Shown one piece after another: positions 1 through 64,000 of a DNA stretch of 64,000 nucleotides. The notes under the pieces were generated by a model. It was not told the DNA's origin and made no database searches. It worked only from the letters and a program-made list of their open reading frames with translations. How positions within the stretch are numbered: position 1 is the first letter of the stretch; each line of letters begins with the position of its first letter. This DNA comes from Phaeotremella fagi (Eukaryota > Basidiomycota > Tremellomycetes > Tremellales > Phaeotremellaceae). Position numbers and translations under genes: made by a program. Where the stretch lies: the NCBI GenBank assembly GCA_001599715.1, contig BCHU01000008.1, forward strand, positions 806,001 to 870,000. Reading direction: 5' to 3'.

Positions 1-1
1 G

Positions 2-632
<631 letters not shown>

Positions 633-851
633 ACGCTTCTATGCCTGCCTTCGCTATGATTGACAATTAGTTTTCACGTAGTAATATTAGTATTGTTTGT
701 TGTATAACCAGATTCCAATTGATCATAATACATGCATCCCATGCCGTCCACCCTCGAAGACAAAATAAAAGGAAAGAAAAAATGAAAAGAAACTAAAATC
801 GATCGATCATCTAAAACGATAGAATCTTTCTAATCCGTTGTTTTCCCTCAT

Positions 852-1854
852 TTAGAATTTGAGTTCGTGGATTTTGTCACCCTTGGATAAACCCCATGGA
901 GTCTTGAGGTATTTAGCCAAGTTGTCGACTTTCTTTACGGCGGCGAGGATTGAAGCGTCAACAGTCTGTAGAGGTGTTAGTTTATCTCTCCAAATTCAAC
1001 GAATCCATGATCCACACTAACCTTTTGCTCAGACTTCTTCTCTTCTGGGAATGCCTTCTTCTTCTCTCCTTCACCGAAGAATTCACCTTCTTTCGTTGAT
1101 TTGGAAGCTTTGGTCTTTGAGAAGTAGGCGTCGTTAACTGATTCAGGAACTGAGACACCTGAAACATCAACCTTGGTTGAGGTAGCGATAACGTAGGCTT
1201 GGGAAACACGACGAAGTGGGACACCGTTAAGTCTGAGTAAGGGGTTAGTACATAAGTGGTAGATATTTATGAAGGAAACTAACTTGAATGGACCGGTAAC
1301 GAGTAAAAGACCAGAGTCGAGTTGTTTAAGGAAAACAACTCTCTTTCCAGAGAATCTACCAGCGAGCAAAATTAAAACGGTTCCTGGAGTGATGGATTGT
1401 CTGAGAACTGTTTTACCGGCGTTCTTTCTTGAGATTTTGGGTTTGGCGACATCCTCTGCTGGGTAGTATTTGGATGCTTTGCTGGTTGGGACTAAACGTT
1501 TCTCTCCGTTGGCTTTTCCACCAACTTTCTTCTCGGTGAAAGCTGGAGTTTCGGGTTTAGCTGGGGCGGTACCAGTCTTCTTTCCTATAGGTTTGTGTGA
1601 GTTGATGTTGGATATTGTCAAGTGTTTAACATCATCCTTCCTAATTCTTCTGACCTGTCGTTGTCGATTCCTTGCCTACTCAATCTTATGATCTAAATCT
1701 CCTTGTTTTCTTCTGAATCCATCCCCTGCGCTTCTCCATCCATACAAATGATCAACAAAAACTTCGACTCACCCTTGAAGAGACCACGTTTAGCTGCAAC
1801 TTGGGATCTGGACAATCTACCAACGTTTGGTGCAAGGGGCGCGGATCTGGCCAT
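852..1854 (-). CDS. RPL6: 60S ribosomal protein L6 (eL6)
   Basis: Component of the large cytosolic ribosomal subunit. Four exons on the minus strand, 1854-1773, 1584-1284, 1232-1022 and 965-852, total 708 nt and give 235 aa. Seen: N-terminus [18 protein letters not shown], the eL6 core [38 protein letters not shown] and a Lys/Glu-rich tail ending [10 protein letters not shown]. The first intron (188 nt) is long for this window, which fits the usual first-intron bias of ribosomal protein genes. The middle intron (51 nt) has no stop in frame, so a naive reading would include it. The start is the first ATG, followed directly by the conserved N-terminus. Head-to-head with the methyltransferase gene, 305 bp away. 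Confidence 0.95.
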
Positions 1855-2159
1855 CTGGAAGTATGAGTCAGATGGGTGAATGGGAGGTATTTAAGTGATA
1901 TGATTGTACTCACTTTTGATATATCCTACGAAAAGTTTAATGGATACAGAAAATGTTAGTTTCAATCCTGTTAGAGGTATTGAAGATTGGAGACGAGCGG
2001 TGAATTACGGGATTATGAATTGCAGAAGTAGGGAATGGAGGTGTGGCGGTGTTTTTGCTCGGAGTTAACAAGTGCTTTTAATCACCGACTAGCACGATCA
2101 TTCAAGCTGCCACTTTCATGTTTTTACCTCTAATCTAATCTTATCATCCTTCACCTACC
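1855..2159. promoter_or_regulatory. Divergent RPL6 / methyltransferase promoter region
   Basis: Short intergenic space between two divergent starts. It must hold both promoters. I see no gene and no motif I would name with confidence. Confidence 0.5.
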
Positions 2160-3134
2160 ATGTCCGATCCCAACTTCCCACCTAATCTAGATATAAGACC
2201 ATTGAACGTAGAAGATGATAATCAAGATTCATGGCAACAAAAAGATGGTATAGCGAAATACGGAATAGCAGGGAGGGTATGGTAAGTCCCTCTCCTCTCC
2301 TTGTCGTTTCAAATCTAACCAAAACAAAATAGGGAAGCAGCCAAACCATTATTGAAATATCTCACCCCAAACTCAAAATTCGATCCCCAATGTACGATAT
2401 TCACATGTCCAACTCCACCGAGAATAATAGAATTGGGTTCAGGTCAATCGGTACCTACACTACATCTGGCTTCTGAACTTGATTCGGGTTCTTTGATTGT
2501 TTTGACGGATTTACCAAACGTTATTCCACTTTGTGAACAGAGTATTGAAACTTGGAAACGGGGATTGAATGATGGAGAAAAGTGTGCGAAGGTGTTGGCT
2601 AGACCTTTAGCTTGGGGGGAGAGCGTTGATCATTTGCGGGAATTTGGAGAATGGACTCATATATTGATGTGTGATTTGGTGAGGTCTCCAGAATGACGTT
2701 ATCTAAGCTGCAAGCTGATAAACTGAAGGTCTACTTCCCTCACCTTTATCCGCCTCTATTGATCACTCTTCTACAGCTCACCGAACCCAATGAGCTAATC
2801 GAAGAAGAAACTTTCGGTCCAGAAATCATCCTCTCCTGTAGGTAGTCATCCCAAACCAAACCTCCTATACTCCTAACTAACAGACACAACAGATAAATCA
2901 CGTACGCTATCATTAGAAGAATCATTCTTTCACTCCTTCTCACTATATTTCAAATGTACACCAGTCATAAGCGAAGAAAGAGAGGTGAGGATATACATAT
3001 GTAAAAGATGGCGTGTAACCTCAGATTGGATTTTACCTGATATCAAGAATGTCATGAACGGTGGGAAAGGTGTAGTCAGAGGAAGAGATTTTGGGTTGGT
3101 CGATGAATTGTTTGCAGAGCTTGAATGGGATTAG
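2160..3134 (+). CDS. Methyltransf_16-family putative protein-lysine methyltransferase
   Basis: Likely S-adenosylmethionine-dependent methyltransferase of the METTL21/Efm group, whose members methylate lysines on translation factors or chaperones. Exons 2160-2281, 2333-2678, 2729-2837 and 2893-3134 give 272 aa. Seen: motif I IIELGSGQSVPTLHLAS, motif II SLIVLTDLPNV, and the family's post-motif CDLVYFPHLYPPLL (a D-x-x-Y core after strand 4). The start ATG is followed by MSDPNFPPNLDIRPLN and a GRVWEAAKPLL segment that matches the G-x-x-W-E-A-A/S entry of the family. The substrate cannot be told from the sequence. An arginine or nicotinamide methyltransferase activity cannot be excluded. Confidence 0.8.
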
Positions 3135-3377
3135 GATGAGGTTGGAGTTGAATTATACCCAGCATCAGATACATTTTTAAATATAAGTTGTACATCTAAT
3201 TAATCTTTCTATGTAATTTTATTATTCCTCTTCTTCCAATCCCTCCTCATTCCTAAAAGGGATACCACCTCGTCATGAAAATCAAATCGTCTCGTCAGAT
3301 ACTAGTAATATTCAGGTATAAAGATGCTTGGTACAACACGAAAATCCTATTTCTTTCCTTTTAAGTTTTAATTTTAG

Positions 3378-4904
3378 CTACAAAAAATATTCGATTGCCT
3401 AAAGGACAACCAGATTAGATATAGTTTCTCAATGAACAAGCTGGATTGCACCCACCTTGACCTGTTGAAATAATTGTTGACCAGGTCCATCCCTTTCATT
3501 CTCCGGAGCAGCTTCGAAAACGTTGAAATATCTTTGACCACCCGGTGAAACTTCTAATATACTTGCCATGTTTCCGCATCTAGTGCAGGATTGAGTATGA
3601 CGTTTCTGACAGAAGGAGGGATGATTACTTACCTATAACAATAATTTGGTGCTGACCAAACTGTCGATAATTGATCATCGTAAAGCACGGAATAACCTTC
3701 CATACATAATTGATGAGCTCGGAGTACATGATTCATCCCGTTGAGCGATAAGAATTTTTTAACGATAGCACCACCAAAAGTATATCCCGCACCCCTAAAT
3801 AGCAAATGTAACATTTCAGTTGAATTTAAGCAAGATAAACCAGAAAACTGGACTGACCTCGGACTAATAGCGAAATCTTCTTTTTCAGGATCAGGATCTG
3901 ACCATACTAAATCAGCCATTGGACCTTCATGAGGGATTTCCTTGAATCTATCGATGATCTTGATTTGATCAATGTGATGGACAGACGGTGATAAACCTCC
4001 GTGAACACAGAATATCGCGTCGTCGATCACCACGGATAACGTTAGGAAATCGAACATGTCGGTGAAATAATGCCAGACGTTGGGTGAACCGTATTTCCTC
4101 GTACATTCTAGATAGAATCCGTAAGTCTGTCGTGGGGTTAGTGACTTCATTCATTGATTTTGATTTTGAGGTATGATCATAATCCATGTTTTACACCATT
4201 TGAGCATCAGATTTCCGTTCTCTCGTATCTGCACTCTTTGAACGGTTCCTTCTAGATCAGGTCTAGAGTATACCTCAACAAAGAGCACAGACCATTCTGC
4301 ATTGATTGGATTATTTATCCAACCTCAGAGTCCTCTTTTGAATTTATCATCACGCGCTTGTAGTGGTTCAGGCATGACTGTTCCGTCAAGGAATGTCGAT
4401 GACCACCTTAAATGGTCTCTTGTAGTTGACGGATTCCAACGTCGAACCCAAATCCAAAACGAAGATCTTCAACCAAAATACCACTCACTTGAGTAACAGC
4501 TCTCGACTCGTGATTCCCTCTAATCAACTGAATTCGTTCAGGATACCGTAATTTCAAACAAGTAAGCAAAGAGATAGTTTCAACAGAATGTAAACCTCTA
4601 TCGACGTAATCGCCTAAACCAAATCAGTTAAAAATTCAAAACCAAAAAACACCTTTCTTGACCCACCCAAAAAAAGATAATTGGTATGAGGAGCACTCCC
4701 ACCTATCCTGAAGATCTCTATTAAATCGTGGAATTGACCATGGATATCACCGACGACGGTAACTGGAGAAGAGACGTGGACGACGTTGGATTCTCTCATG
4801 AGAACTTCTTTGGTTTTCTCGCATATTTCACGGAGGAGGGCTTCGCCGAGTAATTGTTTGTCTCGGAGACGGGCTATACAGGCGTCTAGATCGAAGGGAG
4901 CCAT
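3378..4904 (-). CDS. PPG1: PP2A-family Ser/Thr phosphatase, Ppg1-like catalytic subunit
   Basis: Metallophosphatase of the PPP family. Seen in order: [63 protein letters not shown] and [13 protein letters not shown], so all metal and phosphate ligands are present. [19 protein letters not shown] and the NYCYRCGN context resemble yeast Ppg1 more than PP2A, PP4 or PP6. The canonical C-terminal tail EYFL (leucine carboxymethylation site) lies in a 21-nt last exon (3398-3378) behind a 57-nt intron (3455-3399). Reading through that intron gives a different tail and an earlier stop at 3431-3429. Yeast Ppg1 acts in glycogen accumulation and with the Far complex. That role here is inference. Divergent with HAP3. 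Confidence 0.85.
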
Positions 4905-5100
4905 TCATGGGGTTGGGGTGAGGGTGGAAGTGGGTGTTGGGGGTGGTGGTATGGTTGTTGTTGTTCTGTAGACCGCAGTATATGTTGTAAGCAACACTCG
5001 CTCGAGGATCATCGTTGTAATTCTACACGTCATTAATTGTTGATGCAATAAATAAGCTTACACTTAACAGCATCATCTTATCCTGTTACTATCCACAACA

Positions 5101-5841
5101 ATGTCAGACCCCAACATCCCCCAACTCCCAAATCTAGCTCCAAGCGGTTCTGACATCCCCTACAAAATCCAAATAGGTAACGGAAATTCCAGCAGCACAA
5201 CCTCAGGTCTACCCTTCACAGAAGCGCAAGTAGAAGAATACAGAGAACAAGATAGATGGTTACCTGTAAGACTTGATCTTTTGTAAATGCATCAATGGAA
5301 AGAATGGTACTGATCACGATCATAACGATAGATCGCTAACGTTGCTAGAATAATGAAAAATTCATTACCAGCCTCAGCGAAAGTTTCCAAAGAAGCTAAA
5401 GAATGCGTTCAAGAATGTTGTTCAGAGTTTATCTCTTTCATCGTACGTCCTCACCTAATTCAAATTTGAACGTCATACTGATATAAGTCTTACTGGACAG
5501 ACATCGGAGGCAGCTGAAAAATGTCTGAACGAGAAAAGAAAAACTATTAATGGAGAGGATATATTGACATCGATGCGGACGTTGGGTTTCGACAATTACG
5601 AAGGAGTTTTGAAAATCTATTTAGCGAAATATCGGGAGGTAGGTGAAATCCAAGCTGAAAAACTCGGAGCGAGATGCTGATGTTTTTGGGATAGCACGCC
5701 AATTCACAGACTAAACAGAAACATGCTCAGGTTGACGATGAGAACGGTGACGACGATGATGAGAGGAAAATCAAGAAAATGAAATCTACCGGTGGGAGGG
5801 GTAGACGGAAGAAGGAGGTCGTGGATGAAGGTGGTGATTAG
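5101..5841 (+). CDS. HAP3: CCAAT-binding complex subunit HAP3 / NF-YB
   Basis: Histone-fold subunit of the heterotrimeric CCAAT-binding factor, which controls respiration, iron and redox genes in fungi. Exons 5101-5265, 5332-5442, 5501-5638 and 5695-5841 give 186 aa. Seen: [60 protein letters not shown] and [19 protein letters not shown], which is the complete NF-YB/HAP3 histone fold with its DNA-contacting [11 protein letters not shown]. The first intron cuts exactly inside that motif, between LP and IANV. The tail is acidic then basic and ends [16 protein letters not shown]. The 3' end faces LTN1 with only about 100 bp between stops. Confidence 0.95.
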
Positions 5842-5945
5842 TATTAGCATTAAACGTATAACCGAAATCATTACATCTGTTGTTGTATACTATGTATGTG
5901 AAAAAAGATTATAATAGCTACAAGATGATCCGTCCCCGATGCCAT

Positions 5946-8900
5946 CTAGAACAGAGATCTACAAAGTGGACAACTTGAAGAATGGGAAGAATTGAACCAT
6001 TTGAATAAACAACTAGCGTGGAAACGGTTCTTACACGTCCTGCAAGGTTTAGTTGGGAGTGTCCGATCGGTCAACGAGATAATCCTGTCGTCATGTCAGT
6101 TACATTCAGCCAGAGTGAGAGCAGACATACGAGTAACAGATGGCACATTCGACCACACCTTCGAAATGCAGAGAAACGTTTTTCTTGAATACTGTCAAAG
6201 CCTCCAAAATCAATCCGTTCTATCACAATCAGTCTTCTGTCATTCCGAAAAAGAAAAAAACCCACTCTAGAAGTAATAGTCTGTTGAACAGACATCAACC
6301 AACCCCTCCATTTATTTTCAGGTACCCCAACCCTCCGTAAATCTCTAACATCAACACTCCTCAACGGGAACTCTGCCGGTAACTTGATAGAAATCTCCAT
6401 AGGCTGCTCATCAACCACATAACTAGCTATCGTTTCTGCTCCCCCAACTCCACCTCCGAACGTACTACCCCCGCCAGAGATGATTTTGATATTCAATCCT
6501 TCTTGGGTTAGGGTGTTCATCGAAGACGTTTGACGCAGGGTGGCAAGTTCTTGATTTATTATTGTTGGTGAGTAATTTTTAGAGACGTAGGTTAAGAGCG
6601 AGAGGGAGAGTTGACGGTCTTTGAGGGATTCGTAGTATGTCCGCATTGCTGTTGGAATGGTGACTAGCGTTCTGTAGAACAGATGGGAAGCTAGTGGAAC
6701 TAGATCTGTTAAATCTTCGGGAAGGAGGACTGGATGATTAGCGAATTGACCAACTTTTTACTCACGATCAGGATAGAATTCATCAACAGCATAATTGCTA
6801 GCTGGGAAATTCCATGCTCCCATCTCTGAAATACCGAGCATAGCGAAGAGCATAGGTAACAAAGATTCATTGATCAATTTCCCAGAAGTTAATTGATCGA
6901 GATAAGCCCAACGAAGTGTTGTCGACTAGATACGTCAGTGTCGTCCTACGTGGCTAACTGTATTACTCACTGCGTCCTCGAAATGATCTAAAATAGCTAA
7001 CCAAGATAAAAGTTGTCCGAGAATCTAAAAAGATGATCAGTCTCGTTTGGAGCCCACGTAGGAAACATACCATGTCAACACTCCCACCCGTCCAATCCAT
7101 CCCTCGTCCAACCCCAACGATCTCAACTAGTTCATTCGGTAAACTAACCCCATCAGATTGCCCATCCTCAGTGAGAGAAGCTTCAACTTGAAGAACCAAA
7201 GCTAAAGTGTTCTGACGAATGACAGTGCTAAGTATTCGATACGCGGCACATTGAATGGTCGACGATGAAGATAGTCGGATCAGATTACACAACTGTCATC
7301 AGCGCTGCCAGAAAGTCAAAACGTACCTCAGTAACACTAGCTGTAACTAACAAACTTTCTGGGATATCTTGGATCAAATCCAGGATGAGATTCTGAATCA
7401 TCTGTAGTGGTATCGAATTGGCTATTATTGTCAGTCCAAACACCAAGCACGACCTACCATTTCTACACTGCAAGAACAGCTTCAAAACCAAGCCTAAATG
7501 AATATCTCTAGACGTCCAAGCGGCTCTCAAAATTTTGTTCGAAGCGCAAAGTTCCCTAACTTGTTGCAGTAAAGCTAAAGAATGATATAACAATCCATGA
7601 GTAGTGATGTCATCAACAGTCGATGCCTATAAAGATCAGTTCACTCCCAGAATCAAAGTCAGAACATACCTCTAACCCATTCTCGATCAAATCAAAGATA
7701 GAATCCCAATGACCACCCATAACGTCCTGAACAACAGGCGCTATTTCCTTGTACAATTCCAAAACTCTAATTTCTAAATCTTCAGGGAAATCATCAGAAT
7801 CATCACTCATCAACCAAGTTCCCAAATGCTTTAGAACAAAGATGGCACGTTGTTGAGGGATGAATAACGCAGCTGCGTCCTGTGGTGGTGCGGATTCTTT
7901 CAATAGTCTGATCGAGGTTATACCGTTAACGTGGACTTTGGAGGTGGGGATTGTTGTTATCAAGTTGGCTAATCTGTTTTGGGCTGTTGAGAAAGCTTTA
8001 GATTCGAGTAGTAGGGGTTTGATGGCTGATATAATTGAGATTGATAATGCAGGTACTGAATGTCAGCATTAGCTCAAAGCGTTACTCACGTCTGTCAACC
8101 AAAGTCATAGCATAAGCCAACCAAATTTCAGCCTCGACTTCACCAGCTCCAATCTGTCTAAGACATCTTCCTAAAATATCCCTAAAAACACGAGCAGGAA
8201 CATCGGAACCCTTAATCAGATCTTTCAACGAAACCAATAAACTCTGCAGGAAATCGCCATTCGTGGATGATTTCAATAATCCAACGGTTTGATTATGCCA
8301 CTCTGTCCCAACGTCATCAAGAGAGGCGAGTGAATACGACAGCACACCTTCGGTGTCTCTGACCACGTCGCGGAGATAGGATACATCAATTGCCGAGTAG
8401 AAACCTCTTGATCCGCCTGGAACTGATATACCGTCTTGAGCTAGTGTCATGGCTTGAAGAACGATTTGTAGATATTCAGGATGGGTTTGAACAAGTTTTC
8501 GATCCGATCGTAAAAGATACAAGATTGCTGAACAATATCTAGCTGTTTTTGATCGACCGATGTTATCATATTTCGATGAACTGGAGGTAGACGAGAAGGA
8601 TTCGTTGTATGGGACCAAGGAATCTATGATTGGAAGTGAAGGGTGAGGTGGGAGAGAGGTGTGTTCATTGATTTGTATTGAAATTTCTGAACTTTCTGGG
8701 ATTATTTTGGATGATAATTCTGAAATTGATAATCGAGTGGTAGCTGTAGCCGCGTCCAGAAGGATAGTGGGGCTACGAAGATCAGCACGTCAACCAGAAT
8801 TTCACTCACTCGACAACACAATCGACTCTTCCTACGTAACCAGCTAAGCTTTCTAGAATCATGCTGATCAAGCCGTCATGATCCTGAGTAGAAAGTTTAT

Positions 8901-11891
8901 CCGTACTTTCCCAAATATGCGTGCAAGCTTTCGTAGCGGAAACTCCAGTGACTCTAGGTAGAACATGAACCAAGTAGTAAACAGCTATCAAAGCGTGAGA
9001 ATAGATCTCCGATTGATAGATCTCGTCGATGTGTGATTCAGCATATGAAGATAGAATCTCTAGCGAGGACGCAATGGGGATATCTGAATCTGAAGACGAT
9101 AATGATTCTTTAACCGAGTCATCAATTTTTGTCGTCACCAATGCTAGAACTGTATGAACAGCGTCTGAAGAAATGTGTTCTAAGTAGATTAGTAAGATCC
9201 ATTCTGACAACGCTTCACTCACTCGATCCGATAGCCGTAGCAGCCACTCGTGTAGCTTCGACTGAATCACCACTCAAAGCAGCTTCAGTAGCCTCCACAG
9301 CGATCCTATCATAACACCCATCAACCAACAACGAATCATCACCAGCCAGAAGCAAAACGTTGGTTATACCGAATCTAGCCTCTTGAGGTGTAAGTGATAA
9401 ATCCAACAAAGTCCATAAAGACTGTGTAACAGAGTTTCGAAGTTCAACATCGACCACTGAAGTGATGGAGGAGAGGAATGAGATGAACAGTAAAGGCGAG
9501 AGTTCTGTTGCAAGCATGTTTATATGTGAAATGACGATGTTGATGAGGTTCTGCCAGTCAGTCTGCTGTCGTAACAAGAACTTACCGCTTGAGCAGCCTT
9601 GTCCACAGATTCTGGATAAGTTTTCAATATCTCCACCAAAGATTCAACGTAAACCACAGATTCTTTCTCGTCTATCAAAACCTTCTCCAGACTAGAGATA
9701 CATCCATTAACAATAACTCTGATGATCCCGTCAACCCCCCTAACAAGCGTCTCATGTGACACAGTTCCCTTGAGAGCCGAAATAACCCCAGGTATCCTCG
9801 GTAAAATCGATTTAACATCGGTATCAACAGGGAAGCAAGACTCCAAAATTGTCGATTCCATAATAGGAAACAATTCGTTGATCAACCCTTCATTAATCCC
9901 AGCAACCCTTTCGAGCGAAGTTCCAAACATGACAGCTTCTTTCTCGACATTCTCTCCAGTTCTCATTCCACGTCGACCAAAAGCTTTCCCACCCATTGAC
10001 AAAACTCCTTCTTTCCATATTCTCAAACCAATTTGTTCACGAATCAAGTAGAGACTAGTGGACGATGTGGAGATGTCGGAATTCGATTTACCTATGAGAT
10101 AGGTGACGCAGTCTATGGCCGATTGGAGGAAGGCTTGGAAAGCTGATGGTGTTCCTGGGAAGGCGTGGGTTGAGAGGATGTGGGTATCGGACGGTGACCA
10201 TAGATGGGAGAGGAAGTTGTCAAGTGGTAAAGATGGTTCTGTCAAGGGTAGGAGGTCTGATGGGATGGTCGAGACTATGACCACAAGTAATGGGTAGGTC
10301 AAATGTGGAACGGAAGGACAGATTGTGGCGATGAATTCTAGAAAGTCGGAGTAGGACGTCGATGTCGAGGTTTCCGAATCAGGCTCCTCGTCGTCTTTGT
10401 CGTCAATCTCTTCTTCCTCGTCTGAGCCATCTGATCCATCGTCAGCAGTCTCCGTGGGTCGTCTCTTCATAACCTCTGCGGCGATAGCCCAACTATTTCG
10501 GAATTCTACATATTAGTATTCCGCCGAGGAAACAAACGTACTACTCAAGAATTTGACGACAGCTGAACCTGCCGTCTCCCACACTACCGTCTCCTTCTCC
10601 GACCAACAACTACTCAACACCGCCACTGAAATCAATTCAAGAAGATTATCCACAATTGCAGAGGGGTACGAATCGATGAGCGTCAATAAAAGAGAATAAG
10701 CAGCTCTACGAACGGCGGGTTGAGCGTATCCCAAGGAAGTAGACGGTTCCACCGAAAAGCGGCCCGATATAGAAGCCGATTCTAAAGACGAGAGTGATGT
10801 CCATAACAATGGACTTTTGAGCAAGACCAATATTTCCTCTGGAAGCGATTCCTTCACACCATCACTTAATCTCTGTATCAACCAGGACAACCCAATCAGC
10901 CCGGCTACCCTATATCTAGCCCATCTTTCACTTTCCAATTCTTCTTCCTCCGGAGCCGGCGTGGACTGAGTCGTGACAAGTGATGACGGTCTGGCCTTGT
11001 TGGCTTTGGCCAAAACTCTGGCAGAAGGTGCTGGAGACGAAGTGCCAGATGTTGGAATAGCTACTGGAGCGGGATGGATATCTTCGTGTAAAGATGTTGG
11101 ATCTATTATGGATAATTGGAGGTATTCTACCAAAGACGGTATGAGGGGTGTTAGATCGATTTTAGTCGGTGATTCTCCGAAGGCCGTCGACTCTGACCAC
11201 ACTCTGATACCTGCTCCTCCAGCTCGGCGGCCCTCTTCCAAGGCAGCTACTAACCACGATCCAAGGATATCACGATTTTGTGTACCAGGCAAGAGTGAAA
11301 GTGAAATGGTGTCAAGAATAGATGATCGTATCGAGTCAATAGACAGCAGTTCGTTGTGCAGCTGTAAAGCTGTACTTCGATGGAAAGGTGATTGAAGCAA
11401 ACTTGCTAAATTGTGCATCTGACATTAGTCCACATACGAAAACCAAAACTCACCCAAACAGGTACCGAAGCTAACAAAGCAAGTTCTTTAACCTCCCTTT
11501 CAACCTCCTCCTCCTCACTCAACCCAGTTTTACCAACAAAACCAACCCATCCTTCACGCAACTCCTCCAACCCTTTCCTTCGAGTGATATCATCTTTCTT
11601 CCCCAATCGTCGTAACACAACCACCAGATCGGCAGGTAAACTCCTAGCTAATCCTTGACCATCCAGTGGATCCGGTATAGGTGGAGCTGGAGGTTTAGGT
11701 GGTGGAATGTATTGTTTGATTTTTGGTAAAGCCTTCTTTTGGGCCTTACTCAATTTCTGACCTCGCTGTTTTTTGGTTTGGTTGGGTTGAGGAGGTTGGT
11801 CGTCACCTTCTTCGTTCACTTTTTTTGCGTGCTTCTTTCTTGTGTTTGATGAGGCTGAGGATTTACCTCCTTTCACTCCTGGTCTGACCAT
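5946..11891 (-). CDS. LTN1: Listerin, RING E3 ligase of ribosome quality control
   Basis: Ubiquitin ligase that tags nascent chains stalled on 60S subunits. About 1,750 aa over many exons. Seen: N-terminus from ATG 11891 with a basic run, then [19 protein letters not shown] and [15 protein letters not shown], which is the Listerin N-terminal signature. A long helical HEAT-type middle follows. The C-terminal part has [34 protein letters not shown] and a RING domain, ECAICYS with [17 protein letters not shown] and CPLCRS, stop 5948-5946. The RING is split by two introns; the acceptor before NGLILEAL restores the frame that otherwise hits stops. Acidic low-complexity stretch near 10,370-10,440. 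Size and end motifs match Ltn1 (yeast 1,562, human about 1,770 aa). Confidence 0.95.
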
Positions 11892-12630
11892 GGTGGGAGT
11901 TGAGATAGTATTGAGGTTTATGTCTTGAGTTCTGACTGATGTTCTACGATTCTCCAGCTTCGAGCGTCATTTGTCATGATATGACGTGGAATTTCAATGA
12001 GCATTCTCAGGTGGACTCGGAATCAACTTTATCAAAAATGAATGTTTGTTTGGTAACGTAAGTTACGTAAGATCAACAACAACTTGACCCTCAAATTCCG
12101 GGGTTGGTGCTGAAAAACAAAGAAAAAGAGAAGGAAAAAAGAGCTGACGAGATATCTATGAGTAAACTTGAAGGCAATGCATGCATGCATCGATAAGATC
12201 ATAGAGCAGTAAGTAGAAATAGGACTGTATCTGCTTGTTGTGAGGACTGACCATGGGTTGACTAGCTCGTTTCAACTGTAATTTAGTGTGTCTAGCGGTG
12301 TGCCCCTTTGTTTAGCGTGTTGTCAACGTTGCGTATTGAGTTTAATTAATTCATCTTCAACTTCATCTACATCTTCAACTTCACCGTGCACCTACTTCCT
12401 TTTAATTCGATTCTTTCTCTCATATCGTATCAATAAGTCACACAACATACTCGTACACAAGTCACTCTTTACATCAACGATCATTTTACACCAAATACGC
12501 ACAGGTCTCACAACAACAACAACTTCACTTTACGCCAAGGCGTTACAACCCAGTCCCAGTTGATATCTAAACACCCCCTAATCCCATTATCCATCATTTC
12601 AAACATTCAACCAACACAAATATCCCCACC
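11892..12630. other. Intergenic region with divergent promoters
   Basis: 739 bp between divergent LTN1 and the membrane-protein gene. It holds an alternating ATGC run around 12,177-12,192 and a pyrimidine-rich, CTTCAACTTCATC-like stretch at 12,345-12,390, probably the 5' leader of the downstream gene. The open frame at 12,288-12,563 has no protein-like features. Confidence 0.5.
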
Positions 12631-13994
12631 ATGCATACAAAGATCGCATCATTGGCTATCCTGTTATCCCTATCATTAACCACAGCAGTCAACCATGGTA
12701 ACAGATTTGCACCAGCGCATCAAAGGAATAAAGCTAGATCACCAGCGACTGATCTTTTAGGGGGGTTATTAGGTGGTGAAGTAAGTTTATTGTTTGACTT
12801 CATGACGGATTCGTTGTTGAACATCCTCTAGACGTCTTCAGTTGGTGCTTCATCTACATCTGTAGTTGCTTCAGTCACTTCTAAACCTGTTTCCTCGTCC
12901 TCTTCTACCGTGTCTGGCTCGAGTTCTATTTCGGGTGTCAGTGGAAGCTCAGCTATCAATGGTAGTAAGTGCTATCTATCAGTTATTGCGTTTATCTAAC
13001 TTTCATCAGCTGGATCAAGCTCATCGACTGGATCGAGTAGTTTATCCACCATTTCATCTTCTGCTATTTCAACAACTTCTTCTTCAACACCAACGACTCC
13101 TTCTGTAGCACCGTGAGTGTCTTCAATATATATGCAGAACCCAACTAACCTATAACAGAGCAACCTCAGTAGTCACAGACGCAGCTGGTCAAACGTCAAT
13201 CATAACTCTAGTCTACACTCAAGCAGTCGCACCATCCTCATCAGCAAGTTCAGCATCAGACAACAGCAATCCAACCACTAGTACAATTTCAACACCAGCT
13301 ATCATTGGTATAGCCGTTGGTGTGGGTGCTGTAGTTTTCAGTTTAATCGGATGTGCGATCTGGAGAATGAAGAAAAGAGGTGGTGATCAAGATGAAGCTA
13401 TTCGATGGTGAGTGGATTTAATGTTCCAAGACTAATTTCTAGGCCTGAACTTAATCGACACGGTGATTCAAATGCTCAACATGCTTTACCTGCACGAAGA
13501 ACTGGTCAACATGGGTTCGAAACGAATCCATTGGTAAGTCAACACCATCTCTTTTGGACCATCAACTAACCTATCCATAGGAGAGATCATTGTCCATAGC
13601 ATCCTCATACCACTCGCCTTCAGGCTTAGGACCCAACTCCGCAGTTCCAATGGCATTGAATGGATCATCTTTCGGAGCAGCATCGTCAGTTGAGGATTAT
13701 GACGAGAAGCAATTCCAACAACACGCACCAACCGAATATGATTATGACGATTCAGTGCATCATCTCCAAGTCGGTTCACCAACTCATGGTATGGGTGAAA
13801 CCGTAAACGGTACTTTTGGTATTACACATTCACAATCGCATTTACATGGTAACGACGATTTCGATTACAGTCATGGAAATGGACATTACGACGACGATTA
13901 TACATCTTTCCCACCGATGGTTCAAGTTTCTCAAACCGTCTCAAACGGTGGTCCAGGTGGTAACGTTGGTCATGGGTATTCCAACAATTACTGA
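12631..13994 (+). CDS. Ser/Thr-rich single-pass membrane protein, sensor-like
   Basis: Secretory-pathway membrane protein of unknown function. Seen: signal peptide MHTKIASLAILLSLSLTTAV, a Ser/Thr-rich ectodomain (likely O-mannosylated), a transmembrane segment AIIGIAVGVGAVVFSLIGCA followed by WRMKKRGG, and a cytosolic tail of about 200 aa rich in Gly, His, Asp and Tyr that ends GGNVGHGYSNNY. At least five small introns (for example 12781-12831), each joining in frame. The layout matches fungal Mid2/Wsc-type wall sensors or Axl2-like proteins, but no WSC or cadherin domain is visible, so only the topology is claimed. The stop TGA is at 13992-13994. Confidence 0.75.
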
Positions 13995-14340
13995 AGTCAT
14001 ACGATAATGGACTTTTTAAAGAGGGGGAGATACGATTGATTCGTATCATGTACAACAAACGATCATTTCATTCTACTTTGGACATTCTTTCATTTTTTCA
14101 CGTTTTCACTTGATTATGACTTTTTTTCTCCCATTTATCTTTTACTTTATATTTGTAAATTCGCATTGAAATCATTATAACTTGGATCGTATGAGTATGA
14201 GATCAGATGCATGCATAGCTGTTTTATAACTACGTATTGTGATGTCGGAACAGCTAGAGTCGCGTTGATTGGGGCGCCACAACAATATTAAAGTCATCGC
14301 GTTCATCATCGAATCTTCTCTACCCACAACAACAACCAGA
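13995..14340. other. Intergenic, 3' and 5' flanks
   Basis: Tandem + strand genes on both sides. A T-rich stretch at 14,070-14,160 is a plausible 3' processing region. Nothing else recognised. Confidence 0.4.
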
Positions 14341-15695
14341 ATGGCCTCAACATCAAGAGGTATCCCAATAACAGCCAAACACTCCGATGCAGAAGGCTAC
14401 GAGATGCCATGGTAAGGCCTATCCCCTATCCCTCAAGAAAAACAACTAAATAGCGAGCACGTAGGGTTGAGAAATACCGACCGATCAAACTGGAAGATAT
14501 CGTTGGTAATTCGGAAACTGTCGAACGTCTGAAAGTCATAGCTGAAGATGGGAATGTACCTCATATAATCATATCTGTAGGTTCTGGTTTTCACGTTCTA
14601 TCTGGTCATGAGATGCTGAAAAAGGAATTTTTCGTAGGGGATGCCCGGTATTGGTAAAACTACTTCTATACTTTGTTTAGCACATGCTCTTCTGGGTGAT
14701 GCGTATAAGGAAGGTGTTTTAGAACTCAACGCATCGGATGAACGGTGGGTCTTGAGTTCCCATCCTGGTATGCCTTGTTGTACTAACCTCTACTTCAGTG
14801 GTATCGACGTTGTTCGTAATAAAATCAAATCTTTCGCTCAAAAGAAAGTTACTTTACCACCTGGAAGACATAAGATCGTCATCTTAGATGAAGCAGATTC
14901 GTAAGTGACCCACTCACTATTATCTAGTATAGACTAAAACTCAATATTCATGTTAGGATGACAGCAGGTGCCCAACAAGCTCTTCGTCGAACGATGGAGA
15001 TTTATTCCAACACCACAAGATTCGCTTTAGCTTGTAACATGTCTAACAAAATTATCGAACCTATTCAATCGAGATGTGCTATCCTGCGTTATTCGAAATT
15101 AAGGGATGCCGAGGTTTTGAAAAGATTGAAAGAGATTTGTGAATACGAAACGGTGGGTTCCAATCGCTCAATCACACAGATATCTGATTGATAACAAAAC
15201 TAGGTCCCTCATAACGATGAAGGATTAGCAGCGTTGATCTTCACAGCTGAAGGTGACATGAGACAAGCTATCAATAATCTCCAATCGACGTATTCAGGAT
15301 TCGGTTTCGTCTCGCAAGACAACGTTTTCAAAATCTGTGATCAACCCCATCCAATCGCTGTTCAAGCCATGATCAAGAATTGTACCAAAGGTGATATAGA
15401 CGATGCGTTGGTTAGGATCAATGATTTATGGGATAAAGGTTATAGCGCGGTTGACATCGTCGTTACCGTTTTTAGGGTTGTCAAGGGGATGGACGATTTG
15501 GCTGAATATTTGAAATTGGAGTTTATAAGGGTATGTCAGAGTTCTATACTTTGGTCAGATCTGATGTTTGGCTTGTAGGAAATCGGTTGGACTCATATGA
15601 GGATACTTGAAGGTGTTGGAACGCTTGTTCAACTCGGTGCGATGATCGCTAGATTATGTCGATTATCGATCGATCCGCAATTACTCAAACTGTAA
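14341..15695 (+). CDS. RFC4: Replication factor C small subunit (yeast Rfc4 / human RFC2)
   Basis: AAA+ subunit of the clamp loader that places PCNA on DNA. Seen: [17 protein letters not shown], Walker [31 protein letters not shown], Walker [12 protein letters not shown], the SRC-type arginine finger [33 protein letters not shown] and the C-terminal [19 protein letters not shown]. These match Rfc4/RFC2 rather than Rfc2, 3 or 5 ([10 protein letters not shown] and [12 protein letters not shown] are typical). At least six introns; Walker A starts a new exon near 14,639, and Walker B and the adjoining [11 protein letters not shown] are split by another. Convergent with PSD1, 50 bp between stops. 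Confidence 0.95.
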
Positions 15696-15745
15696 CAAGT
15701 GATCAACAAATACAACATTATTCCCTATGCATTGTTTCATGTAGA

Positions 15746-17434
15746 TTACTTCTTTTCCTTCTCCTCTTTATCCCCGATTCTACCTAAAGTTTGACCAACT
15801 TTAATCAATTCCCCAGGTTTAACTGTAAAATTCCAATCTTTAGGAGCTTCAAAAACGAGTACGATCGTGCTACCCAATCTGAATCCACCCATTTCCTCAC
15901 CAGTCAATAAAGGTTGACCACGTAGAATCGTCGATGCAGATGAATAAACGGCTTCGGTAAACGTATGAGGTGGATGAGTCATTTTTCTGGTATTCGTTCG
16001 TAAACTCTCATCAAAGTTGATTCGTATACTTCCAACATTGGTAGCTCCTACTGGTACCATACTGAAAAACCCGTATTTCCACCTTCCTAACAGAGCTACT
16101 CTTTCGTTTAGCACGAATAGATCTTTCAATCGATTCGCAATGTAGGGTGAGACACTGAACAGATCTCCAGTGAAATGTCGTCGTCGTTCGACGACCCATG
16201 ATGTTGGACTGTGGAATCGATGGTAATCACCCGGTGCTAGGTAGACGACGAAAAAGAATAATTTGTTTTCTGGGTTCAATCTTGGTAGTTCAGTTTGATT
16301 TTTCGCATCCTCTATATTTGTAAGATTCGAGATGGCAGTCGTACCAAGTTCCAAAGCTACGTTGGCGTCGTGTGTGAGATCAGTCGATGGAGTCGGATGT
16401 GAGGCGTCATGATCCTTCCCTTTTTTCGGTAGAGATTCGTCATGAACTTTGATAGATTTTTCATTGTCTGTTCCAAGAAGTGAAGAAAGTGAATAATGGA
16501 TATCGTTGATGTTGGCGAAATGTTCGTCGTCGACTATTTTTTTACCGACGATTTCGGTAGGTTTACCAACGGCTTGGGATTGTTGACCGAGAAGGGCTTC
16601 CAGTGAATAAGTCATTCCCTTGACTTGTTCAACTTTTTCACCAACGATTTCACCGTAATGCAGTACACGTCCATCAGCTGGTGAAACCTGGAAGTGGGTG
16701 AGTTAGACAATTGACTTATGGTTAACCTACCATTGGAGCATCATCAATAGGTCTTCTACCTTCTTTCATCTCTCTATAAAAGAATGAACCCAAACTATCG
16801 TAATGAATCAAATCTTCAGGAACTTCATCTAGATTACAACCGAAAATCGTCGCATAAAGCTTAAACCCAAAAGGTCGAAACCAAACCGGTAAAACCAATC
16901 CATTGAGATATCCCCAGAGTTGTGAAAGTGATCTCAGCGGTAGTGCACCGAGAACTCTAACCTGGAGATCAATCAGTGATCGATCGGTATCAAGGATATA
17001 AAAATACCTTACCTGCCATGGTCCAGTTGATTTCGATTTGACAACAGCCCCCTTTTCACCTTGAGATTCGACTTCGATCTCGTCCTGCGATTGTTTCCTA
17101 AATTGGACAGCTAGTAAGACCAGAGCTCCAAGCGCTATAGGGATAGGATACCATTTCGTAGGTGTCGACCAAGCTTTGGTGACTTTATCTAAAAGGACGA
17201 AATTAACATTGAATCATCAGTTTGATTGATAGAGAAACAATGCGTACCACTAAGCGATTTTTCGTTGGAATCTTTGGTATCAAATTTCGGTGGAACACTG
17301 GAATTGTATCTGACATGTAGCGTGAATTTGGGCGAGGGAGAGGGCTTGTATTGAATCTGTATTGGGTTTTGTTGGATACGGATACGATGGTTTAGACCTA
17401 GATTCGATGAAGGTATAGGTATTCTTGGTTTCAT
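15746..17434 (-). CDS. PSD1: Mitochondrial phosphatidylserine decarboxylase
   Basis: Pyruvoyl enzyme of the inner mitochondrial membrane that converts phosphatidylserine to phosphatidylethanolamine. Seen: Arg/Lys-rich N-terminus MKPRIPIPSSNLGLNHRIRI (presequence-like), membrane segment WYPIPIALGALVLLAVQF, SPADGRVLHYGEIV with the catalytic Asp, YHRFHSPTSW, and the self-cleavage site LGST in GGFRLGSTIVLVFEAP, where the Ser becomes the pyruvoyl group. About 75 aa of low-complexity sequence sit between the MTYSLEALLG segment and the LFFFVVYLAPGDYHRFHSP core, longer than I would expect for the family. Introns lie near 17,190-17,247, 16,970-17,013 and 16,690-16,730. Start is the first ATG of the presequence. 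Confidence 0.93.
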
Positions 17435-17867
17435 TTTGTTATGGTTTTTTGATTCAGATTTGGTGTGGAAATTGAGGATTGTGTAGCTGGAGATTGTCGC
17501 TCGGTTTTATGACGCGTAACTTGGGTCACGTGATATGGTGCTCGTTTTCGTATAAATGAATACCAGCTTAGCTTATGCCTAGACCTGTCCAGAAGAACAG
17601 GTATGCATGCTCTGATCCAATTCCAATGCTTCCCTCATAAGTCTCAGTGTAAATACGTGAAACAATAATGAATTGATCAAATGGCGAAATCGATCTACAA
17701 TTAGATGTTAAAAGTCCTCAAAACATCAACCGCCACCAAATCCATTTCTCGTACCAATTGCGCTGGTATATGTAACTAACTATTCATCAACGTTTATCAT
17801 TTATCTCTCCCATAAATTCAAGATCAAGAATAAGTATGTAGTGATTGAGACCGAGGATAATGCCAAA
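17435..17867. promoter_or_regulatory. Divergent PSD1 / RMI1 promoter region
   Basis: 433 bp between divergent starts. It contains the palindrome-like GGGTCACGTGATATGG at 17,522-17,537, with a CACGTG E-box core. No gene seen. Confidence 0.45.
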
Positions 17868-19205
17868 ATGTCGAGCTCAGATCTGATCTTAAATTATCTA
17901 CGAAAACAGTATCCCAATCCACCCATCAATCAAGTTAGTCCATGGTTTGAAAAATCAAAAAAACAACTTCTAACTCAAGTACTAGACATGGGTACGAGAA
18001 TGCGTCAAGGAACTCGTGGATATGGGTGAGACTGTAACGGAGGATTTAATGGTGAGATGATATACTAGACAAACGTCGATTTGACATCTAACCCGATCTG
18101 AAGAACGAACAATATTTGAATACCGATTTATCAATCTCAACACTTCCTTTACCAATACCTATACCAAACCCAGAAACCCATCAAAAACAAGTCTTCCAAA
18201 CCAAAACAATCCTTCAATTAACTTCAATAACAGAAATATCATCATCAGCATTCCAACTTCATACGACCTACGAACAACGACGTGATATTTTAGATGGGCA
18301 TACGGCGATTAGAACGATGGATGATGAAGATGACGAAGATAATGAATTTGATAGAGGGAAACTACCTGGTTACCCTCGATCTATGTTGAAGGTTACTTTG
18401 AGTGATGGCAGGGATATCATCAAGGGGATGGAATATAAACGAATTGATGGGTTGATCTTGGGTAATACACCCTTAGGTTGTAAGGTTGTTTTGAAGAATG
18501 TTAAGATGTTAAGGGGGATTTGTGAGTGAGCGGTTCACTTGTAGTATCAGTTTTAACTTTTTTCATAGTACTGTTGACTCCAGAGAATACGACCATTCTA
18601 GGAGGCTCTGTTGACGGTCTCCAGAAGCACCAACAAAGACAATTCATCGCGGGTCTACTTGAACGCATGGGGTAAGTTTGTCTAATATACACTACTGACG
18701 ACACAGAAAACCTATTCCAGACGAATTGGAAATGGAAGATACACCACAGACACAATCAAACCGAACGCAACCCCCATCCATCCCACGAGCCTCGAATCCA
18801 CGACCAACGAGGAATCAACAAGATACGATAGAAATATCAGATGACGACGATTTCGAGTTTGACGATAGTTTCTTAAAACAAGTTGACGAGGTTGAAGCTA
18901 GAGTTACAGGATCGGGAACAGGAGCAGGACCTTCAAGATCAAACAATCATCCTCCGTCTTCGAATAAAAGGAAATTAAATCCGTCCTCCAGTGGTAACGG
19001 TAAAAGAAATTCAAATTCGAATCCGTCAACAGGTAATCGAAAATCGTTACCAACAGTTATAAACGACTCGTCAGATATTGAATTTGAAGAATTCGACGAT
19101 AGTTTCATCAGACAGGTGGATGAGGTTGTCGCTAGAGCTGGTAACAGAAGGAACGAGCGGGGTGGAAATTATAATGATAGAGAGATTATCGAGATCAGTG
19201 ACTGA
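17868..19205 (+). CDS. RMI1: RecQ-mediated genome instability protein RMI1
   Basis: OB-fold partner of the RecQ helicase-Top3 complex that dissolves recombination intermediates. Exons 17868-17933, 17986-18051, 18104-18521, 18569-18671 and 18707-19205 total 1,152 nt, 383 aa. Seen: LNYLRKQYPNPPINQTWVRE and CVKELVDMGE (helical N-terminal region), NEQYLNTDLSISTLP, then the OB fold YPRSMLKVTLSDGRDI, GMEYKRIDGLILGNTPLGC, KVVLKN and LLLTPENTTILGGSV. The 17934-17985 intron is essential: without it the frame runs into a stop at 18,027. The C-terminal tail carries a repeated acidic motif, DDSFLKQVDEV and DDSFIRQVDEV, each near an IEIS/VIND acidic patch, and ends with IIEISD. Confidence 0.9.
18826..19202 (+). 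repeat. Repeated acidic SIM-like motif in RMI1 tail
   Basis: Two degenerate protein-level copies of about 26 residues, at about 18,826-18,902 and 19,053-19,136, share DDSF(L/I)(K/R)QVDEV preceded by a hydrophobic-acidic run. A third short IIEISD lies at the stop. The spacer between copies is Ser/Asn/Arg-rich. Hydrophobic triplets followed by acidic residues are the form of SUMO-interacting motifs; that function is inference. Confidence 0.6.
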
Positions 19206-19741
19206 CATAACAAACTCAAATACACATATTTTTGGTGACATAGCATATTTTACGATTATGATGACATACGAGTGACGACATGGGGTTTTGTTCTTCTTTT
19301 CACCGTTATTTCAATCAGTTGGCAGTTCGAGTTTCAGTCATTTGATACATTTCTCAGATAAGCAAACGAAACGAAAGTGAGCCTTTGTAATCGCTCCACA
19401 GGTATATCGAGATGAAAATAGGTAAACCTTTCAAAAGAGAGATCAAGAAGAAAGCAGGATTAGACCTTCCAAAGCGCTCCACAGCTCTTGTCTATTGAAG
19501 TACCGAACGACTTTCTTTTCACTGATAATAAGGAATTGAGTTTTTCAAAAAGGATATCGAAGAAAGGATTTGGCCTTCGTAATCGCTCCACAGCTCTAGA
19601 GATAATAGGTAGCATAGTTCACATCCTTCACTTTCTCTTCGCCCATCTTGAAATCTATCGCTTTCACTTTATCCACACTGCAAATAGTGCAAATTCATCT
19701 TCTTTCAACAAGACGCATTTCAACAAATAGACGATACAATC
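19206..19741. repeat. Degenerate direct repeats upstream of an orphan gene
   Basis: Three copies of a motif close to GCCTTCGTAATCGCTCCACAG occur at about 19,382, 19,464 and 19,573. Flanking blocks (AAAGAGAGATCAAGAAGAAAG and AAAAAGGATATCGAAGAAAG) are also related, giving a tandem unit of roughly 90-110 bp. No convincing gene in the stretch. It directly precedes the orphan gene at 19,742. Confidence 0.65.
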
Positions 19742-20188
19742 ATGTCAGAACAAGCCGAGAACAAATCCTTAGCTACATTGTACAAGCTTGCACCTAAAGA
19801 AGCTACGGAGGATCAGACTCCAGTTAAAGAAATTTCTGTTTACCCAAACGACTACCAAGAGGCGATCTATCATCTCCAACAAAAAAAGTTAGTCTCAATA
19901 GAGTGGTCAAAACTTCAGTTATGGGATGATAGTTCCGATGGTTCGGAGGCCAGCAAGGAAAGGTACGGAAAGATGAAAGAGGAATATATAAGAAATCGTG
20001 TGGAGCTTTCAAAATCCATCGACACATTCATCAACAGTGGATCGGTAGAGGGCTGGAAGGAGGTTTATGATGAGATTGATGATGAATTCTTGAGTTGGAG
20101 AGGTCAACTTCAAGAGGCGGAAAAAAGTTTAGAGGAGGCGAGAAAGTTGAAGAGACGGAGAAGGAAAGGAGGGTCTGAAGCGTGTTGA
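19742..20188 (+). CDS. Orphan 148-aa protein, probable coiled coil
   Basis: Single-exon gene, unrecognised. It starts at ATG 19742 (MSEQAENKSLATLYKLAPKE) and stops at TGA 20186-20188. The sequence is strongly charged with two helical stretches, KMKEEYIRNRVELSKSIDTF and the Glu/Lys heptad-like WRGQLQEAEKSLEEARKLKR, and ends in a basic cluster KLKRRRRKGGSEAC that could be a nuclear localisation signal. No signal peptide or membrane segment. A protein-like composition and a clean start after the repeated upstream region support a gene. Function unknown. Conservation is not testable here. Confidence 0.55.
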   Translation: MSEQAENKSLATLYKLAPKEATEDQTPVKEISVYPNDYQEAIYHLQQKKLVSIEWSKLQLWDDSSDGSEASKERYGKMKEEYIRNRVELSKSIDTFINSGSVEGWKEVYDEIDDEFLSWRGQLQEAEKSLEEARKLKRRRRKGGSEAC

Positions 20189-20789
20189 GAAATAGCAGTA
20201 TCCTTTCATTTTCTTTTTCTTCTTTCCTTTGGTTTCTATTTTGCTTATCTTGAACCACCCTTGATACAATCCCCTTCACCTTTCGTTCGTTCGCCTTTTT
20301 TTTCTTTTGCTTTAGGTGATTTGGTGTAAGCTAGGAAACAGAAAACTCGAAAAGACTGCGCTTGAATGCATTGTAATCTCGCGAGCTTATTGCCAAAGTG
20401 GCTACAGTGTTGATTGGGTTGTACTGTATTTTGTGCCACATTTCATACCCTCAAACAGCTCCGAGCAAATTAATGTACGGTTTGCCCTTCAGAATTATTG
20501 TTACTACTAGCGTGACAGGTAGTAGTTGATACAACTCCGTCATATTATCACCGAAATACAAACAAAAGTAGCGCCTTAGAAAAGCAGCAAAATCTCAATA
20601 ATGATTTCTCCGATCGACCCATAATGAAAGGTTGGGCGGAATGTAAAAATACATACTGGACAGTACACTCCTTGCAAGTGCTCAAGAAGCCAGTTCAAAA
20701 CGTGTCTATATCTTTCTCGTCTTTTTATCTGATTGTTTGTCAACAATTATACCCACATCATCCAAGCTCACAGAACGACACAAACGAGG
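20189..20789. other. Intergenic flank between two orphan genes
   Basis: 601 bp with a T-rich stretch at 20,205-20,310 right after the stop, likely 3' UTR and polyadenylation region. No supported gene. Confidence 0.4.
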
Positions 20790-22343
20790 ATGAACATGCC
20801 ACGAAGCGTCGAGTCAACATCTGCTGCTCCTGATTCTGATTTGAGTTTCCAAAAATGGTTTCAAGGGATTCAAGGTTACAAATCCAAAAACAAGAACATC
20901 ACCTCACCTCCACTCGAAGATCAAAACTACAAAGATATCTTTTTGCAAGCTTGGAAGAATCTTGATTACAAGTATCATCCAACTAATTCCCAAAATCCCA
21001 AAACAGAATCAAGCTTCAGACACCAAGGTTACTCACAAGACGATCAGCTAAACAAAACTTTTGGTCCTAGATTCAACTCCATTTGGCCAGAAACTGGTCG
21101 ACTCACAGGTAAGAGTCAAGACGATAGTCAAACAGAGAGATTGTTCAGTGATCGACATGTCACACCTTTCCTCGGAATCGTTTCCGGTAGCTCAATCACC
21201 TTAAAGTCTGCGAAATACACCCTAACTTTCGATAAGAAGTTACAAGAGTCTCTGGGATTATGTCTGCCACTTACAGATTGGTACCAAAGAAAAGAGGGTG
21301 GGATTTTGGAATGGAGTTCTTGTGATCCTTTCACTGGGTTTGGAAGTGTGAGTCGAATGAACCTTTGTGATCTGTTTTTCGGAACGGGCTGAGTTTTAGG
21401 CTTGGCCATACGGATGCAAAACTAATGGAAGACCGAATTCAAGAGAGCATATTGAGCGAATGAAAAAGAAAATAAGTGGTGAGTGGGCTTTGGAATACAC
21501 ACGAAGCTGATGGAAGATTTAAATTCAAAATTACTCCCTGGGGAGCACTACAAACTAGTCACTTTTTGTCGACACCAAGAAGGTGGGTGTTTTTGCTGAT
21601 GATGACGATTTTCTACTGACGCTGTGTAAAACCCTTGACAGGAACCCATAATATAGAAGAAGTAGGACACTCGCTACAGAAACACCTATTGCCAGACTGA
21701 CCTCAGGAAACCAGTACACCCGTGAAAACGAAAAAGATCCTAGTCTCAGCGAACATCGTGTCGAAGAAGCCAAAACAGCTCATACCCTTCTAGCGAACAA
21801 TGGAATATTGTCTCATCTAGCTTCAGCCAAACAATTCGTAACATGCTTAAAGAGGACCGAACAAACTCTAGAGCACATGCTTGGTTACACACTCAGCTCG
21901 AAGGACGGGGAACTCGTTGGAATATCAAATAAACAGAGCCACGATCGACCTAACGAAATTATTGTCAACGTCATTGACGTGAGTTTTGATGTTTGTGTTT
22001 TCATGCTGAGAAGTAGAATTTAGCCGAAATCATGATCGATCCAAGTTCCATTCCCGACAAGTACAAGATCCCAAAACCCGAAAACTGCGATTCCATTCTA
22101 GGCAAGTTAACCTACGATTTCCAAGTTCACGGCCTGAAAGAACATTATGCCTCATACACTGAAAGATTGATGAATGCTTTTGATTCTCTGATTGATATTT
22201 CTGGTACAGAGGAGATGGTCGTTTGGGCTCATAACGGTGGAATAGGGGCTTTTTCAAGAAGTTTATTTGGGAGGAGGCTGACGTTAGATCCTGGGGGTTT
22301 CATGACTGCTGTGTTGCATGTTCGTGATAACGAGAGTCTTTAA
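20790..22343 (+). CDS. Orphan multi-exon protein, about 453 aa (model tentative)
   Basis: Unrecognised. Proposed exons 20790-21347, 21400-21478, 21507-21582, 21657-21978 and 22017-22343 sum to 1,362 nt in one frame. First exon starts MNMPRSVESTSAAPDSDLSF and contains WYQRKEGGILEWSSCDPFTG; the last contains LGKLTYDFQVHGLKEHYASY and EEMVVWAHNGGIGAFSRSLF and stops at 22341-22343. The 28-nt gap between exons 2 and 3 is too short for a normal intron, so that junction is the weak point: the gene may be misread there or damaged. No signal peptide or transmembrane segment. It could also be two genes. Confidence 0.5.
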
Positions 22344-22693
22344 CTGTTTGGTTTTGTTTGGTTTCTGTCGCTTCGTAATTTGAATATTTTGTGTTGGTGT
22401 GTTTGTGAAGTAGACTATGCTGTTTATGAAGAGAATATATTTATCAGTAGACTGTATATCGTCCATCGCACCAAAGCAACAAATCAGGTTTTCCTGCCAA
22501 AACTCCTTAATACGGCATGATGCTACTGTACTGACAAAGTCGAGCATAAAGCTTGAAAGGTAGGTGACCATTACTAAGACCATAGCATTACAACGACATG
22601 AACTAAATTAATGAGATACTAATGCTAGATATTACAAACCAAAACCAGACAACAAGATGACCCAAAACCCAGAATCGAAAACATACACCTGGC
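22344..22693. other. Convergent intergenic space
   Basis: 350 bp between two convergent 3' ends, AT-rich, presumably both terminators. No gene seen. Confidence 0.4.
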
Positions 22694-24256
22694 CTAATCC
22701 AAACTCCCACCAAATCCAGCCACCAAACCCGCCACAATAATCTTCTTGATACTCATCCCCTCTCTATATCTACAAAGTATCCAACCGCCCTGTGCTCCAC
22801 CTCGACTAGCCGCCGCCCTAATCACCAACTCAGCCGCCATCCTACCCGTATTAATCCGATTTTCACCATCGACTTCACCGCCTGGATCTAATTGTTGACG
22901 GAGAGCTTTCCATGAATCGTCTAACAGCATGTGTTCAGAGTCTGAGTTTATGCTCGTCATCGGATGTATACCGCCGTATTGACATGGGAAAGATTGACAT
23001 AGTCTTGTGGCGAAGATTAAGAGTCCTGGGTCGTTTACTACGTGTCCGTCTGAGAGGTGACAACATGCTTTGAGACGGGTTAGGAGGTCTGGTTGAGTTA
23101 TAGCTTGTTGTTGGTGTTGCTGTTGGCTATTTGCTGATACAGGGGTTTGGATACTAGAATTGGGTAAGGAGTTGGATAGACCGGGTGAAATAGTTGATTG
23201 TCTGTTTACATTAGAATTCAAACCGTTTTTATTGTTATTATTGTTGTTATTATTATTGTTGTTGTTGAGGTGATTGTTGTCACCAGGACTGGTTTCGAAT
23301 AAACTGAACAAACCAAAGTTAGGAGTACCGTTGGTATTCCCGTTAGAATTGGTATTATTGTTATGATTCTGATGGTTGTTGTTGTTATTCGACGTCGTAC
23401 GGAATAAAGACGAGGTATCCAGATTACCGCTGAAGTCTGGGAAATTATCCGTTGTTGAAACAGGACTGAGACCTGTTGAACCGATACCAAAGGACGGCAA
23501 CGTCATGAAATTATATGAATTCTGCAAATCCTCATTGGAGGGTGGTGAGAAGAGAGATAAATTTCCTGGATGGGTTATAGTGTTATTGTTGTTGTTCGAA
23601 GTATCGTTAGGTTTGGTGTTCAACAAAGACGTCGAATGGGGTAACGAGATTGAACCTTTTCCATGACCAGAAACAGGAGTTCCATTACCAGTAACATTAG
23701 GTGACAACGTTTCGCTATCCCTCAAATCCCTCTCATCATCCGAGGTAGAAGTATCCACGTCCGGTAACCCTCTAGCCCTTCTTTCCCTCTCCCTAGCCTC
23801 CTTCCTAGCTCGAACACGTTCAGACATGGGGACACCACCTTCCTTCAATGCCTTGCCTCTACCCGTTGGACCAGATCCGATCCGAGTCCTGTCTCCTTCA
23901 GGTAGACTCAGTAACGCTCTGAGTTGGTTGTTCTCATTTTCTAAACCCAAGATTCTTTCTTCCAAGGATGCCAGGTGTTCCGCTCGACGTAATCTGAAAG
24001 CTCGTTGGACTTCCCTTGCACGAGATGGTGGAAGATGGTCGTTCGGTTTACGTCCTCTGGGTTCATGTCGGTCCTGGTGGGTAGGTGGGTTAGTTTGTGC
24101 GATGTTGTTGTGATGCAGATGAAACGCGTGGTAGGTAGGGGAATGATGACATGTAATGATGATAACGATGAATGGAATCAAATCGACTCGACTCACCTTT
24201 TGACCAGAGGTTCCTTCGGGTGGAACGGACGATCCAGCGTCAGTGTCAGCGTCCAT
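22694..24256 (-). CDS. bZIP transcription factor with poly-Asn linker
   Basis: Nuclear DNA-binding protein. From ATG 24256 (MDADTDAGSSVPPEG) an in-frame 123-nt intron (24196-24074) is removed, joining SGQK to DRHEPRGRKPND. The basic region SRAREVQRAFRLRR is followed by the zipper HLASLEERILGLENENNQLR. A long Ser/Asn-rich linker includes an uninterrupted run of 12 Asn (about 23,232-23,267). The C-terminal part has a Cys-containing region with KACCHLSDGHVVND, ATRLCQSFPCQYGG and a final GGWILCRYREGMSIKK, comparable in place to the redox-sensitive Cys domains of Yap/Pap1 factors (inference). In the basic region the usual invariant Asn position reads Ala. Target genes unknown. Confidence 0.85.
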   Translation of the reverse strand: MDADTDAGSSVPPEGTSGQKVSRVDLIPFIVIIITCHHSPTYHAFHLHHNNIAQTNPPTHQDRHEPRGRKPNDHLPPSRAREVQRAFRLRRAEHLASLEERILGLENENNQLRALLSLPEGDRTRIGSGPTGRGKALKEGGVPMSERVRARKEARERERRARGLPDVDTSTSDDERDLRDSETLSPNVTGNGTPVSGHGKGSISLPHSTSLLNTKPNDTSNNNNNTITHPGNLSLFSPPSNEDLQNSYNFMTLPSFGIGSTGLSPVSTTDNFPDFSGNLDTSSLFRTTSNNNNNHQNHNNNTNSNGNTNGTPNFGLFSLFETSPGDNNHLNNNNNNNNNNNNKNGLNSNVNRQSTISPGLSNSLPNSSIQTPVSANSQQQHQQQAITQPDLLTRLKACCHLSDGHVVNDPGLLIFATRLCQSFPCQYGGIHPMTSINSDSEHMLLDDSWKALRQQLDPGGEVDGENRINTGRMAAELVIRAAASRGGAQGGWILCRYREGMSIKKIIVAGLVAGFGGSLD

Positions 24257-24535
24257 GTCGTGTTTTCGTGTAAACGACGAGAATCACGCTTTGAGATTTC
24301 AAATAGATGTGAATTAATCTAATCTAATCTAATCAAGAGACGAGTAACGAATTGCAATATAACGAATGAATTGTGTGATATTGTTGTATGGTGATGATAT
24401 TCAAATGAAATGATTAGTAGTAGCTAGGTGAGGATGTGAAAATGGCATTTCAGGGTCAATTGTCAATTCCAGCTTATTCAAATAACACGGTGTTACGGTG
24501 ATTTATGATCTGTGGCATCTTGACCCCGTGGCACC

Positions 24536-27500
24536 TCACGCAAATGGATAGTTCCAAACCTCCTCCTCCTGACCAGTCCCAGTCTGACCACCCAACCCCC
24601 CATTCTGACTCAAATCAAAAGTAACCCCCTGCTGATGAAACCAATCACCCATCCCTTGATCCATCCCCTCCCATTGTCCGTTCCCGTTCCCATTCAGATC
24701 ACCACTGTAACCCCTAGCAGGTTGAGACTGAGCGTTGACAGTATCCCAATCGTTAGTTGACCATAACTCGTCTTCCCCAACTACGGGTAAAGATTCTTCT
24801 ACGGTTTCGAGGACAGTGTTGAGACCGAATGATGACATTAATCTGTACTTTTATGAGTCACGCAATAAATGAGTGAAAAGTGACATACGTAAAAAAATCA
24901 TCTCGCATACCCCCACCCATCCTACCCCCCATTTCACCCAATCTATCAGCCCAGGTATCAGAGAACGCCTCGGTACTCCTAGGGGATCCAAGAAGTGGTA
25001 AAGAGGTGTTGGTATTACTAAACACCTGGTAATCCGGATTCGAAATAGACACAGGCGATGCATTCTGGAGAGTGAAAGGGACGTTGGGTGGTTGTGACAG
25101 AGGTAACGATTGAGACGGTACTTGTTGATTGATTTGATATAAATTAGGAGGGGCGTTTAGAGATGGTGAAACGAATGGGAAGAGGACGTTTGAAGATCCC
25201 CCAAAAGACATGACTTGTTGAACCGGTATAAAACCAGGTTGTGAAGTTGAAGTTGCAAACCCAATATCTTGATTACCCCTGTTAACCCAAGCCAACACCA
25301 ACTCCCTAAAACAGGCTTCATAACCCGATGCCCCCGGGAAACTCTTGACGAAGATCCCAAGTGTCTCTTGACATTTATGTAGTGTACTAGATGCTCTGGT
25401 GGTATCGATAACTTTTGATTTATCGGAATTGGAAGCTAGGTGTAGTAGGGTTAAACCGGATAAGAAAAGTCTGTACAAAGCCCATGTTGATAGTCGTGGA
25501 GATTCTGGGATAGGTTGGAGAAGATCGTATTGGATCTAGATGGGTTAGTAACATAACAATTGGATGGTTCACTCACCTCGCAAAGAGACGCCGCTGACTC
25601 TGCACAGGCAATTAGATACTGTTGACCAATCTTGGAACTGGAAATCACTGGACGAAGTAGCATTTGAACACACTAGCCATCAGTCAAGATAGACACCCGA
25701 CTCACATTATGGTATTCCATATCGAAATGTGCTTTCGATAACAACGGGACACCAGCTCTACCAGGTGGTAAAACAGGATGACAAGCTTTCCAACGAGAAA
25801 GACGGTATAGAAGCGAGTCAACGTCTTTGAGACGATCTCGATCATCCCCATCCAGAGAGTTGTCTTTAGATTTCCGTCGAACAGGTACGTCAGGTCTGTA
25901 GATTGCGTCTCTGTCGCTCGTCAGCAGGATCCAGTGTAATCAAATCTGACCTACTGTATATCCTGTTTCAATTGATTTAACCTTACATTGTGAATCGACG
26001 AAGTCATCTAAAGTCAGCTTGATCTGAAAACCCACCTACCGAGGTAATAGAATCATAACCCGAATCGTATTCATCCCCAGGTCTTTTCCCATGTCCAAAT
26101 TCAATCTGTTTGTTCTGCATCAAAGTGATACTTTTAGAATCGTTGAAATCAATATCAATATTCAACGGTAACTCCACATCAATATCTCTATCCTGAATAC
26201 CAGAAGGTCGACCAAGTTGTAAAGCCATCATCCTGATCCATCAATACCGTATCAAATCTATTGACCTACCGATCTAAAGTGTACACAGTCCAGAAGACAC
26301 GTTTCTTCATTTCATATTTCAAGGGATCTCTTTCACGTTGATTTTTGGATCGTGTTCGTCGATGTAAACCAAGTTCTATCGCTGTTCTTAACGCCAAACC
26401 TCCAACTTGCCAAATACTGAGTTCAGCTCTTGGATGTCTAAACGAATAGATGGTCAACAGAACCAAAGCTTGAACAGTAGCTATCGAATGTTGCGACGTG
26501 AGTGTTGACAAACAAGCGACAGCGGTATTGTAATAAACCTAAAAATCAGTCTCTACCTGAAAAAACCCAAAACCTACCTCATGCGAAACGGCACCCTCCA
26601 AATGTTCATCCTCAGTCAACCGAGCCCCATAACCATAACACAACCAGAGGAAGAAACTCGCCAACAAACGTCTCTGATCGTTACCCTGTCCAGCACCAAT
26701 AATCGGCCGCTGCAAACAAATCTGTTCCCTGTTAGCGTGCCAATTCCTAACCGCCGGCCAATCGAAACAACCGTATCGAGCTTGGATATGCATATACACC
26801 ACTGAGAGGTAATGTGAGGCTAGCGATGGAGTTGGGAGAGCTGGAGTTGGATGGTTAGTGGTGTAGGAGAGTGCTGATTGGAAAGACGCTATTTCTGGGG
26901 GAGCTAGATAAGAGAATCTTGATAATTGAGATGGTTGAGATCGAGGTCGACGGAGTGCACTGAGTGTCAGTGGATGTTATTGAATCAACTTACGTCGCAC
27001 AAACTCTAGCCCAATTCACACCTGAACTCGCACCCACATAAAGAGGTTCACCAGATCCACTGAGACTAAGTAATCCAATCCCCATAGCTAGATCTTCGTT
27101 GTCATCGTCGTTATCGTCGGATCGTGGTTGAGTGGATCCATTGGGGGTAGTCACTGGATCGGTACTAGTACCAGTTCCAGCAACGACAGTCTGACCATCA
27201 TTCCCAATAACCAATTCATAACTCCCCTTTGGATATTGTTGGGTTAAAGATTCAACAGCAGCGTTGAGAGGTTGAGAAAGAGAATGATCACTAGTCAACA
27301 ATGAATCAGGTTGGAATTTAGATAATTCAATTTCTAGAAGTGCGATTCTAGCTTCGAGTTGTGAGACGTATCTACAATCATCAGCATTGATATTCGTTCC
27401 CGACTCACTCTAACAAAAACAATTCGTTAGGTGTACGTTCGAGATAGACGCATTCTGAACGACTGGTGAAACAATTCGTACAAGTTGGTACGTTAGATGT

Positions 27501-27632
27501 CCCGGGTGGTGCAGGAACACATTTAGCTTTACGTTCTTTGCATCTGACACAAGCTATTGCACCTCTTTTCGAAGTTAGTGATCGTTTCTTGGATGTTGAG
27601 GTGGTTGATTTAGTGCTTGGATCTGCTGGCAT
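24536..27632 (-). CDS. Zn2Cys6 transcription factor with Fungal_trans domain
   Basis: Fungal regulator. From ATG 27632 a basic N-terminus precedes the binuclear zinc cluster ACVRCKERKAKCVPAPPG and CTNCFTSRSEC (six Cys present), then ERTPNELFLLE and a short coiled-coil linker. The middle holds the Fungal_trans region, with SIWQVGGLALRTAIELGLHR, KKRVFWTVYTLDR and MMALQLGRPSGIQDRDIDVE in separate exons. The C-terminus is Gln/Gly/Asn-rich and acidic, ending EEEVWNYPFA at TGA 24538-24536. Many introns. The 5' end of bZIP lies 279 bp beyond its stop, both on the minus strand. Regulated pathway unknown. Confidence 0.88.
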
Positions 27633-27937
27633 CGTGTAGTTTATGGACGAGGTGCCATGAAGAAAATGTAAATAAATGATGTTATCTAACTTTTTTATTC
27701 AGGTTCAAATTTGGGTTACTCAATTCTCGATCACCTCATTCGGTTACTTCCACATCCTTGATGTTCAACAACCCACGACACACGCAATGACAATATCCAA
27801 TGCAGAACAGAACGTGAACATATCTACTTATATCCTACACTACATCTTAACAAGACAAAACATCCACCGTTACTGATTTCGATTTTATTTGTGTTTTCAA
27901 CAGATAAGTCAAACCGTCTTCCAACCTCCAGTCAAGT
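27633..27937. other. Intergenic, no gene seen
   Basis: 305 bp upstream of the Zn2Cys6 gene and downstream of the PRPP synthetase gene. The open frame 27,676-27,876 has no protein-like character. Confidence 0.4.
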
Positions 27938-29307
27938 CTATATCCCATTGGTATAAGGAACCTCATGGAAGAGATATGACTAAAGAAGTGTTAGTTAAGC
28001 CAGATGAAGCAAACACTTGGAACCTACCACACTCTCTCCGAAATGACTTCTTCTAATAGTCTCAGCCAAAACATGACTAACATCAACAACCTCGATTTTA
28101 TCACATTCAGCAACCCGTTCACCTTGAGGTATGGTATTAGTAACAACCAACTTCTCCATTCCACTCTCTTCGATAACCTTCAAAGCTGGTCCAGATAAGA
28201 TTCCATGCGTGACCAAAGCGTAAACTTTTGTCGCACCCGCTTCTAAAAGGTTACGTGAAGCTAAACCTAATGTACCACATGTATCTGCCATGTCGTCGAC
28301 TAGTATTGCGATTTTACCTTTGACTGAACCGACTAGGACCATTCTTGAGACTTCGTTGGCCTTTTTACGTTCTTTGTGGAAAAGTGCGAAATCAACGTTC
28401 AGTCGATCAGCGATGGATGTTGCCCTGGAGGTTAGTCGGGGGGTTAGATTGCTAGCATACCTCTTGGCACCTCCTGCATCTGGTGAAACGATGACACAAT
28501 TTTTAACATCAATGTTGTCTCTCATGAATTGAACCATGGAAGGTTCGGCGTAAAGCTGTTTAGATCAGTATCAGGCAGTAAAAGCAGGCTCACGCTACGC
28601 AGGAAGTCAGCTTTGACAATGAAATGCAAAAAATCACTCACTTATCAACAGGGACATCAAAGAAACCTTGAATTTGCGAAGCATGTAAATCCATGGTCTA
28701 AACCGTCAACACACGTCCAAATATCTAACCCACAATAACATGATCACACCCAGCTTCTCTCAACATGTTAGCAACCAGTTTAGCCGTGATCGGAGCTCTT
28801 GATTTATCTTTCTTATCTTGACGAGCATAAGGGAAATGAGGAATGATCGCCGTTATTCGACGTGCGGATGCGATCTATCGGTTAGTGTTGGTGGTTAACG
28901 AGAACTCACTTTACAAGCGTGAATCATTATACATAATTCTAACAACGAAGTGTTGACTTCACCCGCGCCCTTGATTTATCAGTTTAAACCCAGACAGCTT
29001 AGAAGAATCGACTTACAGTGTTGAGAATATAGACATCGTAATCTCTGACACTCTCACAAATCGTTACTTTGGTTTCACCAGAAGGTGGTTGAATAACGGT
29101 AGCTCTAGCCAAAGGGATTCGTAGACTAACAGGAGTGAGTTGGGCACGAACGATAGAAGAATGAACATACCGTTTAGCGATTAATTGAGCCAATTCAGGA
29201 TGTGATGAACCTAGTTGGGGTGGGTTAGTTGTTAAACCAAGAAGGTAGATGGTGAAATCGCACTTACCCGAAAAGAGTTTAATGGTGGAATAAGCTGCTG
29301 AAGTCAT
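27938..29307 (-). CDS. PRS: Ribose-phosphate pyrophosphokinase (PRPP synthetase)
   Basis: Makes phosphoribosyl pyrophosphate from ribose 5-phosphate and ATP for purine, pyrimidine, His and Trp synthesis. About 320 aa over eight or so exons. Seen: [14 protein letters not shown] joined to [92 protein letters not shown] and the PRPP-binding loop [12 protein letters not shown]. The last exon adds [13 protein letters not shown] and stops at 27940-27938. It is a full-length catalytic type without the long insertions found in some yeast Prs subunits. Which of several fungal Prs paralogues it is cannot be decided here. Confidence 0.95.
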
Positions 29308-31189
29308 GGTGTGATGAAGGGGGTTGAGGGATCAGGATGTAAGATGGTGAGAAAGTGATGAATTTGGACTATGTTGTGGGTCAAGTCGAGAAATTCGTGA
29401 TGTATGATGGGTAGGGATCCAGAATTAGTTTGAGAAGAAAGGAAGTTTAGACCTGGTTTATAGTGTATTTAATGGGGTTTTTATCGTATTTATCTGAGTG
29501 GTGATTGAATGGTTTATACCTTGACAGAAAACTTATTGAATAGAGGTTACAGAGAGATAGCCATTCTTTGACCAGAGGGAATCAATCGTTGGTTTAGGTG
29601 GATGAAAGGACAAGACAAGTCAAGTGAAAGTCGAGAAACCCTGAAAATTTGATGATCTAGGTGACTGTCGAATAGCCTCGTAATTGGGTGGGAATGCGTT
29701 GTTGGAATTGGATGGTAGAGAGTTGCACACTATCCAAATAACCAATCACAGTTGACTGCTGTGTGATGAAGTTGAGTAACAAATGATCCCAATACCTATA
29801 TACCAAATTTCAACACCCACCAAAGAGATGGCCAAAAAATTCTTTAATCGATCCCCTTGATTTACGGTCCGTTGAAGTGGTCAAGCCACAAAGCGATTGT
29901 ACCGAAAAAAGCCGTTCAGAAAGTGAGTGGAGAAAACGGAATGAAGTCAACAGAAAAAACCAGCTTTTACCAGAGCGAGAATTAGAAAGAATTTTCACCA
30001 ACCCCACAAAGGACCCTCGTCGTCATGCTACTTGCTATTTGAGCACGTTCTTTCAACCCTTCCTTTTGGTACATCTCAAGACGTTTCAGAGTGTGTTGGC
30101 AAACATGGAAATGGTTTCATAAATTTGCACAAGACCTCATGCATCGACATTGATGGTATCTATCTGTGAGAGTTTGACTTTTGGGTATTGTGGTTGTACT
30201 TTTAGTAATTCTTAAATTTCTGCGTATGGAAATTATTTGTCGAGTTTGACCCAAGTCGTGAACAATGACCTATTATCCCAAATTACTTTTACATGCACCA
30301 ATCCCTCTCTGCCACATCATAATAATCTTCAACTGAAGATCATGGAGGCACAGAGGAACGAAAAGAATGATAAAATCCCTAACTGAACTCCTACTGAATC
30401 TACTTAGAAGCGTTATATTCCGCGGAATCCAAAGAAGGAGAAGAAGCTTAGCTGACGTCAGAGAGCTGACGCTGACAAATTGGTTTCGGCTCGATCAAAA
30501 GAGAAAGACCAACAAAAGAGAGTTAGAACCCTTGGCGAATGGGACAAGCCACAGTAGGGATGACGTGGGTGGGAAGAGAATAGTATGTTTTGCTTTGTTT
30601 GTAGTCTCGCACTTGTTGTCGAGTCGACGAAGACAAAGTGTAACTTATGGCGACTGGAGGTGGATATCCAAGAGCTCAAGAGCTAAGATGAACCTTGAGG
30701 TATGGTAAGTTAACTTAAATTTAAAATCCGTGCACGAGGTCGGAACCAATGACTGGTGACATACAACAGCTACGGATCCTGATATAATGAGTAGGTTAGA
30801 AGTACGACTTCCAAAAAAGGAAAGTACTACCTCCACTTGTAAGGACCACTAAGAGAATTGAGTGGCGAATACCTTCGGGGATGATGGGAATGCCTTCGGT
30901 GAAAGAGTAGATTAGTCCCTAACACGAAGGATGATTACTAAGGAGGGACAAGGACATATGCTGCATGGATGGATGAGGTGTCCCATTTTTATTTCTCCTT
31001 GTTCTTCCGATCTTCTTTTCAACATCAACATCCATAAACAGTGTTCTTTACTCATTATTTTGATTTTTTCTGATAAATTCGACTTTCGAAAAAAATCAAA
31101 AAAATCCAGAAAAAAAAATCAACATACATTCAAAACATTGATTGACGACGTGACGAGTACACTTCCCGGTATCCTCGGTTTGGTCCACA
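29308..31189. other. 1.9-kb intergenic region, no gene supported
   Basis: Divergent promoters of the PRPP synthetase and Ytp1-like genes. Open frames such as 30,367-30,708 (+) and 29,810-30,007 (-) show no domain, no codon character and no splicing partner. A short imperfect tandem repeat (GAATACCTTCGG / GAATGCCTTCGG) lies at 30,866-30,899. An A-rich tract at 31,088-31,120 precedes the Ytp1-like gene. This is the largest gene-free stretch of the window. Confidence 0.5.
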
Positions 31190-33505
31190 ATGTTATCCCA
31201 ACGACCCATTTATCTGATCGCCGTTATAACACTCATCCTATCGACTTTCGTTACTGCATCCCCAACATCTCTCGAACCTGCGTTCAGTCTAGAAAGGAGT
31301 CCTTCACCCCACGATGATTCTCACGATCACAACGACATGGACATGGATATGGACATGGATATGGACATGGGTATGGCTGACGACATTAAACCAATTCCAC
31401 CGACCTCAACCTCAACGTCCAAACCACCAGATCCACATTTAGGCCATAACCACGGATCCCACGAAGCAGCCAAAACTATTTTAGACGACGTAGACATTCA
31501 TAACTGGCATTCCTTCCCTCCCTCATATCTAGCAGCCGATTTCAGACTCGACAACGAAACAGCTATCTTTGGTGAGGAATTTGATGAATCCTGGAATCCA
31601 GAGAATGAAGGTGGTCATCTCGGTTTGATGTTTGTTCATGTCGCTTCGATGATGACTGCTTATTTCGGTGCTCTCCCTTTAGGTAGGTTTTTCGCGTTTT
31701 CTTTTTTTAGTGATTTGATGCTGATGACTTTGTTGATTAGCTCTTGGACTTCGGGCTGCTGGTCATCCATCACATTATTTGGTTAATGTTCTTTTCCTTT
31801 TTATAGCGTCGTTCGGTTGGTTGGCTGGGATAGCTTACAAGGCACAAACCCCTGATCGGTAAGTGGTTTTTTGTTTGGTTCCAATAAAAAAAAACTAATA
31901 AATCGTCAGATACCAAGGAGCAGCACATAACGGATTTGGAAATGTTCTCTTGTTAACTTCAATCGCACTCTCAGCGTTGGATTCATTAGGTCTAATCAAA
32001 AGGGTGATAACATTCCTCAAAGCCGAGAAGAATCGTTCTTGGTCATCTTTCGTTAATGTGTTGTTGTCAAGGGAAGATGACGAACATTACAGAACGGCTA
32101 GTCGTTATGAGATGGTAGGGTTAACTGAACAAAATGAAGAACCGGTATCTTCAGTTTTCGCTTTAGGCGACGATGACGAAGAACACGAAGAATATCCCGA
32201 AACCAGAAGAACACTTTCAACAGGTAATCAAAGACCTTGGTTACTTCGACACGATTCTCCACCATCTAGAACATCAACTGGATCTGATGGTACACTCCAT
32301 GATTCACCTATATCACCTAGTTCTTCTAACGACGATGGAAATAAACCCAAATCAAGAGGTCAAGGTGCTTTCAACGCTCATGAATCGCAACCCACCTGGT
32401 CCAACTCTACCAAACGAGTTTCACGTTTCAAGAGGTCGTTGGAAATTTCGCTCACTTGGATAAGAAGAACTCAGGTGGTCATCGCCTACGTCGTTTTCCT
32501 AACTGGAATATCATCATACACCGTGAGTTCAACGTCTCCTAGATTCTATTCCATACTTACAACCCAACAGGGAATGTGTCGAGCGAGCTACATCAACACC
32601 TGCGCCGCCCATTTAATCAAAGGAAGTATCTTCTTCCTATACGGAGTCCACTCTTTTGCACGTTATCTAGGTGCCTACGCCGATTTAGGTTGGGCATGGA
32701 ACAGACGTCCAGACGGTCGTCAAGGTCCTTCAGCAGAAATGATCGAATGCGCCTTAATCTTCGTTTATGGAATTACTAATACTTGGATGGAAAGATTCGG
32801 GGCTGAACCAGGTAGTCCTTATAGTGTTAAAACTGTTCAACATATTTCCATTGCTGTCATGTAGGTTAAACCATCTTTTGGTGTCAGTTGAAAGTTTATT
32901 GACCATTGGATTTAGGTTTTGGTTCGCTGGGTTGACTGGGATGTTACTTGAATCAAAGACTGTTAGAAGGGTTTTAGCTTCTGCTTCAACGAATGATGAT
33001 TCCCATGAACCCTTGTCATATTCATTCAGTTTCAACCCTCTACCAGCCTTAGTTATCGGTGTTGTAAGTCAATTCACCTCACTGACAATAATCAAAACTA
33101 ACCCCCACATAGACCGGATTAGCAATGGCAGCCCATCATCAACAATACGAATTCCAAGTTTCAATCCACTCCCTCTGGGGAAACCTACTAGCCGGAGCAG
33201 CCCTCTGTCGCTGTCTAACATATTTCTTCCTCTGGCTCCACCCACCAACAGATTCCACCATGCCTTCCAGACCACCTACCGAAGTCCTAGCGTCAATGGC
33301 TATGACGGGAGGAGGGATCGTTTTCATGCTTTCAACAGAGGAGATATCTTTTGCTGCTATGCGAGCGGGTTATGATGATATGATGGCTTTTTTGAATTTT
33401 ACGGTGGCGCTGACGAGTTTGATCTTTTGTTGGGTTTTGGTGGTTCTTGGTGTTAAGGGTTGTGCGGTTTTGAGATTGAAGAGGAAGGTTGAGAATCAGG
33501 TTTAG
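31190..33505 (+). CDS. YTP1: Ytp1-like multi-pass membrane protein
   Basis: Membrane protein of the fungal Ytp1 family (DUF2427 plus Ytp1 domain), molecular function unknown. Seen: signal peptide MLSQRPIYLIAVITLILSTF, a lumenal segment with six tandem Met-Asp pairs flanked by His-rich HDDSHDHND and HLGHNHGSHE, then the DUF2427-like HLGLMFVHVASMMTAYFGAL and LRAAGHPSHYLVNVLF helices, a cytosolic acidic loop, and the Ytp1 core AAHLIKGSIFFLYGVHSFAR, GYADLGWAWNRRP-type segment and ITNTWMERFG with HISIAVMFWFAGLTGM. About six introns; stop TAG 33503-33505. The family's TM/His pattern hints at haem or metal, but this is not shown. The Met/Asp/His segment could bind Cu or Zn (inference). Confidence 0.88.
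31317..31480 (+). repeat. Met-Asp tandem repeat with flanking His clusters
   Basis: GACATGGACATGGATATG-type hexamers repeat at about 31,332-31,370 and code for alternating Asp-Met. They are flanked by Asp/His-rich codons on both sides, within the Ytp1-like gene's lumenal region. Confidence 0.8.
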
Positions 33506-34348
33506 AGGGGGTTTAGAGCAAGTACTAGTGTGTGTTTGATGTGGGAGACAGATGACCGTTTAGAGATGAATTTTCGCGATTCCATTAGTATTTAACGACC
33601 TTTCATAATATAATTTATTACATGTTTATAATTTTTCTTCTTCTTTTCATACTTTATTTGATTTCTCCTTGCTTGGTTTCGTAGACACGATCTGTAGATT
33701 GTCATAAACCCTGAAGTACTCTGTACGAAGATCGATGACATGTCCGCTATTCTCAGATCCGGTCTGCTAATATTCAGCAAGACTTTAGTCTTATTTAATC
33801 TGAAAAGCACTTAACGCAAATGCCAAATCTATCTCCTCAATCTTCATTCAACTCTATCACTTTAGGTTAACATTAGACAGAGGTTCACCGTCCTTGACAG
33901 ATACATCACATAACGTGATTTTTCATTTGTCGGCTCTAGAGGAAAAAAAAAAAACGGAAACGAATTTCGGAGCTCTGAGAAGACTTGGGAAGTCACTTCG
34001 TAGCAGTTTTCGGGAGGGATTTGAATTTCTTTTGTCACACTTGGAAAAGAAGGACCAAGGAGGTATTCTGATAGATTACATGTCGTGATTTGTTTTCATT
34101 TATCGGCGTTAGAAAAGAAAAGAAAAGGAGAAGAAGGCCTTTGGCGAATACGTGAGAAGTCACAGTGCTGGGTTATAAATTGACTAAATGTTTGAACATT
34201 TCTTGTCTTTCCAACATCCATCTTTCCCCCGTTCTATTAAATCAAGTCAACTTCTTCATCTTCAAAGAAGTCATCCTCTCGTGAACACGAACAAAGAAGT
34301 GCTAACATTTCAAACAGTCTTCAGTCAACCAACTAATTATCAGGTAAG
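33506..34348. other. Intergenic with imperfect direct repeat
   Basis: 843 bp. Two related blocks at about 33,900-34,000 and 34,074-34,175 share ACATCxCxTGATTTTTCATTTGTCGGC-like sequence, then a purine-rich run and GAGAAG...GAAGTCAC. The offset is about 175 bp. No gene supported. Confidence 0.5.
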
Positions 34349-35148
34349 ATGTCGTCTTCTTCCAGACAAATGCTCAATACAAAACAAGTTCAAAAGCAAT
34401 GGACTGATGAGACGACGGCAACCGTATACGAAGAAAACGGGTGAATGATATCATTTATTCCGCCACTACCTTGATGTTAATCAACCACCAAATCAACAGT
34501 GCTATCAGCGGAATATCCTTCGTGTCAGATACAATACCTGGCTATACCCTTTCGCTGGCGGTCTCCGAAGGAATCAAGGTGCTGGGTAAATCCCGAAAAA
34601 GGGTCTACTTCATGTCCAACGTGACGGTGTCCGACAAGAAAAATGAGTCAATCTTATACTTCAAACTGAAGGATAACGAAAGCGAGTCAAGCCGTGGTTC
34701 TTTAGCGCTGGCCTTCAGATTTGAGAATATCAATACCAGCCGGGAAAGCTATGAAGACGCTCACTTAACAATTGGGAGACTTGCTGTTGCCGATAAAGCA
34801 ATCGTCTCACTCGCTAGGGAGACGCTCGATAAGTACCGGCCAAGTACCTACACAAATGATACCTCTGGGGTCGAACATTTTAGTGTTAATGAAGGAGAGA
34901 GTAGTCATGGAACAGGTTGGGAGAATCACGGTCAAGCTGTCTCATATAATTCAGGGGCCTATTACAACACTGGCCAAAGAAGTAGTACTGCAATGGGATA
35001 TTACGACCCAGACTCTGCGTATCAAGATCCTAGCTACGACATTCGTGGTGAGCAACCAGGGGTGGATGACAGAGACGAGGACAAGCAGGGCAAGAGGCGC
35101 AATAGGCGCCAGAAGGGCAAGGAGGTGAGGCGCAAGAATTCGTTCTGA
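34349..35148 (+). CDS. Orphan 246-aa protein with Tyr/Ser/Gly-rich tail
   Basis: Unrecognised. Start ATG 34349 (MSSSSRQMLNTKQVQKQWTD); one intron 34441-34499 joins EENG to AISGISFVSDTIPGYT in frame; stop TGA 35146-35148; 741 nt in total. The N-terminal half is a regular mixed fold, with YFMSNVTVSDKKNESILYFK and GSLALAFRFENINTSRESYE. The C-terminal half is disordered, rich in Tyr, Ser, Gly and Asn, and ends in a strongly basic run GKRRNRRQKGKEVRRKNSF that could be a nuclear signal or RNA contact. No signal peptide. The consistent splice and a protein-like N-terminal half support a real gene. Function unknown. Confidence 0.6.
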
Positions 35149-35759
35149 ATGGGAGGTAGGAAACAGACGGGATGCTTCTCAATGTGTAGCTATGACCTTG
35201 ATTTCTTTCCTCTGTTTCCAAAAACTAGATTCACGACCGAAAAAAAATCCAACTAAAAAAAAAAAANAAAAAAAAAAAAACCAGTCTANAAAAAANAAAT
35301 AGAGAAAAAAAAGGAAAGAAAGAAAAAAGAAATTGGTAAGGAGAGATATGAAAATAACTCAGTTGGGGGAGGGATGGGGATTGTAGATACAAGTAGTGCT
35401 CAGTATTATGCTATGGTTGAATCATGCTCTGATCTCCATTTTAACAGTGTTCAATCAAGTTTCTCGATGGTCTTCCATATAACGACACTGTCAAAACCTT
35501 TACTAAAGCAATGCCTACGATTAGCCAAAGAAGTGGACTGAGAATGGGTTGAATGAACGAAGGCGACGAGGAGAGAGATACGGCGAGACATACTCCAAAA
35601 AGTCAAACATATCATTTGATCTCAGTTGTTGGAGAACTTCTCATCTAAACTAGCTCTCAAGACATGGGAACTACTGACAAACTCATCAAACTATCGACAC
35701 AAGAAACACCAAAACAAGAAATCAAAAGTACAAGAAAATTTCCAACCAATGAAAAAACA
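35149..35759. other. Intergenic with A-rich tract and ambiguous bases
   Basis: An A-rich tract spans about 35,239-35,330. Ambiguous bases (N) sit at 35,267, 35,289 and 35,296, all inside homopolymer A, so the length there is unresolved. The rest shows no gene; the + frame at 35,664-35,939 is the shadow of the small minus-strand gene. Confidence 0.7.
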
Positions 35760-36099
35760 CTAATCATCCCCCCATCCATGACCCTTATTCTTAATCCTAA
35801 CAAACCAGAATCGTTCTCTACCCCCAAAAGAAGCTTTGATCTCATCAATCATCTCTTTAGCTCCTTTCTCTTCCTTTTCATCATCTACTCTAGCTTGTGG
35901 GTGTTCGGTTGCTTCGTGAGTTTGGGTAGTTTGGGTTAGGGGTTGGTTTTGATTTGATAGATGGGGTGGAGTTTGTTTCTCACGTGCTTTAGCACGGGAT
36001 TTGGCTTGATTTCTGGTGGTTGTTTAATCAGTTTTTGGTGTGAGCAGAAGGGGTTGGGACTTACAGTGATCCAGCGGTGTAGTTTACTCCTTTCCCCAT
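35760..36099 (-). CDS. Small conserved-looking protein, 95 aa, two exons
   Basis: Unrecognised. Exon 1 is 36099-36065 and codes MGKGVNYTAGSL with the last codon split. Intron 36064-36013 has GTAAGT and CACCAG ends. Exon 2 is 36012-35760 and continues LNQAKSRAKAREKQTPPH, then a Gln/Thr linker, ARVDDEKEEKGAKEMIDEIK, ASFGGRERFWFVRIKNKGHG and stop TAG 35762-35760. The total of 288 nt is in frame. Canonical splice sites, a basic N-terminus, and a helical plus aromatic C-terminus in a codon-biased frame support a gene. Neither exon stands out alone. No domain assigned. Confidence 0.6.
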
Positions 36100-36431
36100 T
36101 GTTTGCTTTATCTTTTGGATTTGGGATTTTCTGATGGTCTCTGTTGTTGGTAGTTTAGATTGTCAAGAGGAACATGATATTCTCAAGAATGTTGTTTCTG
36201 ATTTGAGTTTGATTTTGAGTTTGGTTTTGATGGATGTAAATGATTGAAAGCTGATTGTGGTTTCAACAGAATTTATTTAAGATCGCTGGTGGCACTCTGT
36301 CTAGACGTACAGGTATTCATTTAGTCTAAGTATACTCGATCTTGGCTGAGCAAGACAAATCCTAACTCTCTGCATTCTGTTATTGGTTTCATCGTACCCC
36401 TATATTGGTAAAGAACCATTGACATATGTTT
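36100..36431. other. Intergenic, no gene seen
   Basis: 332 bp between two minus-strand genes, AT-rich, with T/G-rich sequence at 36,120-36,240 upstream of the 95-aa gene, presumably its promoter and leader. Confidence 0.4.
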
Positions 36432-37019
36432 CTAAGGACTATCCGCTTCCGAATCCATTTGATCGAGATTTCCAGATCTCAACTCCTCCTTCTCTCTCTG
36501 TCTCTCATCAATCTCATCCCGCAACATCTCTACGTTGATCCACAAACGAAAAGTCTTGAGTAGAGTGTCATCCATAGGATCTTTTGTATCACTCCTGATA
36601 AGAGCCATGTCGAATCCAAAAGATTTATGTGGGACAGATGAAGCAATCCATCTCCCAGTGAATCGATGGCAGGATCGACACCCAAGTTCTTCTAGTTTCA
36701 ACTTTTCAATCACCTCTGAAGCTTTATCTTTGATGGTTTCCCCGGTTGATGCACGGGTACGATTAAGTACTAGTGATCCTCGGTCTGGAGTGTATCGCTT
36801 GATATGTCTGAGGTGATCTCGTGCAAATAAATGTGTGTAGACGCTTTTTAATGCCTTGGTTGCTGTGGCTTGAGTACCGCTGGATTTGAATTTTCCACCC
36901 TCAACAAGATTACCTATTGTCTCACATGGTTTTGGATCGAATTCAATGGTGAAAGCTGATTCTGAAGTTGAAGTTGAGTTTGGATTTGGGTTTGAATTAC
37001 CGTTTGAAATTTCTGACAT
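36432..37019 (-). CDS. Hypothetical 195-aa protein
   Basis: Single-exon frame from ATG 37019 (MSEISNGNSNPNPNSTSTSE) to TAG 36434-36432; not recognised. After a Ser/Asn-rich start, a basic helical region ATKALKSVYTHLFARDHLRH and SEVIEKLKLEELGCRSCHRF are seen; the C-x2-C-H and later Asp/Glu-rich helices WINVEMLRDEIDERQREKEE could form a small fold. No signal peptide or membrane segment. A protein-like composition with few rare features supports coding. An upstream intron adding residues is possible, since a GTAGG/ACAG-like context lies just before the ATG. Confidence 0.55.
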   Translation of the reverse strand: MSEISNGNSNPNPNSTSTSESAFTIEFDPKPCETIGNLVEGGKFKSSGTQATATKALKSVYTHLFARDHLRHIKRYTPDRGSLVLNRTRASTGETIKDKASEVIEKLKLEELGCRSCHRFTGRWIASSVPHKSFGFDMALIRSDTKDPMDDTLLKTFRLWINVEMLRDEIDERQREKEELRSGNLDQMDSEADSP

Positions 37020-37582
37020 GTTTGTTGGAAGTACTGTTTTAAATTGATTTTGGGAATTTGATTGGGTGATAGTTCTTACCTACAACAAATAATAAGCGGT
37101 TGTTGAGGTTATCAGTAAGTTTGTATACCAGAGAAAAGATGCCTTCTTACGATCTATGGGAATTCACAAATTTTCGCCCCCGACAAGAAAGGAAAAAGAC
37201 CTAGATTCAAAAGTACAGTATTAAACATGAGGAAAAAAAATTTAATCTCCGAAACTTGGCTTGCGTACGATGCAATGCCATGGAGGATTGACAGTAGGGG
37301 TTGAGACCAGATCGTTGATGCTACTAGTGCATGGTAGAGTCAAATTGCAGGTAAATAATGAAAGAGTACAGGTAGGTACTGCAGCACCATACTGTAAATC
37401 GAGTGGAGAGCTCGGTTACTTGAGTCGCCGATCATAAAATCAAGACAGGACAACATTCAATTTGATAATTCTGTTTTCTTTTCTTTTCTTTCTTTATCGA
37501 ACTATATACAAATCATCTTGTCTATATCATCCAACTTCTCAAGATCTTCGCATAAGCCCCAACAACCATCAACACCGCTGCC
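37020..37582. promoter_or_regulatory. Divergent intergenic region
   Basis: 563 bp between divergent starts (195-aa gene and nitronate monooxygenase). It contains a TTTTCTTTTCTTTTCTTTCT tract at 37,471-37,492, a typical pyrimidine-rich leader of fungal genes. No gene seen. Confidence 0.45.
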
Positions 37583-39152
<1,570 letters not shown>

Positions 39153-39501
39153 TAGAGATTGTTGCGTTTTTGTTGTATTTTACTGTGAGAGTACCCTACA
39201 GTTGCTGGATGATGCATGCCACTAGAAGTGCCCTTGCCACGAATTTCGCACCGACTGTAATCACTGATTAGGATTAATGATGTTCATTTCTTACTTCCTC
39301 TCACTTATATCTAATCATCCACACTTGCTATCACAAATATTCAACTAACAAGGGTACAGGAAAAGAGGATAGATAACAGATTAGCTATCCCTCACATGTA
39401 AGCGTTCTTATCACCAAAAAACACATGAATCTAACCATCAATCAACCCCAGATCCAATTCCCATCAAACCAGAAAATCTTCATCCCCAACATCCCCCATC
39501 A
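39153..39501. other. Intergenic, no gene seen
   Basis: 349 bp between two + strand genes; the last 150 bp are pyrimidine- and A-rich and likely the leader of the next gene. Confidence 0.4.
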
Positions 39502-41452
39502 ATGAGCGGTTCAAAAGGACTGCCTGATGGGGGTCCTATTCCAGTACCAATCCAAGCTCCATTATCTTTCCCTCAATATCAAAAATTCAGTATCGAAGTG
39601 TATGACGATGATGATTCATCGAGATTGGCTGATGGGGGTGGTGGGAAGAAACGAAAGATCCCTATCAACAATTTGAACGATGGTAGGATGATTAGATCTT
39701 TATCTAATGATTCTTCTGATATCGATCACGAAGAAGACGGAGGAGGTTCTTTTGGATCGAGAATACCTCGTAATGGATTTAGTATCGCTCTTCAACCTCG
39801 ATCAAGTAAATACCGTCGATCTCATTTAGCTAGGATCAATTTAAGTTTGAAAAGACAAACTTGTTTGTTGAGGTTATCGATTGATGCTCAACAAGTTCAT
39901 GCTTGTTGGTTAACTGAAGAATCAAACTACCTGAAATCAAAATCTAATTCTAAAAATGGTAAAAACAATAACGGTTCCACTGCAACAAACAAGAATAACG
40001 ATAAATCAAATGTTGAAGAAGGTAAAGGTTACGTCGTCAACCCTTTACTCAAAAACATCCCAGATCCAAAAGATCTAGAAAGGTTGTTACCGTCACTAGA
40101 CACTTTGGGTTTGAAATCTTGGGAACCGGATGATTATCTATGGAGAACCAAGGATGGAATGACTGATCATGCACATACGAAATCACCCATTTCTTTACAT
40201 TCCTACCGATCAAAAGATTTGCTTTACGGTGAAAAATTTAATTCGAATTTGTTTAAACGTAGACGTTTTTTGCAAGATCGGAAACCGGTTTTTAGGGGTG
40301 GTTGGATGCCTGAAGGAAGTTTTGAATTCGAATGTAAAAGTAATGGTACGTTCAGTTTCAGTTTGGTTTATAAACGGATTGGAACTGATGAAGGTCCTTT
40401 TTGATAGCTTCGATCTTGTTTAGGAATATGAAAAATAATCATATCACTTTACGAAAATATGCTAATGATTTACGTGCTATCGTCTTGTCGAAACGAAATT
40501 TACCTAATCGATCAGCTCCTTCTTTGCCAGATACGATTCTCAACACGCCAATAACGACTGCACCGTCGACGGTTCCTGGTACAACAACGACTTCTCCTGA
40601 TAGAGCGGTATCAGTTCCCAAAGAATCTCCATTGAAAGAAAAAGTTGAATCACAATTGAACTCCACGTCGACTCCGCTTACGCATAATCCATCCAACGCA
40701 ACTGCGACTTCGATGTCGAAAACGAATTCCAACGATAGTGAACCAACTAAAAAGAAGAAACCTAAGAAAAAGAAAAGAAGCGTCATGGCTAATCAAAGTA
40801 ATCCACATCATGTGAACAATTGTTAGTTCTTCGAAGAAACAAGTTAAGAATGACACTAAAAAACCTGTTTTCGATTATAGATAAACCAACACGTAAATTA
40901 ACCGATCAACCAGAACAAATCGACGTTTACGCCATAATGGCCAATCTCCTCTTCCCACCCGCAACGAAATTTCTCTCAGCCAGACCGAAATCGAAACCAC
41001 CCGTTCCGTCATCAGAAGAATCAACAACCACCACCAACAACGAAGATTACATCTGTTGTTTCTGTGAATACAAATTATTCTATGGGGATGAGAAATCTAG
41101 GAAATCTGCTATTGGGGATAGGAAGAATGAATTGAAGAGACGGGAGAAGATTAGTCAATTGGCTAAAGACGTTGTGGAGGGTAGGAAGAGGGTTGGACAT
41201 CGACATGGACAAGGGGATAGTGATGAATCGGATGACGATGATTATGATGATGAAAGTGAGGAGGGGGAGGGGGATGATGATTGTGAAGGATACGGTCGAT
41301 GTTCGTGAGTATCATTTTTACTTTTTTTCATTGGTTTGGATGAGATTCGATTATTGATTGGGAATAGGTGTGGGAGATCATTGGCGAAAGATCATCATCG
41401 AACTAAAAATCGGAAACCTCCAGATCCAGATCCTGACAAGGAAAAAGGTTAA
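39502..41452 (+). CDS. Unknown protein with CxxC-type motifs and an apparent frame break
   Basis: Not recognised with confidence. Starts at ATG 39502 (MSGSKGLPDGGPIPVPIQAP). Seen: PRNGFSIALQPRSSKYRRSH, RQTCLLRLSIDAQQVHACWL, FRGGWMPEGSFEFECKSNGT, a Ser/Thr- and Lys-rich linker, then DYICCFCEYKLFYGDEKSRK, an acidic run and a last exon completing CGRCSCGRSLA-type spacing (YGRCS joined to CGRSLAKDHH). CxFC and CxC pairs suggest a split zinc site; the basic helix after EYKLFYGDE recalls fungal Ibd2-like proteins, a weak resemblance. At the T5 run 40398-40402 the frame ends (EGPF stop) and the downstream frame (LIASILFRNMKNNHITLRKY) continues only if one base is added. No standard intron repairs this. 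Confidence 0.65.
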
Positions 41453-42030
41453 TCTTGGTGGCCAGAACTTTTAAATTCATATAAAAAGAAAAAAAAAATC
41501 TCTGTATATACGTATCCACCACACTTGATCTTTGACGAAAATTCATTATCATATCTAACGAATTTATACCCATAACGAACGAACCCTAACGAAGCAATTT
41601 TTTTCCTTCAATCACTTCATCTTTCTTACTTGTATTATCCTTTTCTTCTTCTTCTTTCTTTTATAGACCCATTCAGGACAATTCATGCATCCATAAAACT
41701 CATTTATTCTTTAACCAAAGAAAAAGAAAACGGGCCAAAAACATAATCTGTATCTGCATAAACTTCTTCGTATAACATATAAAGAAAGGGAACCCCCACG
41801 ACCGTCACCAACACCTGCCAATGCGATTTAATTTTTATCTGTTCAACTCATAAAAACGAAAGGTCATCCAAAAAATAAATATTTTTCATATCCTTCCCCC
41901 ATCGAGTTTCCCTTTCCATCCATCTAAAGACTAGCGGCGACGCTGGTCTTTGGCCACGAGCTGATGGAAGTTACAGTGGATCAGTTTAAAGTGTTCATCC
42001 ACTTGGTTTTGATTGGTATGGTTCTACTCA
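41453..42030. other. Convergent intergenic space
   Basis: 578 bp between two convergent genes, AT-rich with T-rich and A-rich tracts (41,598-41,660 and 41,715-41,740). Probably two long 3' UTRs. No gene seen. Confidence 0.45.
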
Positions 42031-43774
42031 CTACTCATCGTCGTATCTCTTGAAACCGTATTTTGAAGTGAACTCGTCAATTTGTTTAGGACCTCTTGAA
42101 CCGTAAGGATAAGGTTCTGGAGTTGGAGCTTCACCTGAATTACAAGGTTAGATATCTATTTACTGAAGTCATTTTTGACACTCACCATCCTTGCCCTCTG
42201 ACCAATGAAGAATAGGAGTAAAGATTTTCCAAGCAACGTCCAATTCATCGTCTCTAACGAAATTTGAATGATCACCTTTGAAAGCGTCAAGGATCAAAGC
42301 TTCGTAAGCAGCTGGAACGGTGACGTCCGTGAATCTGTCTTTGTAGGTTAAATCTAATTCGGTGGGGACGGCTCTTGAAACGAATCCTGGTAATTTAGAG
42401 TTCATCTTCATGTAAACTGCTTCGGAAGGTTGGATACGGAGTACCAATTCGTTTCTTGGGATGTCGTTGAAAATACCTTGAGTGGCGTCTTTGTATTGGA
42501 TTCGAACTTCGACTTTGGCTTCGTTCAAGGCTATTTTTGTTAGTTTATTTAATCAATGATTTGACTCACCTTTTCCTGCTTTCATGATAAATGGAACACC
42601 TTCCCATCTTGGGTTATTGATCCAAAGTGTTAAAGCAGCGAATGTAGGACAGTGAGATCCTTTAGGAACAGTTTCGTCATCGAGATAACCTGGTTTGTCA
42701 CCTTTGGCAACGTATTGACCGAGGAGAACATCTTTCTTCTCGATTGGTGGGATGGCACGAAGGAGTTTAACCTTGAAGTTAGATCCAGACTTTAACTAGA
42801 TCACTCACTTTTTCATCACGAACGTCTTCGGAAGAGAAGGAAACAGGTCGTTCCATGGCAAGAACAGACAATGTTTGGAGTAAATCTAACGTCATCAGTT
42901 TCTTTGAGCTGACAAAGAGGACATACGATTTTGACAGACGTCACGGATAATTCCAAACTCATCAAAGTAACCACCACGACCTTCAGTTCCGAAAGGTTCT
43001 TTGAAAGTGATTTGAACGTTACTGATGTAGTTTTTGTTGAAAGAAGCGTCCAAGAAGACGTTACCGAATCTCATGACCAAAAGATTTTTAATCATTTCCT
43101 TTCCGAGATAATGATCGATTCGATAAGTTTCGTTCTCTGCCCATTCAGCTTTAAGAGCTGTCATCATTTCGTCACAACTTTCAGTGTCCTTGCCGAAAGG
43201 TTTCTCAATGATGATTCTGTTGATACCTGATTCAGAGTAACAATTCTTTTTAAGTCCCTTGGCAACGACTGTGAAGACTGAGGGGGGGAGGGCCATGTAG
43301 AACATTCTGTTTCGTTTATCCTTGTCGTCTCCACCTGAACGTTCTTTCTCGCATTCTTCGATACGCTTCAAAAGGTCTTGGAACCCCTTGTCTTCGTCGT
43401 ATGGACCTGAGACGTATGATGAGATTTCCTTGAATTTCTTCAAGGAAGCTTCGTAGGTTGCTGCTAATTTCTCGTCTTTTGGTTTCTCTAGGTATTGAGT
43501 TGCTCTTTTGTGGAATTCTTCTTCATCCATTTCTACGTCATTGTCAGTGGTCACTCAATTATCAATACCTACTAGTTCTGGCGTAACCAATAATGTGAAG
43601 ATCATCAGGTAGAAGACCTTGATTGAGGAGACCAAAGATAGCAGGGAAAGTCTTTTTCTTAGCCAAATCACCACTAGCACCTAAGACGACGATGATAGCT
43701 TCTTTGGTGATTGCGTCACCTGAAGTTTCCATGGAAGGGATTGAACCTCTTTTGAGATGTTGCTTTGATGACAT
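42031..43774 (-). CDS. ZWF1: Glucose-6-phosphate dehydrogenase
   Basis: First enzyme of the oxidative pentose-phosphate pathway; makes NADPH in the cytosol. Seen: NADP-binding [52 protein letters not shown], the active-site [13 protein letters not shown] with catalytic His, [36 protein letters not shown] block, [15 protein letters not shown] and [12 protein letters not shown], and the end [11 protein letters not shown] at stop 42033-42031. About six introns. ATG 43774 ([19 protein letters not shown]) is chosen; an in-frame ATG at 43834 would add 20 residues and cannot be excluded. Confidence 0.95.
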
Positions 43775-44695
43775 GGTTGAGTTGGATTCTTTTGGTGAGT
43801 TACGATGTGGATGTGGTTGAAAGGGGGTAGACATGTTATAGTTAGTTACGATAATATAATTATGAATAATCAAAGACAACCAGTTAGAATAGATAACCAG
43901 GCAACGTCTATGAAACTAAATTTAAATAATTATGAGATTCAAAGAATTGCTTAGACATCCATCTCACATCCATCTCTACCAGTCATCGTAACCGCCCTGA
44001 GACTGAAGCTTGAGCGGAAGGATGGATGTCATCTCTACGTTTCCTCCCCTCCCGGGTCATCCGGCCCGACTAGGATATGGTGGAGGACAGTTTTGTTGGA
44101 ATTTTACTTACGATGATAATCAGATCTAATAGAGGAAAGTGAGGAGAAGACGATTAGTTGGGAGTGATCAAGATTGAATGAAAGAAAATGAGGATGGACG
44201 ATTGGAATGAGTAATGGATGTGGCCGATTATTTTGCGTCCGTTTATGGTCGTCATGACGTGGGAATGGATGGGGAAAATGGTAGACTCACTTACGTAGTA
44301 GGGATCGAGGTTGAAATTTAGTTGAGATATTGTCGATGAGAGGTGAGAGTGATATGAATAAGAATAAGAAGGATAACCAGAATATCATTCACTGGATCGC
44401 TGTTGGTAATCTACGTCGCTGTAAGATATCGCTGGGGTGACGGAGGAGGGTGAGGGAGGGAGGGAGGGTGACGAACGACGCAAGCACCGTTCAGCGGTTG
44501 TAGATGTTCTTCCGTTAGTGGCACTTTACCACGTGCTAACCGATACAATGTATGTGGGGTCTCCACAGTGGAGGTGGTCCTTGCTTACAGTTATTGTCTG
44601 TGCGTTGTGTGTCTGTGTGGTGATGATCAAACGTTGAAATGTTTACTCACTTTAGATTCCAAGAAATAGATCAAATCCACATGGATTAGAGCACC
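43775..44695. promoter_or_regulatory. Divergent ZWF1 / RasGAP promoter region
   Basis: About 920 bp. It contains a GC-rich patch CCCCTCCCGGGTCATCCGGC at 44,046-44,065 and GGGAGGGAGGG at 44,455-44,465. The open frame 44,437-44,637 looks non-coding. Confidence 0.45.
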
Positions 44696-47600
44696 ATGTC
44701 CTATCACATCTCTTGTAACATCCATTTCTCAACCTCACCTTCCTACCCCAACATCCTACCAAAACGTTCATTCTCAAAGAGTGATGTCAAAAAGAAACGA
44801 ACTTCAGCTCTAAATCTAGTAAGTACCGTAACTAACCTCACTGACCCCAAGTTAAAACCCAAATCTGTCAAAGGCAGTAAAAGACCTGACCTCACCATAC
44901 TCACATCACCCATATCACCATTCTCACCCACTGAACAAACTCCATTCCCTCCACCATCAATTCCAACCCTTTCAACAGATTTCTCAGACTTGATAGCAAG
45001 TAGACGTCAATTTGTTGGGACATTCTTAAGATCACCAATAGAGGAGACTCCACAGCCTCCATCCAATGAAGACGAGGATGAATACGAGAATTCACCTAAA
45101 CACAGGAGAGAAGAGCGATACACGGAACAAAGGGCTCAATTGAGACGTAGGTTGAGAGCTACCTTGAGCTGACGACAGATACTAAATCAAGTCAACATCT
45201 GTCTAAGTTCATTTTTGAGAACCCGCCAAGTCTTCCTTCTGATGCTAAATACGCTGCAAGTCAATTACAAAGATCGAAATCAGATTGGATACCTGGGAGG
45301 ATAGATCTTACGATGCTAGGAAGTGGAGGTGTGAGAGGTGGGGAGATTAGAATATTCGGAGGTAATCCTGTGAGTTAGACGTTGGTCTCAACTGACATTA
45401 TAGCTATTCCCAGCAATACGATTAGAGATACCACCAATACCGCTCGAAGGACAGGACACTTCAAATGGGGCAACGTGGGGGTTGGATGACGTGCAACGAA
45501 TTCATTCATCTGTATTCAGTAAACAATACGTGATATCTTTGGTATACGACGATTCTTCGAGCCCTTCATCACTTTTCGGGAAGGAATGGGGAATGGAAGA
45601 TGGTTCGAGAAAATCACTACACACCCCGTTACACAACTCGTTGCCTCTGTTCGCACGGAGAAGGGGGAAAACAGTCTCAACAGCACCACAAAGTGGTACC
45701 CTACCCACCAAAATTAATCACAACACCGAATCAAGACATTCAGAATCTACAGAAGCTTCGGTTGAATCCACAGAGTCAGGCCAAACATTCACACCCAACA
45801 CTTCGGACTCACATATAGTGGTTTCACCAAATCGTAAAAAGGTTTTTCTATTGTTCAACTCTAAAAATGAATTTGATGATTGGTTCATCCTTCTCAAATC
45901 CATGGCCGTGGTATCTGAAACGCCCCATCATCGGAGATTGGAGCTTAAGATCTTTGATTTACAAGAGCGAATCCCATCTGAAAGCAGACAAGCGGATTTT
46001 CATGGGGAAGTGGCCGCATCTGTGGAAACGCCCAGCGCGAGATCAGAAGAAGAGTCGAGGGTTCTGATGAAGAATACAGAGAAAAAGACAAAAGTTGGAT
46101 GGGTGAAAAGGGAGAATTTGGCTTTTGAGCTGTGAGTTTGTGTTTGACGAGTTCTGATAATTAGAGTCGTCAACGATGTTGTCATGGCAAGAACAACATG
46201 GGCACATGCGGAGGAACACTCTTTATCACCGTTCTGGGGTGAAGGATTTAGTTTTGAAGGATTACCAGAGGTTTCGAATTGCTGTATGTGCGTCATATAG
46301 ACATGAATCTAACTTTTAGACTTGAGGTTACACAGACAACGTCAACCGAGTTGTTTCGCGATCGTTCATCTCCCCTTGGTATCGAGTTTCACAACACCAA
46401 ACGATGAGAGGTACCCCATTCGTTCGAATACCAGTGGAGTCGTATTAGGGGAATTGAGAATATTCGTACAGTATCACGACACTGTGATGCACAAGGAAGA
46501 AAACATGATTTCGAGAAGGGTAAGTGAGTTTGGGGCGACAACTTATCGATAGATTTTCAACGATTCCAACGATTTATCCGATATTCAGCTATTCTACCAG
46601 TTATCTCTTCGTGGACAGCTGGATGGGTGTACCGATTGGATTTGTCGCACTTCCTTGGCGGAGAATAATCTTTTGCCATTGATTCTAAGCATATGCACGT
46701 TGGAGGCTAAAGCAAGTGGGTTCTGTGGCCGAATCAATACTTACCCCAGGCGGCGAAACATTGTTCAGATCAAATACTCCACTTACAAAGATTCTGGAGT
46801 CAACAATGAGACTGCTGTGTCATGACTTCTTGAACAGATCGATTGGTAACACGATAAGAAAGGTTTTGGACGAATCGATCGAAATCAAAGTTTTAGCTGA
46901 TCATGTGCATGGAATTGATTTTCAAGGGGTTGCTCAGATGATGCAGCTGGTACAGAATTGCTGGAGTGATATGTATAGTAAGTCTGTGTTTTGATTCTAC
47001 TGACGTTTTCAGTGCAACGAGAGACTTTCCCAAAGTAGGTGAAAGATCTTATTCTGCTGACTAGTAGTTTCCTTCGAATCATTTTTGCACATTTGTTCCG
47101 TGTAGTGAAAGCAGCTCACACCGATGAAAACGAGTAAGTGTCACCAGGTGACAACACTGACAAATAGAAAACTACGGTACAAAGCAGTCTCATGTTTCGT
47201 CTTTGTAAGTGGCACCAAGGCTCACCACTAAATCTAGCTCCGTCTCATTGGTCCAGCGTTGATGAGACCGCATCTGTTCGAATTAGCTGAGGGTTAGTTG
47301 ATGTGTTGAGACGATTTGACGATTAGGTCTGCCTTCGGTGGCCGTTCAAAAGACTCTTACACTTTTGGCTAAGATCTTGCATGCTCTGGCGTTTTTCTCT
47401 GAGAGGGAGACTAATAGGGATCCGGAGTTGGGACATTTTAGTGAATTCATCAAGGTTAGTGTAACCATTACTGAAAGTAACTTGCAGCTGATTGGTCAAT
47501 AGAGCAATGGAGAAATGATGATCGATTACCTCACCAGTTTAGCTGTTAGTTCATACATTGCACGAGTGAACCTAACTAATTTTCATAGACACCAAATGAG

Positions 47601-48265
47601 CAAATCTCGAGTGAATCAACCGAACCACAATCGACATTTATCGAAGATCGTAAACGACATTTACCATTGTCATCTCATCTCATCCCACTCAAGACTGATG
47701 CAGGTGTTGTGGATACCGCAGCTGACAAGGCCATTTTACTTGAGACTTTGTACGAAAGACGTTTATCTTATACGAAGACTCCTCATAGGGATGGTGATTC
47801 AGACGAAAAACTCGAGGAAAGTGTGAATAAATTTAATGATTGGTTAGAACATGTTCACGATACGAATCTCCAAGACGATCATCAGTACGTGAAACCATCT
47901 GTCAGTCCTAACTTGACAGTGAGAACAGTGAAACAACTTATCCCATTTTCCCGATTACCCCAACTATAGATACCCAAACCGAAGAAATCGATGAATCAGT
48001 AATACGTCGAGTCAGAATGACATCCCCAACCTCATGGAAATGGTTATCACTGAATCAACTGAACATCTCATCCAACAGACCATTCTCACCCCCACCATCC
48101 CCTTTACCCTCACTAGGCTTCGTTACTAGTCTGGTACAGCCATCAGAGAATCGAGAGGGTTTCGCAAGTGTTCGAAGAAAACCTTCAAAGGGACGAGGTA
48201 GACGACCGAGTTTACCTTTGGATAATCGGGAGCAGGGTTTGGTGGATACTATGGAGGATTTTTGA
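44696..48265 (+). CDS. RasGAP-domain protein (with PH/C2-like N-terminal part)
   Basis: Predicted GTPase-activating protein for Ras-type GTPases; about 1,000 aa. From ATG 44696 a Ser/Pro-rich N-terminus leads through a 32-nt intron (45147-45178, phase 1) to SKFIFENPPSLPSDAKYAAS. A PH-like stretch contains VVSPNRKKVFLLFNSKNEFD and WFILLKSMAV, and a C2-like stretch follows. The RasGAP core is GETLFRSNTPLTKILESTMR with the arginine finger in LFRSNT, LLCHDFLNRSIGNTIRKVL, then SCFVFLRLIGPALMRPHLFE and LPSVAVQKTLTLLAKILHAL. Tail PSKGRGRRPSLPLDNREQGL, stop TGA 48263-48265. The GAP core is split over several exons. PH and C2 calls are weaker than the GAP call. Confidence 0.88.
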
Positions 48266-48475
48266 GGAGCTTAAGAAGGGGTCAAGGATTTGTATCTACA
48301 TCTTGATTTTGATTTTGGTTTATACACGGCGCAGTATGTGAGGATGTAATTTGGGATGATCAACACGGATATCTGATTCATGAATTGGTTACAACTACGG
48401 CACGTTTCAATAAGCTCCATCAACTCCTTCACATCCAAGTGAAACGAGTGCTGTACGGTATCTACCGACAGACAC

Positions 48476-50350
48476 TTAGAGTGTATATCTGAAAGCACGA
48501 TTCTCACTATCAAAAGCTGTCAACCTGACATCCAAAAAAAGGATAAAAAAAAACCTACCGATCAGTCAAATCACCGACAAACTCCCCCTGTCCCCCTTCC
48601 AAAAACTTCCTCTCGCGAACCCTATTCTCCCTGGAATAAACCATAAAAATAATAACCAAAAGAACGACTACTGCCAGATTACAACCGATGATGGTAGCCA
48701 GAGCTGGGGCGTAGGTCGGTTGATCTGATGCTTGAAATGTCTGAGGTCCTATTAGGTTACCGACACAGTAGAAGATTAGGAAGATGGCGTTGACGGTTGT
48801 TTTTTTGGTTCGACCGGAGACGTTGGATGTGATTAATGAGAGGACTGTTACGAGGGGTACGACGAAGGGTAGGACTCTGTTCATGAAATACTGTTAATTA
48901 GCTACAGTGACTTAAGTCACGCAAGAGACTTACAAGTAGTACCCAGCTAATCTAGCTATTGGGTAGGAGGTGGGTATACCCCACATCATGCTAACCCCCA
49001 CAACGGAGATTAGTGAAGGGATGATAGAAGTTAAACATCTGTTGTGGAGTTTATCTCCTAGCCAAAGGAAACCTATGACTGAGATTGCTAACCAGGAATT
49101 CACCATTCCTAGTAGTAAAGTTTGTTGGAATGTGAATCCGAAACTTTGAATCAGGATTGAGAAGAAACTGGATAGTTTTTAGTTGTGATTTCGGATTTTG
49201 GAGGGGGGACTTACTTTGTGATTCCACCGTTGGGAATACTTGTAAGAACAGCTACACCGGCGTATAACCAGGTCTAAGTATCCTATCAGTCCAACATTCC
49301 AAACAAATGCTCAAAGAAACCATACCAAAGGATCCACCAATGCCTCCCTAACCTGACCCCAAACAATCTCAGTGTTAATGTTAACCTGTCTATTCGAACG
49401 GATCCTCAACCCGACCAAACGTTTTTCGTTGGAGTTCAAGAATCTAGCGGAATTAGGTGAATCGGGTATGAAGATACCGAATAAAATCCCGATGAAGGAG
49501 GTTAAACTGCCTAGGAAGATGAAGATGAGTTTCCAACTTGCGATGGGGGTTGTGGTTTGGGTGAAGGCGTAGGCGACGGCTCCTCCTAGGATTGAACCTG
49601 AGGCGTTGAAGGAGAACCATATTCCTATTTATGGGGTTTAGGTTAGTATAGGTCTTATTTGAGAGTTTGTTTCGTCATGACTTACCCGTTCTAGTTCCCT
49701 GTTCTTCCACTTTGTACCATTGCGCAGTGAACAATGCCAATGCAGGAGTGATAGAACTTTCGAAGAATCCCAAAAAGCTTTTGAGGTTTTAGTCAACACA
49801 GAATCCTATACTTGAAGAGTGGGAACCTTACAATCGAATCACCATCAATCCAGCGAAACTGTTCCCAACAGACATCAAGCATAAGATGGCACCCCAGACG
49901 ATGATGTTGAAAGCGGTGATCTTGGCTAGAGGTAGTTTTTGTAGAGCCACGCTCATTGGATATTCTCCTACTAAGTATCCGAGATCTAGTGTATGAGGTC
50001 AGTTGTATAGACGTTGAATGGGGTTGGAGGACCTACAGAAAATACTACTTAGCCAAGAATATTGACTTAGGGTTAGCGACAAATCTGTGCGGATACCCAT
50101 GACACTGGCGTAACTTAGACATGTTTTATCGAGCTAAACCCAATCGATTCAGCTTTGGTACACTGTATTAGTCGGTTTGACTCACAAACTGAAGACCATA
50201 GATTGAACACAACAACGGAAGAAGATGCCAATCCGCTTTACGTCTAATCAAAGCGTTTTCTGATTCGGTCAAAGTTTCCTCCCCTTGATATTCAAGATCA
50301 ACCGTGGTGACAGCCGTAATCTGTTCTTGTTTTTCAATGATAGAAGACAT
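48476..50350 (-). CDS. MFS permease, allantoate/Dal5-type (anion:cation symporter)
   Basis: Plasma-membrane transporter of the fungal ACS family, which carries organic anions, vitamins or small amides and peptides. Seen: ATG 50350 MSSIIEKQEQITAVTTVDLE, the ACS entry RRKADWHLLPLLCSIYGLQF, DKTCLSYASVMGIRTDL, several hydrophobic helices split by introns, LPFVVPLVTVLSLITSNVSG and KKTTVNAIFLIFYCVGNLIG-QTF, and the terminal LTDRENRAFRYTL, which matches the family's ending. That tail comes from a small last exon behind a short intron at about 48,512-48,558; the stop is 48478-48476. Divergently transcribed with the M20 amidohydrolase, so a transport-plus-cleavage pair is likely. Confidence 0.88.
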
Positions 50351-50505
50351 TGTGATGTTTGGTTTTCGAGAATGCAGAACATCGTCACAATCTCTCTGTA
50401 TATATATATCTTCGTCGTGCCCTTCTTATCTCGCTGGAGATAGAGGATGGCCAATAAAGTGACATACCTATACTACGATGGAATAAACGGATGGATATTC
50501 GGATT

Positions 50506-50535
50506 TAAAGTGGCAAAAGTTGCTCCGCCACTTTA
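50506..50535. promoter_or_regulatory. 9-bp perfect inverted repeat in the divergent MFS/M20 promoter
   Basis: TAAAGTGGC at 50506-50514 and GCCACTTTA at 50527-50535, spacer 12 bp. A further half site, TAAAGTG, lies at 50455-50461. The element sits between the two divergent starts (50350 and 50654). It is a candidate operator for a dimeric regulator, possibly the Zn2Cys6 protein encoded nearby; binding is inference. Confidence 0.5.
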
Positions 50536-50653
50536 TTCCTTTAATTCCAGAAATTCAATCCGTCGATCCTTGGGATTCATTTCCATTGACGTAGAAGTGT
50601 GGTATAACAATGATAACGATGATAATTTATCCCAAAGTATTTTCCAATCAACA

Positions 50654-52206
50654 ATGAGAATCTCCACCATGGAAGGCTTATCTCAAGAATACATCAATTG
50701 CATCGAATCTTCGATTAACGAACTTTCAGATGAATTATATGAAATTCAGAAGAAATTACATGAACATCCAGAGATCGCTTGGGAAGAGAAATTCGCTCAT
50801 GAAACTTTAACCACATATATGGAATCCAAGGGATGGAAAGTCACGAAACATTATCTAGGTCTTGAAACGGCTTGGAGAGCTGAATTGGAATTCGGTCAAG
50901 GTGGTCCAGTTACCGGCTACAACTCTGAAAGTATGCTTAACAGTATCGTTTCACGCTGACATCTAGTGGACGCACTCAAGGGCATCGGTCATGCCTGTGG
51001 ACACAATCTTATAGCAATAGCTGGAATCGCAGCTGCATTAGGGACAGCTGAGTTGTTAAAGAGATACAAAATTCCGGGTAAAATTGTTTTACTCGGTACA
51101 CCAGCTGAAGAAGCTGGTGGTGGGAAATCGTTCTTATTGAAACGAGGTGCATACGATGAGATGTCGGTTTGTTTGATGTAAGTGATACTCTTCTGAATGA
51201 ACACTGAAATCAGGACACATCCTTATCCGAGAGGTTACGGTGGTGGTATACCTTCAATGGCTTGTAATGCCTCTTTTTCCATTGATTTCAAAGGGGCCAG
51301 TGCTCATGCTGCTGTGAGTCATAGTTGCATACTTGAAGAGCATTCTTTTAACTTAATTCTCTTAGGCCATGCCAGAAAAAGGTGTCAACGCACTTGACGC
51401 AGCAGTAGCTTCGTATAACAACATTGCACTTCTCAGACAGCAAATCCCAGACTCAAATAGAATTTACGCAACGATCAAAGGAAGTGAGAATTGGACGGCA
51501 AACAGTAGGTCACTAATCAATTCCTCACTGACATCCAGTCATCGCCAGTAAATCCAAATTAATAGTCGGAATCAGAACTCCAACAGCCAAAGAGACTCTC
51601 AATCTCGTCAACAGGGCTATCAATTGTTTGAAAGCTGGAGCATTAGCTACCGGTTGTTCATACGAGATCCGTCGTGAAGCGTTTTACATGGATACACAAC
51701 AGAGTAACGAATTGTCCAAATATTTCGAAAAAATCTGTAAAGATCAATGGGGGTCTGATGGATACGCTTTTGATCATGTCACTTCTTATGCTAGTAGTGA
51801 TTTCGTAAGTGCTCATGACCGACTGTTACTGATGGGTCTAAGGGTGATGTAACTTATGCCATGCCAGCTTTGCATCCTGTATTCTATTTACCTGATGCAG
51901 CAAAGGGGGATTTCCCACGTAGGTTGATATAGATGATACAGGACTGACAATTCAGATTCTGATACGTTCGCTTCATCGACCGTAGCTCGTTCTGCATCAG
52001 ATGCAGCTCTGAAATCAGCTGTCGCGATAGCTTGTGTGGGATCCAGAGCGATCGTTGATAAAGAATGGAGTCAGAATGTGAAGGCATCATGGGTAAATCA
52101 AATGAAAGATATTGACAGTGCGTCAATCGTGAAGGATATCGAAAGATTAACCTCGGAGTATGAGTTATCCGACGATGTACAGCATTCAACATGTTGTGGT
52201 CATTGA
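50654..52206 (+). CDS. M20-family amidohydrolase/peptidase (PM20D2-like)
   Basis: Zinc amidohydrolase that cleaves N-acyl amino acids, dipeptides or related amides. Start ATG 50654 (MRISTMEGLSQEY), alternative 50669; the further upstream in-frame ATG at 50447 would make the promoter inverted repeat coding and is disfavoured. Seen: LHEHPEIAWEEKFAHETLTT, the metal-site GIGHACGHNLIAIAGIAAAL, the Glu pair LGTPAEEAGGGKS, GGIPSMACNASFSIDFKGAS, AHAA, a lid domain, and SYASSDFGDVTYAMPALHPV. About seven introns. The end is EYELSDDVQHSTCCGH with TGA 52204-52206. Convergent with the Zn2Cys6 gene, 36 bp between stops. Substrate not determinable here. Confidence 0.9.
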
Positions 52207-52242
52207 AGTGGTTGTAATTCTCTATAGCACTGTACATTACAA

Positions 52243-54164
52243 CTATAATGTATTGATATCAAAGATGGAAGAATCAAAATTCCAATTAATCGTGGGATCG
52301 CCTACGTTGAAAGGTTCGAACAAACTTCCAAAAATTGGCAGGGTCCCATCGAGCGGTAGCATATTCGTCGACAGGGTCATTGGTAACGACGCTGCAGTGA
52401 CAAGGGGAACCACTTGAAGACCTGAAATCAGTTTAGTCTCTCCTTGCACTCACCGAAAGCTTGAGCAACGGTCAAAATCTTGTCTCTACTCAGCAAAGCT
52501 TGATCTCCCCATCTTGGTATCATCAACGTCAAAAGCCAAGAAGCTATAGCCAAACTCGATTCAGCTTCCGACTTTGTAATCTCGTATTTCCAAAAGCAGT
52601 ATAGAATCAGTTGAGAGCTGATAATGACATGGCGTAAATGTTGCCAAACTAGGTTATAATGGATCCTCTCGTAAAGCTCCCCATACAACGCCAGGATTCT
52701 GGTAGACGATCTTGCTAGGATTGCCAAAGAGGACACTGTAAATCGTTTATCTCGTATGATCGCGGTACGCAACATGATTCGACCCCTTTCATTAGCCCAC
52801 CTTACATCAAACACTTACCATTCCCACAAAATTCCCAAGAACGGATCAGCAAAATGATTGCCCGTCGAACGACCTTCTTTAACCCAAGCTTCTGCCCAAG
52901 CTGACCACCTCTCTTCGATTCTTAGCACCCAATGGATAGATGAGTGGGGCGTGTAGATATCATGTAGATTCATCAAGAGTTGGGTGTTCAGAAGTAGCAA
53001 CTCCGTACTTGCCCGACGTGGGATCAACGCTGCAGGTAGATCCGTCACAGATGATGGTCTCGATTTGAAGATCATGGTATCGAATTCTCCCGGTCGCAAC
53101 ATTGGAGGTTGTTCCGTCATCGCGGTCGCCCAGCTGCAATTTGTTAGCGAACAGAAAGAAAAGTACTCACTAATGAGCATATAACACCTGAAGGAACATC
53201 AGGTCCGCCCTATCAACAGGAGACGTATTCGCAGCTAAAGCAGTTTCCTCTCTGTGTATACCTAATTCTTTCGCTTGAGATATCGTCCATGAAACAATGG
53301 ATCTTGTTGATTCACTGGTACAGGTTAAGGTACTGTAGAACCATAGGCAGCTCAACGCGTCTATCATTTAGCTTGAATCAATATTTCACTCACGTAAAGA
53401 AGTGAAACTAGAACTACCCCAGGTTTCCAAAGTATCTACAGCGTGTCGGTAATAGGCGACATCAAATCTAAGATGATCCGGTATTGGTATAGCTTCTCTC
53501 GTCTCCGGTATGAATCCTTGTAGTCTTAGAAATCCCAGTGCGAGATAACTATAGACAAAAGCAGTTTGATCAGGTAGTAAAGATTTAGGAGAAGTCGCGT
53601 AGCGTTCAAATAAATTCGTTACTCTAGCAGAAGTGACGAAACTGCAGAATGGGAGCATGTGATCGATGAAAGCTTGAAGTGCTGCTGGTGCTGAAGGTGG
53701 TAGGGTGGGTAAAGGCGGTATAGGAGTTGTCAGATCACATAGTGGATGAGTGTATGCTTCTTCAACCCCGAGGTCGATGGGGGTACCTTGACATCAGTGA
53801 CAGTCGACAAATTACCTACCTGCTTGCTGTTCATATATGTCCTCCAACTCCCCTTGAATCCAAGACAACGAAGTGACTCTTTCAGAATGACTAGTCCCAC
53901 TGATTTCTCCTTCCGTTGGGGATTGAACGGATCGTCGGCGCCTGTAATGTCAACACGAATTCTCATCAATATTCACCTCAGAGGTCGAGCCTGTTGTCTA
54001 ACTTCACAATCGTGTAATCCCGCTTCTCTACATCCTGAACATGGGTAAGGGGGTATACATCGTATACGTCTAGTTCGACAATTTTCGCATGCCTTTGCTA
54101 CTCTGCGAGACTTTTGATTAAAGTCGGACGAGGTGGTTTCTAGGTTCTCAAAGTTGGAATTCAT
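52243..54164 (-). CDS. Zn2Cys6 transcription factor beside the MFS/M20 pair
   Basis: Fungal regulator. From ATG 54164: MNSNFENLETTSSDFNQKSR then the zinc cluster ACENCRTRRIRCIPPYPC and SGCREAGLHDC (six Cys). Middle exons include QTAFVYSYLALGFLRLQGFI and the Fungal_trans-like WTISQAKELGIHREETAL. The last exon, reached over an intron at 52475-52446 (GTGAGTG...TTTCAG), gives LQVVPLVTAASLPMTLSTNM and ends INWNFDSSIFDINTL at TAG 52245-52243. The acidic hydrophobic end resembles activation tails of this class. Its position suggests it controls the neighbouring MFS and M20 genes, which is inference. Confidence 0.88.
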
Positions 54165-54625
54165 GTTGACGATTGACTTTGAAGGCGGAAGATGGATGTG
54201 GAGGTACAGTCCAGTATCGTTTGTGAGCCCCCCATTTTAGATAGCGGTCGGACGTTTTTTCAGTTTTGAGCATTTCTGCATTGACAACAACTGAGTCGAT
54301 TGGTAGGGTTGAGGTTCATAGTTTTAGGATATTGCTTGAGAATCCCTACGTGAAACATAAACCAATATCCTGCTTGCTGACAATCGAACAGGTTCAACTT
54401 ATTGTACGAGTGACACTTAGTGGCAATGTCCGTGCGTGGCTGAATCCTTTCAGAACGTGATGACTTATTGGTCAGAAACGTCACCGCCAATGCGAGCTGA
54501 GGAAACCGTCCTTTGTCATAAACCAGACACGCCTTCTCAGCTGACCACCAAGTCGTACTAAATACATTTCTGTCTTGGAGCTACATATAGTCCTAAATAC
54601 ATTCTTTTCAAGAATCTGAAGAATA
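54165..54625. promoter_or_regulatory. Divergent Zn2Cys6 / array-gene-1 promoter region
   Basis: 461 bp. The + open frame 54,266-54,460 and its minus partner are weak and not supported. Nothing else recognised. Confidence 0.4.
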
Positions 54626-55239
54626 ATGAGCCAATCAGGAAATGCTAGCACTGGCCCGATGGTCCAATACAGAGGTACGTGTTATCATTCGGCAACAAAC
54701 GTAGAGAACAAGGATAAAAGTGCCCGTGAAAGAGGCTATCACGACTCAAGAGTACAAAAAAACGAACGAAGTGAGGAAACTTGGAGTATCAACCCTTCAT
54801 CGTTGGCTACCAAGGTTAGAGAATACCAGCCCAATTGGTTAGAAGACTTCGACTGTGTGAGTGAAAATTCACGAGACTAAAGGTTTGATAGTCGTGACTC
54901 ATTGATTTTTAGTCCGCTGAAGGATGCAAAAAAACTCCCAGGATTCTGAGCTGTGTCATTCAAAACATTCGGCTTATGGGTTCGTGCTCCAAAGGGCACC
55001 CAGTAGATCTCTCAGAATTCGAATCGAATATTTATGCAATTGAAGGAGAAGAAACTTTCGAATATTATCTCAATAGAAGACTTGACGCAAATGATAGCGC
55101 GATAAGAGGATCAAAATGTGTAGCCGAGGGTGATTCTATTGAGCGGGTCGAGTTTGTAGGTACAGATATCTCACGTACTTATGAGGCTGTAACTAAGGAG
55201 GAGAAAAGTACAAGTGCAGGTGGAGAATCTTTATTGTAG
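54626..55239 (+). CDS. Tandem orphan family, copy 1 (185 aa)
   Basis: First of five paralogues. Exon 1 is 54626-54856, the intron 54857-54912 starts right after a Cys codon, and exon 2 is 54913-55239. Seen: RGTCYHSATNVENKD, WSINPSSLATKVREYQPNWL, EDFDC at the splice, then CKKTPRILSC, MGSCSKGHPVDLSEF and the family's GTDISRTYE. Family consensus: C-Y/F-H-S near residue 20; W-x-I/V-D/N-P-x-x-L; D/E-Y-x-x-x-W; Cys at the intron; C-S-x-GH-x-V-D/N-L-S; and a late G-T-x-I-T/S-x-T/I-Y-type motif. No signal peptide, no membrane segment. Function unknown. The C-terminus is shorter than copy 3. Confidence 0.8.
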
Positions 55240-55919
55240 CAGACAGAAAAAGCTTGATGTGATGCCAGGTTCGGAAAATACACCTTGAAATACAGAAGTT
55301 GTCGGAATTCGTTGACCACATTAGAGCATACATATGATCAGAGATCATTGAAGTATTCGTACATTCTTGACAAATTGGATTCATCGAAGACCATTGCTCG
55401 CTTTCAATCATAAAATCAGTTTGCAAAGTTGAAACAGGATTTTACTAACAATTCTTTCTGTGTTGGAAAAGTTGTAGAAACGGCCACAGCCTCATCTATG
55501 TATACTAGACTTTCCATTTCTACAAGGGGAACACAAACACTCTCCCATAATGAAAGAAAACGCTTGCCGACGATAGTGAAAAATATTGTACTTAGTTGGA
55601 AAAACGACTACCATGAACTCCATTCTTAGATCAACCTTTCAGGCGTTCAATGTGACCATGAACAATTCATTGTTCTTTTCTTTTATAAAAGGCAAGGAGT
55701 CATCCAATTGATACATCCTTTCAAGACTCGCCGATTCGGAAAAGAAAGACCCATTGTGTCTGAGCTCTTGCCTATGACGTTTTCGTTCTTTTGTGTAGCA
55801 CTTGCCTTCCATGTCTAGAAATTGAAGCAGTAGTAAACTGCTCGTATTTCAAAAAGTCTTTTTCTTTCATTCACATTTCCTCGACGAACCATTTTCGAAT
55901 TTACCAAAAATTTTTTGCA
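55240..55919. repeat. Inter-copy spacer with duplicated block and TATA-like element
   Basis: A block at 55,481-55,605 is duplicated at 57,351-57,475 (shared CTACAAGGGGAACAC and ACAGCCTCATC). A TATAAAAG at about 55,684-55,691 and CATCCTTTCAAGAC (about 55,717) precede copy 2. The fragment GAACAATTCATTG recurs before copy 3. The small open frames here are not supported as genes. Confidence 0.6.
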
Positions 55920-56572
55920 ATGAGTTCAGCTGAAGATTCCACACTTAAAATAAAATACACAGGTAGATGCTTTCATTCAAAAGAAAACGAGTTGAATTTT
56001 TTTCGTCGACTTCACAGCCGGACGCGCTATATAAATGTCGTCCGTCTCACAACCAAGGAAGATTCATGGGTTGTCGATCCTGAACGTCTTGGAGAGGTGG
56101 TTAGAGAGTATCAACCAGGTTGGTTGAATACAATGGGATGTGTGAGTCAAGTTCTAGGATCGAATTTTTGGTTCGTGATCGATTGTTCTAATGCATTATT
56201 TCTCAGAGGGTATCAGGTTGCGAAGGGAGTGGGAGTCCCAGAGTCTTGACTTGTCAATTCCAAAATTTCCAGATTCAAGGTTCATGTGAAGACGGTCACA
56301 AGATAGATTTCCCAACCGCTACGTCGCATTTCGAAAAAGATTCTCTGGTATTTCTAGACGATACTTTCGAAGATCGCATCAAGAAAAGCCTTTTGAGCTT
56401 TCAAGGTTGGTTACAGTGTAAGTGTGATGAGGGTGGGCACTCTGTCTTCAATATCCAGATCCCTGGTACAGAAATCACTGGTACCTACGACTCCGAATCA
56501 TCCGAAATTGAGTTCACCAATCGAGGCTGTCATCTCACCACAGTCAGCGTTCAGCCTGGTGAAAGACGTTAA
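55920..56572 (+). CDS. Tandem orphan family, copy 2 (195 aa, most divergent)
   Basis: Second paralogue, 195 aa. Exon 1 55920-56141, intron 56142-56206 after the Cys codon, exon 2 56207-56572; start ATG 55920 (MSSAEDSTLKIKYTGRCFHS). Seen: GRCFHSKENELNFFRR, SWVVDPERLGEVVREYQPGW, LNTMGC at the splice, RVLTCQFQNFQIQGSCEDGH with KIDFP, and IPGTEITGTYDSESS. CEDGH replaces the CSKGH of copies 1, 3 and 4, and FHS replaces YHS. It keeps all shared Cys but has a longer basic insertion after LHSRTR. It lies 680 bp downstream of copy 1's stop. Confidence 0.78.
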
Positions 56573-57782
56573 GACTCGAGGATGATGGTTGTCTCACGAA
56601 ATGATCTTTATTAGGGGCTGTGCTTCTGTTTTTATTGGAGGTGTTCAGAAGCTTTGTGTCAGAAAGAGGTTGTTATAAGGTAGTAGGCTGAGGAATGGTT
56701 ATTAATTTGATAGTGCACCTGAGCATACGTTTCTTTTCAAAGACTGCGGCATGATTGCCGGAGGAAAACATGCCTTCAGTTTTGAGATACCTCATCAAAA
56801 CCTCAGTGTGGCGGTGTGGTGGCACTACAGTACAAGCATTGTCCGGACGGGTGCACTACAGGAGAAATCTAGCTGTTTCTTGCACGTCAAGAGGTTCTGC
56901 TAGTACTTGTATAGGCTTGAGGTACTACAGCGATGTCAGTCACACAGCGAGCATGTACAGTAAGTGGACAATTCCGTGCCCAAGGTAATGAAAGTCTAAT
57001 GAAAGTCTTTCTATGACAACAGCTTTTCGAAGCAAAAAAGTGAAACACATGTGGCGCTTTCCCATGATACTGTAGATATCTCTTTTATCGCGGATTTCGC
57101 AACTTCCAATTCGCCCATCACGAGTAACAACTACAGAGATGATGAAATATTCATAGTTTCAACTACTTGTTTCTTCTCTGTGGAGCACAATATGTTTGCA
57201 AGAGATGGCCATTTGCCTTTCGTTGACTCGCACTTTGCACAGCATTTTTCCTCTCAATCTCTTTCCTTTGGTAGAGGCTTCGTTGTGGAGCCATGGGTAC
57301 TGTCGGATGCAATTCCATATCAGAAACATCTCCCATGCTGTCAACGCCGTAAGAACGCGTACAGCCTCATCCCTACATGTTTTTCTCTTTCTACAAGGGG
57401 AACACGAACACCCTCCTAAAATAAACGACAACACATGCTGTTAATCGTGGAGAATATACCTAAGTGAGTAAATCAGTAAATTGAAACATTCATTAGAAGG
57501 ACAGAGCAGATCTTAGCCCGAAACCAGAGATAAGTCAAATATCAATTTCGGGAATAACAGGGGAAGTGTTGTAACAGAGCGTATCCTTTCAAGACCATGT
57601 TTCTCAGTGGAGCACAGTAAGAAAAGGAGGTTGTCAGTGACTCATGAACAATTCATCCTTTCACTCAATGAACCTTTTGACGCCTTCTACTGCAGAAAGC
57701 AGAAAAAAAGGAGATACTAAAAGGTCATTTTCTTTCAAAACTATCCTTCCAACATATTTCTTTCTAAAAATTTGTCCTTACC
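56573..57782. repeat. 1.2-kb spacer with copies of promoter and 3' modules
   Basis: Contains the 57,351-57,475 copy of the block at 55,481 and the promoter module 57,466-57,760 that recurs at 58,708-58,985 before copy 4. Shared landmarks: CAGTAAATTG, CCCGAAACCAGAGA, GGAGGTT, CATGAACAATTCATCC, TCCTTTCACTC, CTGCAGAAA and GAGATACTAAAAGG. A GTGGAGCACA motif occurs at 57,181 and 57,608. Its size leaves room for a lost copy, but I see no clear gene remnant in 56,573-57,350. Confidence 0.65.
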
Positions 57783-58640
57783 ATGAGTTTGACACCAAGC
57801 AATGATCGCCCAACTGTTCGATACAATTCATGGTGCTATCATTCAAAAGCCAATCAAGCTCTGTTTCACAACTGGTCTGGTAATCCAAATGTGCGTGATA
57901 AGGGTATGATCGATTGCAAGGAAGCCGAACAAACTTGGGTTATTGACCCTAGCCGTTTGAGAGAACAGGTCAAAGACTATCAATCAGAATGGGTTAAATC
58001 TTATTCATGTGTGAGTCAATCATGACCCAAAAGAAGTCCTAACAATGCTGAATCTATCCATTTGACATAGGACAAGGATGAGTGTACAGAGGGTGGTCCA
58101 AGAGATCTTGAATGTTACATTGAGAATCTCCGACTTAAAGGCTCTTGTTCTAAAGGTCATCCAGTCAATCTTTCCAGTGTACTCAAAAAAATTGGTGATG
58201 TACTCGATGCAGGTGGAGATTATACTTTTGAAGAATGCATTTCAGAGTGGCTAAGTGAATGTCAGGAGGAAGAGATATGTGAATGTGGAGAATGTGGCGG
58301 TGAGATCCACACGATCGAGGTTGTTGGTACCGGTATCACTGGTATCTTTGGAGCTGATTCGAAGATGATTGTCAAAAGAGCTGATGGAACTCCGATCAAA
58401 GTCCCAGAAGTCGAAACAGTCGCCACTGATTCAGATCACGAAGAAGAAGATCCAGTCATACAGTTTCTTGGTGGGCTGGCTGGAGTTGATTCGATGAGTA
58501 AACAATGTTTGACGAGGGAGGAGTTTGAGTATACATATGAAGTAACCGATAGCTCCATAGTTTCCTGGAAAGATGTAGTCAAAAAGTTTTTGTTTGCAAT
58601 TTTGTCAGTTAGTCCTAGCTTGTCTCAACACGCTACTTGA
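57783..58640 (+). CDS. Tandem orphan family, copy 3 (265 aa, longest)
   Basis: Exon 1 57783-58010 (MSLTPSNDRPTVRYNSWCYH), intron 58011-58070 after TGT, exon 2 58071-58640. Seen: SWCYHSKANQALFHNW, TWVIDPSRLREQVKDYQSEW, VKSYSC at the splice, LECYIENLRLKGSCSKGHPV, an acidic Cys cluster CECGECGG and EVVGTGITGIFG. Unlike the others it carries about 75 extra residues after that motif, including EETVATDSDHEEED-type acid and REEFEYTYEVTDSSIVSWKD, ending SPSLSQHAT. The extension is also present as a decayed remnant after copy 4, so it is probably ancestral to both. No signal peptide. Function unknown. Confidence 0.8.
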
Positions 58641-59010
58641 TTGTAACCTAAAAATGAAAGCAAACGCCTTCCGTCGATCTTGAAATATGTACTCGAGTAC
58701 TTATTGTGTAATATATCAGTAAATTGCAAATTTCATCAGAAGCTTACAGTATAGCCCATCCCATCTTATCCCGAAACCAGAGAGAATCAAATGTCTTCTT
58801 TCGGAATGACAGTGTAAGTGACAAAAGGAGGTTTTCAATGACTCATGCAATATTGATCCTTTCACTCGATAAACCACTTGACGCCTGACGCCTTCCACTG
58901 CAGAAACCAGGAGATAAGAGATACTAAAAGGTTGTTACTGTGTCTGGTGAAAACTGTTCTTCCAGAATTTTTCTTTTTTACCACAGTAATAACAAGAAAT
59001 CAACGCCACA
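58641..59010. repeat. Promoter module of copy 4, second copy
   Basis: Related to 57,466-57,760 over most of its length. It lacks about 50 bp around the GTGGAGCACA motif. A 7-bp duplication TGACGCCTGACGCC occurs at about 58,880-58,893. AATGAAAGCAAACGCCTTCC (58,652) relates to the 3' blocks of copies 1 and 2. Confidence 0.65.
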
Positions 59011-59649
59011 ATGAGTTCGACATCAAGCAACGATCTCCCAACTGTTCGATACGAATCATGGTGCTACCATTCAGAAGCAAATCAAACTCTGTTCAACAGA
59101 TGGTGTCACAATCCAAATGTACGTCAGGAGGGTCTGATTAGTTGCAAGCCAACCGAAAAAAAATGGGTTATCAACCCCAGCCGTTTGAGAGAACGGGTTA
59201 AAGACTATCGATCAGAATGGGTTAAATCTTATCTATGCGTGAGTCAATCATAACCCAAAAGAAATTGTAACAGTGCTGAATATATCCATTTGACATAGGA
59301 CGAGGATGAGTGTACAAAGAATCCTCCAAGAATTCTTGATTGTTATATCGAGAATCTCCGACTTAAAGGCTATTGCTCTAAAGGTCATCCAGTCAGTCTT
59401 TCAAAAACAATAAGAGATCAACTGGATGAAGAGATCCATTCAGATGGAGTCTATTCTTTTGAAGGCTATATTTCAGCGTGGTTGGATGAATGTGAGACTG
59501 AAGAGAGGTGTAAAGTCAGTAGATGCCGCGAGCAGATCAGAACAATCGAGGTTGTTGGGACAGGTATCACCTGTACTTTGAGAACTGGTAGGGAAAAGGT
59601 TTTCACAAGATCTGATGGAAGTCGGATCCAAGTCCCAAACTTTAGTTAA
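59011..59649 (+). CDS. Tandem orphan family, copy 4 (192 aa, C-terminally shortened)
   Basis: Closest sister of copy 3 (exon 1 MSSTSSNDLPTVRYESWCYH). Exon 1 59011-59238, intron 59239-59298 after TGC, exon 2 59299-59649. Seen: SWCYHSEANQTLFNRW, KWVINPSRLRERVKDYRSEW, VKSYLC at the splice, LDCYIENLRLKGYCSKGHPV, a Cys pair CKVSRC and EVVGTGITCTLRTG, then RSDGSRIQVPNFS and TAA 59647-59649. The intron sequences of copies 3 and 4 are alike (both end CATTTGACATAG). Downstream sequence still resembles copy 3's tail but is broken, so this copy has lost its C-terminal extension. Confidence 0.8.
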
Positions 59650-60112
59650 GTTATTTAGTTTCTCAGTGGGTTGGCTGATTTTGTTTCGACGATTTAACGA
59701 TGTCTGACGAGGGAGGGTTTTGAATATGTACAGTAACTGATAGTTTCATGGAAAGATGTAGTCAAAGTTTTTTGTCGCAATTTCGCCAGCTACTCCTAAT
59801 CTGTCTCACCACATTGGTTGATTGTGGCGTAAACGCATCCTAGCATGGTACAGTGATACTTATCAAAGTGGAGCCAGATCCTTTCAATCAATGCTTCTCC
59901 GAGTGGAGCATGACGTGATGGAATTTTCAAAAATATATCACCGAATTCATCCTTTGATCTGTTGAAACGATTTGAGCCTTCTGGTTCAAAAACGGAAAAT
60001 AAACCATTACTGATAAGACTTTCTTTCCAGGAGTAAGTTCTTCTTTCTTACCACAATACTTCAAGCACTTCAGTTCATTACACACAACCAGTCAAAAAAA
60101 TCGAACGCCACG
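59650..60112. pseudogene. Decayed C-terminal remnant plus promoter of copy 5
   Basis: 59,650-59,826 resembles the 58,458-58,643 coding tail of copy 3 with indels and stops: TTTCTCAGTGGGTTGGCTG, TGACGAGGGAGG, TTTCATGGAAAGATGTAGTC and CTCACCACATTGGTTGATTG correspond to copy 3 segments. The rest (59,860-60,110) holds related promoter fragments TCCTTTCAATCA, GAGTGGAGCATGA and GAATTCATCC, then the leader of copy 5. Confidence 0.7.
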
Positions 60113-60717
60113 ATGAGCTCAGAACCAAGTAACAACGAAGGGCTAACACTCTACAGCACCATTAAATGCTATCATTCAGAAGAATGTTTCAACACCTACG
60201 GTTTCCCTGGTGGTATAACAGATCGTGTTGGAATCGCCAAAGGAAGATGGGACATAGATCCCACACGTCTCAACGAAACTGCGAGTCACTACGATTCTGA
60301 TTGGGTCCGATCATTTCAATGTGTGAGTCAAGTCCAATCAATGATTTCGAGTTGTTTTCTAGTCTTACTGCTCCTTTTTGAAAGAATAACGTTGATTGCA
60401 CAGGCGGTCCCAAAAAGATTGAATCTTACATCGAGAGTATTCACCTAGAAGCCTCCTGTGAACACGGCCATTCGGTCGATCTCTCCGCTAAATTCGAATA
60501 TTCCAAAAACCCATTGTTCATAGGTAGGAAGGTACCGATCGAAAAAGAGATCGCACTTCGCCTTTTTTTCACTGAGGCAAAATGGCGGGCCTCTAAATGC
60601 CATGAAGATCATTGGGTTCAACGCATCGTTGTAGGTACCGGTCTTACAGGTACTTGCGGAATCGACAAGAAATGGCATTATGCCAGAGCCGATGGATCTG
60701 AGATCGACTTCTTATAG
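60113..60717 (+). CDS. Tandem orphan family, copy 5 (173 aa)
   Basis: Start ATG 60113 (MSSEPSNNEGLTLYSTIKCY). Exon 1 ends at 60320 after the first base of a Cys codon; the intron is 60321-60403; exon 2 is 60404-60717. Seen: IKCYHSEECFNTYGF, RWDIDPTRLNETASHYDSDW, VRSFQC at the splice, PKKIESYIESIHLEASCEHG, HSVDLSAKFEY, VVGTGLTGTCG and a basic-acidic end ADGSEIDFL. In copies 1-4 the intron follows the whole Cys codon; here the donor used must be two bases upstream (T / GTGTGAGT) to keep the frame. Total 522 nt. No signal peptide. Function unknown. Confidence 0.78.
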
Positions 60718-60993
60718 TTTTTCTATTGAGTCACGTTAGGTTCTGGTTCGGTGGTTCTACTTAGTTTTGAATAGTTTGTTGATTTTATACTTGTTTGGAA
60801 GGATTTTGAATTTAGTTATGAATGGAGGAGGGAATTGATAAGAATTTTGTACCGTGTTGAACAGAGATGAAGTCATTCAACCATTACACTGCGCAGATTC
60901 CGTTTCTGGATCAGAAATTGATCAAATACTAGAAACGGTCGACGATTTCTGCTCATTCGTCAATATGTGAAACATACATACAGTTACGGTACA

Positions 60994-62527
60994 CTAAGCC
61001 ATAGCCTTATTGACATTACTATAACCAATCCCAACACAACTGACCAGCACCTCTCCGGTCCCTTTATCAGATGCCTCCACAATCTCATCTTCGCTCTCAT
61101 CATCATTTTCTTCATCATTTTCACTGATTTTCCCAACCAACTCTTTCCGTTTAGCTTGGGTAACCTTGAATTTAACTCCGAAGAATAACATGATGTCTCT
61201 CAAGAAATGGATCCTATTTGTCATTCAGTCATGATACAGTCTCAAGGACTGTGGGACTTACGAATGAGCTGTCAAGTCACCCATCAAACATCTCCCTACA
61301 TCTTCCTTCCCTAGAACCATGAGTAACATCACCAACCATTGATGTTTCCCATCTACGCATCCTCCACGTCCAATTTCTTCCAACAACATCCGTGCGGCGT
61401 GGAGAGCTACATCCTCAGGTGTTTGTCTCGATGTTGAAGCTGAAGGCTGGGCAGAAGATGAGGATGGGGCTGATGACAAACATTCTGCCGAATGCAGAGA
61501 TGATGTGGTCGATTCGGAAAGTAGAGTAAGACCGTAGCCAGGAGATCTAGGTGAAATTAGATAGTGGCCTAGAATATCAAGGATCTCGACTTACTTTCCA
61601 GAGTCCCCACCCTTGTAGACATCTGTGTAAAGATAAATATCCGGGATATACCTGTTCAGTATCGATCGTGCAGATTCAACCATTCGATTAGCGAATTGAG
61701 GAGAGACACGGGTGGAGTAGCTAGTACAACGTGAGTTGGTGACGATTATATTCTGGAATTAGTAACTCACGCTACACCTCTTATCCTCTTGATTTTACCC
61801 CTCTCCACAAATTGTATCGTTTTTAATTGTCTCACAACGGGACATTTGAATATAGCCTGTCCTCCTCCTAACGGTGCTGATCCTCTCTTTTTGATCTAAT
61901 TACTGTCAGCAAAAGCAAACTGCTTTTGACGATTAGCGACCAACCTGTAATTCCAACCCCTCAGTCACTCCGAAGAGATGTAAATGTGGTAGAGTCACCG
62001 TCCTTATCATATCAACCTGAACTTAGTCAGAGAGAAATCTCCTACACCATGTATAAGCTCACAGTCATATCACGACCTTCTTCCCCTGTTATACCGGTCA
62101 AGGAAATGTCGAAAGATTTTTTACAAAACGGGGCCAAAGGAATTAACATCTCTAAATAATAACCGATAGATCTTCCAAGATGACATTGATGAGTATAAGA
62201 TCCACCAGGTAACAATCCAGGATGAAACAAGAACGATGTACCTACATCCCAAATCAATTTGAGTTGCTTCTCCTGGGATAAAAGATTTAACTTACCAGTA
62301 ACTGAGATCTCAACTGTACTACCATTAGTCACTCTCTCCACTAATCTCAATAGATTGATCTCATAATCTCTCAAGCCAACGTGTACATCCTCTGATCGTA
62401 TTCTATCTATCCTTATCGATTTACCTGATAGGATTGAGAGTAGGAGACGTTGTCGCAGATTTTTGTGGCCTGTGAATCTGAGGAGATCTGATTTGGGTTT
62501 TGTGGGATTCGCACTGGAGACTGCCAT
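60994..62527 (-). CDS. RCL1: RNA 3'-terminal phosphate cyclase-like protein, pre-rRNA processing
   Basis: Nucleolar protein that works with Bms1 in 18S rRNA maturation. Start ATG 62527 (MAVSSANPTKPKSDLLRFTG). Seen: GHKNLRQRLLLSILSGKSIR, IRSEDVHVGLRDYEINLLRL, LFHPGLLPGGSYTHQCHLGR, SIGYYLEMLIPLAPFCKKSF, DISLTGITGEEGRDMTVDMI, IKKRGSAPLGGGQAIFKCPV, TRVSPQFANRMVESARS and DIYLYTDVYKGGDSGKSPGY, all diagnostic of Rcl1. It ends VSCVGIGYSNVNKAMA at TAG 60996-60994, with an acidic Glu/Asp stretch just before. About five introns. Head-to-head with the ING-family gene. Confidence 0.95.
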
Positions 62528-62793
62528 TTTTTGAATAGACTTTGGGGGTGTCTGATACTTCCTCTTGATTCCAGTTGAAATGTTAGCGAGAAAAGCGAAG
62601 ATGGATAAATGTATAGGTAAATGCAAAAACAGGTATATAGAAGTAGCTGGCTAGGTAGCTATAAGCTGGTAAATATTTTGAACTTTTAGATTCGTCACGT
62701 GACCATGTCAGATACCACGTGGCCATTGTTTTGATCTTCCAGCTACTTATTCATCATCTCCTCTCTCAAACTGATCCCAACAACATCCTCAAG

Positions 62794-64000
62794 ATGCCTC
62801 CTCGTAAATCATTCTCGACCACAACGCCATCTAGATCAAGAGGAGGAGGTATATCCAACCGCCCCTCAACTTCAAGAAGAGGAAGGCACCCTTTAGCAGA
62901 ATCATCAACTTCTCAACGTACACCCAAACGTCAGAGACTAGACGATCAATCGCCCATCCCTACCACCTCCAGATCGCGTGTATCAAAACGTAGAAACGAA
63001 GTTCTAGACGCTGAATCATCGGAAATTGAGGAGACTATCGAGGAAACGAATACAACTGGTAATCATATAGTTGTAGATGAAGGAGTCAATTCTGTCAATG
63101 AATTGGAGGCCTGGCAGGATTTCGCCGTTGAACATTACGAAATCGTTGAACAGTTGCCTTTGGAACTTCATAGAAATTTCAGATTATTAAGAGAATTAGA
63201 TGATGATTGTCTAGGTGGGTCAAAATTTATTTCAGTTGATCACATCTAATCACGTATTTCGTTTTTAGCTCAAACGGAAAAACTACATACCCTCTTACGT
63301 GCATACATGGGACAAAGATTATCCAAAATTTTATCACCCACGGACAAAGACATACAATCGAATGAAACGAGTACGGATGAGAGTAATCCCAAGAATGTAC
63401 GACCCGCCAAAGATTCTTCACCTACAGATTCAGAAGTTCAGGAAACAATAGAAGAGACAACTGAAACTCAAGCTGTGGAGGATACGATTTTGTCGGAATT
63501 GTTACATGCAGATGAAGGCAAGGGACACGCTGAGGAGATGGGAATGCCATTACCTGATGGTGCTGGAGGGTTGGTCCTTCCGCCTCCAGAGGAGGTTTTA
63601 CCAGAGGTCGAACCGCGAAATGAATTTCCACATAGAGACGACAATGGTTTGATCAGCTCGGAATCTTCTGGCACAGTTGGAGGCAAAATAGTTCATGTGA
63701 ATGGATCAAATGGCGAGGACGAACCCTCTGGAAGTCAATCATTGATCGTAAACGATTCGGGAATGACGAAAAGGAAAGCACTCGCTCAAATGCTTTTACC
63801 CCAGATTTCCAAATTAGGACGAGAGATCGTACGAAACGGCGAAGAGAAAGTAGCAATAGCGATCGGTGCATATAACGCCGTACGTCCCACATCCCAACAT
63901 CACTGACATCTTCAGATTGACAGACACATTCGATCCCTAGATTCTAAACTTGAAGCACACGAAACGTCTATCGTTTTAGGTTTACGACCGTCAACTCTTC
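62794..64000 (+). CDS. ING-family chromatin reader, N-terminal part (3' end outside window)
   Basis: Predicted histone-modification complex subunit of the ING/Yng type; the PHD finger expected at the C-terminus would lie beyond the window. Start ATG 62794 (MPPRKSFSTTTPSRSRGGGI). Seen: a basic, Ser-rich N-terminus and the ING helical region FAVEHYEIVEQLPLELHRNF, RLLRELDDDCL joined over a 56-nt intron to AQTEKLHTLLRAYMG. A long acidic linker follows, then a helix QMLLPQISKLGREIVRNGEE, and the last visible exon (about 63,917) IDRHIRSLDSKLEAHETSIV, typical of the second ING helix. The inserted acidic linker of about 160 aa between the two helical parts is longer than in most ING proteins I know. 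Confidence 0.8.

Follow-up and report, generated by a model that had tools for sequence, protein, structure and literature searches.

Much of the fungal gene content that still lacks an explanation belongs to orphan families. The closest kind generally described is the lineage-restricted fungal tandem family. The family reported here resembles it in its local array, one dispersed copy, 26–59% identity within the array and the lack of a library match, and differs in six invariant Cys/His residues arranged in three pairs and in one octamer present in all six promoters. Zn2Cys6 cluster proteins (PF00172) are also intracellular, with a Cys-based metal site expected in both cases. The present pairs, in contrast, are mixed Cys/His with other spacing, and none of the six proteins matches PF00172, though the scan detects a true member next to the array (E 9e-7). 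Metallothioneins are small, soluble, Cys-containing proteins encoded in tandem copies. They are very high in Cys, whereas Cys accounts for 4.2% of residues over the six proteins of this family, which have the invariant Trp, Leu and Gly of a folded domain. A metallothionein was rejected on this Cys content, and a secreted small cysteine-rich protein on the absence of an N-terminal signal peptide by hydropathy.

Comparable tandem arrays occur in the same genome: one of three genes, one trio with two dispersed copies, and one of four plus two members (L067). The present array is therefore not unique in kind. The comparison suggests that tandem arrays of small proteins are not rare in this genome.

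Gene array and dispersed copy

Five genes on the plus strand form an array at 54626–60717 of the window, which is the whole 64-kb stretch of DNA analysed; the array is confirmed (Table 1). Gene models were built from sequence and homology. Coordinates, strand, two-exon structure and a shared intron position at a Cys codon had been given correctly for all five genes in the initial annotation; its length range of 173–265 aa was wrong and is replaced by the values in Table 1. Introns are 56–65 nt long in all five genes, with GTGAGT donors and AG acceptors, in phase 0 directly 3' of the Cys codon. The array is flanked upstream by the divergent Zn2Cys6 regulator mentioned above and downstream by Rcl1 (E 3e-27).

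Table 1. Positions of the family genes, their upstream octamers and the flanking regulator (window numbering, except for the copy on contig C4)
Feature	Position	Strand	Description
PF00172 match, Zn2Cys6 regulator	53976–54167	−	upstream flank, divergent
Octamer TCCTTTCA	54445–54452	+	181 before g1 start
g1	54626–55239	+	185 aa; exons 54626–54856, 54913–55239; intron 56 nt
Octamer TCCTTTCA	55716–55723	+	204 before g2 start
g2	55920–56572	+	195 aa; exons 55920–56141, 56207–56572; intron 65 nt
Octamer TCCTTTCA	57584–57591	+	199 before g3 start
Octamer TCCTTTCA, second g3 copy	57656–57663	+	127 before g3 start; in stretch alignable with g4 upstream
g3	57783–58640	+	265 aa; exons 57783–58010, 58071–58640; intron 60 nt
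Octamer TCCTTTCA	58857–58864	+	154 before g4 start
g4	59011–59649	+	192 aa; exons 59011–59238, 59299–59649; intron 60 nt
Octamer TCCTTTCA	59879–59886	+	234 before g5 start
g5	60113–60717	+	180 aa; exons 60113–60322, 60385–60717; intron 62 nt
Sixth member (contig C4)	1484877–1485548		204 aa; one intron

The five array proteins belong to one family, with pairwise BLASTP E-values of 2e-13 to 1e-82 (g1 against g2, 7e-29). The closest pair is g3/g4, 59% identical; other array pairs are 26–36% identical. The family is not limited to the array, since a sixth gene lies on another contig. Its intron is one codon further 3' than the array introns, its product is 23–29% identical to the five array proteins, and its placement in the tree is weak (support 0.50). 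No seventh member was found among the best-scoring candidates with all six proteins as queries against the own genome (22.6 Mb, 24 contigs). The family thus comprises at least six genes, counts from the genome searches being lower bounds. Local tandem expansion with fast divergence, as originally proposed, is supported by the 26–36% identity outside g3/g4 and by a g3/g4 dN/dS of 0.73.

Only g3 is long, by virtue of a C-terminal tail; the other four array proteins are 180–195 aa. The tail matches the stretch behind the g4 stop codon (52% over 59 residues); the stretch is therefore old, and in g4 it is no part of the reading frame. Apart from it, no relic copies were detected elsewhere in the 64-kb window at E < 0.1. 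The g3 tail opens with an acidic stretch. By eye, this acidic start looks like the C-terminus of the C4 protein.

The motifs named in the initial annotation are, on reading the alignment by eye, real but looser than written. C-[YF]-H-S and W-x-[IV]-[DN]-P-x-x-L are present in all five array proteins. [DE]-Y-x3-W is present in four and absent from g5, which has H-Y. C-S-x-G-H-x-V is found in three only, the looser C-x-x-G-H-x-[VI] in five; likewise G-T-x-I-T in three only and G-T-x-[IL]-[ST] in five. Signal peptide and membrane segment are absent, as had been noted, judged by hydropathy (top 19-residue mean 1.17 in g3, at most 0.71 in the others).

Promoter octamer

The octamer TCCTTTCA is present 154–234 bases upstream of the start in all six family genes. 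The 600 bases before the starts contain seven sites in all, each in coding-strand orientation. It was discovered from the same data; the controls therefore scan all 8-mers. In dinucleotide-shuffled upstreams (3000 rounds) at most four share any one 8-mer, whether the set comprises all six or five (g4 omitted). In 3000 sets of six low-GC pieces of the window no 8-mer is common to all six, and with randomly drawn window pieces (200 sets) the maximum sharing is five, reached once. The upstreams of g2/g3 and g3/g4 are partly alignable, the g4 site lying where the g4 upstream aligns with the second g3 site, so the octamer sites of these genes are not independent. Among the array upstreams, to which this comparison was confined, those of g1 and g5 align to no other at E 1e-3.

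Genome-wide, ATCCTTTCA has 900 sites (448 + 452) against 163 (77 + 86) for the reversed pattern, a 5.5-fold over-representation. For the first 100 sites listed, all on contig C1, 3.0 same-strand neighbour pairs less than 1.5 kb apart are expected and nine are observed, a number that 4 of 2000 random sets reach; for opposite-strand pairs, three are observed and 3.0 expected. One cluster of C1 sites belongs to three tandem genes of one family, encoding proteins of 236, 236 and 226 aa (chosen starts; 28–39% identity); the word precedes their starts at −146, −172 and −194. An Rrp12-like gene sits downstream of one ATCCTTTCA site. At 20 evenly stepped sites of these 100, an ORF of at least 100 aa starts 60–350 bases downstream in eight and in the mirrored direction in five, a weak difference; for the 13 sites outside frames of at least 200 aa, the counts are seven and four. 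The 13-mer ATCCTTTCAAGAC occurs at eight further loci.

As a general mark of orphan or tandem families the octamer was rejected: TCCTTTCA is absent from the fetched upstreams of all four paralogues of the motif-bearing L065 gene. Of the four C1 members of the L067 family, which has two more on C2, only the first has a listed ATCCTTTCA. Nine of ten hand-chosen proteins downstream of the motif have no Pfam match above cut-off. The same holds for seven of ten stop-to-stop ORFs, chosen by stepping along the window through 28 similar-sized ones not in the array; orphan status of the motif-downstream proteins is thus not distinctive. In the literature searched, ATCCTTTCA and TGAAAGGAT were not found as whole words, nor was anything found on the motif or on a family of this kind.

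The word is over-represented and consistent with a regulatory site, though not necessarily one specific for tandem families. That the family represents a new zinc-stabilised domain and that its copies are part of a genome-wide octamer-driven programme, also controlling other orphan small-protein tandem families, is improbable. If true, lineage-specific gene families would have a regulatory route of their own.

Cys/His core, constraint and relatives

The six-sequence alignment has 15 invariant columns. Cys or His occupies six of these, arranged as three pairs present in all six copies: C18-x-H20 near the N-terminus, C76-x4-C81 at the exon junction and C102-x3-H106 about 20 residues later (g3 numbering). 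Cys/His make up 6.9% of residues overall, giving a binomial tail of 3e-4 for six of 15, the columns being not strictly independent. The other invariant columns include Trp, Leu and Gly. The absence of a signal or membrane segment by hydropathy makes disulfides less likely than metal. Intracellular Cys/His pairs of such kind usually hold zinc. The invariant pairs suggest an intracellular zinc site, and the early surmise of metal binding gains from their conservation over six copies.

The reading tentatively preferred, quite possible and far from assured, is that of zinc-stabilised binding or adaptor proteins belonging to a programme tied to a particular condition (stress, starvation or development), locally duplicated and diversified under weak constraint. 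Common descent, a shared intron, intact frames, invariant Cys/His pairs and the octamer at all six genes are its observed ground. The six genes, five tandem and one dispersed, would encode small soluble intracellular proteins. Their Cys/His pairs would hold one or two zinc ions, pinning a small domain of mixed alpha/beta type. Contacts with partner molecules differing between copies may be made by the middle and tail, which vary more. A common transcription factor would read TCCTTTCA, the copies being expressed in one programme. Local duplication would have been followed by diversification of middle and tail under weak constraint.

Constraint on the proteins is seen in pN below pS in all ten array pairs, which indicates that the reading frames are maintained as protein; the nine pairs other than g3/g4 have pN 0.40–0.53 and pS 0.64–0.80. 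For g3/g4, the bootstrap interval of dN/dS is 0.48–1.22. It includes 1 and is thus compatible with relaxed drift. By segment, g3/g4 dN/dS is 0.79 (residues 1–50), 0.52 (51–110), 0.65 (111–152) and 1.04 (153–188), all bootstrap intervals including 1. Segment 51–110, the lowest of the four, contains Trp, C-x4-C and C-x3-H. Both rates are low there (dN 0.13, dS 0.25) compared with segment 111–152 (dN 0.47, dS 0.73), so selection alone does not account for the contrast of core and middle. Positive selection is not supported, dN/dS being significantly above 1 in none of the four segments, and the conflict or recognition role first considered for the family is not supported either. Identity between g3 and g4 is lower in exon 2 (249/348) than in the intron (54/60; Fisher p 0.002; p 0.17 against exon 1). 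Possible causes are a tract of local conversion and a constraint acting on the intron.

Ordinary turnover of duplicates whose constraint is relaxed and which have no special role, the octamer being a promoter word common in the species, is possible if somewhat doubtful. The comparable tandem arrays of the same genome make it a serious rival, and the g3/g4 interval including 1 and the 900 genome-wide sites of ATCCTTTCA, one of them upstream of the Rrp12-like gene, are in line with it. However, six frames are intact despite 26–36% identity in the array outside g3/g4 and 23–29% for the C4 copy, pN is below pS, and six Cys/His are invariant.

No known family was found in Pfam, NCBIfam, PHROGs, PDB sequences or 5.8 billion proteins, in agreement with the initial annotation, the last search being weak for a diverged family. 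In Pfam-A, no family exceeds the cut-off for any of the five array proteins (weak matches only, E 0.12–0.18), and the C4 copy has no match at E ≤ 10. NCBIfam and PHROGs gave one and two matches, respectively, for the five array proteins, below significance (best E 0.095). In PDB sequences, the full-length profile has no match at E ≤ 10 and exon 2 has one chance match (E 1.6). Among 5.8 billion proteins, 2052 candidates were obtained with the five full-length proteins as a profile and 460 with the six exon-2 sequences, none at E ≤ 1 in either case. Viral contigs gave 16 pattern matches, none confirmed.

As a control, an Rcl1 exon query gave 73 matches at E ≤ 0.001 among 165 candidates, from which it follows that the protein database includes Tremellales. 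Named matches include Kwoniella shandongensis, K. newhampshirensis and Cryptococcus bacillisporus; the best named one is K. shandongensis at 58%, and other matches reach 73% over 90% of the query. Each member left out is recovered by a profile of the other five at E 4.9e-24 or better. Six of the 15 member pairs are without a common 5-residue word, so the prefilter may miss true relatives. No identical copies of the query proteins were returned from the 5.8 billion; the organism's own proteins for these genes are therefore absent from the database or left out. Taken with the weak prefilter, this makes the absence of relatives weak evidence. The family is probably lineage-restricted; 'unrecognised' is supported, 'unique' is not.

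Rather unlikely is a descent from a known domain family, the members having diverged until the sequence signal was lost, with a zinc-ribbon-like, treble-clef-like or lectin-like fold. Sequence libraries miss relatives so diverged, and the six invariant Cys/His would fit, as would the order of beta-hairpin, helix and beta-meander in exon 2 of the predicted structure. This single model is poor (mean pLDDT 54.3, pTM 0.51), too poor for metal-site geometry; exon 2 is its better half (ten-residue blocks with pLDDT 54–79, residues 111–210). Exon 2 may resemble Cyanovirin-N homologues (CVNH, PF08881); no Pfam match to that effect is found in the six proteins, and the model is too poor to assign the fold.

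Small cysteine-rich secreted effectors or adhesins, disulfide-stabilised and exported without a classical signal, would explain the small size, tandem array, fast divergence and Cys pairs but are highly improbable, since the N-terminus is not hydrophobic (top 11-residue hydropathy 0.52), Cys is only 4.2% and the conserved pairs mix Cys with His, as is typical of metal sites.

Meaning for an orphan family

The sixth member and the shared promoter word are additions to the earlier description. The family is new in sequence and so far ordinary in kind. It offers a handle on an orphan family: the Cys/His core is invariant in six sequences, and their genes, the C4 copy included, have a promoter word in common. 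Should the octamer prove to be a real regulatory site, its factor and inducing condition would tell when these unnamed genes are used, information that orphan families usually lack.

Introns of g3 and g4

The introns of the third and fourth array genes, g3 and g4, are alike at 54 of 60 positions. Their second exons are less so (249/348; p 0.002).

Tandem families and array neighbours

Two further families with tandem members occur in the genome: one of five members, including a tandem trio, and one of six small proteins, including a tandem four on C1. The octamer, an 8-base word upstream of all six Cys/His family genes, is present in the first member only of the five-member family. Three single-exon paralogues form another tandem trio at L059, with mutual identity of 28–39%; each has the octamer 146–194 positions ahead of the chosen start. 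Two of these three proteins were scanned, and neither had a Pfam match above the cut-off.

Beside the sixth family member on contig C4 are two small proteins that are paralogues of each other, at 29% identity (E 9e-6), possibly another orphan pair. The gene of a Zn2Cys6 regulator (Pfam E 9e-7) and the first array gene, g1, are divergently transcribed; it is a candidate regulator of the array solely by its position.

Coordinates of features in the window and elsewhere in the genome
Feature	Location	Strand	Length
g3 intron	window 58011-58070	+	
g4 intron	window 59239-59298	+	
Five-member family	C1:488518, C1:871130-873663, C6:732538		
Six-member family	C1:730440-735849, C2:2019804, C2:1394884		
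L059 trio	C1:2198200-2202600		236, 236, 226 aa
Pair beside C4 copy	L033 2904-3329, 3894-4484	-	
Zn2Cys6 regulator	window 53976-54167	-	
Octamer outside array	window 11868, 20201, 21326	+	
Octamer outside array	window 29603-29610	-	

Genome-wide 9-mer

The 9-mer ATCCTTTCA is 5.5 times over-represented genome-wide, with 900 sites on the contigs against 163 for the reversed pattern. It is probably a regulatory word of Phaeotremella fagi.
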